DNA from: a virus
IMG/VR virus record: IMGVR_UViG_3300021599_000073
Span: 1-47,053 of that record
DNA length: 47,053 bases
Strand: one strand, 5' to 3'
Made by a program: the position numbers and the translations under genes. Shown piece after piece: positions 1 through 47,053 of this stretch; the first letter of the stretch is position 1; every line of letters starts with the position of its first letter. Under the pieces are notes generated by a model. That model had not been told where the DNA came from, did no database searches, and worked only from the letters and a program-made list of their open reading frames with translations.

Positions 1-54
1 AGAATCATGGAGGTGGATGTGAACATAAAGGTAAACCTAACTAAGGAGAAGTAA
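1..54 (+). CDS. 3' end of an upstream gene (partial)
   Basis: The first frame is open from base 1 to a TAA at 52-54 and encodes 17 residues ending in NIKVNLTKEK. The sequence AAGGAGAAG just before the stop doubles as the Shine-Dalgarno site of the next gene, whose ATG follows the TAA directly. This packing suggests the end of a real gene in the same operon. Too little is present for any functional call. Confidence 0.45.
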   Translation, partial: RIMEVDVNIKVNLTKEK

Positions 55-453
55 ATGAGAAAGAAGATAAGCAAGTCCGAGAAAATTCGTCGGGTATTCC
101 AACAAAACCCAACTGCCGTAGCCAAAGAGGTGGCTACTAAACACAAGGTAGATGTAGCCTTGGTGTATCAGATACGCAAGAAAGTAATCGGCGACAGAAA
201 CAATGTCGTGGTGGCTCATGCTGTGAGCCACCCCTCGTCAGCCAACCAACAACAAGTTGGTGGATCTCACTACAAGTCGATGCCGATCCAACCGTGGGAA
301 GCCATGCAAGCATGGATGACACCTGATGAGTTCAAGGGATTCTTGAAGGGCAACGCAATCAAATATCTTGCTAGGTGTAATGCCAAAGGTGGCCTCGAAG
401 ATGTGAAGAAAGCACATCACTACACCGCCAAACTAATTGAGGTGAGCAAATGA
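55..453 (+). CDS. DUF3310-domain protein with N-terminal HTH-like segment
   Basis: 132 residues. The C-terminal half (about residues 70-130) has the DUF3310 pattern: HYKSMPIQPWEAMQAW, then KGNAIKYLARC, then GGLEDVKKAHHYTAKLI. This domain is widespread in phages, often beside nucleotide-metabolism or replication genes; its biochemical role is not settled. The basic N-terminus (residues 1-47) contains KEVATKHKVDVALVYQIRKK, which resembles a helix-turn-helix and may bind DNA; this is inference. A strong AAGGAG site lies upstream. It overlaps the next gene by four bases (ATGA), so the two are translationally coupled. Confidence 0.85.
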   Translation: MRKKISKSEKIRRVFQQNPTAVAKEVATKHKVDVALVYQIRKKVIGDRNNVVVAHAVSHPSSANQQQVGGSHYKSMPIQPWEAMQAWMTPDEFKGFLKGNAIKYLARCNAKGGLEDVKKAHHYTAKLIEVSK

Positions 454-560
454 TGGAAATCCTATGGGAGATATTTAAGTGGGTCATGTTCTTGCTTGGT
501 TGTGTAACCACGCTAGGTGCATTAGTCACACTTGCATTTATATGGATGCAAGATAGATGA
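450..560 (+). CDS. 36-residue single-span membrane peptide
   Basis: A short frame of 36 codons starting ATGATG, overlapping the previous stop as ATGA and overlapping the next start as ATGA at 557-560. The peptide begins MMEILWEIFKWVMFLLG and carries one hydrophobic span of about 20 residues followed by a short charged tail (WMQDR). Overlaps at both ends and the clean membrane segment support a real gene. No family is recognised; small inner-membrane peptides of this kind recur in the early genes of this phage (44365, 46343 and 46479). Confidence 0.6.
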   Translation: MMEILWEIFKWVMFLLGCVTTLGALVTLAFIWMQDR

Positions 561-751
561 GTACCGACTTCTTTGACTACGCATCAATCATGCTACGAAT
601 GGATAAGTTGAACAGAGAGATCCATGACCTACTGATTGAAGGTAAGTACTCGACAAGCGCACCATTGGCAAAAGAACTTCTTTTCCAAACGCGACTGCTT
701 GACCTATGGATTACACAAAAGTTGGAAGCACATGGACATAATCACGATTGA
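557..751 (+). CDS. hypothetical 64-residue protein
   Basis: Starts with an ATGA overlap and ends 20 bases inside the polymerase gene. The sequence is mostly predicted helix with alternating charged and hydrophobic residues (MDKLNREIHDLLIEG, KELLFQTRLLDLWITQKLEA) and a His-rich end (HGHNHD). I do not recognise the family. Position directly in front of the DNA polymerase and coupling on both sides suggest a small replication accessory or host-takeover protein, but nothing in the sequence proves a function. Confidence 0.6.
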   Translation: MSTDFFDYASIMLRMDKLNREIHDLLIEGKYSTSAPLAKELLFQTRLLDLWITQKLEAHGHNHD

Positions 752-2492
752 CTTTGAAACATACTATGACAAAGAGTATTCGCTTTCAAAGATGACTACC
801 GAAGCCTACATTCGTGACCCTCGCTTTGCTGCCTTTGATGGGGCAATCCTGTCATGGCACTTTGGCATCAAGCCAAAGTTGTGGCTCGACACACTCAGCA
901 TGGCACGACCATTCCACAACATGACGGTAGGTGGTAGCCTCAAGGCACTCGCTACGCACTACGAGATCGGCGCAAAGGGCGACGAAGTTATCAATGCGTT
1001 AGGCAAACGCAGGGGGGACTTTGCGCCTGACGAACTTGCACGATACGCAGAGTACTGTAAGAACGATGTGGACTTGACTTATCAGTTGTTCAAAAAGATG
1101 AGCAAAGATTTCCCCGTCTCAGAACTCATGGTCATTGACCAAACCATTCGCATGTACACCGAACCTGTGATCGAGTTAGATGTGCCAACCTTAGAGCAAC
1201 ATCTTGACAGTGTGTTGCAACGCAAAAAAGATTTACTCAACGACATGGGCTTGGGCGATGGCATCTCTGACGAGACACTAACTAAAGCGCTGATGAGCAA
1301 CAACATCTTTGCCAAGTTCCTTTCCAACCTTGGGGTCGAACCCCCTACAAAAACAAGTCTACGCACAGGCAAGGAAGCCTTTGCCTTTTCTAAAACCGAC
1401 AAAGCGTTCACCGATTTACTAGAACATCCTGATGAAAGGGTGCAGTCTGCGGTGGCGGCTAGGCTCGGAATCAAATCCACTATCGAAGAAACCCGAACCA
1501 AAGCACTAATAGAAGTAGCAAGTCGTGGTCGCTTGCCGATCATGCTCAACTACTATGGCGCACACACAGGCAGATTCTCAGGGGGCGATAAACTTAACCT
1601 ACAAAATCTACCTGCCCGTGGCAATAACTCTATACGACGCGCACTCAAAGCACCAACAAACCACAAGTTAATTGCATGTGACAGTTCACAGATCGAAGCC
1701 CGCATGGTTGCCTATGTTGCAGGTCAGGAAGAATTAGTCCAAGCATTTGCTGAAGGGCGAGATGTGTACTCGGAGTTTGCGACTGAAGTCTATGGGCGAA
1801 CCATCACCAAGCAAGATAAAGTAGAACGATTCGTGGGCAAGACCTGTATCTTGGGGCTTGGCTACGGCATGGGGGCTGAGAAGTTTCGGCGCACGCTAGA
1901 GATAGGACAGGGCGGTATCTCCGTGAAGATCGACTTACACGAAGCAGATCGCATCGTTCGTCTGTATCGCCAAAAGAATTGGAAGATAGTTCAGTTGTGG
2001 CAGAAGTGTGGCAACGCACTCAACCATATAGTTACAGGGCAAAGCGGTCAGATCATTGACTGGATTCCATACGACAATGAGGGCATCATACTGCCCAACA
2101 AGATGCGTATACGATACCCTGCCTTACGCACAGATGGTAGTCAGTTCTTATATATCGCAGATGCAAGGGAGTATCGCAAGGCGGTACAGAACCGTGTGAT
2201 AACAGGCGAGATCAAGGAAGTTAACTGGACAAAAATCTATGGCGGTAAAGTCACAGAGAATTTGATTCAAGCCTTGGCTCGTATTGTTATTGCAGAGCAG
2301 ATGGCGAAGATTGGGCGACACTACCATGTGGCTTTCCAAGTACACGATGAGATTATCATCACGGCCCCGGCAGCCGATGCGTCTAACGCAGAGCAACTTC
2401 TTGTAGAAACAATGTCAACCCCTCCCGTCTGGGCGCAGGGGCTACCCGTAGCCTGTGAATCAGGCATGGCAGATACTTACGGCGACACTTGA
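732..2492 (+). CDS. family A DNA polymerase with shortened 3'-5' exonuclease domain
   Basis: 586 residues from the ATG at 732 (peptide MDIITIDFETYYD); a longer frame from 636 would overlap the previous gene deeply. It replicates the phage genome. Polymerase motifs are complete: motif A DSSQIEAR (about residue 317), motif B KTCILGLGYGMG (about 370) and motif C VHDE (about 538). The exonuclease domain has motif I DFETYYD (residue 7) and a late acidic motif YCKNDVDLTY (about 108-117). Motif I is followed after only about 20 residues by AAFDGAILSWHF, where relatives I remember carry roughly 40-50 more residues, including the HN before FDGA. This looks like an in-frame internal deletion that probably removes proofreading. 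Confidence 0.93.
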   Translation: MDIITIDFETYYDKEYSLSKMTTEAYIRDPRFAAFDGAILSWHFGIKPKLWLDTLSMARPFHNMTVGGSLKALATHYEIGAKGDEVINALGKRRGDFAPDELARYAEYCKNDVDLTYQLFKKMSKDFPVSELMVIDQTIRMYTEPVIELDVPTLEQHLDSVLQRKKDLLNDMGLGDGISDETLTKALMSNNIFAKFLSNLGVEPPTKTSLRTGKEAFAFSKTDKAFTDLLEHPDERVQSAVAARLGIKSTIEETRTKALIEVASRGRLPIMLNYYGAHTGRFSGGDKLNLQNLPARGNNSIRRALKAPTNHKLIACDSSQIEARMVAYVAGQEELVQAFAEGRDVYSEFATEVYGRTITKQDKVERFVGKTCILGLGYGMGAEKFRRTLEIGQGGISVKIDLHEADRIVRLYRQKNWKIVQLWQKCGNALNHIVTGQSGQIIDWIPYDNEGIILPNKMRIRYPALRTDGSQFLYIADAREYRKAVQNRVITGEIKEVNWTKIYGGKVTENLIQALARIVIAEQMAKIGRHYHVAFQVHDEIIITAPAADASNAEQLLVETMSTPPVWAQGLPVACESGMADTYGDT

Positions 2493-2539
2493 CACCTCCA
2501 AAAATGTGTGATAAATTTACCTTTCCAAATAAGTTAAGG

Positions 2540-2558
2540 GTGATGGAAGTCCCATCAC
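2540..2558 (+). other. small hairpin in front of the nuclease gene
   Basis: GTGATGG and CCATCAC form a 7-bp stem with a 5-base loop, seven bases before the ATG at 2566. The gene has no purine-rich Shine-Dalgarno site at normal spacing; the nearest AGGG lies 5' of the stem. The hairpin could bring that AGGG near the start codon or control its access. There is no U-tract, so it is not a terminator. Confidence 0.4.
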
Positions 2559-2565
2559 TGACAAT

Positions 2566-3225
2566 ATGAAACTGAGTCATTCATACAGTTCAATTAAACT
2601 GTACGAGAACTGCCCCTACCGATACTTCCGTCAGCGTGTTCTGAAGGATGTGGTGGATGAGGGGGGTGAAGCCAGTAAGCATGGCGAACGGGTACATGCG
2701 TACCTTGAGCATCGGCTTAAATCCAACAACTTGTTGCCACAAGAAATCGCCCACTACGAACCGCTTTGTCAATCGGTAGAACGACTAGCCGAGGGGGGTG
2801 ATTTGCATATCGAACATGAGATGGTGCTGACTGAGAACCTTACACCAACAGGTTGGTGGGAGGCAGATGCATGGCTCAGATCTAAACTTGACATCCTTGT
2901 AATAAACGATACCATCGCCAATGTGATGGATTGGAAAACAGGTAAACGAAACGCTGACCAATTCCAAATGCAACTGTTCGCCGCCCAAGTGTTTCAACAC
3001 TTCCCCGATGTGCAGACTGTAAGGACTAGCCTAGTGTGGCTCAAGACTATGGAGATGGACACAGAGACTTATTACAGGGCGCAGATGAACGAACTGTGGG
3101 CAGATACCATGAAGCGTATTCAGCGTATATACAAGTCGTTGGAGCATGACAACTGGCCTATGAAACCATCAGGGCTATGTCGCTTTTGCCCTGCCCGACA
3201 CGACTGTGTTAGTGCTAGGGTTTAA
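2566..3225 (+). CDS. PD-(D/E)XK exonuclease, RecB/Cas4-like
   Basis: 219 residues. The N-terminus SYSSIKLYENCPYRYF is the usual opening of PDDEXK_1/RecB-family nucleases. KHGERVHAYLEHRL supplies the helical GxxxH motif, LDILVI and VMDWKTGKR supply the catalytic D and D/ExK, and MQLFAAQVF the Qxxx(Y/F)-like motif. Four cysteines (one near residue 16, then CRFCPARHDC at the C-terminus) match the C...CxxCx5C layout that binds a 4Fe-4S cluster in Cas4 and AddB. It probably degrades or trims DNA ends during replication or recombination. Neighbouring VRR-NUC and SNF2 genes support a DNA-processing module. Confidence 0.88.
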   Translation: MKLSHSYSSIKLYENCPYRYFRQRVLKDVVDEGGEASKHGERVHAYLEHRLKSNNLLPQEIAHYEPLCQSVERLAEGGDLHIEHEMVLTENLTPTGWWEADAWLRSKLDILVINDTIANVMDWKTGKRNADQFQMQLFAAQVFQHFPDVQTVRTSLVWLKTMEMDTETYYRAQMNELWADTMKRIQRIYKSLEHDNWPMKPSGLCRFCPARHDCVSARV

Positions 3226-3231
3226 CCTTAC

Positions 3232-3259
3232 TTGACAAGAGCGTAAAGTGAGTTACAAT
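3232..3259 (+). promoter_or_regulatory. possible internal sigma70 promoter
   Basis: TTGACA at 3232-3237, a 16-base gap, then TACAAT at 3254-3259. The -35 is perfect and the -10 is one base off consensus. The -10 overlaps the first codons of the VRR-NUC gene, so a transcript started here would lack that start and mainly serve the helicase and later genes. Could be fortuitous. Confidence 0.35.
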
Positions 3260-3697
3260 ACTCCCGAAGGCAAGGTAAAGAAGAAGGTAGTGACCGTATT
3301 GAAGAAGCATGGTGTGTGGTATTTCTTCCCTGCTAACAATGGCTTTGGCAAGGCGGGGATACCTGACCTGATAGCGATTGTAAGAGGACAGTTTTTAGGG
3401 ATTGAAGTCAAGGCAGACAAGACCAAGAAGCCGACGATGTTGCAAGTGAAGTGTGGTCAAGAGATTCAAAACGCAGGTGGTTGGTGGATGGTGGTGTATG
3501 ACGAGCCGACCCTTGCGTTGATGGAACAAATAATAAAAGAGAAACTTTACACCTTGTGGTTACACCCCATCGTCTTGATGAGGTACGGGTACTGCGTAAC
3601 CTTGGTATCCAAGCACCATCCCCCATTCTGTATTACTACGACTGGCCCGGTCAGTACACCCCGTATGACCACCAAAAACAAACTGCTGCGTTCTTGA
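3248..3697 (+). CDS. VRR-NUC domain nuclease
   Basis: Starts with GTG (peptide MSYNTPEGKVKKKVV); 149 residues. Residues 20-65 hold the VRR-NUC/PD-(D/E)XK core: WYFFPANNGFGKAGIPDLIAI, then FLGIEVKADKTKKPTMLQ, giving the catalytic GxPD and ExK. Standalone phage VRR-NUC proteins, as I recall them, are about 90-110 residues and act as structure-specific nucleases. The last 50 residues (after IIKEKLYTLW) do not look protein-like (RYGYCVTLVSKHHPPFC) and lie in the shadow of the helicase gene, which it overlaps by 142 bases. The natural stop has probably been lost or shifted out of frame. Confidence 0.85.
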   Translation: MSYNTPEGKVKKKVVTVLKKHGVWYFFPANNGFGKAGIPDLIAIVRGQFLGIEVKADKTKKPTMLQVKCGQEIQNAGGWWMVVYDEPTLALMEQIIKEKLYTLWLHPIVLMRYGYCVTLVSKHHPPFCITTTGPVSTPRMTTKNKLLRS

Positions 3698-4995
3698 CGC
3701 TCAACACTCGTGGGCTTGTGTTGAATGAGATCGGTACAGGCAAAACCCAATCAGCATTATGGGCGGCTGACTATCTTATAAAGACAGGGCAGATTGAAAA
3801 GGTATTGATTCTTTCACCGCTATCTACGCTTGAACGTGTGTGGGGCGATGGTATCTTTACAGGCTTTCCACACCGCAAGTTCTTGGTGTTACATGGCACT
3901 GCCGCTAAACGCAAGCAGTTGCTCAGAGAAGAAGCAGACTTCTACATCATCAACCATGATGGCTTCCCGATCATATCTGACCAAGCATTAGGCATGTTCG
4001 ACCTAGTGATCGTAGACGAAGCGGCAGTTCTGCGTAACCCATCGACACAACGATTCAAGATATTCCGTAAATGGGTAGACACGAATCCATCAATACGTTT
4101 GTGGTTGATGACTGGCACACCTACCCCGAATGATCCAACCGATGCATGGGCGTTGGCTAAATTAGTTAACAGTCCGTACTGTACAAAAACATATACTGCT
4201 TTCCGTGAGCAGGTGATGATGAAGATTGGACAATGGAATTTTGTACCACGACCTGAGTCGGTGGACATTGTTAAGAACATACTACAACCTGCGGTACGGT
4301 ATACCCGTGATGAATGTTTTGACTTACCCGATACGGTAGTGCAGACACGGCAGGTGGATTTGACCCCGATACAGAAGAAGCATTACACCCAAATGCTCAA
4401 GCACTTTGTTTCGGAGGCAACCGAAGGAACCATTACTGCGGTCAATGAAGCAGTAAAGATTCAGAAACTTGTACAGATTTGTTGTGGCGTTGCTTACGGC
4501 GACGACGGGCAGAACATACAAGTTGATGCAACCCCAAGAGTTAACTTAGTTAAGGAGGTAATCGAAGAAGCAGGGGAGAAAGTAATTGTATTCGTACCGC
4601 TGACAGGTACTCTGCATATGTTGGAGCAAGAACTTGGTAAGCATTGGACAGTTGGTGTCGTGAATGGCGAAGTATCTGCACATAAACGAAATCAAATTTT
4701 CCATGACTTCCAAAACTCTAAGCATCCACATGTGTTGATTGCCCACCCCGGCACAATGGCGCATGGCTTGACGCTGACAACGGCATCAACGATTGTGTGG
4801 TACGGCCCGATCAATAGCAATGAACAATACACACAAGCAAATGGTCGGATAGAACGCATTGGTAAGAAGCATGTATCCAATGTGATTCACATTGAAGCAA
4901 CCGATCTTGAGCATAAGATTTATCAAAGGCTCAGGAACAAACAGAAGTTGCAGGGTTTGTTACTGGATTTAATTCAACAAGAAACTGAGAGGTGA
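3556..4995 (+). CDS. SNF2/DEAD-like DNA helicase
   Basis: 479 residues from a GTG (no ATG is available); the true start may lie slightly upstream in the overlap with the nuclease gene. Q-motif region YTPYDHQKQTAAFL, Walker A EIGTGKTQ (about residue 60), Walker B VIVDEAA (about 150), motif III MTGTPTPND (about 185), and a second RecA-like domain with GEVSAHKRNQIFHDF, IAHPGTMAHGLTLT and QANGRIERIGKK (motif VI with the arginine finger). This is the superfamily 2 Swi2/Snf2-type helicase commonly placed beside VRR-NUC in phage genomes. It likely remodels DNA or replication intermediates. Confidence 0.9.
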   Translation: MVTPHRLDEVRVLRNLGIQAPSPILYYYDWPGQYTPYDHQKQTAAFLTLNTRGLVLNEIGTGKTQSALWAADYLIKTGQIEKVLILSPLSTLERVWGDGIFTGFPHRKFLVLHGTAAKRKQLLREEADFYIINHDGFPIISDQALGMFDLVIVDEAAVLRNPSTQRFKIFRKWVDTNPSIRLWLMTGTPTPNDPTDAWALAKLVNSPYCTKTYTAFREQVMMKIGQWNFVPRPESVDIVKNILQPAVRYTRDECFDLPDTVVQTRQVDLTPIQKKHYTQMLKHFVSEATEGTITAVNEAVKIQKLVQICCGVAYGDDGQNIQVDATPRVNLVKEVIEEAGEKVIVFVPLTGTLHMLEQELGKHWTVGVVNGEVSAHKRNQIFHDFQNSKHPHVLIAHPGTMAHGLTLTTASTIVWYGPINSNEQYTQANGRIERIGKKHVSNVIHIEATDLEHKIYQRLRNKQKLQGLLLDLIQQETER

Positions 4996-4997
4996 AT

Positions 4998-5402
4998 ATG
5001 AGTATAACTGTCGATGATGTTGTTGCGGCGTATCTCAAACTCCGCAATAAGAAGGAAGCCCTAGAAGCCGAGACGAAGGATCAAGTCAAGACTTTGAAGG
5101 AAAAGATGGAGCAGTTTGAAGCATGGATTAAGGAACAGGCTGACGCTCAAGGCGTTACCAGTTTCAAAACCAAGCATGGAACTGCGTTCTTAACCACGAC
5201 GGACTATGCGAATGTCGGTGATTGGGATGCCGTACTTGGATTCATTCGTGAGAACGAAGCCTACGACATGCTTGAGAAACGCATTAGCAAAGTTGCAGTC
5301 CGTGGATATATAGATGCAACCAAAGCAGTACCCCCCGGCGTGAACTACGGCACGAAGTTGGAGGTAAATATCCGTAAGCCCGTAGCCCGTGTTGAAGATT
5401 AA
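4998..5402 (+). CDS. conserved hypothetical, helical N-terminus
   Basis: 134 residues from the ATG at 4998, preceded by GAGAGG; a GTG two codons earlier is also possible. The first 50 residues are charged and probably coiled coil (KKEALEAETKDQVKTLKEKM). The rest is a compact domain with SFKTKHGTAFLTTTDYANVGDWD and a positively charged end (KLEVNIRKPVARVED). The arrangement recalls Gam-like host-nuclease inhibitors, but the match is weak and I leave function open. It sits between the helicase and the probable ssDNA-binding protein. Confidence 0.75.
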   Translation: MSITVDDVVAAYLKLRNKKEALEAETKDQVKTLKEKMEQFEAWIKEQADAQGVTSFKTKHGTAFLTTTDYANVGDWDAVLGFIRENEAYDMLEKRISKVAVRGYIDATKAVPPGVNYGTKLEVNIRKPVARVED

Positions 5403-5424
5403 CCGCTCACTAAAGGAGAAAACT

Positions 5425-6402
5425 ATGAGCAATCTTGTACCTGTAAATATCCAAGTCCCCGCACACTTGGCAAGCCGTATCGGCACACCATCATTACTTG
5501 CACAGTCAATGGCAGGTGGTCTTGGTAATGGTGGCGAATCCATCCCACGCATTAGCATTAAAGGTGCGCGTTTCCGTATCGTCGAGGGTGACACCGAGAC
5601 TGTATTGGATACCACAACCATTGATGTGGTGATCGTTGGTGCTAATCCTCGTCTGTCAAAGACTTGGTATGCAAAGGCATGGACACCTGACTCTGAACCA
5701 CAAGCACCTGACTGCTTCTCATTGGATGGTATCGGCCCTGATCCGTCAGCCACACAACCACAAAATGACCTGTGTGCGTCTTGCCCACAGAACGCTTGGG
5801 GTAGCAAAGTGACTCCACAAGGTCAGCAGATCAAAGCCTGTGCCGATCAGAAGCGTCTTGCCGTGGTGTCTGCTGATGACCCGACAGGCCCTACCTACTT
5901 GTTGCAGGTTACACCTGCCGCATTGAAAGGTCTGAACCAGTACCAAAAAGAACTTGCCATGCGTGGCATTGCCCCTGAGATTGTGCGTACCCGTATCTCG
6001 TTTGATACTGATGCGTCGTTCCCCAAACTGAAGTTCGGCTTTGGTGGATTCAATGAGGCTGATGTTCAGGCGGCAGTTGATCCTTTGTTTGGCTCAGCAT
6101 CTGTCAAGGAAATTACTGGTGAGAATCCAAGGGCTGCTGTTGCAGTGCCGCAGATTGCCTCACCACAACAAGTTGCACCGAAACCCGCATTGAAGGCGGT
6201 AGAATCCACCCCCGCCCCTGCTCCTGTTGCGGAACAACCTGCTCCTTTGAAGCGTGGTTTTGGTGCATCCAAACCTGCTACTCCTGTAAAGGCGGCTACT
6301 CCTAAACCTGCACCTGCACCTGCCGCAACGGCGACAAGTGCGGCGGCTTTGGCAGATAGCATTGCGGCTCTTGTCGGAGAGGTAAACTCTGATGATGCCT
6401 AA
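5425..6402 (+). CDS. probable ssDNA-binding protein with disordered acidic tail
   Basis: 325 residues from the ATG at 5425, six bases after AAAGGAG; an upstream in-frame ATG at 5389 lies inside the previous gene. The core (residues 30-215) is beta-rich and contains a Cys cluster (PDCFSLDG, LCASCPQNAWG, KACADQ) that could bind zinc. It is followed by about 80 residues rich in Ala and Pro and an acidic end (EVNSDDA). A folded core, flexible linker and acidic tip are the layout of single-stranded-DNA-binding proteins, and no other SSB is seen in the replication operon. The role is inferred from layout and context only. Confidence 0.75.
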   Translation: MSNLVPVNIQVPAHLASRIGTPSLLAQSMAGGLGNGGESIPRISIKGARFRIVEGDTETVLDTTTIDVVIVGANPRLSKTWYAKAWTPDSEPQAPDCFSLDGIGPDPSATQPQNDLCASCPQNAWGSKVTPQGQQIKACADQKRLAVVSADDPTGPTYLLQVTPAALKGLNQYQKELAMRGIAPEIVRTRISFDTDASFPKLKFGFGGFNEADVQAAVDPLFGSASVKEITGENPRAAVAVPQIASPQQVAPKPALKAVESTPAPAPVAEQPAPLKRGFGASKPATPVKAATPKPAPAPAATATSAAALADSIAALVGEVNSDDA

Positions 6403-6679
6403 ACAACCACTCGACTTTACAAAGGTCGAGGCGTTGCGGAAGCACATGTTGATGACAACAACTGACATGGCATCACTGCTTGGTACATCCCGCATGACTT
6501 ACTACGGTTGGGTTCGTGGTAAGCCCCTACGGAAAAGCAGTGACGAATATGTTAGGCTGATGCTCAAACGGTTACTTGCAGTAATGACCGATCACCAATG
6601 GCCTATGCCTGATGTGATTGCGATGGAGCAACCGCAGAGAAAACAACGACTCGACGAGTTATTAACGCAGTATCAATAG
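6392..6679 (+). CDS. small helix-turn-helix protein
   Basis: 95 residues; starts ATGATG overlapping the preceding gene by 11 bases. VEALRKHMLMTTTDMASLLG followed by TSRMTYYGWVRGKPLRK has the shape of an XRE/Cro-type helix-turn-helix with recognition helix TSRMTYYGWVRG. It may regulate transcription of this operon or of the late genes, but the operator is unknown. A 20-base GNRA hairpin follows the stop. Confidence 0.75.
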   Translation: MMPKQPLDFTKVEALRKHMLMTTTDMASLLGTSRMTYYGWVRGKPLRKSSDEYVRLMLKRLLAVMTDHQWPMPDVIAMEQPQRKQRLDELLTQYQ

Positions 6680-6685
6680 GGTGAG

Positions 6686-6705
6686 GCGGGGGAGCAATCC
6701 CCCGC
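6686..6705 (+). other. strong GCAA-tetraloop hairpin without U-tract
   Basis: GCGGGGGA and TCCCCCGC form a perfect 8-bp stem closed by a GCAA tetraloop, between the HTH gene and the primase gene. No run of T follows, so it is more likely an mRNA stabiliser, processing barrier or regulatory element than an intrinsic terminator. Similar GNRA hairpins recur at 43816, 44321, 44458 and 45307. Confidence 0.6.
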
Positions 6706-6721
6706 TAAGAACAGGAGCATT

Positions 6722-9586
6722 ATGAACACGCTTGATTTTCTAAAGCGGGTTCTGCCGTCTGAAGGAATATATGTCGCAGTTCTAATTAGAGGTAAGACGA
6801 CTAAGCAGTTATTCTTTCAAACAGTTGAAGAACTTGCAAACGCAGTACAACAAGGTGATGCGAGAGAGATAGATGCGTACTACGCTATATCGTCTTTCAA
6901 AGAAGAAGGTAGTCGGAAGTTCAATAACGCCCACTTAACTCAAGTGGTTGCGATGGACATCGACTGCGGAGAAGGTAAGCAGTATACAAATTGGAAAGAA
7001 GGACTCAAAGCCTTTGGTGCATTTGCCGCCAAAGTGAATACCCCTGCGCCGATGATCGTGTTGTCAGGCGGTGGGCTACATGTTTACTGGTGTTTGACCG
7101 AAGCACTCCGGCCGGAAGAATGGAAACCACTAGCCGAGGGGATGAAAGCCTTGGCTCTGAACAATGGGCTTGCCATTGACCCAACAGTAACGGGCGACGT
7201 ATCCCGAATCCTACGCCCTGTCGAGACACACAACTATAAAGATGTCACACCACGCCCAGTTAAGTTACTACTGGATGCCGTACCCGTTGACCCCGACCAT
7301 CTGCGGTCACTCATTCCTGAGCATGTGTCAGTACCGTCAGTAAATAGACAGGCAACCAGCAGTAAGTTGCTACAAGATATGGCGGTGAAGTCTGACTTCC
7401 CACTATCAAACGGCGAGGCTATCCTTAATAAGTGCCAACAGATTAAATGGATGTACGACAACAGGGCTGACAAGACCAAGGTCAACGAACCCATGTGGTA
7501 TCGGATGATTGGCGTTGCCGCCTACTGCCATAACGCAGAAGAAGTAGCAATCAAGTGGAGCGAGGGACATCCTGACTTTGATCCACAAGCAACTATTGAG
7601 AAGATGGAGCATTGGAAAGAAGGCGCAACTGGCCCATCACTGTGCGAGAAGTTTGAGGAAGTAAACCCCGGCGGATGCAAAGGATGTAAGTTCAAGGACA
7701 AGATCGGTAGCCCTGTACGTTTAGGTGTGCAGTTCCAAGAAGTCGAGATTAGCCAAGATGTACTTGACCCAACCGCTTACGAAATAGAACTACCCAAGCC
7801 ATACAAACGAACAGATAAGGGAATCAAAGCCACCATAGACGACACCGATATTGATGTATCACCGTTTGATTTGTATCCAGTCGGATACGGCAAGGATGAA
7901 TCCCTTGGCTATGAAGTAGTACGGTATCACTGGAAACGCCCACATGTGGGATGGCAGCCATTGAACCTACGGCAAGCGTTCCTTACCGATGGAAGCCGAG
8001 AGTTTGCAAGTGCAATCGCAGACCAAGGCATTGTGTTAACTAGCAAGAAACAGACGGAGTACTTTCAACATATGTTGCGTTCATACATGGATAAACTGCG
8101 GCAACAACGCACCATGACCAACCTCTACTCCACGATGGGGTGGAAGAATAACTACACCGAATGGGTCATGGGTGACACAATACTGCGCCGCAACAAAGAC
8201 GGTACGGTAACAGAGGAACAAATTATTCTGTCATCGGGATCCCAACGATTAGGCAACGATCTGTACGGAGCAGAGGGAACGCTTGAAGAATGGCGTGACT
8301 TCACGAAACTGCTTCCGCAGGGCAAGTTCATACCCATCCAATTCATTCTAGGGGTAAGCCTATCCTCCCCGTTCTATGACTTCACAGGACTAAAGAACAC
8401 AGTTATATCCCTGTTTGGTGAGACAGGTAGTGGCAAGACCTTGGCTCAGTTATGGGGTCAGTCTGTATGGGGTGACCCAATCAAGTTGCACTTTGCCGCT
8501 AAGTACACACAGAACGCTTTGTTCTCCCGCTTCGGACTGTACTGCAACATGATGATGACCGTTGACGAAACCACAATGGTGGATGTCAAGGATGTGGGTG
8601 ACCTAATTTACTGGATGACCCAAGGTCGGGACAAGGCACGGCTCAACCGCCATGCAGAAGAACGAGAGTCAAGAGAGTGGGCTGCGCCTTCTGTGTTATC
8701 CACCAACAAGTCTATGAGTTCCAAACTTTCAGCATCTGGTCTGGAGTCAGCCGCACAGATGGCTCGACTGCTTGAGTTGGAGACCCACCCCCACCCCCTA
8801 TTTACTAGCAACAGTTCTGCGGGTCGTGAGATCCACAAGTTTGTGACTAGCCATTACGGTATGGCAGGGCGTGAGTTTATGAAACGCCTACTGGAACTCG
8901 GCCCCGATTCGATTAAGGCTATGATCGATGAGTCGTTCGCCACCTTCCCCAAGAGATACAACTGTAAGTTTGCAGGTGATGAAAGGTTTTGGGAACAGGC
9001 TATCGTCTTGGCTGACCTAGCCTTGCGCCTTGCTTACGAGTGGGGACTGATCCTCTACAAACCAAAGGACTGCATTGAGTGGGCGTTGATTCAGATTGGC
9101 GCAATCCGCAAGGTTGTGGCTGACCAAAAGGTAGATGGTTTAGATATGCTGACCGAGTTCTTGAACGAACATGCAAGCACCGCGTTGACTGTATGGCACA
9201 CAGGTAACAACAAACCTACACCTGATTTGTCACGCATCCCAAGGAGCGACTTGCGTATCCGCTTTGACTTGTTCCGTAAAGACTCGGCTTCGCCATGTGA
9301 CCACGGGTCAGTAACCTTTGACCGTACTTTCTATCGCAAGTGGTTATCCCAACAAGGGTATGACTACAAGTCGTTCATGCAAGAGATCAATGGGCAGACC
9401 ATCAATGTCACACCTAAGTCCAACAAGTCTAGCCTTGGCAAAGATAGCCCGATTAAGATTCCACAATGCTATGTTATCAGCGTCAATCTCAATCACCCTA
9501 GACTCAAGGCAATCTTAGATGACGCTGATGAAGCGGCTGACAGTACAACCCTAGGCAACTTGGCTTTAGTCGGAGTCGCTCAGTAG
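6722..9586 (+). CDS. AEP-type primase fused to DUF927 helicase
   Basis: 954 residues. The N-terminal 200 residues resemble archaeo-eukaryotic-type primases of mobile elements: VVAMDIDCGEG (about 77-87) gives the metal-binding DxD, GGGLHVYWCL (about 117) the conserved His, and TGDVSRILRPVETHNYK (about 157-173) the second basic motif. A Cys-rich stretch follows (LCEKF, GGCKGCKFKDK). The C-terminal half is a DUF927-type AAA ATPase: Walker A GETGSGKT (about 566) and Walker B MMMTVDETT (about 611). It would prime and unwind DNA for the polymerase. It ends 21 bases inside the convergent late gene, so there is no space for a terminator. Confidence 0.9.
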   Translation: MNTLDFLKRVLPSEGIYVAVLIRGKTTKQLFFQTVEELANAVQQGDAREIDAYYAISSFKEEGSRKFNNAHLTQVVAMDIDCGEGKQYTNWKEGLKAFGAFAAKVNTPAPMIVLSGGGLHVYWCLTEALRPEEWKPLAEGMKALALNNGLAIDPTVTGDVSRILRPVETHNYKDVTPRPVKLLLDAVPVDPDHLRSLIPEHVSVPSVNRQATSSKLLQDMAVKSDFPLSNGEAILNKCQQIKWMYDNRADKTKVNEPMWYRMIGVAAYCHNAEEVAIKWSEGHPDFDPQATIEKMEHWKEGATGPSLCEKFEEVNPGGCKGCKFKDKIGSPVRLGVQFQEVEISQDVLDPTAYEIELPKPYKRTDKGIKATIDDTDIDVSPFDLYPVGYGKDESLGYEVVRYHWKRPHVGWQPLNLRQAFLTDGSREFASAIADQGIVLTSKKQTEYFQHMLRSYMDKLRQQRTMTNLYSTMGWKNNYTEWVMGDTILRRNKDGTVTEEQIILSSGSQRLGNDLYGAEGTLEEWRDFTKLLPQGKFIPIQFILGVSLSSPFYDFTGLKNTVISLFGETGSGKTLAQLWGQSVWGDPIKLHFAAKYTQNALFSRFGLYCNMMMTVDETTMVDVKDVGDLIYWMTQGRDKARLNRHAEERESREWAAPSVLSTNKSMSSKLSASGLESAAQMARLLELETHPHPLFTSNSSAGREIHKFVTSHYGMAGREFMKRLLELGPDSIKAMIDESFATFPKRYNCKFAGDERFWEQAIVLADLALRLAYEWGLILYKPKDCIEWALIQIGAIRKVVADQKVDGLDMLTEFLNEHASTALTVWHTGNNKPTPDLSRIPRSDLRIRFDLFRKDSASPCDHGSVTFDRTFYRKWLSQQGYDYKSFMQEINGQTINVTPKSNKSSLGKDSPIKIPQCYVISVNLNHPRLKAILDDADEAADSTTLGNLALVGVAQ

Positions 9587-10936
9587 TTCAAAGGCGTAGT
9601 CCAAGTCATCCCGTGCCGCACGGGATGATGCCCGTAGGGTGCGCTCTTTGGCAGGGAGTCTTGCTTCACGCAAGGCTTTCTGTGAGTTGCCTTCAAAGTT
9701 TCTAATCTCCAAAGCCGTACCCCTTGCGCCTTCGTTCCAATCCCGTACTGCCGCTAAGACTCCATTGGCGGCGGCAGTATCGTTAGAAATCCTAGCCTTG
9801 ATATACGCCTGACGGAAACCTGCGGTCACATCCTTTTGGTAATCAGTGATGCGGTTGGCAATCTTGATACCTTGGTAGGACTCAGCCGCCGACGATGGAT
9901 AGAACCCAAGTAGACGGGTAGCGATTGTTCCTATACCTACATCAGGGCTGACCACATAACCACGCTTGTCAACGATTGCACCCGACTGGCTATACGCAAT
10001 GGCATCCCCAAGGGCGCGGAACGCCGTAATCGGAGACTCACGCACTACATCAAGCGCAGAGATACGGGCCGAGAACGGTGCGCGTATGGCATCTGCAAAC
10101 ATGTTGGCAGTTCCTAGTATTGCTGAAGGCGCTGGGCCAGCGATCTCGCCAAGTTCACGGGCAACATCTGCTCCTGCTAACAACACACCAGTACCGGGCA
10201 ACATGTTGCCAAGTGATACACGACCTGCTACGTCAGCAGGAATCCATCGGTTAATAGCACCACCAAGTAAGTAGGGAGAAGAACCGGGAACAATGCCATC
10301 TGCAAACTTGGCGATCTCGTAGCGGATGCTACCTTTCTTGAACCCTAGTTTCTGAGCAATCGTATCAATTAGATCCTCAAGATCCTCAGCAAATGGTAAT
10401 CCTTGTAGTCCGGTCAGTACCCACAACGCCGCAAGCATACCGATCTTACCCTCACGGGACAGGTTGGCAAGCATCTGCACGGATGTGGTTGGGAATACCT
10501 TGTACATATACATGAACGACTGGATGCCTGATCTCCAAGCCGGTGGTCGATTCAGTACGGAATACTCACCCAATGTAAGTTGTAGTGTCTTAACTGCAAA
10601 CTCACTGGCTTGTGTCTGTGCTTCAGTGTCAGATAAACCTGCGGCTTTGACACGGTCATACTGCATACGATAGGCAGCAAGTCCAAGACTACGGCGTGAC
10701 GCTTGCTCAGTCAGGTTGAACGGAGCCATCCATCCATCAATAAACTTCTGCTTCAGACCAGAGGTGGCAAGACCACGCGCCATACCAATCATAGCGTTAG
10801 ACTGTGCAGGGATCATTGACCCTTCACGAATCTCATTTGCGATGAACCTAGCCTCATGCTCTTTTAATCCGTACTTCTGCTGTAACTGGGGGTTCTCGGC
10901 TATCTCATCGTAGAACTCAGCACGGTTAGCGTGTAA
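9566..10936 (-). CDS. giant ejection/polyvalent protein, C-terminal fragment
   Basis: The frame is open from 10936. An internal ATG at 10816 gives 416 residues, but convincing protein sequence starts upstream: NRAEFYDEIAENP, QKYGLKEHEARFIANEIREG. It is therefore the continuation of the 10900-13977 frame, out of phase at about 10.93 kb. The content is helical with several apolar segments (IGMLAALWVLTGLQGLPFA, MLPGTGVLLAGADVA), fitting a protein ejected into the host envelope. No start codon or Shine-Dalgarno site supports independent translation. Its 3' end overlaps the convergent primase gene. Confidence 0.7.
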   Translation of the reverse strand, partial: LHANRAEFYDEIAENPQLQQKYGLKEHEARFIANEIREGSMIPAQSNAMIGMARGLATSGLKQKFIDGWMAPFNLTEQASRRSLGLAAYRMQYDRVKAAGLSDTEAQTQASEFAVKTLQLTLGEYSVLNRPPAWRSGIQSFMYMYKVFPTTSVQMLANLSREGKIGMLAALWVLTGLQGLPFAEDLEDLIDTIAQKLGFKKGSIRYEIAKFADGIVPGSSPYLLGGAINRWIPADVAGRVSLGNMLPGTGVLLAGADVARELGEIAGPAPSAILGTANMFADAIRAPFSARISALDVVRESPITAFRALGDAIAYSQSGAIVDKRGYVVSPDVGIGTIATRLLGFYPSSAAESYQGIKIANRITDYQKDVTAGFRQAYIKARISNDTAAANGVLAAVRDWNEGARGTALEIRNFEGNSQKALREARLPAKERTLRASSRAARDDLDYAFELLSDSD

Positions 10937-13900
10937 CTAGATAGGTAGGGTAGCCCGTTGGTGTAGATAGACAAGAAGTTCAACGCACCTGTGGCAATAG
11001 ACGCACCCAACTGGATCAGACTGGTTGAGGCACGGATCTGAGAAACCAGTTTGCCCGAACCAAAGTCAGACTCATCTACGTTGCGGTTGCCATCCAAGAA
11101 CGCCATTGTCTTAGCGGCTTCATTGTAGAACTCGTTGCCACGACGCAGACCATTGACAGGGTTAGTCGTCTCGTACATGTACTTGTATTGCTGGTACTCA
11201 CGGCGGGCTAGTGTCTTGGCTTCAGGCGAGGCTTTAGGATCAGCCTCCACACGGTCAGCAGTTACACGCAAGGATTCGAGCAGTGCTTTGTCTCCGTTCC
11301 ACAAGCGTTGGGTTCTGCCAAGGCTGAGGTTCATCAACTCACTAACACGAGGGCGCATCATCATCTTAGCCACGGTGGATGCACGGGACTCGATATGACG
11401 GGAGATTGCCATAATGCCATCACGCTTATCGCCGGGGGTAAAGGCACGCTGCAAGCGGTTACGGGCTGAACTGTTCTGACGGGTAAGGGCAACCGTGATC
11501 TGCTCCATCTTCTTAGGATTCAGAGCAACGTCGAACTGGCGCAAGCCACGGATAAAGTCGTTGTAGTTTAATTCTGGCGGTGCAGCAATAGCATCAAGGG
11601 CGGCTTCGTGGATGGCTTCTAGCCTGACCTTCTTAACCACAAAACTCTGGGTGTTCTCGTCATAGACTTCGATCTCGTAGTCTTTATCCTCAAACAAATC
11701 GTTGACGCTGTCTGCCATAGCACGGGCTTCGCTAGGTGTTTCCATCTGCGAGAACACGAACTGCTCACGATAGGAATCTCGTGGGCGTAGGAGGCGACCA
11801 GTCTTAGGATCAGTAACTTGTACCCGAACTTGGTACTGACCTTCACGCAAGATAGGGGTATACCCGGTAGCCAACGAACGCTTAGTAAACAGGTCGGCAT
11901 CCTTAGCGGATATGTCAGAGAGAACAATTTGCTTGACTCGGTTCTGAATCACAAACTTATTTTCAGGTGTGATACTGACTTCCTTACGCATTGCTTCCAA
12001 AGACTTCACTGCATCATCAGCCTCTTTGCCTTTGAAGAAAGCCTTGAACCCATCAATGTCGGCTTGCTTTTGGGCAGGGTCAACTGCGCTTGCGGCGATT
12101 GCTTTGTTCAGTGCAACAAGGAACTCGTTACCCAGTGTCATGGACTCAGTGTCAAACTTAGGATAACCACGCTCGTCAAGGGTAATCTTGTCCGTGTAAA
12201 TGTCACGGTACTTGGTAATCATGCGGTCAAGGAAAGTCTGTGAGTCCTTAGACATCTGCTTTCCGTCAGTCATTAACTCGCCAAGTTCACGGTAGGCGTT
12301 GCCACGCTCGGCAAATGCGCCTAGGTATCTAGCCCGAAGTAGTTGCAACTCCACATCATTGACTGATTCACGGAGGGATAAGTATCCAGTCCACTCAATG
12401 CTTTGCTCGGTAATGTCCTTATAGCCAGCAAAGCGCTCAGTTTTCTCTACCATCTTGTCACCCTCAGGGACAAGCACAGTGTAGTCAAACCCGTCACGCA
12501 TCATCTCAAACGTAATCTGTCCCTGCTTGGCGAGCCTGTTGATCTCTAGTTGGTTAGCCAGTAGGTTGCCGTTGTCGTCAAAGGTATAGAGAGGTGCGCT
12601 ACCTAGTTCGCTTAGGCGGTCAATACGAGATACTGCCCAACGCTGACCAGCATAGAGGGCTTCGTTAATCCGCTTGGTCTGCTCAGTCGTAGTACCACTG
12701 AACTCAACAAGGCCAAGGTCGATTGACCGGCCTAGAACCTTACGCAACTTCTCATTGTTCTTAACCTTGATGCTCATGGAAATGTCACGACCTTGGTCAA
12801 TGATTCTTTCCAACTCGTTCATGCCGGGGTTAAGACGGGCGCGGTAGTTCAGTAGGCTCAAGAAGGTGGCTTTGAACTTATCGTAAGAAGCCAGACTGTC
12901 TACGCCCTGAGCCTTGAGGTACTCCCAAGACTCATTAAATGTTTTGGGTACGCCACCGATGGTGTCAATCATTAGACCAGCCATACGGTTGTCGGCGTAG
13001 TAGTCACCAGCCGTAGCAAAGCGACCTGTTCCACTTGTAATCTTGCCGTACTCCACTACATACAGGCGCTTGATAACGTCGGACACATCAAAGGCTATGC
13101 CGGGATTACCAGTGCGGTTGTAGGCACGGGCTTGACTGACGAGGTAGCGTACTGCCTCATCGCCAAAACGGAAGCCGATGCGGTTTAGGAATCCCTTGAT
13201 GGCGTTCCATACTTTAGCCACGATACTGGTATCTAGCGAGGCGGCATAGTCAGCCAAGTATTCCTCAACGGCTTCAGCACGGGACATCCCCTCAGCATCC
13301 ATCGCCGCATCAACGGCACTTTGCATGTATGGATGTTCTTGGTACAGACGCTCCATCAGGGCATCGAACTTATTGGCAGGGATGATGCCACGCAAACCGA
13401 AGTGACCCATCGTTTCATGGGCAAGTACAAACTTTAAGTGTTGGTCTGTTGCAATGCGGTCGCTAAAGATAATGACGTTGCCATCACCAAACGAATAGCC
13501 CGCAGCCGATACCGTGTCGAAGTCACCTTGTGGGCGAGCCGCCACAGCACGGGCGTACAACTCAGGGTTGCGTGCCTTCAGGTCAGCCTGATTAGCGTAG
13601 GTAAATACACTGGGCTTGCGAGCAAGACGTGACAAGAAGTTGCTGATTGTCTGACGTACCTTCAGCAGCGGCAGCGGGGAGGTAATTGGACTGCCATCAT
13701 CCCGCTTGTAACGACCAGAGTCAAAGCCACTGGGCTTACGACCAAACCCGTTCCAGTCATCCAACGAGAACGGTGGGGTGTACTCACCCGGTGCTTCTTT
13801 TTTCTTCTTGCCTTTACCCTTTGCTTGGACTTCTTCTTGTTCAGCCGCTACTAGATCGGGGTCAACATCCGTATCCAAGTCACGTCTTGTTGACTTGAAC

Positions 13901-13977
13901 AGTCCTAGGTGTACCGTCAGGATTGAAGTAAGCCGATATTGGCTTGTTTGCGTAGGCCACAAAGGCTTGCAGCCCAT
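10900..13977 (-). CDS. giant ejection/polyvalent protein, central fragment with zincin-like motif
   Basis: 1025 codons, of which about the first 30 (MGCKPLWPTQTSQYRL) look like out-of-frame read-through of the preceding fragment. Real sequence begins near RDLDTDVDPDLVAAEQEEV. Around residue 187 the motif HETMGHFGLRG followed by EAVEEYLADYA resembles the HExxxH plus downstream Glu of zincin-like metallopeptidase domains in large phage polyvalent proteins. The rest is mostly helical. It ends at TNGLPYLSSYTLTVLSSTMR, the last residues being out of frame with relatives. It probably acts inside the virion or in the infected cell with the 13880-17452 and 9566-10936 parts. Confidence 0.75.
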   Translation of the reverse strand: MGCKPLWPTQTSQYRLTSILTVHLGLFKSTRRDLDTDVDPDLVAAEQEEVQAKGKGKKKKEAPGEYTPPFSLDDWNGFGRKPSGFDSGRYKRDDGSPITSPLPLLKVRQTISNFLSRLARKPSVFTYANQADLKARNPELYARAVAARPQGDFDTVSAAGYSFGDGNVIIFSDRIATDQHLKFVLAHETMGHFGLRGIIPANKFDALMERLYQEHPYMQSAVDAAMDAEGMSRAEAVEEYLADYAASLDTSIVAKVWNAIKGFLNRIGFRFGDEAVRYLVSQARAYNRTGNPGIAFDVSDVIKRLYVVEYGKITSGTGRFATAGDYYADNRMAGLMIDTIGGVPKTFNESWEYLKAQGVDSLASYDKFKATFLSLLNYRARLNPGMNELERIIDQGRDISMSIKVKNNEKLRKVLGRSIDLGLVEFSGTTTEQTKRINEALYAGQRWAVSRIDRLSELGSAPLYTFDDNGNLLANQLEINRLAKQGQITFEMMRDGFDYTVLVPEGDKMVEKTERFAGYKDITEQSIEWTGYLSLRESVNDVELQLLRARYLGAFAERGNAYRELGELMTDGKQMSKDSQTFLDRMITKYRDIYTDKITLDERGYPKFDTESMTLGNEFLVALNKAIAASAVDPAQKQADIDGFKAFFKGKEADDAVKSLEAMRKEVSITPENKFVIQNRVKQIVLSDISAKDADLFTKRSLATGYTPILREGQYQVRVQVTDPKTGRLLRPRDSYREQFVFSQMETPSEARAMADSVNDLFEDKDYEIEVYDENTQSFVVKKVRLEAIHEAALDAIAAPPELNYNDFIRGLRQFDVALNPKKMEQITVALTRQNSSARNRLQRAFTPGDKRDGIMAISRHIESRASTVAKMMMRPRVSELMNLSLGRTQRLWNGDKALLESLRVTADRVEADPKASPEAKTLARREYQQYKYMYETTNPVNGLRRGNEFYNEAAKTMAFLDGNRNVDESDFGSGKLVSQIRASTSLIQLGASIATGALNFLSIYTNGLPYLSSYTLTVLSSTMR

Positions 13978-16900
13978 CTTTTCGTACCTGCGCCCACATC
14001 TCAGTCAACTTAATGAGCATCTTGGCTTGAGCGTCAACAGTCTGTCCAAAGCCAGTGCGGGTATTAATGTCCCTGATATAGTCTAACAACTTGATCGCAG
14101 AGTTATCCTTGATCGTATCTTTATCCGGCGTAACTGGGGTATTGCCAATAGCCTCGTTCTGATATTCGGCTGGCACATTTTGCAGGTTCATAATCTGCTT
14201 GGCTTTTTCAAGCAGGTCAGTAGCAATAATCATTTGGAACAATGGCGTTTGATTACCAGCCTTGTCCGTAGCCGAGGTCTCTCCTTCAGTAGCACTTTGG
14301 GTACGCAAGAACCTGACCAGTGCCTTCTTAAAGACAGCATCCTTTTCAACGCTATCAAGGAAAGCCTTAGCCTCAACATCCAATTGAGCCTTGCGGTCAT
14401 TAGAGTCAGGGGTATAGGCGTACTCCATCACACCAAGAAGGCTAATTACTTTCTCTGACTCAGACTTAGTTTCCTCAACCGACCGCATCAAATCTTCCAT
14501 CAACTCGCGGGATGTCTGATCTTTGGGCGGCATGCGCCGTGTCGGAGGTGGGGTGGTTACAACTGCGGCTGCGGCGGCTTTTTCTTCCGCTAATTTACGA
14601 ACAGCCTCGGCAATCTGTGCTTCACGCAGTTTTCTTGCTTCGTCTGTGTCAGTTGCTGGAGCGGCTGCCGCAGCAGCCCTACCCTTTTTTAGTGCGGCTC
14701 CTTTCTTAGGAGCAGTTACTTCGTCTTGCTTTTTGAGGGCTTGACCTTTTCCGGCAGGTTCTTTGGTACGCCGTACTTCTTTGCCCACTTCTTCGCCAGT
14801 TTTGGTTCCTTTGCGTAGAGATACGCTTGCTGCGCCTTGCTTTTGAACGGCATCTTGTTTCCCTTTCTTTTGCTTGGCAGGTTTTTGTACTTCACCCTCA
14901 AACTCACCGTTTGTAAACTTACCCTCCATAACGGTTCCGTCTATATCTTCAAACCTACCTTGACCATTGGTAGTACCGTTCTTCCATTGACCGGTGTAAG
15001 TACTACCATCAGGGTAAGTCATTGCGCCCGTACCGTTTGGCTCATTATTTTTTAGTTGCCCAGTGTATATAGCACCGTCCTCGTACTCGACCGTACCTGT
15101 TCTGGACTTAAGAGTTTCGGCTTTGCGTGCTTTAGCGGCAGTGGCTGGAGTAACCGCCTTGCCTGTTGGCTTAGCAATTGCAGCACCCTGCTCAACTGTT
15201 GGGACAACTTTCTGTGGTTTGGCTACGCTCTTGAGTGCTGCTACCGATGGCTGACCACGCTGAGTAAACAACGGGATCTGTGTCTGTGCGGGTAAACCCG
15301 GAATAGCAATTTGATCTGCGGTCAAAGCGGGGGCAACAGGTACTCCAATGCCACGACGCAAGCCCTCGCCTCGTGAAGGGCGAGGTGTGCCAGCCAAAGG
15401 CTGACCACGGTCAAACATAGAAATCTGCCTAGGCGCACGCTGTTGCGCTTGAACCATTGGCATAGGCTGTGGCGCAGGGGTAGGAGCAGGAGTTTCGGTA
15501 GGTGCTTGGGCAGCCAAGTCTAACTGACGTTGCGCTGCGGCAATGTTACCGAGGCGGTCGAGGTCTGCCTGTCTTTGTGCAGCCGCTTGTTGTTGGGCTT
15601 GTGCCTGAGCCTGACGACTTTGCGCCAAGTTCATCTGCTGTTCCATGATCGGATTGACTGACGTTTGTTGATTAGTAAACCCGATACCAGTGGGGGCTTC
15701 TGACCCAAACTGCAATACACCTTGATTTGGATTAACAAATGTTGGTGCTGGCAAAGCCAAGCGGTCAGAAGGAGGGGGTGTTATAGCCTGTTGTTCGTAC
15801 TGCCCAGTAGTCTCATTCCAAACCATACGGGGCGCTTGTTCACCTACGTTCATACTGCGCTGGCGCACCTCACCTACTGTGGATGGGCCAAGGTCTAAAA
15901 CACCTTGCGGGCCAAAGTCACCGGGGGTAACCTGCCCAAAGAAAGGGCGTTCGCTTGCTGTGCGAGGACGCACCACACTATCAGAACCAATACCACCGAT
16001 AAGGTCGTTGGCTTGACCTACCCCACCAGTTTGTACGGAGCCACCTTGCATGTTTGCCGCAGGAGAAACGACTGTAAGCGCAGTCGATGTTGGCCCTGCT
16101 TTTTGTTCCAATAAGTTAGTTGGTTTATTTGTGGGAATGGCTTCTTTAGCACGACCACGCAAGAGTCCAGATGCCCCGCCAACAGCCGTGCCAGTAATCG
16201 CACCAGCCGCACCGGCTTCAAGCACACGGGATGCAAGGTCAGGGGCTGCTTCACCACCAGCCACAATAGGCGCAAGTGCGCCCGTAACTAATTCTTGTCC
16301 TGCTTCAGTCAGACCCTCAGCCACAGTACCGAGAGCGCCTTCTCTTAGACCTAATGCTCCACGCTGTCCAGCGGCTTTAAGTTTGGTAGTCCCCGCAGTA
16401 ACGGCAGGGAGTTTATTACCCATGTACCGAGTAAAGAGCAAGAACTCTGGGAGACTTTCAAGTGCGGCGTATGGGGCGGCAGCAAGCAAGGCTGCGTAAG
16501 GGTTAGCCACACCTGCTTCTTCAGTGGCTAAATAAGACTCACCGAAACCAGCAACATAGTTAGAAGCCAGTGATGCACCAGCGGCATAAGTAGCCGCAGC
16601 GGCTCGTTTGAGTAAGGCTTTTTCTGCTACCTCTAACCCAGCCCAACCCACTTGTGCTTTCTTTAGGGCAGCGGCTTTGATCTGTTGCTTGACTGCTTCT
16701 TTTGCACCAACGCTAAGAACTGCACCGCCGACTGTACCGGCAGGGCCACCTGTTGCAGTACCAATTGCAGCGCCACCTAGAGCCACGGCAACAGACTCAA
16801 GAAGGCTTGGGCCAGCCTGTGCAAGCGAAGCCATCGCCCAATCCCATGCTTTAGATCCGCTATCAATCTCAGAGAACTCACGCTGGAATGGTGCAGTCTT

Positions 16901-17452
16901 ATTCAGGTCTGCAATTTGTTGCAGCACAATATCTTTACCAGCAGTCTCAAGTCCTTGGATACCAGTCAAATCACCGATACCTTGGATCGCACCACCAGCG
17001 ATCATCTGAAGCGAGTCAACGCCACGACCAAAGTTCTTTTTCATCAACCTTCCGGTTGATGGGTTCTTAATAGACTGAAGGAACTGTCCATAGGCTTGTT
17101 GACTAAGTGGAACCCAGTCAGCCGTATCGGTAGGTAAACCAGTACCGGGGCCACCGGCTAACGACTCAGCCTCTAGCGCAGAGGTAGCATCGTCCGCAGA
17201 GAACCGCATGCCATTAACAAACAACTGGTTCTTTGATGGGCTAAAGGCAATCGACGGCGGTTGTTTAATATCAGGCAGACGGAACTCGTTAACCTTAACT
17301 AACCGCTCCCCCAATGCAGCCATGTCGGTAAGCGACGGGCCAAGATTCCCCAACCCCACGCCTGAGGTGGGTGTGTAGGGAGCAAATGGTTGTGGGGCAT
17401 CGGTAAGCCCCATTGATTCAAATGCAGGACTTGCGAAGGGGGAGTTAGCCAT
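13880..17452 (-). CDS. giant ejection/polyvalent protein, N-terminal part with MORN repeats
   Basis: 1190 residues. Residues 200-430 are glycine/alanine-rich with glycine-zipper segments (GGAAIGTATGGPAGTVGGAV, GAAGAITGTAVGGASGLLRG), typical of proteins that insert into membranes during DNA ejection. Residues 480-770 are Gln/Pro-rich disordered linker. Residues about 785-855 hold three MORN units (YTGQLKNNEPNGTGAMTYPD, YTGQWKNGTTNGQGRFEDID, MEGKFTNGEFEG). A Lys/Ala-rich linker follows, under which a second gene lies in another frame. It ends with DGTPRTVQVNKT and a TGA where the next frame (+1) continues. It overlaps the transglycosylase stop by one base (TAATG). Confidence 0.8.
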   Translation of the reverse strand: MANSPFASPAFESMGLTDAPQPFAPYTPTSGVGLGNLGPSLTDMAALGERLVKVNEFRLPDIKQPPSIAFSPSKNQLFVNGMRFSADDATSALEAESLAGGPGTGLPTDTADWVPLSQQAYGQFLQSIKNPSTGRLMKKNFGRGVDSLQMIAGGAIQGIGDLTGIQGLETAGKDIVLQQIADLNKTAPFQREFSEIDSGSKAWDWAMASLAQAGPSLLESVAVALGGAAIGTATGGPAGTVGGAVLSVGAKEAVKQQIKAAALKKAQVGWAGLEVAEKALLKRAAAATYAAGASLASNYVAGFGESYLATEEAGVANPYAALLAAAPYAALESLPEFLLFTRYMGNKLPAVTAGTTKLKAAGQRGALGLREGALGTVAEGLTEAGQELVTGALAPIVAGGEAAPDLASRVLEAGAAGAITGTAVGGASGLLRGRAKEAIPTNKPTNLLEQKAGPTSTALTVVSPAANMQGGSVQTGGVGQANDLIGGIGSDSVVRPRTASERPFFGQVTPGDFGPQGVLDLGPSTVGEVRQRSMNVGEQAPRMVWNETTGQYEQQAITPPPSDRLALPAPTFVNPNQGVLQFGSEAPTGIGFTNQQTSVNPIMEQQMNLAQSRQAQAQAQQQAAAQRQADLDRLGNIAAAQRQLDLAAQAPTETPAPTPAPQPMPMVQAQQRAPRQISMFDRGQPLAGTPRPSRGEGLRRGIGVPVAPALTADQIAIPGLPAQTQIPLFTQRGQPSVAALKSVAKPQKVVPTVEQGAAIAKPTGKAVTPATAAKARKAETLKSRTGTVEYEDGAIYTGQLKNNEPNGTGAMTYPDGSTYTGQWKNGTTNGQGRFEDIDGTVMEGKFTNGEFEGEVQKPAKQKKGKQDAVQKQGAASVSLRKGTKTGEEVGKEVRRTKEPAGKGQALKKQDEVTAPKKGAALKKGRAAAAAAPATDTDEARKLREAQIAEAVRKLAEEKAAAAAVVTTPPPTRRMPPKDQTSRELMEDLMRSVEETKSESEKVISLLGVMEYAYTPDSNDRKAQLDVEAKAFLDSVEKDAVFKKALVRFLRTQSATEGETSATDKAGNQTPLFQMIIATDLLEKAKQIMNLQNVPAEYQNEAIGNTPVTPDKDTIKDNSAIKLLDYIRDINTRTGFGQTVDAQAKMLIKLTEMWAQVRKDGLQAFVAYANKPISAYFNPDGTPRTVQVNKT
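14716..14853 (-). CDS. embedded small basic protein (MPFKSKAQQ type)
   Basis: 45 residues, read in the +1 frame inside the 1190-residue ejection-protein gene on the same strand. The peptide starts MPFKSKAQQAYLYAKEP, continues KLAKKWAKKYGVPKNLPEKV and ends in Lys/Ser. This strongly resembles the small phage proteins with an (M)PFKSKAQQR-YLYA...AK-WA...LPEKV pattern that I know as stand-alone genes. A purine-rich AAGAAAGGGAAACAAG lies directly before the ATG. Function unknown. Either it is a true overlapping gene, or a former gene captured by the ejection protein and now read in another frame as linker. Confidence 0.55.
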   Translation of the reverse strand: MPFKSKAQQAYLYAKEPKLAKKWAKKYGVPKNLPEKVKPSKSKTK

Positions 17453-19458
17453 TATTTACCTCTAGCCATTTGTATTGCAGAAGGCAAGCCAGCAATAGGA
17501 ACTGCGGCATTACTCTGTATTTCAACTCCATCAACGACTGTCTTAGTACCAGTAGGATTGTAAATATAAGGCGGTATTCCAAGATACGCAGGAGGTACGA
17601 TAACCCAAGTGCCAGTAGCAGTATCAGGTTTAGCCGTCCATCCTTGTTTCATGGCTTCTTGTTTGAGGTTAAAGTTACCCTTAGTGGTCTCAACCATTAC
17701 ATCTTTAATCATATTGGCTTGGATCTCATCACGTTTTGTAGCAGCAGTAACTTGACCCTTGACACCTTCTTTAGCGGCAAACATGCCAAGTTCAGACTGC
17801 GAAGCAATCTTAGCCTCACGGTACTTCGTATCAAACATCTCACGGGCAGCATCACGAATCTGCGCCCTAGTCATAGGCTCTCCAACTTTTTGCCCATTGA
17901 CCCACATATTAAAGTTACCATCCGAGCGAGGCTGGAACGCAACTGGTTGCCCAACATAAAAACTCATGGCTGCTGAAACACCACGAGGATCGTTGGCATA
18001 CTCTAGTTGATAGACTGTACCCATTGCTTGTAAAAGTCGATTGCCATCACGGTAAGAATTATCTAACTGGCTAATCTGATCTCGAACCAACTCAGCCTCA
18101 GCACCCATACCTGCCTTCTGATACATCTGGAACTTACGAATTGCATCAGTGCGGACACGTTGGTATTGGTCGCTAAGAAGTTTTTGATCGCCAGTAATAG
18201 CATCAGTATTAGCAAGATAATAAGACGTTGGGCTTTTTGGTTCTTTAGTTTGTTTAACACCCGGAGTAGCCGCAGATGCAATTGGGCCAGCAACCACAGG
18301 AGTAGTTGCCACACCGGGAGCAGGAGCAGCGGCAGGTGCAGCACCAATAGTCGGAGCAGTTACATCAGTAGTAGTTGTGCCGGGAGCAGCAGCCACTTGT
18401 ACAGGAGCAACACCCGGTTGGTCAATACCAGACAAAATGGTAGCAATCGGTCTTGCCATAGCCGCACGACCACCGACAGAAGTTGCACCTTTATAGCGGT
18501 ACAAAGCCTGTTCGTAGTTACCGTTTGCTTCTTTAAGGTACTGGGCAAATAGTTGCGCTGCATAAGGAATAGCCTTTAGCGGATCCATTGCGTCGGCTTG
18601 GCTAATCTGTCCTTGCTTTGTACCTATGTTGGTTGTGTAAATCTGTGCGATACCAAAAGCAACAGGCTTACCATTGACATTGTTAATTGCATCGGCTTTG
18701 AACGACGACTCAGTACCAATCAACCGCTTGAATACCACGGGATCAATACCGTACTGTTGAGCAGCCTTAGTCATCACATCGTCATATGGCGTATTAATCC
18801 TGTCATACTGAACAGCAGACTGACTAACTGCTTGAGGGGTAGACTCTCGTATTACACTGCTACGCCCCTCACGACCAAAGTCAATGGTAGGCTGATTGCG
18901 AGTAATAACTTGTTCGTTCAGCGTTAAGCGTTGTTGGTACAAGTCACGTTGTTGCTCAAGACTTCTACGAGCATTAGGCGGTATATCAGTACGCTTAAGC
19001 GTATTGTTAATAGTATCTAACCGCATCCTGTTTAGGTTTGCCATCTCCGTAGCACGTTGAAGTTCACGCGGATTGGCTGACGGATTAGGAACCATCTGTC
19101 CATATGGTACATTTGCTGGAGCCTGAGTTACAGCCTGTCGTGTCTCTGGAGAAACTGCCCCAGAGAATTGGTTTGGCCCAGACGGTGCAGGTGCAGCAGG
19201 TGCAGCAGGAGGAGCAATTTGCTCAACATCCATACGTTGTTGTTGACCTACACCCAACAAGTCGCCAGTTGTAACTGCCTCTGGTGCAGGAGCGTTGGCT
19301 TGTTGCTGACGCAGTGCTTCTTGACGGCGTAGCGCTTCAAGCGCCATAACATCACGTTCTTCCGTACGCTCGGTTTGTCGCCGTTTTGAGGCTAAGTCCA
19401 TGCCAGCATAGAACGACTCGGTTCCAGCCGCGATATTTCCAAAATTTAGAGCAGCCAT
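17452..19458 (-). CDS. virion-associated lytic transglycosylase
   Basis: 668 residues, AAGGAG upstream of the ATG. Residues 235-335 form an SLT/GEWL-like domain: YDDVMTKAAQQYGIDPVVFK, then LIGTESSFKADAINN (catalytic Glu about 250), then PVAFGIAQIY and AAQLFAQYL, ALYRYKGATS. It would cut peptidoglycan glycan strands, allowing the ejected proteins and DNA through the cell wall. Long Ala/Pro/Thr-rich linkers flank the domain. Its order between two ejection-type proteins matches internal virion proteins of T7-like phages. The C-terminal 200 residues are an unidentified folded domain. Confidence 0.88.
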   Translation of the reverse strand: MAALNFGNIAAGTESFYAGMDLASKRRQTERTEERDVMALEALRRQEALRQQQANAPAPEAVTTGDLLGVGQQQRMDVEQIAPPAAPAAPAPSGPNQFSGAVSPETRQAVTQAPANVPYGQMVPNPSANPRELQRATEMANLNRMRLDTINNTLKRTDIPPNARRSLEQQRDLYQQRLTLNEQVITRNQPTIDFGREGRSSVIRESTPQAVSQSAVQYDRINTPYDDVMTKAAQQYGIDPVVFKRLIGTESSFKADAINNVNGKPVAFGIAQIYTTNIGTKQGQISQADAMDPLKAIPYAAQLFAQYLKEANGNYEQALYRYKGATSVGGRAAMARPIATILSGIDQPGVAPVQVAAAPGTTTTDVTAPTIGAAPAAAPAPGVATTPVVAGPIASAATPGVKQTKEPKSPTSYYLANTDAITGDQKLLSDQYQRVRTDAIRKFQMYQKAGMGAEAELVRDQISQLDNSYRDGNRLLQAMGTVYQLEYANDPRGVSAAMSFYVGQPVAFQPRSDGNFNMWVNGQKVGEPMTRAQIRDAAREMFDTKYREAKIASQSELGMFAAKEGVKGQVTAATKRDEIQANMIKDVMVETTKGNFNLKQEAMKQGWTAKPDTATGTWVIVPPAYLGIPPYIYNPTGTKTVVDGVEIQSNAAVPIAGLPSAIQMARGK

Positions 19459-19468
19459 GATCTACTCC

Positions 19469-20995
19469 TTAACCAAGAGCCGTACCAAACAGACCTTGTG
19501 TTTCTTTAATTGATCGGCGTTTGCGTTCGTCAGCGGTGTTATACATATTCTGTAAATTCTGTGCGTAGCCCATAGTGCTAAGACTTGATGCACTTGGGTA
19601 GAGATTTAACCCAGCAGTTTTCGCACGGTTCTGTGCATCGACAGCGCCAAGGAATCCAGTATCGTAAGCAGTACCAACATCACGCCCAGTGCTTAGACGG
19701 ATACGGCGTTGCTCAGATTCACGCAAACCTGCTCTAGCCTGAGGGATCTTACCGAGTGTCTCTCGCTCAACCCTAGCACCAGCCTGTTGGACTTGACGCG
19801 CACGCTGGAGACCAAAATACTCAGGGTCAAAGTAGTTAGCGCCTTGAACCAGTGAACGGGCTGCATCAAGTTTCTCTTTGAACAGTTCTTGGTTTGTGGT
19901 GCGAAGTGTCTCAAGTTCTTGACGTTGTTGGTTAAGCAATTGTTTTTCTTCATCTGACATACCATCAGGTGCAGCATAAGTACCGGCGATCTGACCAGCA
20001 GCACGCAAGAGGAAGTCAGCCTGTTTCTTAGGATCAGTGACTGATTTAACAATTTCACTACCGGCTTTCTTAGCACCTTCAACAAAACGCTCGGTGAGTG
20101 TGCCTGACGAACCAGCAGTTTGTGGGCCAGCAGCAGGAGTTTGTGCGCCACCAGTTTGAGAAGAAACCGTAGGTGCAGCAGGAGTTGTAGGAGCAGTAGC
20201 AGTATTAAGCCCAGCACCTTCAGCACCAGCAACAGAAGGAGTCGTTGAAACTATTTGTCCTTCAGTATTTGTAACGATGGTTGACCCATCACCTAAAGTT
20301 TGAATAGACGATCCATCATCAAAAGTCTGTGTACCCATTCGATAAGCAGGGCCAGATGAACCAGACAGTTGTGCGCCAAGATCAGAAGCAGTTTGTGCAG
20401 CACCTTGTGCGTCTAAACCACCTTGAACAGCCAGACCAGTGGATTTGTCAACAACATCATACAGACCAGTTTCTACGTTATAAGAAGGTGTGAACCCTGA
20501 AGTTGCACTAACAGGGGCTTGAGCGCCAGCGCCAGTAGTAGAGGCAGCACCAGCGGGAGCGTTGAGCGCACCCGTAGCAGAGTTAATTCCTTGGTATCCA
20601 GAGATACCACCACCGATAGCACCGAATAATGCGCCACGACCTGCGTCTTGCCCAGTTACTTTAGCCGCCACAGCACCAAGGGCAGCACCTACGATACCGC
20701 CAGCAATCGCACCAGACGCACCTGCCGCAAACGTACCGGCTAGGGCAGTACTAACTGCACCTGACAGACCGATAGAAGAAGCAATTGCCGGAGCAAAATA
20801 AGGAACAGCCACGGCTGCGGCCACTGCCACTACGGCTTTGAACACATTACCACCGCCACCGCCATGCAGTGTAGGTTGTTTGTGCATCAGCGAGTATGCG
20901 ATGGGGTTTAGTTTGTGCGGGTTAGCACCACCAAAAGCATCGATTGGCATGTACTCAAGTTCAAACCCATACGGGGCGCGAGTGGTAATAGACAT
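19469..20995 (-). CDS. internal virion (ejection) protein with glycine-zipper region
   Basis: 508 residues, ATG directly after the upstream TAA, with GGAGG. Residues 50-135 are strongly hydrophobic and glycine/alanine-rich (FKAVVAVAAAVAVPYFAPAI, AIAGGIVGAALGAVAA, GALFGAIGGGISGYQG). The middle is a Thr/Ala/Pro/Gly linker, and the last 150 residues are charged helix (LDAARSLVQGANYFDPEYFG, RARQVQQAGARVERETLG). This layout fits T7 gp14/gp15-type proteins that leave the capsid and form a channel in the host envelope. The family is not recognised precisely. Confidence 0.75.
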   Translation of the reverse strand: MSITTRAPYGFELEYMPIDAFGGANPHKLNPIAYSLMHKQPTLHGGGGGNVFKAVVAVAAAVAVPYFAPAIASSIGLSGAVSTALAGTFAAGASGAIAGGIVGAALGAVAAKVTGQDAGRGALFGAIGGGISGYQGINSATGALNAPAGAASTTGAGAQAPVSATSGFTPSYNVETGLYDVVDKSTGLAVQGGLDAQGAAQTASDLGAQLSGSSGPAYRMGTQTFDDGSSIQTLGDGSTIVTNTEGQIVSTTPSVAGAEGAGLNTATAPTTPAAPTVSSQTGGAQTPAAGPQTAGSSGTLTERFVEGAKKAGSEIVKSVTDPKKQADFLLRAAGQIAGTYAAPDGMSDEEKQLLNQQRQELETLRTTNQELFKEKLDAARSLVQGANYFDPEYFGLQRARQVQQAGARVERETLGKIPQARAGLRESEQRRIRLSTGRDVGTAYDTGFLGAVDAQNRAKTAGLNLYPSASSLSTMGYAQNLQNMYNTADERKRRSIKETQGLFGTALG

Positions 20996-21376
20996 TTAAG
21001 CCTCCATTAAGTCAAAGCGCATGTGCGTATACACATGCTTAAATCCATATCGGGAAATCACCCGCTCCATTGCTGGGGATACCCATCCCTCAATAGCGCG
21101 GACGCTGTTCATATAAGCCCAACCACACAACTTCTTCCAAAACTTCTCGTAGAAGTATTCAAGATCTGAACCAGCAAGAGCCAAAATGTTCATAGCCGGT
21201 AACCTTGGGTATTGGACAATTTCAAGGACAACCACCAACTTAACGTCAGGTGAGATGCACTTATCATTCTTGACAACAAAAACATAAAACTTGCCTTGTA
21301 AAGCAAGTGTGTAAATGTCATCAGCGGTAATCGGACACACGGATGGGGATACTATCGCTAGTACTTGTACCAGCAC
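20996..21376 (-). CDS. GNAT-like internal virion protein, N-terminally truncated
   Basis: 126 codons, but only about the last 110 (from ITADDIYTLALQGKFYVFVV) look like protein. The pattern VLEIVQYPRLPAMNILALAG, FYEKFWKKLCGWAYMNSVRA, SPAMERVISRYGFKHVY resembles the GNAT-fold protein near T7 gp13 and its aquatic-phage relatives. Such proteins in my recollection have a further 40-60 residues at the N-terminus. Here the frame runs into the end of the upstream gene (56-base overlap), and the ATG at 21376 lies in that gene's sequence. The real start is therefore missing. Confidence 0.7.
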   Translation of the reverse strand: MLVQVLAIVSPSVCPITADDIYTLALQGKFYVFVVKNDKCISPDVKLVVVLEIVQYPRLPAMNILALAGSDLEYFYEKFWKKLCGWAYMNSVRAIEGWVSPAMERVISRYGFKHVYTHMRFDLMEA

Positions 21377-22223
21377 CTTTTACTTTACCGCCCATTGCAG
21401 CGTGGTCACCAGCAGTAACAACACCGCCGTCACGCATCTGAGGAAGTTCAGCAGGGTTAATCATTGGAGCAGTACCCATACTGCCACCCATACCCATCTG
21501 CCCAATCATTTGCTGAGCAGCACGGAAAGCGATGATGATCGTAATAACTAGACCTTGATCGAAGTCAGTAGGAAGATCTTGTTCAGAAGCAAGTCCTTGC
21601 TGAATTGCAAAGCGACGCAGATACGGATACATGTCAGGATTTTGTAGAGCAGTCATAGCCAACTGACCACCTTGGTTCATTTCTTCAGGAGTCAATTCAC
21701 CCGTCTGATAACCAGCCATAATGGCTTGTTGAATTTGAGCCACGGCTTGTGGCTGTGTACGCATAAACTCTTGAATCTGCATTTCAATCATTTGCGGAGA
21801 CATATTCTCTTGCGACTGAGTTTGAGGATTCATACCAGCGGGGCGTACAGGCGCACCGCCTTGTCCGACCATGCCGCCTTGAGCGTATGTGGGTTGAAGT
21901 CTGAAGTCGAGTGCAGGAAATTGTGGGTTCACGGCAGTAGTCCCCATAGGAAAAGATTGAATGGCACGCTCGTTAACAGCAACTTGCGGGGATCCAGACC
22001 CCATAAGGCCGGTCAGAGACGCGGGTAGATCAAGTGAGTCAGTAGAAACAGGTAACTCAGTAGGCAGCGCAGATGGCGCTGGAGTCATCGTGGGAGCAGG
22101 GACACTGCTCAGATTTGTTTGTGCTGGGCCAGCGACAGTAGGTTCGGCTGGCTGAGGAAGCGCAGCCGGAGCCTTTTGTTGCATATTTAGAATTGATAAA
22201 ACCGGATTCGCAGCCCTAGCCAT
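21321..22223 (-). CDS. virion-associated protein, probably truncated C-terminus
   Basis: 300 residues. Pro/Ala-rich N-terminus, then helical Gln/Met-rich sequence (QMIEMQIQEFMRTQPQAVAQ) and a C-terminal segment RDGGVVTAGDHAAMGGKVKG followed by GTSTSDSIPIRVSDYR. In relatives I remember, SDSIPIRVSDGEYVIP continues for tens of residues; here it stops after VSDYR, exactly where the GNAT-like gene begins out of frame. A deletion joining the two genes is the simplest reading. Role in the virion unknown. Confidence 0.75.
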   Translation of the reverse strand: MARAANPVLSILNMQQKAPAALPQPAEPTVAGPAQTNLSSVPAPTMTPAPSALPTELPVSTDSLDLPASLTGLMGSGSPQVAVNERAIQSFPMGTTAVNPQFPALDFRLQPTYAQGGMVGQGGAPVRPAGMNPQTQSQENMSPQMIEMQIQEFMRTQPQAVAQIQQAIMAGYQTGELTPEEMNQGGQLAMTALQNPDMYPYLRRFAIQQGLASEQDLPTDFDQGLVITIIIAFRAAQQMIGQMGMGGSMGTAPMINPAELPQMRDGGVVTAGDHAAMGGKVKGAGTSTSDSIPIRVSDYR

Positions 22224-22226
22224 AAC

Positions 22227-22574
22227 TTACCCTTTCAATTGTACGATCATGGTATTAACCACTGACCTCAAATAGGCAACGTCGTTTGCAAGTTCTTGGA
22301 CATTTAGAATCAACTTTGCATAGTCGTCCAGATCTGCTACGTTTTGCCCGCTAATAGTATACCCTTTACCTTCGGCTGTGACACGTTTCATATTTAATTC
22401 TCGTGCCTCATTTACCGTGATGTCAGACCGCACAACCGCCCGACTTGCTAAATCCCCTTCCCCCCGGATACCGCAGAGCAACTCCACGTTCTCTTTCATG
22501 GTGTTGGACAACTGGTTCTGCCACTCGTTAAGACCAGTCGGCACGGCAGGGATGGCTGTAAATCGTCCGGGCAT
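22227..22574 (-). CDS. conserved small virion protein
   Basis: 115 residues, coupled to the tail nozzle gene by a TAATG overlap. The sequence MPGRFTAIPAVPTGLNEWQN, then TMKENVELLCGIRGEGD and a helical end (VQELANDVAYLRSVVNTMIV) looks like a small structural or chaperone protein that interacts with the tail nozzle. Family remembered only loosely from aquatic podoviruses; no enzymatic motif is visible. Confidence 0.75.
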   Translation of the reverse strand: MPGRFTAIPAVPTGLNEWQNQLSNTMKENVELLCGIRGEGDLASRAVVRSDITVNEARELNMKRVTAEGKGYTISGQNVADLDDYAKLILNVQELANDVAYLRSVVNTMIVQLKG

Positions 22575-25198
22575 TATGCTGTCCTCAGTCCATAGGGAGT
22601 TTCACCAATGTGGATCGCACGCACCCGTGCCGAGCCTGACACACCCACCTCAAAGGTATCGGAGCGATACCCCGTAGGCAGACGGAACACATCGTCACTG
22701 CTAACGGTGGCTTGGAAAACCAACTGCTTGTCAACCCACAACTTAAATGTGATTGGTAAAGTACCCGGAGTTGCCTTTAACGACCGTGTAAGGTTATCCC
22801 CGTTAATCACCGTAGAGTTCAGCGTACCGTCGTTGGCAATCCGAATCCCAAGCGAAGTCGTGCGGTCGTAAGGGCCATTCATATCCCCAAGACCTTTTAG
22901 GCAGATAACCGTACCAGAAGTATCTGCGGTAGTACTGACCGTAGCGCCAACATCGGCAAAGGTAAAGGTCGTTGAATTTACAACAGTGATCTCAACTTGC
23001 TGTGCGTTAAACCCTGAAGCCGTGCCGCCAGTAAATCCAGAGATGTCAACTTTTGAACCAGTAGCCAGCAAATGCGGCGTTGCAGTAACAATGGTCGCCA
23101 CGTTGGCGTTACGGGCGTATGAGGCTGTTTGTGTGGGGGTAGAGTAATCCTCCCAGACCTGAGCGTTATAGGCAGGAACACCGTTGTTGTAGGCTGTAAT
23201 AGCCTCAGTCTCAGCATCTGGAGTAGCGTAGTCAGCAATAACCCGTGCTGCGCCAAGGTTCAAAAAGTCCTTGGTAATAATAGTCTTGGACTTCCATTCC
23301 ATCGAAGCAAGGGGTTGAGTATCTAAATCCCACTTGAACAGGTTACCTAGTCCATCCCCAATATAGTAGAAATCATTGGTTAGTGGGTCGTACCACGAGG
23401 CTGTAAACTTATAGTTAATCTGAACAAAGTAACCACCGATCCGGTCATCCCGCTCAAAGATAAATGAGTTCAGCGCATGCGACCCAAAGTACTTGCCGTT
23501 GTAGAACTTACCCACAATGGTAGAAGGGTCAAGGGCTTCGTTCCATGTATCCCAGTCGTGAACCAGTTTGGTCATTACATCCATACCGGCAGACGGGTTG
23601 TAAAGCGCCATGCCCCCATAGGTAGCGTAGGCTACGCCATAACCCATGTTGACGATTGACCGTTTAGATACACAAGGAAGTAGGGTGTCAATACGGGCAA
23701 ACGCCATTGTCGCAGGGTTGTTACCTGAAACTTGGTATGGATACTCCTCAGTCAAAACAAGGACATATCCCGCAGTGGCGGCAATCCCAACGATCTCGTC
23801 TTGGAAAGTTAGGGCGTATTTTTCCGGCCATGCATGGGGTAGTCCCGGCTCAGAGAAGTACAACTTGTTGCCAGTAAATCCCACCAAGATGTTATTTTGC
23901 ACCGCAGTAAGACCTTGCAAGTTTGCCGGTGGAGGATCGTAGTCGTCCGTAAGCAGTACATCAAAGAGCAAGGTAGAGTCAAAGTCATCAGTAAAGTCAT
24001 ATGACCCATCACCCCAATAACGGGCGGTAGAAGTCGGAGGATTTTCAGAGACATCGTGGTAGAGCGTGCCGGTAGTATCAGCCGTTGTAGCCGTAGTAGC
24101 AGCCGTCTGAGCGTACTCAAAAGTGTAGTCATCAATGACGCTGGTAACTATACCGTCTGTAATGTTAAACGATGTATCAGTGCAACCACTAAGTTTGAAG
24201 CGATCATCTACCACTAAGTTGTGGTGTTTTTGTAGTTTAACGCGTGAAACATTGGCGGTTCGACTAACTGTGGCAGTCGCAATTGGGAACCACAGGGTCT
24301 TAAGTAGGTAGTAGTCCGTACCAGAAGTCGAAGGTAAAGTTCTATACAGCCGTACTCCACCAACAAAGTAGTTAGCCGAAGGGGTAGCCGTGGGCAATCC
24401 GGTAACAGTAACCGTCTGCCCCTCTTTAATATAAAGCGCCGTAGATGGCTCAGAGGCAATCGACTCCTCGTCCCACGGGGTGTACCAAGTAAACACATAA
24501 GTACGGGTTTGAGTATTACCAGCCAGTGAGACACGACCAGCCGAGTCAGCCGTAGTTGAGACTGCTGAACCGGGGTTAAAGTAAGTAAAGGTCGTGCTAT
24601 TGACTACGGTTACCTCGACGTTGGTAGCGTTAAAGGTCTTACCCGTAGTCGTTGTAAAGTCACTGATCGTAACGATATTACCAGTACGCAATCCATGAGC
24701 AGCAGAGGTAATGATAGTGGCAGTGTTACCAGCATCACGAGCGTAGGAGGTTGTGGTCTTTTGGGTAAAAGATGTTGCGCTTGTAGTAAGCGTTGTCGTA
24801 GGTAACGGTAACCCCAGATAGTAATAGTTGTTTGGGTATGGCTCTCCAGTAGCGGTAGCCAGTTCGTAGTTCGATACCTTAGGCACACCATCGCCGGTGT
24901 AGTAGAACCGTTGTTCTTCGTCGTTAGAGTCAGAAGCCACGGCAATATCCACATCATTGAGCCAAGTCAAAAACTTTAGCACCCCTGTACCGGGAGTGCG
25001 TAATGCGTATAAAGTTTTTATTGTGCCAGTACGACCAACGCTACCAGCCTGAAACGGCGCACGGTAGGGAATCAGATCGCCTGAATATAACTTGGTGTTA
25101 AACGCCAACTGAGCGGCCGCATCCGGCAGCAACTCCGAAGCGATTTTCGGTGCTTCCCCAAGGAACTTAACGATCTTTACTGCGGCCATATTAGGCAA
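22574..25198 (-). CDS. tail tube/nozzle protein (T7 gp12-like) with repeated insert domains
   Basis: 874 residues from the ATG at 25198 (8-base overlap with the endolysin); a start at MAAVKIV (25189) is equally plausible. The N-terminus KFLGEAPKIASELLPDAAAQ and FLTWLNDVDIAVASDSN, together with LQGLTAVQNNILVGFTGNKL and DEIVGIAATAGYVLVLTE, recall the propeller-like nozzle of T7-type tails. Three related beta domains (about residues 143-219, 316-389 and 689-764) share the pattern ASYARNANVATIV, VTVVNSTTFTYF, VSTTADSAGRV. These inserts may decorate the tail or bind the cell surface. Confidence 0.8.
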   Translation of the reverse strand: MPNMAAVKIVKFLGEAPKIASELLPDAAAQLAFNTKLYSGDLIPYRAPFQAGSVGRTGTIKTLYALRTPGTGVLKFLTWLNDVDIAVASDSNDEEQRFYYTGDGVPKVSNYELATATGEPYPNNYYYLGLPLPTTTLTTSATSFTQKTTTSYARDAGNTATIITSAAHGLRTGNIVTISDFTTTTGKTFNATNVEVTVVNSTTFTYFNPGSAVSTTADSAGRVSLAGNTQTRTYVFTWYTPWDEESIASEPSTALYIKEGQTVTVTGLPTATPSANYFVGGVRLYRTLPSTSGTDYYLLKTLWFPIATATVSRTANVSRVKLQKHHNLVVDDRFKLSGCTDTSFNITDGIVTSVIDDYTFEYAQTAATTATTADTTGTLYHDVSENPPTSTARYWGDGSYDFTDDFDSTLLFDVLLTDDYDPPPANLQGLTAVQNNILVGFTGNKLYFSEPGLPHAWPEKYALTFQDEIVGIAATAGYVLVLTEEYPYQVSGNNPATMAFARIDTLLPCVSKRSIVNMGYGVAYATYGGMALYNPSAGMDVMTKLVHDWDTWNEALDPSTIVGKFYNGKYFGSHALNSFIFERDDRIGGYFVQINYKFTASWYDPLTNDFYYIGDGLGNLFKWDLDTQPLASMEWKSKTIITKDFLNLGAARVIADYATPDAETEAITAYNNGVPAYNAQVWEDYSTPTQTASYARNANVATIVTATPHLLATGSKVDISGFTGGTASGFNAQQVEITVVNSTTFTFADVGATVSTTADTSGTVICLKGLGDMNGPYDRTTSLGIRIANDGTLNSTVINGDNLTRSLKATPGTLPITFKLWVDKQLVFQATVSSDDVFRLPTGYRSDTFEVGVSGSARVRAIHIGETPYGLRTA

Positions 25199-25655
25199 CC
25201 AATCCGGGTAAGTAAACCGTCTTGCCGTCTTTCTTGACAGCCGTTAGGTTTTGTTTCTTCAAATTTGCAGGGTCATATGACACATGCACCCAACCTGAAT
25301 CAGGGATACCCGGAGTATAGAACTCAAGAATCAGTTGCGTATACTGTAAGTTATCCATGATCCAAATGGCTAAGTCCGCGTTCGGGATGCCGGGGATTTC
25401 GATGTCCGCCGCTTGCCCTTTGCAGTGGTCACTGGTTTTGGAGCCACCGACTTTGGCGTTGACTTCGGGGTGGCGGAAACCGGAGTTGACTTTGACCCCC
25501 GTTTGGAAATGGTTTCTAACAGGCTGAAGAACCTGTTCACATAGTTGCTTAAGATTTTCAATTTCAGTCTCCCCCGGCGTATTGTCCATGTCGTGACGCA
25601 ACGCTGTTTCAGATTTAACCAGTTCGGCTAAGGAAAAATTACTTGTCAGTTGCAT
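25191..25655 (-). CDS. M15 peptidase endolysin
   Basis: 154 residues, AAGGAG upstream. Zinc-binding and catalytic residues of the M15A D,D-carboxypeptidase family are visible: SDHCKGQAADIEI gives His77 and Asp84 of the SxHxxGxAxD motif, and WVHVSYD gives His124. The N-terminus NFSLAELVKSETALRH and VNSGFRHPEVN are typical. It cuts peptidoglycan stem peptides to release progeny. It overlaps the holin gene by 17 bases, forming a lysis cassette. No signal peptide is seen, so export would rely on the holin. Confidence 0.92.
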   Translation of the reverse strand: MQLTSNFSLAELVKSETALRHDMDNTPGETEIENLKQLCEQVLQPVRNHFQTGVKVNSGFRHPEVNAKVGGSKTSDHCKGQAADIEIPGIPNADLAIWIMDNLQYTQLILEFYTPGIPDSGWVHVSYDPANLKKQNLTAVKKDGKTVYLPGLVA

Positions 25656-26058
25656 CTTTTTTCTCCTTAGACTTCATATCCATGATCTTCTCAAGGGTAC
25701 GACCGCCGAAATAAAACGACATGATTAGCATGCCCCACTGCCCAAGCAGTTCGACATAGTTTTGATTTACCTCAATATCCCATGCCGACATCAAGCCAAA
25801 GACAGTGTATGTCACAAGAATAAATACCAGTGTCATGGGGCGAATGTTCTTAGACAACCACGAGTCCGACTTCATGTCAGCCTCAGCCCGTTTGGTCAGG
25901 TTATCTTGTTCATTCATGTCCGCTTGCAGTTGGGCAAGTTCGCCCTTCTGCTGCATTTCAAGAAGTGTGGCTTGGGCTTTAGCCCTTGCCTCTGGATCAG
26001 GCAATACCTTATCTAAAACCTTTTCGCCAATCGATAGTAGTGCGGCTATTGGAAACAT
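25639..26058 (-). CDS. holin (GTA holin 3TM-like)
   Basis: 139 residues. N-terminal amphipathic segment (MFPIAALLSIGEKVLDKVL), a charged coiled coil (KAQATLLEMQQKGELAQLQA), then hydrophobic spans at MTLVFILVTYTVFGLMSAW and YVELLGQWGMLIMSFYFG and a Lys-rich tail. This order matches the GTA_holin_3TM family (PF11351). It likely forms membrane lesions that release the M15 endolysin encoded next to it. Coupled to the preceding gene by TAATG. Confidence 0.85.
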   Translation of the reverse strand: MFPIAALLSIGEKVLDKVLPDPEARAKAQATLLEMQQKGELAQLQADMNEQDNLTKRAEADMKSDSWLSKNIRPMTLVFILVTYTVFGLMSAWDIEVNQNYVELLGQWGMLIMSFYFGGRTLEKIMDMKSKEKKDATDK

Positions 26059-26675
26059 TATTTTTTCTCCTTTGCTAGTATGGCCGAAGCAATCTGTAAC
26101 ATAGCCTTAGTCTGTTCTAAGTTAGCAGGAGGTGTAGCCCAACCAACTGTAATCTGCCCAATAAACCGATCATGCTCAGGAGGAATACTTATCCGACAGC
26201 CAAAAGTCATGCCCTTCTCTATATACCAAAGCCCAATCTCAGACTGAGCAACCTTGTACTCGCCACATGGGATTTCATTCGCCATCATGGTTACTACATC
26301 TTTATTGTTGTTAGCGTTACCGCTAAACAACCCAACATCTAATCCTTCAACTGTCTTGTCCCGCCCTTCTTTTGTATAGGCACGGAACAACACCCGACTA
26401 TTAGTAATAGGGTTTACCTTAAATATGGCGACTACTTGAGCGCCTGTATGCTTGAACAAATGAGTAGCCGCATCGTCTACTCGGCCTTCAGCAATCTGCG
26501 GAAGTTTCTGATGTTCTTTATAAGTGCCTACAATTAGTTCCCGATTGTCGTAAACGAAGTAACCAGCGAACGCTAACACAGCCATAATAATCAGGGCGAA
26601 TAACTTGAACGGCGAGTCAACGTACGCCAACACTTTAGATAGTGTGTCGTTTGCGTTAAGTTTTTCTTCTGCCAT
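26058..26675 (-). CDS. membrane-anchored protein with soluble domain, lysis cassette
   Basis: 205 residues from the ATG at 26675 (TAATG overlap with the preceding gene; an ATG two codons upstream is possible). One membrane span near residues 24-46 (PFKLFALIIMAVLAFAGYFV) is followed by about 155 residues with VVAIFKVNPITNSRVLFRAY and IGLWYIEKGMTFGCRI, which may be a GAF-like fold. Position between a C-terminally anchored coiled-coil protein and the holin suggests a part in lysis or envelope remodelling. I do not recognise the family. Confidence 0.75.
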   Translation of the reverse strand: MAEEKLNANDTLSKVLAYVDSPFKLFALIIMAVLAFAGYFVYDNRELIVGTYKEHQKLPQIAEGRVDDAATHLFKHTGAQVVAIFKVNPITNSRVLFRAYTKEGRDKTVEGLDVGLFSGNANNNKDVVTMMANEIPCGEYKVAQSEIGLWYIEKGMTFGCRISIPPEHDRFIGQITVGWATPPANLEQTKAMLQIASAILAKEKK

Positions 26676-27133
26676 TACCATGCCCCTGTTGCTTTAAGAA
26701 TCCCGTAAACAATTCCGGCAAATAGGAATATAAGGATCCAAGTTAATCGCTCCTCGGCCCGCATCCGCTGAAACTCGTGGTCAAGCGTCTGCCGTTCCTT
26801 ACGCATTTGTGCAACTAATGCTTTTACTTCTCCTACTGCGGCTTTACCAAACTCAATACTTATGTTCTTATACATCTGTTCTTCAGCATCTTTGATCTTT
26901 CGTACCTCACGATACTCTGTGGCTGCATCAACAAAGACCAAATCACCACGACGCTCAAGTTGTAACTGTTTCTTTTTCCACGCAATCCTTGCTCGTGCTT
27001 CCTCATCAAGGAAGGAGTTGACCTCGGCCCCAGTCTGTTTGATTTCCCGACCAACCTTTATTGCTTCCTTGATACCGCCAAGGGCTAAGCGTGCAACTTC
27101 GGCCGGACTTCCCGGATCTGGTAACTGACTCAA
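26675..27133 (-). CDS. coiled-coil protein with C-terminal membrane anchor
   Basis: 152 residues, TTG start preceded by GGGAG at proper spacing. Long helical, charged middle (RIAWKKKQLQLERRGD, VKALVAQMRKERQTLDHEFQ) and one membrane span at the very C-terminus (LTWILIFLFAGIVYGILKAT). The layout could suit a spanin-like or tail-anchored lysis protein, but i-spanins carry the anchor at the N-terminus, so this remains open. Coupled by TAATG to the next gene. Confidence 0.75.
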   Translation of the reverse strand: MSQLPDPGSPAEVARLALGGIKEAIKVGREIKQTGAEVNSFLDEEARARIAWKKKQLQLERRGDLVFVDAATEYREVRKIKDAEEQMYKNISIEFGKAAVGEVKALVAQMRKERQTLDHEFQRMRAEERLTWILIFLFAGIVYGILKATGAW

Positions 27134-27164
27134 GATTCATCTCCCGTCCCTGATAAGTGCGTTA

Positions 27165-27317
27165 CTACTTGCCTTTTTTCATGCACTTGCCCATTGCCTT
27201 ACACTTTGCAGCGTTAGGACAGCCGGGGCAAGGTTTGAAAGTCATACCACCTTTGGCGTAACCCATTGGTTTAGCGGCGACTTTCTTTGCAGCAGGTTTC
27301 TTCATCATTCCGGGCAT
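27165..27317 (-). CDS. Cys-rich basic 50-residue protein
   Basis: Starts at the ATG at 27317, seven bases after AAAGGAG. Begins MPGMMKKPAAKKVAAKPMGY; the C-terminal half holds four cysteines in the order CPGC, then C and C (PCPGCPNAAKC, MGKCMKKGK), which may bind zinc. The Lys/Ala-rich front recalls small DNA- or RNA-binding peptides. Too short for a family call. The Shine-Dalgarno site lies inside the end of the upstream membrane-protein gene. Confidence 0.65.
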   Translation of the reverse strand: MPGMMKKPAAKKVAAKPMGYAKGGMTFKPCPGCPNAAKCKAMGKCMKKGK

Positions 27318-27319
27318 GG

Positions 27320-27502
27320 TCATACTCCTTTAAGAACGATAGCCACAAGGATACCCGCCATACCGACTATCAAAGCACCGGCGGTTTTAATCATTAGAGA
27401 CTCCAGCCGATCAACGCGCTGGATAAAGGTGTTGTACCGCTCTGCACAAACGGCTTCATGCGAGGTCAGTTGCACCTCTAATTCATGCGTTGTTGTTGCC
27501 AC
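27320..27502 (-). CDS. small C-terminally anchored membrane protein (XhlA-like)
   Basis: 60 residues, GTG start overlapping the preceding gene by 20 bases. An N-terminal helix (HELEVQLTSHEAVCAERYN, IQRVDRLESLMIK) leads to one membrane span (GALIVGMAGILVAIVLKGV). The layout matches haemolysin XhlA-type proteins found in phage lysis modules. It may assist holin function. Similarity is by layout, not by a diagnostic motif. Confidence 0.7.
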   Translation of the reverse strand: MATTTHELEVQLTSHEAVCAERYNTFIQRVDRLESLMIKTAGALIVGMAGILVAIVLKGV

Positions 27503-27659
27503 TTTCGGCCTCCATTACTGCTTGGGTTTGGTCAATTACCGGAGGTAAGTCCGGCTCTATAATTTCAGGTTCAATAACTAAAATGCCTTCAGGCGGCACT
27601 TCCTCACAACGAGCAAGCGCTCCGTTAGGAAACATTACGAGAGGTCGTCTGGTTGTCAT
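27483..27659 (-). CDS. hypothetical 58-residue acidic protein
   Basis: Start at the ATG at 27659, which overlaps the fibre-tip gene stop as ATGA; a longer frame upstream is only a shadow. Sequence MTTRRPLVMFPNGALARCEE followed by an acidic, Pro-rich tail (ILVIEPEIIEPDLPPVIDQT). No known domain. Coupled on both sides, between the glycine-rich fibre and the lysis genes. Confidence 0.65.
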   Translation of the reverse strand: MTTRRPLVMFPNGALARCEEVPPEGILVIEPEIIEPDLPPVIDQTQAVMEAESGNNNA

Positions 27660-28630
27660 GCTGTATAAGTGCCAGATGAGTTGTAAACCAAAATTGTGTC
27701 TGAACCGGATGTTGAAACACTTGGTGATCCAGTAGTGGTTCCTGTGTATTTTGCAGTTGGCATTCTTAAAATAACAACGCCAGAACCACCAGCACCAGAT
27801 GTTGTTGATGGATTTGTTTGCGAACAAGCGCCTTGCGCTCCACCACCGCTACCGGTGTTTGCCGATCCAGCACTACCGGCTGGATTGCCCGCAGCATGAT
27901 CAACACCACCATTTCCACCGCCACCAGTCCCGCCAAGTCCGCGTGTGGTTGGGGCATCGGCTCCGCCAGCACCGCCGCCACCACCGCGAGTTACTGATGA
28001 TCCGGTAATTGTTGATGCAGTACCGTTTCCACCGCCACCACTTTGTTGTGTTGTTCCATTTACTCCGGCTGCCGCAGTTCCACCGCCACCGCCAGAAGAG
28101 GAAGTTCCGGTTTCTCCTCCTTTGAATCCTTGTCCTGTTGTTCCAGCGCCACTATTTCCGCCGCCACCAGAGCCGCCACCGCAACCACCACTAGAAGATT
28201 GACCAAGGCCAACATCTCCACCGCCGCCTCGGCCACCGCCAGTTGATGTGATAGTGGTTAATCCAGTACCGGATATTGATGAATTGTTTCCGCTGTTTCC
28301 GGGGCCGCTAGTTTGAGCAGTAGAACCAGCCCCTCCAGCACCAACTGTAATAGTGTAAACGATTCCAATGTTAAATGTGATTGATGATTCTGCTGATGCG
28401 CCACCACCAGAATTTCCGTAAGTTGAATTAGATGATCGATAACCTCCAGCGCCACCTCCACCGGCCGTCCCGCTATCATTGTTGTAAGCACCACCACCTG
28501 AACCGCCTCCAGCAATTACAAGAAAATCTACAGAATAAGTTTGCAGCGGCCATTCGCCGCCGCGTAGTGCGTTACGGACTTCGTTTAACTTCCAAATTCC
28601 GTCAGCAGAAGATGAACTAGGATGTGGCAT
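27656..28630 (-). CDS. glycine-rich tail fibre tip / adhesin
   Basis: 324 residues, TAATG-coupled to the preceding gene. The first 45 residues (DGIWKLNEVRNALRGGEWPL) resemble the short attachment domain of phage fibre proteins. It continues as FLVIAGGGSGGG, then about 200 residues that are nearly half glycine with recurrent GGGG, GAGGYR and GGGGGAGGA runs, ending in GVVILRMPTAKYTG. Such polyglycine blocks build the receptor-binding tip of gp38-type adhesins and similar fibres, where hypervariable loops between glycine runs choose the receptor. Probably the host-range determinant; the exact family is uncertain. Confidence 0.8.
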   Translation of the reverse strand: MPHPSSSSADGIWKLNEVRNALRGGEWPLQTYSVDFLVIAGGGSGGGAYNNDSGTAGGGGAGGYRSSNSTYGNSGGGASAESSITFNIGIVYTITVGAGGAGSTAQTSGPGNSGNNSSISGTGLTTITSTGGGRGGGGDVGLGQSSSGGCGGGSGGGGNSGAGTTGQGFKGGETGTSSSGGGGGTAAAGVNGTTQQSGGGGNGTASTITGSSVTRGGGGGAGGADAPTTRGLGGTGGGGNGGVDHAAGNPAGSAGSANTGSGGGAQGACSQTNPSTTSGAGGSGVVILRMPTAKYTGTTTGSPSVSTSGSDTILVYNSSGTYTA

Positions 28631-28989
28631 TACGAAATCTCCTCGTAGGACACAATGATCTCAAGGTCGCCTGAAGCCGAAGCCAGCGCTGTAATCTTGT
28701 CACCTTCCTCTAGGTAGATGGCTTTACTCAGCACATCAAGCGTCGCATCGGCTGGGACGGTAATGGTGTTCGCGATCTTATAGGTCGTCGTATTGTCAGC
28801 GTTGTAGAACCCAACAGTTGCATCAGCATTGTTCGTACCATCGACGTTGGCTACAAGAATCGCATTGACCTTAAAGACTTTGCCGCTACCTGCGGAGTTG
28901 GTCACGATGTCAGCACTAGAGGTGGTCAGTGCTGCTCCAACGGTTTTACCTGTGATGGTTGCTACATTGACGATATTAGGGGCTGCCAT
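28630..28989 (-). CDS. small beta-rich virion protein
   Basis: 119 residues, AAGGAGAG before ATG. Pattern ITGKTVGAALTTSSADIVTN, KVFKVNAILVANVDGTNNAD, YKIANTITVPADATLDVLSK, GDKITALASASGDLEIIVSY fits a compact jelly-roll-like beta sandwich of the kind used in phage decoration or fibre-associated proteins. Position within the fibre cluster suggests a fibre-linked role. No signal peptide or membrane segment. Confidence 0.75.
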   Translation of the reverse strand: MAAPNIVNVATITGKTVGAALTTSSADIVTNSAGSGKVFKVNAILVANVDGTNNADATVGFYNADNTTTYKIANTITVPADATLDVLSKAIYLEEGDKITALASASGDLEIIVSYEEIS

Positions 28990-28991
28990 AG

Positions 28992-29348
28992 TTACTCTCC
29001 TTGATCGGGTGCTTCGACCCAGTTACCTAGTTGTTCATCCCAGCGATACTTTTTACTGTCGTTGGGCATCTGTGTTGGGGCATCCCAAAGGCAAGTCTGC
29101 TCATTGAGAACCCATTGTGAATATGGTTTAGGCGGTATGAACGCGTCGCGTGATGGGTCATAGGTGTACCCAATTCCTGCGTAGTTCTTTCGGAGGGGTG
29201 TTCCACCGTTAGTGTGGACACCGCCATGTGTGTTATATGAAGTCTGTACCCAAGAGGATGCGTCAGGCAGAGTGTCAATAAAATCTTGCTCTGCAACAAT
29301 AACCTGTTCAACAATCCCTTGTGCGGTGACTCTAGCAAAATGCGCCAT
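28992..29348 (-). CDS. conserved aquatic-phage protein (MAHFA type)
   Basis: 118 residues from the ATG at 29348; 50 codons of upstream open frame are shadow of the next gene. MAHFARVTAQGIVEQVIVAE, WVQTSYNTHGGVHTNGGTPL, KNYAGIGYTYDPSRDAFIPP and WVLNEQTCLWDAPTQ match a small protein I know from many marine and freshwater phages, where it sits beside tail genes; function unknown. It is one of the better signs that this is an aquatic phage. Confidence 0.85.
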   Translation of the reverse strand: MAHFARVTAQGIVEQVIVAEQDFIDTLPDASSWVQTSYNTHGGVHTNGGTPLRKNYAGIGYTYDPSRDAFIPPKPYSQWVLNEQTCLWDAPTQMPNDSKKYRWDEQLGNWVEAPDQGE

Positions 29349-29349
29349 C

Positions 29350-29703
29350 TTATCCCCCGAAAACAATTGCCATTGCGATTGCCTTACCCGTAGTCGCACG
29401 GGATGCAAACTCATCAAAAAGCGCCGCTGTTGGGCGCAACTCAAACCGGTCGTTTGTTGTATATGCACGGCCAGTTGTACCATCTTGCCCACGCACAACC
29501 GTCATCGTGTCAGTACTGCGGGCGGTTACCTTTACAATCTCCAGATTGTTTGTTGTGTCAATCAGCGTAGCGAAGAAATAGTCGCCAGTAGTTAGTGCTG
29601 GGAACCGCGCACCCTCACCCGCGTTCAGTACGATAGTCGTATCTGAACTGGTGATACCAGCGTTCAGTGTGCCGAAGGCATTATTGGCGACTTTAACTCC
29701 CAT
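29350..29703 (-). CDS. tail fibre-domain protein (stand-alone)
   Basis: 117 residues. GARFPALTTGDYFFATLIDT followed by TNNLEIVKVTARSTDTMTVV is nearly the same as a stretch inside the neighbouring 448-residue fibre (GARFPSLSAGDYFFATLIDT). It is thus a single free copy of a fibre domain, probably interacting with the fibre or copied from it. The end, TTGKAIAMAIVFGG, is hydrophobic and Gly-rich. Confidence 0.8.
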   Translation of the reverse strand: MGVKVANNAFGTLNAGITSSDTTIVLNAGEGARFPALTTGDYFFATLIDTTNNLEIVKVTARSTDTMTVVRGQDGTTGRAYTTNDRFELRPTAALFDEFASRATTGKAIAMAIVFGG

Positions 29704-29705
29704 GA

Positions 29706-30035
29706 TTAACTCCAGATAGGCTCAGGTTCAGTAGGCCAAGTCGGTTCGGCAACTGGGTTTTTAATTAGTCCACGCAGAGTCGCACGATAAGTCTCGAACG
29801 CAGCGACGTTAGCAAGGCCAACGTCAGGCAGTACCGCCCAGTCAGTTGCAGCAATACGCTTCTTGGCTTCGTCTTTGCAATTATCAAGTTTTCGCTGCGC
29901 TGCAAGTTTTACATCCTCAGCCGCAACTAATTCCATATCAATAGGCACTAACTTACCATCTTTGTCGTAAGCATCAACACCCGCGTTAATAGAAACAACT
30001 TGCGGATATAGTTTATAAATTGCGGTATCACTCAT
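29706..30035 (-). CDS. tail assembly chaperone-like protein
   Basis: 109 residues, ATGA overlap with the fibre gene. The C-terminal part AKKRIAATDWAVLPDVGLAN, FETYRATLRGLIKNP and PTWPTEPEPIWS resembles the XkdW/gp38-like phage tail assembly chaperone pattern (xxTDWxxxPD...YRxxLRxL...P..P). Such proteins help fibres fold or trimerise and are usually encoded next to them, as here. Confidence 0.75.
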   Translation of the reverse strand: MSDTAIYKLYPQVVSINAGVDAYDKDGKLVPIDMELVAAEDVKLAAQRKLDNCKDEAKKRIAATDWAVLPDVGLANVAAFETYRATLRGLIKNPVAEPTWPTEPEPIWS

Positions 30036-31378
30036 GCTGCCACCTCAATCAAAGTAATAGACGATACAGTTCTTCCATCTCGGGTAGATTCATTAATGTC
30101 ATAATTCGTCCGATTAACACTTTGTGTACCAGAACCGAAATTAGCCGTCTGTAATTTATAAGTTGTGGAGGATGTCGTTGCCGGGCTATCTAAACATATG
30201 GCTGTTACTGGTAGGAGGTGGTATTGGCTATTAGCACTACCACCAGCATAAGCATTAGAGTACAAACCGCAACGAGTCAAACCTCCGTCTCCTGCGTATA
30301 TTTTTGTTGAGCCACGCAAAAGATGGACAATTCCTGCATAAGTGTCATATCCAATATGCAAATCTACCAGTACAAGAACCTTATTGGACGACGACCTAGG
30401 AGTAATTGACGCAGATAATCCAGTAATATCCACTAATGAGGTAGAAGTCGTAGTAAAAGTATCTGTTTTAGTAGTTTGAACAACTTGTAGAATAGACCCG
30501 GTAGGGAGGATGCTTTTATCGGCGTTAGCAAAAGCCAAGTTGCCAGCACCATCAGTTTTCAAAATTTGATGCGCTGTACCATCCGCAGAAGGAAGTGTAA
30601 AGTCAAGATTACTTGCAACAGAAGCCGGAGCCTTTAGTCCAATGTAATTTGTACCATTGTCCGTATCTTCATAAAGTCGTGCAATTGCGCCGCTTGAAGA
30701 AGTTCCGGGTACAGCAAGAACACCGCTTGCTAAATTACCAGACGCATCAGCAATACCCTGCGCTGTAATCCGCAACTCAATACGATCACCAGTACTAAAC
30801 GCACGAGCCGTTGTAGACTCTTGAGCGCGAGTTACAGTTAGTACATCCGTTGAACGAGCCGTACATTTGACAATCTCCAAGTTGTTGGAGGTGTCGATCA
30901 GCGTAGCAAAGAAGTAGTCACCTGCGGACAGAGATGGGAAACGCGCACCCTGCCCGGTAGTCAGCGTAATGCTTGTAGCGCTGTTATTAATACCAGACGC
31001 TAACGTGGCAAACGCGCTAATTGTGCCTCCAGACGAAGCATTAAAAATGCCAGCCTCAGTGATTGCGCCAGTACCAGTACCGGCAGGGAATGTAGCCACA
31101 TACGCTACGCTGTTGGAAGTAACAGTAGTTGAAGTCAAAGACACACGACCGGCTTGAGTTTCAAGAGCAGTATCGCCAACTGCCGCAGCGGTTGTACCTG
31201 TACCAATTCCCATGTGTGACATGACATTGGACGAAGTACCTTCCATGCGGGAGGCAATAAAGTTTTTACCGGCGGTTACTACGAGGTTGGGGACAACAAC
31301 TTCATGCTTGACGTTGCCCTCCGGGTTAGTCACGGTGATCCGTAGTTCACCTTTCACATTAACATTATCGTTAAACAT
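30032..31378 (-). CDS. tail fibre protein
   Basis: 448 residues from the ATG at 31378 with AAGGAGAG; the open frame extends 22 codons further but without support. N-terminus VNVKGELRITVTNPEGNVKH then VVTAGKNFIASRM and MSHMGIGTGTTAAAVGDTAL is the phage fibre/tail attachment domain common in aquatic podoviruses. Next comes the GARFPSLSAGDYFFATLIDT domain shared with the 117-residue neighbour, then a DNGTNYIGLKAPASVASNLD fibre segment and a beta-rich C-terminal receptor region. Likely trimeric. Confidence 0.85.
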   Translation of the reverse strand: MFNDNVNVKGELRITVTNPEGNVKHEVVVPNLVVTAGKNFIASRMEGTSSNVMSHMGIGTGTTAAAVGDTALETQAGRVSLTSTTVTSNSVAYVATFPAGTGTGAITEAGIFNASSGGTISAFATLASGINNSATSITLTTGQGARFPSLSAGDYFFATLIDTSNNLEIVKCTARSTDVLTVTRAQESTTARAFSTGDRIELRITAQGIADASGNLASGVLAVPGTSSSGAIARLYEDTDNGTNYIGLKAPASVASNLDFTLPSADGTAHQILKTDGAGNLAFANADKSILPTGSILQVVQTTKTDTFTTTSTSLVDITGLSASITPRSSSNKVLVLVDLHIGYDTYAGIVHLLRGSTKIYAGDGGLTRCGLYSNAYAGGSANSQYHLLPVTAICLDSPATTSSTTYKLQTANFGSGTQSVNRTNYDINESTRDGRTVSSITLIEVAA

Positions 31379-31388
31379 CTTTCTCTCC

Positions 31389-33014
31389 TTATAGGATCGG
31401 GGTTTGGTTGAAGTAGTAACCACCAACAGTGCGATCACTCGCATCAGTATAGTGGAAGTTTACAACTAATCCAGCGCCGCTGGTATCAGCGTAAGTGATA
31501 AATTCACCGCTAATCAAAGGTGCGGTGAGTAATAATCCGGGGCCATTGATGAGGCCAGTGTAGTTTTCGTGCGTATGACTGTCGCTTGCACTCTGCATGT
31601 AATCAGAGTTCAGCAAACTATCTGCGCCACCTAACACCTCTGTATAGTCAGGTACGTTCGTTGTGTAGCGATGGAACACAAAGCCATTGCCGTCAGCCAT
31701 CGACACATAGTCTGGATAGAGCGGTGTAGTCTGCCCAAGGATTAGCGTAGTTGAGATCGACTCAGCCATCGTGACAGAATCAGTCAGTACCTTGGAGATC
31801 GCAAACAGGTTCAGAACATCTGTCGCTGTCGCTGTATCGGTCAGCCCTTTGCCAACTGTAAATGTGTTGATGGCATCGGTCGGAGTAGAGACAGAATCGG
31901 TTAGAACCTTAGCAGGGCTTAGCGCCGCAGACTCAGAAGCCGTAGCCGAGTCAGTTAGTACCTTGCTTGCTGCCAACACAATCGCGTCAGAACCAGTCAC
32001 AGAGTCTGTCAAGTCTGGCTTAGTAACACTCTTAGCAGCCGCATCCGTAGCAGACACCGAGTCACTACGGGTAGTATCTAGGCTGAACGCCTGTGCATCT
32101 GCCATCGAGACAGGATCTGGGTCAGCGTCAGCGTCGGTAACGTCATAGTCAAACGCATAGCCGGGGGTCTTAGCCACGAACTCAGTCATCGTAACTGAAT
32201 CGGTTAGGACTTTATCGACCGAGATAGTATTGATTGCGTCAACAATCGTAGCCGAGTCACTAGGGTTTTTACCTATATTGAATGGCCCAAATGCATCAGA
32301 GGCTGTAACCGCCTCAGTCTTAGCCAGTTCAGGGGAACGGAATGAGTCATCTGTGGCCGTTACGGAATCAGCGACCGCAGGTTTGTCAACGACTTTGGCG
32401 GAGAGTTCTACAACCGTCACACTATCAGCAACAACTTTGCCTGTATTAAATTGATTAATCGTGTCCGCCGCGGCCGTCGCGTCAGTCAAACTCTTGCCAA
32501 CATCTTTAGTGTTGATTGTTTCAGATGCGGTAACTGCGTCTGACGGGGCTTGCCCAATATCTTTGACATCTACATCGGATGCAGTAAGCGCCTCTGTTAG
32601 GGTTTTCCCTATACCTTTTACATCCGCATCAGCGATGTTAATTGGGTCTGGGTCAACGTCTGGGTCAGATGGGTCAAAGTCTACCGTACCACTAAATATC
32701 TTGACGCTGTTCTCAACAATAGCCACCGAGTCAACAGCAGTAGCCGTAATATCAAACGCTACGTTATTGACATCCGTTGCAGTAACTACATCAATGAGGA
32801 CTTTGTTAATGTCAAAGACTCGGAGATCAGACATCGTTACAGTCTGTTCTTCCAAATACTCCATCGGTACGACAAACGCCGTAACCGCAATAACTTGGTT
32901 AGGTTGGGCTAAGGCTGTGATCGAGTATGTACTTACGCCAGCAGATACCGTAGCCGCCGCTGGGGTGGCTAGTAGTACCGACGATAGCGCGTAAGCGACT
33001 CGAATGTTTGCCAT
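31389..33014 (-). CDS. repeat-shaft tail fibre
   Basis: 541 residues. About residues 125-271 and 305-425 consist of 8 and 6 copies of an 18-19-residue repeat with core GKxLTDSVTATD (for example VGKSLTDATAAADT, ISKVLTDSVTMAES). Each block is preceded by an Asp-rich segment (DPSDPDVDPDPINIADAD and DYDVTDADADPDPVSMADA) that could bind calcium. The N-terminus (residues 1-90) is a beta domain; the C-terminus has YPDYVSMADGNGFVFHRY and a Gly-rich end. A regular short repeat with Val/Thr alternation suits a trimeric beta-stranded fibre shaft. TAATG coupling upstream. Confidence 0.8.
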   Translation of the reverse strand: MANIRVAYALSSVLLATPAAATVSAGVSTYSITALAQPNQVIAVTAFVVPMEYLEEQTVTMSDLRVFDINKVLIDVVTATDVNNVAFDITATAVDSVAIVENSVKIFSGTVDFDPSDPDVDPDPINIADADVKGIGKTLTEALTASDVDVKDIGQAPSDAVTASETINTKDVGKSLTDATAAADTINQFNTGKVVADSVTVVELSAKVVDKPAVADSVTATDDSFRSPELAKTEAVTASDAFGPFNIGKNPSDSATIVDAINTISVDKVLTDSVTMTEFVAKTPGYAFDYDVTDADADPDPVSMADAQAFSLDTTRSDSVSATDAAAKSVTKPDLTDSVTGSDAIVLAASKVLTDSATASESAALSPAKVLTDSVSTPTDAINTFTVGKGLTDTATATDVLNLFAISKVLTDSVTMAESISTTLILGQTTPLYPDYVSMADGNGFVFHRYTTNVPDYTEVLGGADSLLNSDYMQSASDSHTHENYTGLINGPGLLLTAPLISGEFITYADTSGAGLVVNFHYTDASDRTVGGYYFNQTPIL

Positions 33015-33910
33015 TAGAAGTTCGCCCTAACTGTAAAGCGCAGGGTATCAAACACTGTCTGCAACTGACCGTTGTAGTCAACCACAATCTCGCCTTCATA
33101 CATACCGGGGTCTACGTTCAGCACGTTGCCCTGAAAGTCAAACTGCACCTGACCGGTAGTACCGCCGCTTAACTTCGTACAACTTATTGTAGATAGAAGC
33201 GTAGTTGTACCAGCAGCACGGAACTTTACAGAAACAGTCGTTGTCCCCAACGACAGATCAATTGGCGTACCAGTAATGTCATCCGTCAAAGTGAGGACGA
33301 TAACTGGCTTTTCATCGCCTTTTACTAATCGGATGACATCAACGGCCATAATTTCCTCACACGAAGCCAACTCGCGGTCTGACCAGTTCTTATCTGGTAG
33401 TACCAATAAGTGCTGCAACGCACCATGCATAATCACGTTCTCAAGATCGTCAAACACATTCTGATCCATGCCAGTAGATGTCCGCAAAGGCTTTAGAGCC
33501 ACGATCATCTTCAGATCATAGTTCACCGTTGCGTCAGGTAGTGGAGCAAGAACAAAGTTATCTGGGTCTAACTGGCAAATAAAACGGGGAGTAGCCCGTT
33601 TTTCTGGGTCATTACTAGGCCAGTCAGGGTAAGCAGCGTACAACTGCTCAAGAGTTACAGGATCCACTTTCTCGTTATTGACACTCGATGTCAGGAACGC
33701 ATGGACTTCAGTCTGTAACGGATTAGTGTATGGATACTCGTACACGCCGGGTGTCAGCCGGATCAACGGCTGCTCGTAACGCCACGCAAGCGTACGCTCA
33801 CACGCCTCAATCGCAGCATCACGAACATATTGCTGGATGATTGGCTGCGGGCAACCCGGCACACTTGGGGCTATCCGATTTACAAGGGAAAGGAATGTAC
33901 GCGTAGCCAT
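33014..33910 (-). CDS. fused virion proteins: tail adaptor fragment plus small beta-rich protein
   Basis: 298 residues in one frame. Residues 1-187 (MATRTFLSLVNRIAPSVPGC, LTPGVYEYPYTNPL, PLRTSTGMDQNVFDDLENVI, NWSDRELASCEE) resemble a head-tail adaptor that in relatives I remember continues for about 40 residues. Residue 188 starts MAVDVIRLVKGDEKPVIVLT, which looks like the beginning of a separate small protein (33014-33349, 111 residues), and its Shine-Dalgarno GAGGAAATT and ATG are still present inside the fused gene. A deletion seems to have joined them in frame. TAATG overlaps couple both ends. Confidence 0.75.
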   Translation of the reverse strand: MATRTFLSLVNRIAPSVPGCPQPIIQQYVRDAAIEACERTLAWRYEQPLIRLTPGVYEYPYTNPLQTEVHAFLTSSVNNEKVDPVTLEQLYAAYPDWPSNDPEKRATPRFICQLDPDNFVLAPLPDATVNYDLKMIVALKPLRTSTGMDQNVFDDLENVIMHGALQHLLVLPDKNWSDRELASCEEIMAVDVIRLVKGDEKPVIVLTLTDDITGTPIDLSLGTTTVSVKFRAAGTTTLLSTISCTKLSGGTTGQVQFDFQGNVLNVDPGMYEGEIVVDYNGQLQTVFDTLRFTVRANF

Positions 33911-34554
33911 TAGATCACCTGCTCGTTAGTAAGCCCGCCTTCCTCAGTGTCAGTAATGACACGACCTTGAGCGCTAACGCCCAAAGCCTGAGTAAAGGAC
34001 TGCTGGAACAACTGCGCCCGATTGGAGTTGACATGCTCATTGTCCACGGACTCAGCGATAAACACCGTCGCATCAATAACGACAGGGAAGTAGGCATCAG
34101 ACAGTAAGGCTACGGTTTGTGAACCTGTGTAAACCGGCGGTGTCTGAGCGTATTCCCCGATCAGTACCTGACTTGCGGGGGCTTTTGGGTAAATAAAGAA
34201 CCGATTGGCGTTACGGGTATGCCGCATCCAGTTAACTGTTGCAGCGGCCGCATCATTCATCCATGTCGGATAAGTTTGATCTAGTGCCTCACGATTAGTT
34301 TCAGTAATCCCTGAACCATCTTTGACTTGGAAAATCTCCATGATTCGGATGGAATCAGATGGGGCTGACTGAAGAACTTGCCCTGCCGTAGTAGGGATTT
34401 CCCCTATGTAAGCAAAGAGGTCAGGACGCAAGACAGCAATCCGCTTCAGTGCCTGATTGGCAAAGCCCAACAGCACCGCATCGCTATAACGCTGTGGTGC
34501 GTTGATGTCTTGGAGGATCCTGCGAACCTCAGTGATTACATCGTTCAGTATCAT
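33910..34554 (-). CDS. head-tail adaptor (gp11/tail tube A-like)
   Basis: 214 residues, ATGA overlap. Sequence ILNDVITEVRRILQDINAPQ, RYSDAVLLGFANQALKRIAV, YPTWMNDAAAATVNWMRHTR and FFIYPKAPASQVLIGEYAQT matches the adaptor/tail tubular A type protein of podoviruses with long portals. It would dock under the portal and start the short tail. No unusual residues are visible. Confidence 0.8.
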   Translation of the reverse strand: MILNDVITEVRRILQDINAPQRYSDAVLLGFANQALKRIAVLRPDLFAYIGEIPTTAGQVLQSAPSDSIRIMEIFQVKDGSGITETNREALDQTYPTWMNDAAAATVNWMRHTRNANRFFIYPKAPASQVLIGEYAQTPPVYTGSQTVALLSDAYFPVVIDATVFIAESVDNEHVNSNRAQLFQQSFTQALGVSAQGRVITDTEEGGLTNEQVI

Positions 34555-34796
34555 TCGGGTAATCCCTTAGATGCATCTGCATTGAGTTCTTCGTTTTCTA
34601 CAACTGGAGCCTCAGGGATCTCGTCAACTGGAGTTTCCAATGCCAAGCCAGACTTACGGCCTTTCTGTTTCTTAGGAACGAACTTCTCAGGAAATGCTTC
34701 CTCCTCTGTGACTTCTTCACACAAGGGGTTCTCAGCAAGGATGGGAGTCCAATCGTAGATAAACCCATCTTTAGTATTTCGTAGGTAACGTGCCAT
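34551..34796 (-). CDS. hypothetical 81-residue acidic protein
   Basis: Starts MARYLRNTKDGFIYDWTPIL and becomes Glu/Pro-rich (LCEEVTEEEAFPEKFVPKKQ, IPEAPVVENEELNADASKGL). GGAG precedes the ATG and the ATGA overlap couples it to the adaptor. The type is known to me from other aquatic phages as a small protein between the coat and adaptor genes; its role is unknown. Confidence 0.75.
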   Translation of the reverse strand: MARYLRNTKDGFIYDWTPILAENPLCEEVTEEEAFPEKFVPKKQKGRKSGLALETPVDEIPEAPVVENEELNADASKGLPE

Positions 34797-34805
34797 TTAA
34801 TTCTC

Positions 34806-35039
34806 CTATCTATGTCTAGCCGTCTTAGCCGCTATTTTAGCGGGCTGCTTTACAAACTGTTGACCTTTTGCTTTACCTTCGCGTTTCGCTTTGGTCGTTG
34901 CCGCATACTCTGCGGGGGTCAATGACTTAATTGCCGCCTCTGGCAAATACCGCTCGCCAGTCTTACTTGACGGTTTACCACTCTTAGTGCGCCATTTCTG
35001 GTCACCCCAATCTTTAAGGGACTTTTGCGGGGCTTTCAA
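34806..35039 (-). CDS. small basic phage protein (DUF5872-like)
   Basis: 77 residues with a TTG start that overlaps the preceding stop as TTGA. Contains KSLKDWGDQKWRTKSGKPSS, TGERYLPEAAIKSLTPAEYA and a Lys/Arg-rich end, a pattern common in aquatic phages and close to DUF5872. It may bind DNA or the capsid interior, but no experiment known to me settles its role. It is one of three consecutive small basic genes. Confidence 0.8.
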   Translation of the reverse strand: MKAPQKSLKDWGDQKWRTKSGKPSSKTGERYLPEAAIKSLTPAEYAATTKAKREGKAKGQQFVKQPAKIAAKTARHR

Positions 35040-35224
35040 TCTTTGTACCCCCCACCAGCCGCTTTGTATTTCTTAGCCACTAACTGCGCTTTACGGGCTG
35101 ACCACTGACCAGCAGCCGTACCCTGAACCGCCGCAGCCTTAACCTGCGACACAATCCGCTTACGCAACTCAGGCTTAGTATAGTTGCCAGCAGCGTTTAC
35201 TTTGGATTTTGTCTTGGCTACCAT
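35036..35224 (-). CDS. small basic hypothetical protein
   Basis: 62 residues, Lys/Ala-rich (MVAKTKSKVNAAGNYTKPEL, VSQVKAAAVQGTAAGQWSAR, KAQLVAKKYKAAGGGYKD). A 7-base overlap with the preceding gene. Fits small capsid- or DNA-associated proteins encoded beside coat genes. No known motif. Confidence 0.75.
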   Translation of the reverse strand: MVAKTKSKVNAAGNYTKPELRKRIVSQVKAAAVQGTAAGQWSARKAQLVAKKYKAAGGGYKD

Positions 35225-35487
35225 TTCACTTTATCCGCCCAGTACGCCGCAGACATATTGCCTTTGGCTATGTTCTTTGCATGGCGGGCTTTGAAACTTT
35301 TTTGCCGCGCCTTCTCACTTGGCGTGCTTGGGCTAGACCCAGCGCCGCTTACACCCTGCTGACCAAAGCGAATAATCTTCTCTTTGCCTCCAGCACAGGC
35401 TTTAACTACATGAGACTTAGTAGCATGCCCCGGTGTCTTTTTCGGGGAGTTACATGCCATCTCAGATTTTTTAATGACCTTAGCCAT
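35218..35487 (-). CDS. small basic phage protein ending YWADKVKW
   Basis: 89 residues. ACNSPKKTPGHATKSHVVKA, EKIIRFGQQGVSGAGSSPST, EKARQKSFKARHAKNIAKGN and MSAAYWADKVKW match a conserved small basic protein in many aquatic podoviruses; function unknown. Its start lies in a 16-bp tandem duplication that also carries the stop of the upstream gene. Confidence 0.82.
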   Translation of the reverse strand: MAKVIKKSEMACNSPKKTPGHATKSHVVKACAGGKEKIIRFGQQGVSGAGSSPSTPSEKARQKSFKARHAKNIAKGNMSAAYWADKVKW

Positions 35488-35515
35488 TTTAGTCTCTCAC
35501 CATTTTAGTCTCTCA
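35484..35515. repeat. 16-bp perfect tandem duplication at a gene junction
   Basis: CCATTTTAGTCTCTCA occurs twice head to tail. On the minus strand it duplicates the segment carrying the stop codon of the 94-residue gene and the ATG of the 89-residue gene. The first copy gives an ATG followed by only three codons and a stop; the second ATG is the real start. Confidence 0.9.
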
Positions 35516-35789
35516 GAAGAACTGTAATGGACGTTGCCCCACCAATGTCACAATAAATTCCTGTACCAAAAATCATCCCACCCTCAGGGATAGGAAAATC
35601 TACAATACCTTGCTTGGTAGTATCTAACTCTAGTTTTACAGAGCCAGTAGCCGAAAGTGCATCGTATATCTTAATGTGGTCTACGTTCTGCCCACCAGAA
35701 GATGTGTATAACACGCCGAGCAACCTAATCTGCCCAGTATGAAGTATTGCGTCAGTATTACTATGTACTGAAGTTGTATCGCGTGCCAT
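35505..35789 (-). CDS. small beta-rich virion protein
   Basis: 94 residues, TTTTAGGAG before the ATG. LHTGQIRLLGVLYTSSGGQN, HIKIYDALSATGSVKLELDT, IVDFPIPEGGMIFGTGIYCD suggests a small beta sandwich of the type found as decoration or fibre-base proteins in podoviruses. It lies between two strong UUCG hairpin-linked genes, suggesting high expression near the coat gene. Confidence 0.75.
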   Translation of the reverse strand: MARDTTSVHSNTDAILHTGQIRLLGVLYTSSGGQNVDHIKIYDALSATGSVKLELDTTKQGIVDFPIPEGGMIFGTGIYCDIGGATSITVLLRD

Positions 35790-35807
35790 ATTGTTCTCCT
35801 AAAAGGA

Positions 35808-35823
35808 GGGGGCCGAAGCCCCC
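35808..35823 (-). terminator. UUCG-tetraloop hairpin after the 159-residue gene
   Basis: On the minus strand GGGGGC-TTCG-GCCCCC, a very stable cUUCGg stem, extended by AGGA/TCCT with a bulged A. A short T-run (CTTTTAGG) follows. Could be a partial terminator or an RNA-end stabiliser after the highly expressed coat genes. An identical core occurs at 36341-36356. Confidence 0.55.
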
Positions 35824-35835
35824 ATCCTATTGCCA

Positions 35836-36315
35836 TTAGTTAGCGTTAACGTCTGTAAAAGTTGCAAAGAGACGTACGACAGCGGCGGCTGGTACAGCAG
35901 TACCAATCGTGATGTCGATAGTATCAGCAGCAGAGTACAGTTTGCCACCACTCAAGGTAGGAGCAAAAGCACCAGACGACAGAACTGGAACGCCACCTGA
36001 GAAACCGGTGGAGTTTGCTGTAGTAGCAGCCAGATAGCCAGCAGCCGCACCACCATCACCAATAGAGATGGTGCTGGTAACGCCCGCCGCAGTGGTAACT
36101 TCCATACCTACGTTAGACACGATAGTGCCAGCAGGTACAGGAATTACTTCCAAAACGTCAGATGCAGCAAGAGCAGTTGCACTAGCAGCAGAACGCGCAG
36201 CAATGATCTTGGGGAAATCAAGAACCATTTCCACACGGACGGACTTGTTAAGGTCATTCGCCGGGTAAGCGGCTGTGCCTTTGTTAAAACCGAGAGAGTC
36301 GGTATATGTTGCCAT
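35836..36315 (-). CDS. capsid decoration-like / virion protein
   Basis: 159 residues, TTTTAGGAG before the ATG. MATYTDSLGFNKGTAAYPAN, RVEMVLDFPKIIAARSAASA, LEVIPVPAGTIVSNVGMEVT and LYSAADTIDITIGTAVPAAA form a beta-rich protein encoded directly after the coat gene, the usual place of decoration proteins. Identical hairpins flank it, suggesting its own mRNA segment. Function inferred from position. Confidence 0.75.
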   Translation of the reverse strand: MATYTDSLGFNKGTAAYPANDLNKSVRVEMVLDFPKIIAARSAASATALAASDVLEVIPVPAGTIVSNVGMEVTTAAGVTSTISIGDGGAAAGYLAATTANSTGFSGGVPVLSSGAFAPTLSGGKLYSAADTIDITIGTAVPAAAVVRLFATFTDVNAN

Positions 36316-36340
36316 GTTAATTCTCCTAAAAGTTAAGTCC

Positions 36341-36356
36341 GGGGGCCGAAGCCCCC
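36341..36356 (-). terminator. UUCG-tetraloop hairpin after the coat gene
   Basis: The same GGGGGC-TTCG-GCCCCC stem as at 35808, just after the coat gene stop, followed by GGACTTAACTTTTAGG. The weak T-run suggests a leaky terminator or a processing/stability signal that sets the ratio of coat to downstream proteins. Confidence 0.55.
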
Positions 36357-36361
36357 ATTAA

Positions 36362-36970
36362 TTACAGAGTGATGATGCCTTGAGCCAATGCCTCAGGCTT
36401 GACCACTTTGTAGCCATACACTTGCAATCCACGGATGATGTTACCGAAGGTGGACTCAGAGCGAATGGTTTCCATGTTGGTCATTTGCGAAGCAAAGGTG
36501 AAGCCCATCTTGTGACCAGCAACAAGGCTAAACTTGCCGCTAGAAACAGAAAGGTTGTGGCTCATGTAAACCGTGAAACGGTCGATCATGCCAAGGCGAC
36601 CATTACGAAGAATGGACACGCTGTCACCAGTCAAAGAAGCATCCTTAAGGTCAGACTTCTTAATCATACCGGCCATCTTGGCAGGAATAATTACGAAGCG
36701 GTTGCCTTCAGGGCAGTTGGCTTCATCAAGAACAGTACCGATGTCAACAAGGTACTCCAACACGTTGGTCTTGGTGATAGCGATAGGCGAACCAGTCGTA
36801 CCCAAGTCAATGTTGTTGGAGATGCGACCAGCGGTTGCACCTTTGTTGTCAGCAGAAATGTCCGGCAGAATGTCGGTCAGAACGCGCTGATCGATCTTGA
36901 TCTTCATACGCTCAGAAGCGTCTTTTGACCAAGTGTCCATCAGGTTGATGTCCGACTGAACCTTATCCAC
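36362..36970 (-). CDS. major coat protein, C-terminal fragment (frame-shifted)
   Basis: 202 codons from an internal ATG (MDKVQSDINLMDTWSKDASE), but the frame is open further back to 37075 and coding-like from LQLVIDKGEYFACVEDDVDK. It continues with DQRVLTDILPDISADNKGAT, TVLDEANCPEGNRFVIIPAK, RNGRLGMIDRFTVYMSHNLS and GLQVYGYKVVKPEALAQGII, matching the C-terminal two thirds of podovirus coat proteins with the P22-type/HK97-like fold. It is out of phase with the N-terminal fragment at 36940-37146, and no Shine-Dalgarno site fits the internal ATG. Confidence 0.8.
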   Translation of the reverse strand: MDKVQSDINLMDTWSKDASERMKIKIDQRVLTDILPDISADNKGATAGRISNNIDLGTTGSPIAITKTNVLEYLVDIGTVLDEANCPEGNRFVIIPAKMAGMIKKSDLKDASLTGDSVSILRNGRLGMIDRFTVYMSHNLSVSSGKFSLVAGHKMGFTFASQMTNMETIRSESTFGNIIRGLQVYGYKVVKPEALAQGIITL

Positions 36971-37146
36971 ATCGTCCTCAACGCAAGCGAAGTACTCGCC
37001 TTTGTCGATAACGAGTTGCAGTTTAGGTTGGAAATAGCAGCCAACACAGTTGCGTCGTAGAAATTCTCGATTAATTTACCTGACCAAATCTCAGGAATAA
37101 AGTTACCCGAATAGTTCGGGCGGCCTGTGGAAACGGGAAATCCCAT
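36940..37146 (-). CDS. major coat protein, N-terminal fragment (frame-shifted)
   Basis: Starts at the real coat start (GAGGAG upstream): MGFPVSTGRPNYSGNFIPEI, WSGKLIENFYDATVLAAISN, then out-of-frame residues (LNCNSLSTKASTS). In relatives I remember, AISN is followed by TDYEGEI and about 35-45 residues before the KxxLxIDKGxYF strand; here that segment is missing and the frame jumps. The coat, normally about 340-350 residues, cannot be made whole from this sequence. Confidence 0.78.
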   Translation of the reverse strand: MGFPVSTGRPNYSGNFIPEIWSGKLIENFYDATVLAAISNLNCNSLSTKASTSLALRTMWIRFSRTST

Positions 37147-37162
37147 GATAAAACTCCTCTAA

Positions 37163-38215
37163 TCAAGCGTTAACAGTTATGCGACCGTCTCGCTGTGCAG
37201 CGAAAATGTCGCGTTCAATGCGGTCACGCTCTGCTTCACGGCCACGATATTTACCAGACCTAACATCATTAAAGAAACCTTTAATGTCATCAGGGCTGTA
37301 TGTCTTGGCATTGTTGTTCGCAGGTGTCCCGGTGTTCTTTGAACGACCCGGTGCAACCTGACGCTCCAACTCTGAAGCAGTCGCTGTCCGACGAGTGTTT
37401 TGAGCAACATTGGCTTTGCCAGTCAACTCATTCCAAGTTTGGAAGAAACTAGCAACCCGGCGTACATCAAGGATACGCTGGGCATCCTCAAGGTAAGTCT
37501 GACGGCTAATTCCAGTTAGCGGATCAATCTCCAACAACCATGATTGAAATGCATGGTCATCGTTAATTTCGCGCCAATTGGGGGCCGCACCTGACAAGTC
37601 AGACCAGAACTGTTGCTCGGCTGTCATTGCTTGTCGATGCGCCACTGCCTGTACCTGAGGTACGACACTGGTTTGCAACGAGCGAATGATTTGATCTAAT
37701 TGAGCAATCTTCTGAGCAACCGGATAGAGTTCCTCGCGAGTCACACGACGCATAACGTCAAGTGAATCACCATACTCTTGGACATCATTCTCAGTTACTA
37801 ATGGTGCAACTTGAGTTTGCTGTGCCGGTTGAGAGGACTGCTGCGAAAGAGACGCAAGCAATTGCTCCATCTGTTGTACGCGACCATTTAGTTCACGATT
37901 CTGCGAGTGCAGACGCGGAACTTCGGCGTTGTACATACCTTGTAAAGTACGCCATTTCTGAGCATAAGTCTCAGAATTGGGGTCATCTTCTTGGCCTGTA
38001 CCACTGGGGGTTTGCTCATTCCCCTGCGGTTGAGCAGCGTTATTCGATACAGCGCTCTCGTCGGCGGGTGCGGGTTGTGCTGTGTTCTCAGGAGGCGAAG
38101 TGTTGCCATCGGCAGGAGGGGTCGCCTCGTTGCCATTGTTTTCATCGCCATTGAGTTGCTTATACAACTCCTGTACGGCCTCGGTCTGTTTACGAATTTG
38201 CTCTGGTAGTGCCAT
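37163..38215 (-). CDS. scaffolding protein
   Basis: 350 residues, ATAGGAG upstream. Highly charged and disordered N-terminus (residues 15-80, rich in Asn, Pro, Glu), a coiled coil (EVPRLHSQNRELNGRVQQME), Gln-rich linker and a helical C-terminus (SPDDIKGFFNDVRSGKYRGR, ERDRIERDIFAAQRDGRI). Placement between portal and coat genes and this composition fit an internal scaffold that guides procapsid assembly. The C-terminal basic helix would bind the coat. Confidence 0.85.
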   Translation of the reverse strand: MALPEQIRKQTEAVQELYKQLNGDENNGNEATPPADGNTSPPENTAQPAPADESAVSNNAAQPQGNEQTPSGTGQEDDPNSETYAQKWRTLQGMYNAEVPRLHSQNRELNGRVQQMEQLLASLSQQSSQPAQQTQVAPLVTENDVQEYGDSLDVMRRVTREELYPVAQKIAQLDQIIRSLQTSVVPQVQAVAHRQAMTAEQQFWSDLSGAAPNWREINDDHAFQSWLLEIDPLTGISRQTYLEDAQRILDVRRVASFFQTWNELTGKANVAQNTRRTATASELERQVAPGRSKNTGTPANNNAKTYSPDDIKGFFNDVRSGKYRGREAERDRIERDIFAAQRDGRITVNA

Positions 38216-38265
38216 GATAAAACGCTCCTATCGGTGTGCGTGGATTAGACGGCGAGTCATATCAG

Positions 38266-38481
38266 TTAGGACTTTGCCGCTAGTTCAGGGGCTTCTTTGG
38301 CAAACTTGTATAGTTCACCCAATACCTGACACCGCCCTTGTAAGAGTGCCGGGTTGTTGATAGCGCTAGGCAGTTGCTCTAACTCGTGATAGCGCCATGT
38401 TCTAAGCCAGTCCAGAATCTCTGGATACTGACGCATGGCGATGCCAAGAGCCTTTACGACTTTAGGATCGGGCTTAATCAT
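38266..38481 (-). CDS. hypothetical 71-residue protein
   Basis: ATGA overlap with the portal gene. MIKPDPKVVKALGIAMRQYP, EILDWLRTWRYHELEQLPSA and LGELYKFAKEAPELAAK give a short helical protein. Similar small genes follow the portal in related podoviruses, perhaps as a portal- or scaffold-linked factor. No motif found. Confidence 0.75.
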   Translation of the reverse strand: MIKPDPKVVKALGIAMRQYPEILDWLRTWRYHELEQLPSAINNPALLQGRCQVLGELYKFAKEAPELAAKS

Positions 38482-40514
38482 GTGGCCCTCCCCCCAGCAC
38501 CGGACACTAGATTACCTTCTTGTCCACCTTTGGGAGAACCGTCTGGTTGAGTCGGTGTAGGCGCAGGTTGTTGCTGCGACTGTGCCGCTCTCATTGCCAA
38601 AGCGTTTTTCTCTTTAGATGGAATAAGTTCATCCAGTGGCATTTGCAAACCTTTAGCCACTTCGCGAAGAATCGCGGCGCGACCATCCTTACCAAGAATC
38701 TCCGCATCAATCGGATTGGCGGTTGCATTAAGGAATTCGATACGGCGGACATTGACGGTTTCTTTGACCGCAAGGTTAACTGCACCTTTGGCAATAACCT
38801 CAACGTCGCCTTTAATAGACTCATCCTCGTCATAGCGCATGTTGTAGACGAACTGGCGTTGGACAATGGGTTTAATCACATCATTATCGATGTGCATGAC
38901 TACTTGTCGGATTCCCTTGCCAGCCGCTCCCATGAGCATTGACAAACCAGAGGATGTACGCCCAGCACCCTGAACATTCAAGTCACCATACAAATATGCA
39001 GGTACACCTGAGTGGTCATCAGCCAAGCGTGAAAACTTCTCGTACACACCCATGAGGGTCTGTGCGTTATCTTCGGGCTGCGTAAAGCGTACGGCTGGTG
39101 CGCTCGATCCTACTGGATCGTTCATCACCTGCCAAATCTTCCAAGGATACATCTGTGTGATGTCCTCGTTGGGAGGAATACGCTCTAAGTTTACTTCGAC
39201 TTGCGGGCCACTAGAGATGCCCATATTGTTGACAAGCGCTCGCGCAGCCGCGTTGCATACGTTTTGAAGATCTTCAATGATTTCAGGGATTCCTTTACCC
39301 CAGAAAGCACCCGGACACTTAATGAATGAAGTTTTTGCATAAGGCTTTTCTCCTAACGGATCATAGTTAAGTACAGCCTTGATTACATAATTGCCAACCA
39401 TCCAGACGTTCGCATCGTATTCTTGGGCTGGATCAGGGACTTCATCCTCTGACATACCCCAATCAAGCAACATCTGTCCGCTAACTTTGCCCCAGAACTC
39501 CAGTGCATCAAACACTTCTGTTGGGCGCATGTATGAGTAGAACTTCCGTTCTTCCTCATTTTTAATCAGTTCAACATCTTCACTGATCCATGATTGACCA
39601 TTACCAATTTCAAGGACTTTACGGATAGCATCCTCGTCATACCCCGGTACACCGATCAGGTCAGACAAATCCATTCGGGTCAGTGGGTGATGTTCAAAGA
39701 TGTAACCTTCGTTAATGTTTGTAATCCCCGGCTCAGGATAAATACGGAACGGATCGACACGCTCATACTCCGGCGCAATGCGCTCAGAGGCTTTAACTAC
39801 GGTGCGACCGGCTTCGTCTTGTTCCCAGCCAAGGTATCTCTGACGACGGACAATCGGCCCTTTAACAAAAGCACAGGGGAAAGTCACGAGGTCAGTAACA
39901 AAATCGTTAAATGCGTTTGCCCAACCACCTTGCGTAAACTGATCGCTAATCCGCAACTTCATACGGTCTACGCGGTTCTGGGCTTCTTGCAAAATCTTGA
40001 AGCGATAGTCTTGGGAAATAATTTCTTTTAGTTCTCCCATGACTTCTTGCGACGGCGCTTCTCCGCTACGCTGAATCATCTCCAACACTTTGTTAGCAAA
40101 GATGTCCTGAATCTCTTTGGTAGCCTTAGGGCTGAGATCAGGAATAGGAGTAGCCGTCAAATCCCAAGGGGGTGTCCCCGTGTCAAGCAAGATGTCTCTG
40201 AGCCAAGACTCCGCTGCGCGGCACTTGACTTCAGTAATCATCATAAAAATTTCTGATCCGCCTTGTTTGCGAATACCTGCCATCTTATCGGCTTCGTACT
40301 CGCCATTGCGTTGGCGCATCGCCATGAGCATCTTGTTCTCAATAGGCTTCTTGGCTTGCTGGGCTACATCCCAACAGGCACGCAGGTAGTCCGCCATACC
40401 AAGAATAAAGGGTTGGGCTTGACGCTCCTCTAAGGCACGATCAGCCAACATCTTCTCCTGACGATTCAACTCGTCATTGGACACTACACGAAGAAGGGTT
40501 AGTCCACCAGCCAT
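38478..40514 (-). CDS. portal protein (T7/podovirus type)
   Basis: 678 residues, longer than T7 gp8 and in the range of the large portals of aquatic podoviruses. RQEKMLADRALEERQAQPFI, GGSEIFMMITEVKCRAAESW, FVTDLVTFPCAFVKGPIVRR, YERVDPFRIYPEPGITNINE and IPEIIEDLQNVCNAAARALV, RTSSGLSMLMGAAGKGIRQV match this family. It forms the dodecameric DNA gate. The last 40 residues are disordered (Gln/Pro-rich). Coupled to the next gene by TAATG. Confidence 0.92.
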   Translation of the reverse strand: MAGGLTLLRVVSNDELNRQEKMLADRALEERQAQPFILGMADYLRACWDVAQQAKKPIENKMLMAMRQRNGEYEADKMAGIRKQGGSEIFMMITEVKCRAAESWLRDILLDTGTPPWDLTATPIPDLSPKATKEIQDIFANKVLEMIQRSGEAPSQEVMGELKEIISQDYRFKILQEAQNRVDRMKLRISDQFTQGGWANAFNDFVTDLVTFPCAFVKGPIVRRQRYLGWEQDEAGRTVVKASERIAPEYERVDPFRIYPEPGITNINEGYIFEHHPLTRMDLSDLIGVPGYDEDAIRKVLEIGNGQSWISEDVELIKNEEERKFYSYMRPTEVFDALEFWGKVSGQMLLDWGMSEDEVPDPAQEYDANVWMVGNYVIKAVLNYDPLGEKPYAKTSFIKCPGAFWGKGIPEIIEDLQNVCNAAARALVNNMGISSGPQVEVNLERIPPNEDITQMYPWKIWQVMNDPVGSSAPAVRFTQPEDNAQTLMGVYEKFSRLADDHSGVPAYLYGDLNVQGAGRTSSGLSMLMGAAGKGIRQVVMHIDNDVIKPIVQRQFVYNMRYDEDESIKGDVEVIAKGAVNLAVKETVNVRRIEFLNATANPIDAEILGKDGRAAILREVAKGLQMPLDELIPSKEKNALAMRAAQSQQQPAPTPTQPDGSPKGGQEGNLVSGAGGRAT

Positions 40515-40867
40515 TATTTTCCTTTAGGTACAGAGAAGTACCGATCACCATACTTACGAACTTCAGAGCCGCGTGCTTCTTCGGCTTCAACGCCCTTTGA
40601 CCATGTTTCGTGTTTACGACCCTTTAACATTTTATAGGTGTTATCTGGAAGGTTATATTTTTTCCGAGACTCCTCACTTGCAGGAGCAACCGAACCCCAG
40701 TGTCCTTTATTCTCTCCAGTGCCGTCAGCGCCCATACCAGCCTTCTTGGCTGTATCGTAGTCGTAACTATCACCTTCAGGATCAAAAACTGCCCCACCGT
40801 TGCGATAACCACGGGCAGCAACAAACTCCATCTTAGGATTAGTCGAAGAAAACTTTAAGGTTTTCAT
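40514..40867 (-). CDS. conserved podovirus protein near portal
   Basis: 117 residues. GYRNGGAVFDPEGDSYDYDT, AKKAGMGADGTGENKGHWGS, VAPASEESRKKYNLPDNTYK, LKGRKHETWSKGVEAEEARG, EVRKYGDRYFSVPKGK match a conserved protein I know beside portal genes of aquatic podoviruses. Its first 13 residues (MKTLKFSSTNPKM) are nearly repeated in the next gene (MKCLKFSSTNPKM), showing a duplicated 5' end. TAATG overlaps. Confidence 0.82.
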   Translation of the reverse strand: MKTLKFSSTNPKMEFVAARGYRNGGAVFDPEGDSYDYDTAKKAGMGADGTGENKGHWGSVAPASEESRKKYNLPDNTYKMLKGRKHETWSKGVEAEEARGSEVRKYGDRYFSVPKGK

Positions 40868-41151
40868 TACTCTTTGTCCTTAGACATCTTAATCATTTTG
40901 TCTTTTAGCGAACCTTTATCTTCTGGGTCTATCTTGTAAGGCCCACGGATCATACTGTCCTTGAGTCTTTGATCTGGGCTACGCTTATCGTCTGGGTCTA
41001 TTTTGTAGGGTAGAGTCTGCATCCCCTCTGGCATCTTAATGCCACCGGGTGAGCCGTCTTTGTATCCCTTGACAAGACCGCCATCTCTATATCCTTTGAC
41101 GGCCATGTTGCCCATCTTAGGATTAGTCGAGGAGAACTTGAGGCACTTCAC
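40867..41151 (-). CDS. hypothetical protein sharing its N-terminus with the downstream neighbour
   Basis: 94 residues with a GTG start overlapping the preceding stop as GTGA. It opens MKCLKFSSTNPKM and GYRDGGLVKGYKDGS, then has a short repeat (LPYKIDPDDKRS and GPYKIDPEDKGS). No known domain. Probably a duplicated and diverged copy of the next gene's 5' end, carrying a new C-terminus. Confidence 0.7.
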   Translation of the reverse strand: MKCLKFSSTNPKMGNMAVKGYRDGGLVKGYKDGSPGGIKMPEGMQTLPYKIDPDDKRSPDQRLKDSMIRGPYKIDPEDKGSLKDKMIKMSKDKE

Positions 41152-41336
41152 GATGATTCCGTCTCTGGGCGTTTGTTGCCCTTCATCTCATGCACTTCCA
41201 TGATCTGCTTGATATTCATGGTGGGCATCTTAAACTCCATCTCGTAGAGTTCCATCGGTGCTGGTTTACCAGCCAAGCCAGAAGTATCCATCTTTGGATT
41301 GTCTGACAAGATTGTGTACTGTTTGCCTGACTTCAT
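41148..41336 (-). CDS. hypothetical 62-residue protein, first gene of the structural operon
   Basis: GGAGGAG before the ATG. MKSGKQYTILSDNPKMDTSG then a Met-rich helical part (LYEMEFKMPTMNIKQIMEVH). The NPKM motif also occurs in the two genes that follow, suggesting shared ancestry of their N-termini. It starts about 35 bases after the predicted transcription start of the late promoter. Confidence 0.65.
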   Translation of the reverse strand: MKSGKQYTILSDNPKMDTSGLAGKPAPMELYEMEFKMPTMNIKQIMEVHEMKGNKRPETESS

Positions 41337-41359
41337 AGCGCTCCTCCGTTTGCCGCACT

Positions 41360-41374
41360 ACTACATATTGTAGT
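41360..41374. promoter_or_regulatory. 15-bp palindrome, probable operator over the late transcription start
   Basis: ACTACA-TAT-TGTAGT, perfect 6-bp arms. It lies just downstream of the -10 box at 41383-41378, so it would cover the transcription start at about 41371. It matches 11 of 15 positions with the palindrome at 43551-43565 in the TerS promoter (consensus ACWACWTAYTGTWGT). Confidence 0.6.
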
Positions 41375-41377
41375 GTG

Positions 41378-41406
41378 GTTATAGCAGCAAGTATACATGC
41401 TGTCAA
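41378..41406 (-). promoter_or_regulatory. strong sigma70-type late promoter
   Basis: TTGACA (41406-41401), 17-base spacer, TATAAC (41383-41378) on the minus strand. Perfect -35, near-perfect -10 and ideal spacing. It sits immediately behind the TerL terminator and in front of the portal-to-fibre gene series, so it should drive the structural operon by host RNA polymerase. Confidence 0.8.
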
Positions 41407-41417
41407 AGAAAAAAGAA

Positions 41418-41439
41418 CCCCCTACGTTTCCGCAGGGGG
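41418..41439 (-). terminator. intrinsic terminator after the large terminase gene
   Basis: On the minus strand CCCCCTGCG-GAAA-CGTAGGGGG, a 9-bp stem with one G-U pair and a GNRA loop, followed by TTCTTTTTTCTTTG. The T-run overlaps the edge of the next promoter, so ending of terminase transcription and start of structural transcription are packed together. Confidence 0.85.
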
Positions 41440-41498
41440 CAAGAGGCGTGAAGGAGAACGCCAAGGAGGTGAAACTGCATCCTACTATATCACACATT

Positions 41499-42887
41499 CT
41501 AAGTCCAGCCGACTGCCGAGATTGACTTGATTTCCCGGCGTTCGTGTAAATGACCCCCCTCGCCAATACTAGCGATATGGAGCATGAGGTATTGTAGCGC
41601 CTCGGCTACGTGAGAATGTTTATTTTTCTCAATGTCGCCGTCGCCTTTGGGTTTATACCTATATCCACCCATCATGGCAGCCTTGAGTTGGGTGCAACTG
41701 GGGTCTACTAGGAAGGCCGGATCGCCGTCCACCTGCCGCATCAGGTAGTCATCGACCGAGTTAATCCGTGCCGAGATGCTGTTAGTCCTAGCGGGCATGA
41801 CCCTTAGTCCCTCCGCCTTGATGATGTCAACCGCCGATCTCTCATCTGTCTGCGCCCGCTGGATACCCGCAGGGTCAGTAACCACCAGTATAGGTGCGCC
41901 TCCAAACCGCTCGTATAGCAATGGCTTAAGCATTGTCCTGACAAAACGCTGTACTCCCATATCAAACGATACACACTCGCCAAGTATCAGCGCCCGCCCT
42001 CTGGGGTCTTGCTGTCCGATAACAGCCGCTGGGGTAAGCCCCAAGTCCATCCCGATAACAATGGGTCGAACCCCATTGTTGATATAGCGAAGTCTCTCGC
42101 GAGCCATATGGTAGTCCGGCCTGAAATACTTGTACACCGGCATACCAGCCGAGGACAGCCCGTACTCTCCATCGATGTAAACCCTAATATATTCTTCGGA
42201 TCGGCCTTGGGTGTCGTAGTAACCTTCGGGGAGGTTTTCAATATTCTCGGCGTACGTCGAGCGCCCGCTGGGTTGTTTGAATACCGACCAACCATTATTG
42301 TTCGGAGATACGCCATCTTTAGGATCCAGCCCTTCCATCTGGTAATACCACCAAGTATCCATTGTAGGTGGGTTAGTATCCCCCCACATCCCATGCCATG
42401 TCGGCCCCCCGTCCTTTGCCGACGGGAAACGCCCAATCCGCTTAGACATCGCATCCATAATGTCGGGGTGAATGTCCCGGCACTCGTTAAACCAAGCGAA
42501 CGACAACTCCAATGAGTTCAAGTTAGCCACATCGTCGGCATCATCTAGCGCCCGGAACATAATCTCGCACTCAACCTCGCCCACTTTGAAGAAATAGGTC
42601 TTGGTTGTACGCATGTACTCCCCGCAGACCCCCGGTGGGAACCAATCTAGGAAGGTTTTGATCGTCGTATCCTGCAACTGCCGTGCCGTTTCGCGCACAA
42701 TAGCCGCCCGCGTCTTGCGGATGCCCTGTGCATTGGGGGCTTGTAGCGAAGCACGCCTCACAATCTCGAACGAACAGGTCACAGACTTGCCCGAACCTAC
42801 CGGCCCCATCAAAACGCGCATTTTTGCGTCCGACTCCATGAACTTAGCCCCGGTTGGCGGGGGTGTGTAGTTGATGTCGAGCGCCAT
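41499..42887 (-). CDS. terL: terminase large subunit
   Basis: 462 residues. Walker A GPVGSGKS (residues 28-35), Walker B with catalytic Glu in LSFAWFNECRD, and C-terminal RNase H-like nuclease with Asp in VIGMDLGLTPAA and LVVTDPAGIQRAQ. It packages DNA into the procapsid and cuts the concatemer. The N-terminus is short, as in podovirus TerL. Its start overlaps the previous stop by one base (TAATG). A strong terminator follows 60 bases later. Confidence 0.94.
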   Translation of the reverse strand: MALDINYTPPPTGAKFMESDAKMRVLMGPVGSGKSVTCSFEIVRRASLQAPNAQGIRKTRAAIVRETARQLQDTTIKTFLDWFPPGVCGEYMRTTKTYFFKVGEVECEIMFRALDDADDVANLNSLELSFAWFNECRDIHPDIMDAMSKRIGRFPSAKDGGPTWHGMWGDTNPPTMDTWWYYQMEGLDPKDGVSPNNNGWSVFKQPSGRSTYAENIENLPEGYYDTQGRSEEYIRVYIDGEYGLSSAGMPVYKYFRPDYHMARERLRYINNGVRPIVIGMDLGLTPAAVIGQQDPRGRALILGECVSFDMGVQRFVRTMLKPLLYERFGGAPILVVTDPAGIQRAQTDERSAVDIIKAEGLRVMPARTNSISARINSVDDYLMRQVDGDPAFLVDPSCTQLKAAMMGGYRYKPKGDGDIEKNKHSHVAEALQYLMLHIASIGEGGHLHERREIKSISAVGWT

Positions 42888-43087
42888 TAGTGTGTTTCTC
42901 CCACTACCATGACCACAAACTCGCGGCCACGCTTCTTATGCTTGCTGATTTTGGTCTTAAACGAGGCTCCCGCCTCCTTTAACGCCAGTGTAAAGTTGTT
43001 GTACTCACTTGAAGTGGTAAAAATTGCTGCCTTGAACCCGTCGTAGGTGGAATTAAGCCTGTTCGCTATGCTCAATGGTAGTGACAT
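42887..43087 (-). CDS. hypothetical 66-residue protein between terminase genes
   Basis: Start at the ATG at 43087 with GAGG at good spacing (an ATG six codons upstream exists). Overlaps the TerS-like gene by 35 bases. MSLPLSIANRLNSTYDGFKA, SSEYNNFTLALKEAGASFKT, KISKHKKRGREFVVMVVGET. Compact alpha/beta appearance with a basic patch; no family known to me. The position suggests a packaging accessory. Confidence 0.65.
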   Translation of the reverse strand: MSLPLSIANRLNSTYDGFKAAIFTTSSEYNNFTLALKEAGASFKTKISKHKKRGREFVVMVVGETH

Positions 43088-43535
43088 CCGTCGCCTCTTG
43101 TTCAATTACCTGTGCTTCGTGGGTCTGACCACCCAAATTGATCGTGATTTTCACGCCGCCCGCTGCTCCATCAGATACTTCCGTGTTCTTAGGCTCTAGC
43201 CCAGCCCACTTAACCGTCGATTTGATGAGGTCTGCCTTCACCGCAGGGCTAACTGCGGGGTCATGTATCAACAAATAGGAGGTTGTTAGTAGTTCTTCGG
43301 CCTGAGCGCGGGCTTTGAGTTTGAATGTCAGCCCTTTCTCACGCACTTCGTTCTGATAATGCTCGACTTTCTTGAGAAAGATCGGGTCTTTGTTAAAGGC
43401 AAGGATGTCAATGGCCGCAATCTTATGGCGTGCGATCACTTCTTGCAGAGATTCTCCGCTGCCTTCGAGCATCAACGCCACATCGAAGGCCAGTCTGTCT
43501 GACCACTTCGTGTGGTAAAGAGGTAGGTTGTCCAT
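43053..43535 (-). CDS. probable small terminase subunit
   Basis: 160 residues. LAFDVALMLEGSGESLQEVI then ARHKIAAIDILAFNKDPIFL is a helix-turn-helix-like front, as in DNA-recognising small terminases; a helical middle (VEHYQNEVREKGLTFKLKAR, AVKADLIKSTVKWAGLEP) would form the oligomer core, with a flexible Thr/Glu-rich tail. It stands two genes before TerL and is the first late gene. The predicted transcription start falls at or one base before its ATG and there is no clear Shine-Dalgarno site, so its mRNA may be leaderless. Confidence 0.75.
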   Translation of the reverse strand: MDNLPLYHTKWSDRLAFDVALMLEGSGESLQEVIARHKIAAIDILAFNKDPIFLKKVEHYQNEVREKGLTFKLKARAQAEELLTTSYLLIHDPAVSPAVKADLIKSTVKWAGLEPKNTEVSDGAAGGVKITINLGGQTHEAQVIEQEATDVTTIEHSEQA

Positions 43536-43542
43536 ACGCCGG

Positions 43543-43570
43543 AGTATAGAACAACTTACTGTTGTGTCAA
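43543..43570 (-). promoter_or_regulatory. sigma70-type promoter for the terminase operon with operator-like spacer
   Basis: TTGACA (43570-43565), 16-base spacer, TATACT (43548-43543), minus strand. The spacer and the edge of the -35 contain the palindrome ACAAC-TTACT-GTTGT at 43551-43565. A repressor or activator could sit between the boxes. Expected transcription start about 43536. Confidence 0.75.
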
Positions 43571-43761
43571 TAGGGGGACTCTAGGTAATCTGAAAATTCC
43601 GTAACTTTACACTTGGGTTTTTTGGGTCTTGGTTTAAGAGGTTGCCTACAATAAGGGGGGCGTGTCCAAAGCGCAGTCCATGTCCCCCCCCCTCTCGCTC
43701 GCTCACTCGCTCACTCACTCGCTCAGGCACTAACCCGCAAACCCTTATTGTGGCTGGATAC
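43571..43761. repeat. divergent intergenic region with inverted repeat and CTCR microsatellite
   Basis: No convincing gene. A perfect 10-bp inverted repeat, ACAATAAGGG at 43648-43657 and CCCTTATTGT at 43742-43751, encloses a run of nine C (43684-43692) and eight units of CTCG/CTCA (43694-43725). It lies between the divergent late (terminase) and early promoters, next to the terminase genes, so a packaging-start site or promoter-control loop is possible. An open frame crossing it on the minus strand has repeat-derived, non-protein-like content. Confidence 0.55.
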
Positions 43762-43789
43762 TTGACATTTTTGTCAGGTTTGGTAGTCT
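43762..43789 (+). promoter_or_regulatory. probable early promoter with overlapping palindrome
   Basis: TTGACA (43762-43767), 16-base spacer, TAGTCT (43784-43789) preceded by TGG, an extended -10 pattern that could offset the poor hexamer. The -35 lies in the palindrome TGACA-TTTT-TGTCA (43763-43776), a likely operator. It would drive 43869 and its neighbour. Confidence 0.55.
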
Positions 43790-43815
43790 GAAATTGTCGA
43801 TGCAGATGCAGAGAC

Positions 43816-43829
43816 CAGACGAAAGTCTG
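43816..43829 (+). other. GAAA-tetraloop hairpin in the 5' leader
   Basis: CAGAC-GAAA-GTCTG, 5-bp stem with GNRA loop, about 20 bases after the predicted transcription start and 40 bases before the start codon at 43869. Likely protects the mRNA 5' end or tunes translation. Confidence 0.5.
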
Positions 43830-43868
43830 ATGTTCTTTAACAACTAATCTCTTGAAAGGAGAACTCAA

Positions 43869-44315
43869 ATGGTTAAATCCATCGAGCGTCCGACCCACGT
43901 ACGGGTCATTATCGCCCCCAAAGCGGGATACCTCAGACTTGAGGGGTGTGCTGCTGATGCTAGTGGCACGGTGTTCACAGTCGATCAAGGCAAGGAAATC
44001 TGGGATTTCATGGTCAAGAAAGGCAAGGAACTCAAGCGGGAGGTCAAGTTCTGGACTCAGACTGTTGGTGCAAAAACACCAGTGGTCATGTTCAACAAAC
44101 ATGACAAATCCCCGTTTATCGCAATGGTGGACGGTAACAAACCTCCTCTGGAGAAAACTATGAAAGAGATCAAACGCAAGACCTTCGTGGTGAAGTACAA
44201 GTACGGTTCACAATGGTATGAGTACCACACCACAACCAAAGCAAAGGCCTTTGACTTTGTAATACAAAAGCAAAGTGACCCCCGCATGGGTGTGGCAGTA
44301 ATCAAGACCAAGTAA
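43869..44315 (+). CDS. early protein, two-domain member of a small paralogous family
   Basis: 148 residues, AAAGGAGA upstream. Residues 7-90 (RPTHVRVIIAPKAGYLRLEG, GKEIWDFMVKKGKELKREVK, TPVVMFNKHDKSPFIAMVD) align well with the protein at 44979 (KPTHVNVILRPKAQDIAIEG, VKFNKFDNAPYIALVN). The C-terminal 55 residues (KRKTFVVKYKYGSQWYEYHT, KAKAFDFVIQKQSDPRMGVA) form a second beta-rich unit. First gene of an early operon, so a host-takeover role is plausible, but no known domain is recognised. Confidence 0.8.
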   Translation: MVKSIERPTHVRVIIAPKAGYLRLEGCAADASGTVFTVDQGKEIWDFMVKKGKELKREVKFWTQTVGAKTPVVMFNKHDKSPFIAMVDGNKPPLEKTMKEIKRKTFVVKYKYGSQWYEYHTTTKAKAFDFVIQKQSDPRMGVAVIKTK

Positions 44316-44320
44316 CCAAA

Positions 44321-44347
44321 GGGAGACCGGGCGAAAGCCCGGCTCCC
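44321..44347 (+). other. very stable GAAA-tetraloop hairpin between genes
   Basis: GGGAG-A-CCGGGC-GAAA-GCCCGG-CTCCC, 11 base pairs with one bulged A and a GNRA loop. No T-run follows. Probably a 3'-end stabiliser or processing barrier between 43869 and the small membrane peptide. Confidence 0.65.
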
Positions 44348-44364
44348 GAACCGGAGAAGAAACC

Positions 44365-44451
44365 ATGAATGAAAATCTCAAGATATTCCTGATAGCCCTA
44401 GCAGTCTGGCCTGTGTTGTATGTACTGATGGTGCTAGTTCTGTCCCTGTAA
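44365..44451 (+). CDS. 28-residue membrane peptide
   Basis: CCGGAGAAG before the ATG. MNENLKIFLIALAVWPVLYV LMVLVLSL is one continuous hydrophobic helix after a short polar start. Ends seven bases before a perfect terminator stem. Its own Shine-Dalgarno site and closeness to the terminator support translation. Possibly a small inner-membrane effector; no family. Confidence 0.6.
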   Translation: MNENLKIFLIALAVWPVLYVLMVLVLSL

Positions 44452-44457
44452 CCAACG

Positions 44458-44480
44458 CCCGGCGAAAGCCGGGTTTTTTT
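44458..44480 (+). terminator. intrinsic terminator with GAAA loop
   Basis: CCCGGC-GAAA-GCCGGG followed directly by seven T. Textbook Rho-independent terminator ending the 43869-44451 transcript. Upstream of the iteron-like region. Confidence 0.92.
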
Positions 44481-44525
44481 CTGCCTTGTTTTTTATAAAT
44501 AAAAACCCATACGTCGGGGGTTTAT

Positions 44526-44539
44526 AGGTCATCTGACCT
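44526..44539. repeat. 14-bp inverted repeat
   Basis: AGGTCA-TC-TGACCT, perfect 6-bp arms. It lies between the terminator and the iteron field and may be a protein-binding site. Confidence 0.45.
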
Positions 44540-44570
44540 TACATCATGTCTCATAATGGGCCATATATGC

Positions 44571-44822
44571 AACTATCTACACTATCTAAACTATACATCG
44601 GCCATATTGCAGGATTTAGATAGCGTAACTTGACAATGAAAATGTATAGTTTGCAGGAATACCAAGGGATTCCAGAGGTATATGTATAGTTTATCTATCT
44701 AACTATCTAGATAGTTTAGATAGTTGCATTATTCCCCAATGAAATCAATGACTTACACTATCCATAAATTTAGATAGTGCCTATATACTTTACATCTGAC
44801 AGTAGATAGTTGTATCTACTGT
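44571..44822. repeat. iteron/palindrome field, candidate replication origin
   Basis: At least seven copies of the 8-mer ACTATCTA or its complement TAGATAGT (one ending TAGATAGC) at 44572, 44581, 44616, 44702, 44708, 44717, 44771 and 44803. Three copies of ATGTATAGTTT (one inverted, 44588-44598; direct at 44642 and 44682). A 16-bp perfect palindrome AACTATCTAGATAGTT at 44701-44716. A stem of CACTATC/GATAGTG at 44756-44779, and a 10-bp-arm hairpin ACAGTAGATA/TATCTACTGT at 44799-44822. AT-rich and non-coding. This is the density expected of an initiator- or regulator-binding origin region; function is inference. Confidence 0.65.
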
Positions 44823-44862
44823 TGCACCATCCATCTTACTTCTTACTTTGAAGTGGCGGGAC

Positions 44863-44891
44863 TTGACAATCGGCTCGGCTTCGGCGAGTCT
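44863..44891 (+). promoter_or_regulatory. weak promoter candidate for the second early operon
   Basis: TTGACA at 44863-44868, 17-base spacer, GAGTCT at 44886-44891. The -35 is perfect, the -10 poor but similar to the AGTCTG of the early promoter at 43784. It is the best placed promoter-like sequence upstream of 44979. Confidence 0.35.
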
Positions 44892-44920
44892 GGGAGTGTC
44901 CCCAACGGGATCAGCGTTAG

Positions 44921-44963
44921 TGACATTATGTCATTAACTTTACATTAACTTTACATTAACTTT
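44921..44963 (+). repeat. palindrome plus 11-bp direct repeats before the second early operon
   Basis: TGACAT-T-ATGTCA (44921-44933) is a perfect palindrome close to the one at 43763-43776. It is followed by three head-to-tail copies of CATTAACTTTA (44932-44963), period 11 bases, about one DNA turn, so bound proteins would line up on one face. These sites end at the Shine-Dalgarno region of 44979. Confidence 0.7.
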
Positions 44964-44978
44964 CATGGAGATTATGAA

Positions 44979-45299
44979 ATGAAAAAACTTAAACCAACTC
45001 ATGTCAATGTCATCTTACGCCCTAAAGCACAAGATATTGCTATTGAGGGAACATACGATGCCAATAACATGCCATCATCCGATGGTAAATTTAGCATTGA
45101 TGATGCCAAGGCGATATATGCTTACATGCTTAAGAAGTCTAAGGAACTTAACAAGCCCGTTCATACTTGGTCACCCAAGGATAATGCAGGTAAGAACCCT
45201 ATTGTAAAGTTCAATAAGTTTGACAATGCACCTTACATTGCATTGGTCAACAATACCGAAGCATCACGCCAACCATCATCTGTCAAGGTGATCCTTTAA
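44979..45299 (+). CDS. early protein, paralogue of the 43869 product
   Basis: 106 residues, GGAG eight bases before ATG. KPTHVNVILRPKAQDIAIEG, DAKAIYAYMLKKSKELNKPV and VKFNKFDNAPYIALVN match residues 7-90 of the 43869 product; the second domain is missing. A separate control region with repeats precedes it, so the two copies may be expressed differently. A terminator hairpin follows. Confidence 0.8.
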   Translation: MKKLKPTHVNVILRPKAQDIAIEGTYDANNMPSSDGKFSIDDAKAIYAYMLKKSKELNKPVHTWSPKDNAGKNPIVKFNKFDNAPYIALVNNTEASRQPSSVKVIL

Positions 45300-45306
45300 T
45301 CCCGAT

Positions 45307-45338
45307 GGGAGGGTAGCAATACCCTCCCTTTACTTTTG
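45307..45338 (+). terminator. GCAA-loop hairpin with T-rich tail
   Basis: GGGAGGGTA-GCAA-TACCCTCCC, perfect 9-bp stem, followed by TTTACTTTTG. Probable intrinsic terminator, perhaps leaky, since the next gene begins 15 bases later with a leader almost the same as that of 44979. Confidence 0.75.
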
Positions 45339-45353
45339 TCATGGAGATATGAA

Positions 45354-45641
45354 ATGACCCAACTTTACACCCATACAGTACATACCATACATACAGATAC
45401 CAACATGGACTTGGTTGATGAGATGCATTGGGAGGATGTTGCATCTGAACGGGAGTTATTTGTTTCATTGGAATCTGAAGGGTTGGAGGAATCATCAAGC
45501 CAACCCATCTTTGGCGGCATCAACCCAATGTCAAACGGCATCTATGCTTACACATCATGGTTCTCAATGCTGATGCAAGACCTTATGTTGCAAGACGAGA
45601 GCCATTCAAGGGTAATAACCTATGGGGTGAGTGCCGTATGA
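45354..45641 (+). CDS. hypothetical 95-residue early protein
   Basis: Start at the ATG at 45354, preceded by CATGGAGATATGAA, nearly identical to the leader of 44979. MTQLYTHTVHTIHTDTNMDL, then acidic (VDEMHWEDVASERELFVSLE) and hydrophobic/Met-rich (YAYTSWFSMLMQDLMLQDES). No family known. Overlaps the next gene as ATGA. Confidence 0.7.
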   Translation: MTQLYTHTVHTIHTDTNMDLVDEMHWEDVASERELFVSLESEGLEESSSQPIFGGINPMSNGIYAYTSWFSMLMQDLMLQDESHSRVITYGVSAV

Positions 45642-45937
45642 CTCAAGGTGTATTAAGTACACATGACTATGTGGATTGGGAGGATTCGTCAGAGTTGTAT
45701 GTGGTTTGTTCCTATGGGGTTCATTACCCTATGTGGATCTATGACTTCTTGACGGGTCAATGGTTCGGCAACTATGACAAATACAGCCGTACTACATCCA
45801 AGCATCGTACTCAAACCCAACCATGTGAGGGTACAAGTATCCGATGGTATGACACTCAGACAATGCTAGATCTGATGGTGTATGGGTATCGGGGATTGGC
45901 ATCACGGAGGATTTTATATGGAAGGAGAGCGGCATGA
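45638..45937 (+). CDS. hypothetical 99-residue early protein
   Basis: Start at the ATG at 45638 by ATGA coupling; 27 codons upstream are a shadow of the previous gene. MTQGVLSTHDYVDWEDSSEL, then aromatic-rich (YVVCSYGVHYPMWIYDFLTG, WFGNYDKYSRTT) and a basic end (YRGLASRRILYGRRAA). High Tyr/Trp content is unusual. No recognised domain. Confidence 0.72.
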   Translation: MTQGVLSTHDYVDWEDSSELYVVCSYGVHYPMWIYDFLTGQWFGNYDKYSRTTSKHRTQTQPCEGTSIRWYDTQTMLDLMVYGYRGLASRRILYGRRAA

Positions 45938-46134
45938 GTAGACCAAGATGTAAAGTATGTGATGAGTTCTACCCAACACGACGCAAGAAGTTGGGGTATG
46001 ACACATGCTTAAAGCATGGCAATGCCAAGCGTAACTTTACAGTAGCAATACCATATTCAAAGGGTGCATACCAGTTGATATACAACCCTGACGATATGTT
46101 TATGACCAACCCCAAGCATATACGGGAGAGATGA
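45934..46134 (+). CDS. small Cys-containing protein, zinc-ribbon-like
   Basis: 66 residues, ATGA coupling. MSRPRCKVCDEFYPTRRKKL then GYDTCLKHGNAKRNF has CxxC and CxxH spaced by 15-20 residues, a possible zinc site. The rest (AIPYSKGAYQLIYNPDDMFM) is unremarkable. It could bind nucleic acid or a host protein. Confidence 0.7.
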   Translation: MSRPRCKVCDEFYPTRRKKLGYDTCLKHGNAKRNFTVAIPYSKGAYQLIYNPDDMFMTNPKHIRER

Positions 46135-46343
46135 TGAGCGATACCAATTGGAATGATGGCGTTGCCAACCATATAAGTTCAGCATTGATGGACATGTATG
46201 ACATACGCAAGGCTCTGTCAAGTAAGGTTAAGAGTCAACCCAAGGACAATGATGGTACGGAAACTACCATCGGGGACTGTATTGATTCGGTCATTGAAGC
46301 ATTGGAGTACATGGACTTCAGGAAATGGAAAGAGGTCAAGTGA
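46131..46343 (+). CDS. hypothetical 70-residue helical protein
   Basis: Starts ATGATG overlapping the preceding stop. NWNDGVANHISSALMDMYDI, RKALSSKVKSQPKDNDG and IGDCIDSVIEALEYMDFRKW suggest helices. No family. One-base overlap with the following small gene. Confidence 0.65.
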   Translation: MMSDTNWNDGVANHISSALMDMYDIRKALSSKVKSQPKDNDGTETTIGDCIDSVIEALEYMDFRKWKEVK

Positions 46344-46486
46344 TGCCAATACCTTTACATGAAGCGGCACAAGACACGGCATGGTTTGTCATTGTCGTAG
46401 TGGTTGGCATAGCCCTTGTGCTATGGCATGACTGCCGTAAGGAAACTAAGGAAGATCAACGCAAGAAGGAGAAAGAGCATGACTAA
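46343..46486 (+). CDS. 47-residue membrane protein
   Basis: Begins at the A of TGATG. MPIPLHEAAQDTAWFVIVVV, VGIALVLWHDC is a clear membrane span, followed by a highly charged tail (RKETKEDQRKKEKEHD). Probably an inner-membrane early protein. It overlaps the next start by eight bases. Confidence 0.65.
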   Translation: MPIPLHEAAQDTAWFVIVVVVGIALVLWHDCRKETKEDQRKKEKEHD

Positions 46487-46559
46487 ATTAATGTGGTTTA
46501 TTGCCATTGGTGCATTGTTGGGTGCTATTGGTTACGGCATGGCAAAGGTGGAAGTGTAG
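46479..46559 (+). CDS. 26-residue membrane peptide
   Basis: AAGGAGAAAGAGC upstream of the ATG. MTKLMWFIAIGALLGAIGYG MAKVEV is a glycine/alanine-rich single span. Very short, but with a good Shine-Dalgarno site and coupled neighbours. Confidence 0.5.
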   Translation: MTKLMWFIAIGALLGAIGYGMAKVEV

Positions 46560-46582
46560 TGCGAAGTAAGGAGGGGCAACCG

Positions 46583-46678
46583 ATGTATTACGGGGATAAA
46601 CCGAGTGCAAAGCAAGCCCGACAGGAGGGACAAGTAGTGTCCTATGGCGTTGACCATCGCAAATATAAAGGAGATTAA
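46583..46678 (+). CDS. 31-residue hypothetical protein
   Basis: The AAGGAGG at 46568-46574 has ideal spacing to the ATG at 46583; a GTG at 46559 that overlaps the previous stop (TAGTG) is an alternative. Sequence MYYGDKPSAKQARQEGQVVS and HRKYKGD, hydrophilic. No function can be assigned. Confidence 0.5.
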   Translation: MYYGDKPSAKQARQEGQVVSYGVDHRKYKGD

Positions 46679-46679
46679 T

Positions 46680-47053
46680 ATGCGAGCCAGTTTACTTAAA
46701 GATACATTGAAGTCGTTGTTTCCCATTCAGAGGACTGTTGCCATTGAAGGCCCTCCCGGTGGTGGTAAGACAACCATTGTGCATGAAGTTGCACAGGAAC
46801 TTGATGTGCCATGTGTCGAAGTGCATATGCCGACCATGTTGGTAGAGGACTTTGGCATCCCGATGCTTGAAGGGGAGTGCATGCAGTACAAGTTGCCCCA
46901 TTGGTTTCCGATCAAGGGTAAAGCCCCTGAGCGTGGCATCTTGTTGTTCGATGATCGCAACCAAGCAAGCAATGATCTGCAAAAGGTATTGGCTAACATC
47001 TGTCAAGCCCGTACTTTACATGGTGTGCCGATGCCTGATGGGTGGCAAGTCGT
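46680..47053 (+). CDS. MoxR-like AAA+ ATPase, cut by the window end
   Basis: Open to the last base; about 124 residues are present. MRASLLKDTLKSLFPIQRTV, Walker A AIEGPPGGGKTT (about residues 22-33), CVEVHMPTMLVEDFGIP, Walker B GILLFDDRNQAS and LANICQARTLHGVPMPDGWQ are typical of MoxR-type ATPases in phages, often paired with a VWA-domain protein. It probably remodels or activates a protein complex. The AAAGGAG of the preceding gene's last codons serves as Shine-Dalgarno site. Confidence 0.88.
   Translation, partial: MRASLLKDTLKSLFPIQRTVAIEGPPGGGKTTIVHEVAQELDVPCVEVHMPTMLVEDFGIPMLEGECMQYKLPHWFPIKGKAPERGILLFDDRNQASNDLQKVLANICQARTLHGVPMPDGWQV

Follow-up and report, generated by a model that had tools for sequence, protein, structure and literature searches.

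The window, that is, the whole stretch of 47,053 nt analyzed here, is an IMG/VR virus record (IMGVR_UViG_3300021599_000073) of a podovirus whose genes include those for a portal/head-tail adaptor, a terminase, and an internal virion protein. The minus strand carries a giant gene that is broken into three open reading frames (ORFs), the first of which encloses a small second ORF (Table 1). The original prediction had placed a small gene with a start codon and a purine-rich leader in the +1 frame of this long gene. An ORF of 45 codons was found at exactly this position, fully within the 1190-aa ORF and on the same strand, with its ATG, an AAGG leader, and its TAA stop all present. Its translation is MPFKSKAQQAYLYAKEPKLAKKWAKKYGVPKNLPEKVKPSKSKTK, followed by the stop, and the frame of the giant translates the same stretch as DAVQKQGAASVSLRKGTKTGEEVGKEVRRTKEPAGKGQALKKQDE. 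The leader, AAAAGAAAGGGAAACAAG, is rich in purines and has a Shine-Dalgarno match of 4 nt (AAGG).

Table 1. Features of the nested locus and of its putative host gene in the window
Feature	Position	Strand	Remarks
Nested small gene, PFKS family (MPFKSKAQ...LPEKV...)	14716..14853	(-)	45 aa; ATG at 14853, TAA at 14716-14718
Shine-Dalgarno-like AAAGGG in the purine-rich leader 5' of the nested ATG	14861..14866	(-)	From sequence
Host gene, N-terminal 1190 aa of the putative giant virion protein	13880..17452	(-)	Intact in the sister phage L002 (2701 aa)
Giant gene continued past the frame break, 1025 aa	10900..13977	(-)	
C-terminal part of the giant gene past the second frame break, 416 aa	9566..10816	(-)	
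MORN repeats encoded by the giant gene directly 5' of the nested gene	14888..15109	(-)	PF02493, E=1.6e-7; phrog_7324

The closest relative of the window is IMGVR_UViG_3300027697_000031 (L002), which is about 90% identical to it. Compared with L002, the giant gene of the window has two frame-breaking deletions, at 13884-13901 and at about 10932; one replaces 84 nt by about 16 nt, the other is about 118 nt long, and together they leave the three ORFs listed in Table 1. These breaks may reflect real damage to the gene, a sequence variant, or a fault of the assembly. A tblastn search with the L002 giant showed that the C-terminus of the host protein is homologous to the DarB-like/PLxRFG giants, such as those of F116, H66, and Parlo (E down to 7e-26), which makes the proposed assignment of the host as an ejection-protein gene plausible; we infer that the giant is a virion protein from its homologs annotated as structural or DarB-like. 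The nested gene probably sits in a disordered linker of this protein. The MORN repeats of the giant are matched by the MORN protein of a Streptococcus prophage.

The small gene had also been proposed to represent a stand-alone family of phage proteins, and many homologs, both stand-alone and nested, were indeed found. Against a profile built from 26 stand-alone relatives only, the nested frame scored E=1.1e-20 in a search of the six-frame set. The window protein has all of the residues that are invariant in the alignment of the PFKS family, as we call it here (P2, F3, S5, A7, Q8, P17, A20, L33, and P34). Its match to PHROG 1375 is weak (E=0.0026), and this group of small phage proteins is matched by 12 of 17 stand-alone and nested PFKS members, with 5.5e-6 for the best one; no record was found that annotates PHROG 1375 members as nested. 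Searches of Pfam, NCBIfam, and PADLOC with the window protein gave no family, DUF6496 (PF20106) included, and a search of Rfam gave no match. Solved structures (PDB) contained nothing meaningful or informative, and the best structural neighbors in BFVD are uncharacterized phage proteins of 43-44 aa. With a pI of 10.3 (family mean, 10.8), the window protein is basic, and it is modeled as a helix hairpin with a pLDDT of 81. It contains no cysteine, hence no lipobox, and thus differs from an o-spanin lipoprotein.

In L002, the nested site is occupied in the same frame by another small basic gene, MPLKKGSSNKVVSQNV..., which belongs to the MPLKKG (PLKKG) family and matches PHROG 2423 (E=2e-7). The PFKS and PLKKG families are unrelated (hhalign probability, 0.4%), and the fold model obtained for the PLKKG protein was of poor quality. 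The nucleotide alignment of the window and L002 is about 90% identical up to the common leader and ATGCC, is lost across the small gene, and returns at the common tail AAG..GAAGTAA, so that one gene has been replaced cleanly by the other between the same flanks. L002 lacks a PFKS gene, and the window lacks a PLKKG gene. A second clean swap was found between L114 and L116. On the tree of the giant C-terminal regions, where the window and L002 are sisters with 98% identity, well-supported branches carry at least four changes of cassette type. Each of the 19 records with a strong match has one copy, PFKS or PLKKG and never both; many of these records were picked for carrying one of the families, and the informative part of the count is the absence of a second copy. 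The nested site therefore appears to be an exchangeable slot through which phages exchange whole genes within a gene. Since the replacement is by an unrelated gene between the same flanks and each surveyed genome keeps one gene or the other, it suggests that PFKS and PLKKG do equivalent jobs. In two relatives of the giant gene without a nested copy (L284 and L285), the head module includes a DUF6496 gene that stands alone, and DUF6496 is possibly a third interchangeable family. It resembles the small protein of the window in being small and basic, although the window protein does not match PF20106. These DUF6496 genes lie among head genes at about 4383 in L284 and about 4279 in L285 (reverse strand).

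Scans with both families showed that phages commonly carry them as stand-alone genes and that long ORFs enclose many copies. Portal-based searches recovered distant relatives whose giant ORFs span 2700-2820 aa. Those with homology over the site have a nested PFKS or PLKKG gene; L005 and L010 have neither. The small frame is at +1 in every clear nested case; in the near-identical pair L265/L266, the host ORF is unclear. The PFKS family is hosted by at least four genes among which no relationship could be detected, namely, a P22-like scaffold and three kinds of giant, one of them DarB/PLxRFG-like. In terms of host groups, these are giants A/B, which are mutually homologous, giants C, giant D, and a gene of about 410 aa between portal and coat; the last was assigned as the scaffold from its position and from homologs among the structural proteins of Flavobacterium and Maribacter phages. 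When giants A/B, C, and D are compared with one another, any alignment is confined to the stretch in which the long frame reads through the cassette. Read in the host frame, a nested gene therefore makes unrelated proteins look homologous, in that the profile alignments of unrelated giants cover the cassette only. A nested copy is also present in a cultured isolate, Flavobacterium phage elemoF (NC_055853.1). Neither small family was found in the phages F116, Parlo, Mwe-JY07, Y7, and 252E42.2, which have DarB-like/PLxRFG giants.

The substitution pattern in the overlap was compared with that in the flanks for three host groups. Within the overlap, the substitutions at host codon positions 1/2/3 were 0.28/0.08/0.07, 0.23/0.08/0.08, and 0.30/0.15/0.20, compared with about 0.30-0.46/0.21-0.44/0.45-0.64 in the flanks. 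The third positions of the long frame are thus near-frozen and its first positions the most variable, a pattern that is flipped relative to the flanks in all three groups, and within the overlap the small frame is better conserved than the long one. In sliding windows, host position 3 was less variable than position 1 in 56 of 57, 38 of 40, and 156 of 178 nested windows, compared with 4-8% elsewhere, counts that come from sequences with common ancestry and are not independent events. The pattern indicates that the small frame is under strong purifying selection. The long frame is open across all of the nested genes (39/39 and 9/9), compared with 7/30 and 0/65 of the stand-alone ones; because the nested copies were chosen for an open long frame, the weight lies on the stand-alone contrast and on the expectation under free synonymous codons, which is about 1.5% for PFKS and 0.9% for PLKKG. 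For the window protein itself, freely chosen synonymous codons would leave the frame of the giant open about 1.2% of the time. The substitution pattern of the small frame and the maintenance of an open long frame together argue that both frames are in use, and the +1-frame ORF of the window is confirmed, as a prediction from sequence, to be a genuine protein-coding gene.

A chance open frame that merely resembles a phage protein might be considered, given that the Lys/Ala-rich linker read by the long frame is of low complexity and that the PHROG 1375 match is weak. However, a chance frame would explain neither the score against the stand-alone-only profile nor the flipped substitutions in three groups, nor would it account for the other real gene that L002 has at this position. 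Between elemoF and ctfjg026, moreover, blastn over the 650 bp surrounding the site matches only the small gene, and the 79% nucleotide identity is restricted to it. A chance frame is thus refuted by the frame-specific selection, and we regard it as extremely improbable. It could also be argued that programmed frameshifting turns the small frame into an alternative C-terminus of the N-terminal half of the giant rather than a separate protein, since the two frames share a strand and some codons 5' of the ATG are also open in the small frame (GTG start at 14907). This part of the frame was not seen in common among the relatives listed, and it is the ATG or GTG start and the MP[FL]K N-terminus that are conserved and common to the stand-alone genes. 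Furthermore, Shine-Dalgarno matches of at least 4 nt precede 82% of the nested starts in giants, a share that is 22% for control ATGs and 58% for the starts of long genes. Frameshifting is therefore very unlikely, and internal initiation at its own ATG is most likely the route by which the nested gene would be expressed. Two nested genes (L112 and L115) have GTG as the start codon, preceded by an AAGGAG or GGGAG leader. The scaffold-hosted copies have no Shine-Dalgarno match, in phages in which only 7% of the long genes have one, and their leaders are 82% purine.

The original prediction allowed for either a true overlapping gene or one that was captured and overprinted. Its existence as a real gene holds, and "captured" fits better than "born by overprinting." Nested viral genes usually originate by overprinting (PMC8227390), and the small gene could accordingly have been born within the linker of the giant. 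However, the same family is widespread as a stand-alone gene in unrelated phages, and sister phages carry an unrelated small gene at the same place, which together argue that an existing gene came in; de novo birth at the site is very improbable. A selfish or neutral moron-like cassette, carried for its own benefit at a site that is merely tolerant of insertions, would be in keeping with the exchange of two unrelated families and with the variable positions of the stand-alone copies, but it is less easily reconciled with exactly one copy per genome, with strong purifying selection, and with the stand-alone DUF6496 gene of the relatives that lack a nested copy. We consider such a cassette unlikely, though less so than overprinting. 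The cassette of the window might also be a chimera of metagenome assembly, in view of the two apparent deletions in the giant and the fact that a search for further contigs with the flanks of the window returned only L002. Nevertheless, both frames stay open through the cassette, which has its start leader and stop in common with L002, and similar swaps occur in independent contigs (L114/L116), which makes a chimera highly improbable.

The captured gene could have entered by random insertion or by loss of the stop codon of an upstream gene. Random insertion should favor the other offset for PFKS, because this offset is open far more often (23% versus 1.5%), but the rarer one is used in all clear nested cases. 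This rarer offset is also found at the border of stand-alone genes. In 41 of 63 stand-alone PLKKG genes, codons 3-4 (CTT AAA) encode the TAA of the upstream gene (+8), and this gene is the portal gene where tested. Members of these families were seen as stand-alone genes, as genes that overlap the upstream gene by 11 or 23 nt, and in the completely nested state. Codon 3 is CTC or TTC in all 49 distinct nested genes, and the long frame reads CAA there (CCA in one). We suggest that the upstream stop, a TAA lying across codons 3-4 (CTT AAA or TTT AAA), would have been lost by a synonymous T-to-C change; as this TAA is encoded by codons 3-4 of the small gene, a single synonymous change can begin the swallowing of the gene. 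Recombination would then have spread and swapped the cassettes, and recombination between nested cassettes would keep the frame automatically. The nested state thus probably arose by loss of an overlapping stop, a route that is putative for the giants. A giant split around a small gene was sought in all fetched loci and none was found, so that stop-loss fusion of two giant-gene halves was not accepted as a demonstrated origin and is put forward for the giants as a hypothesis. In five stand-alone PLKKG genes with CTC, the upstream gene extends to the next stop, at +20. In L127, L146-L148, and L190, the C-terminus of the portal protein runs 4 codons deeper into the PLKKG gene, whose codon 3 is CTC and not CTT, and these phages are possible natural intermediates of stop loss.

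Stand-alone copies of both families often adjoin portal, scaffold, coat, or lysis genes, and the PLKKG gene often stands directly behind the portal gene. Because the stand-alone copies are so often located in the portal-scaffold-coat module, a putative role in head assembly or DNA packaging comes to mind, and from gene neighborhood and chemistry we tentatively predict that the small protein is a late accessory of one of these processes, an assignment that may well prove wrong. Taken as a whole, the predicted reading, i.e., a genuine +1 gene that is internally initiated, occupies an exchangeable slot, encodes a basic helix-hairpin head accessory, and became nested by stop loss, appears very likely to us. 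With more reservation, we propose that the giants might hold a frame-locked slot for unrelated small genes, which would have been created by one synonymous stop-erasing change, and in which the nested gene could serve as a recombination anchor between otherwise unrelated giants.

The architecture has a precedent in the Rz/Rz1 spanins of tailed phages, which are known in embedded, overlapped, and separated arrangements and in which embedding has been proposed to arise, as one possibility, by loss of a stop codon (PMC6139136). As in Rz/Rz1, a longer gene on the same strand contains the whole of the small gene in a different frame. However, Rz and Rz1 are functional partners and are embedded in either the +1 or the -1 frame, whereas the PFKS hosts are unrelated virion genes and the frame of PFKS and PLKKG is always the same. 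In a survey of spanins, no family was seen to combine embedded with non-embedded members (PMC6139136), whereas here a single family occurs stand-alone, overlapping, and embedded and can be replaced in place by an unrelated gene, as by the PHROG 2423/PLKKG gene of L002. What appears to be new is the occurrence of several states in one family, the unrelated hosts, and the replacement by unrelated genes, and our search of the literature for this nested family found no report of it. As existing families occur in all of these states and are exchanged without breaking either frame, the origin of overlapping genes becomes directly testable.

The findings also point to a layer of phage genes that is overlooked by gene callers. 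In the annotated records with nested copies that were checked (elemoF and ctfjg026), only the giant gene is annotated. Direct tblastn searches of the small proteins against annotated phages gave no or weak matches, which we attribute to their shortness and low complexity, and profile searches of whole records succeeded. Unannotated stand-alone PFKS genes lie between listed genes in C75C1 (L278: about 3001-3096, OQ984151.1) and in S-CBS2 (L280: about 3001-3108, NC_015463.1). In elemoF, a second, truncated small-gene start, MPFKSKKLMK followed by a stop codon, is present in the same frame about 400 nt upstream of the nested gene (L300:7984-8016, NC_055853.1) and looks like a decayed duplicate.
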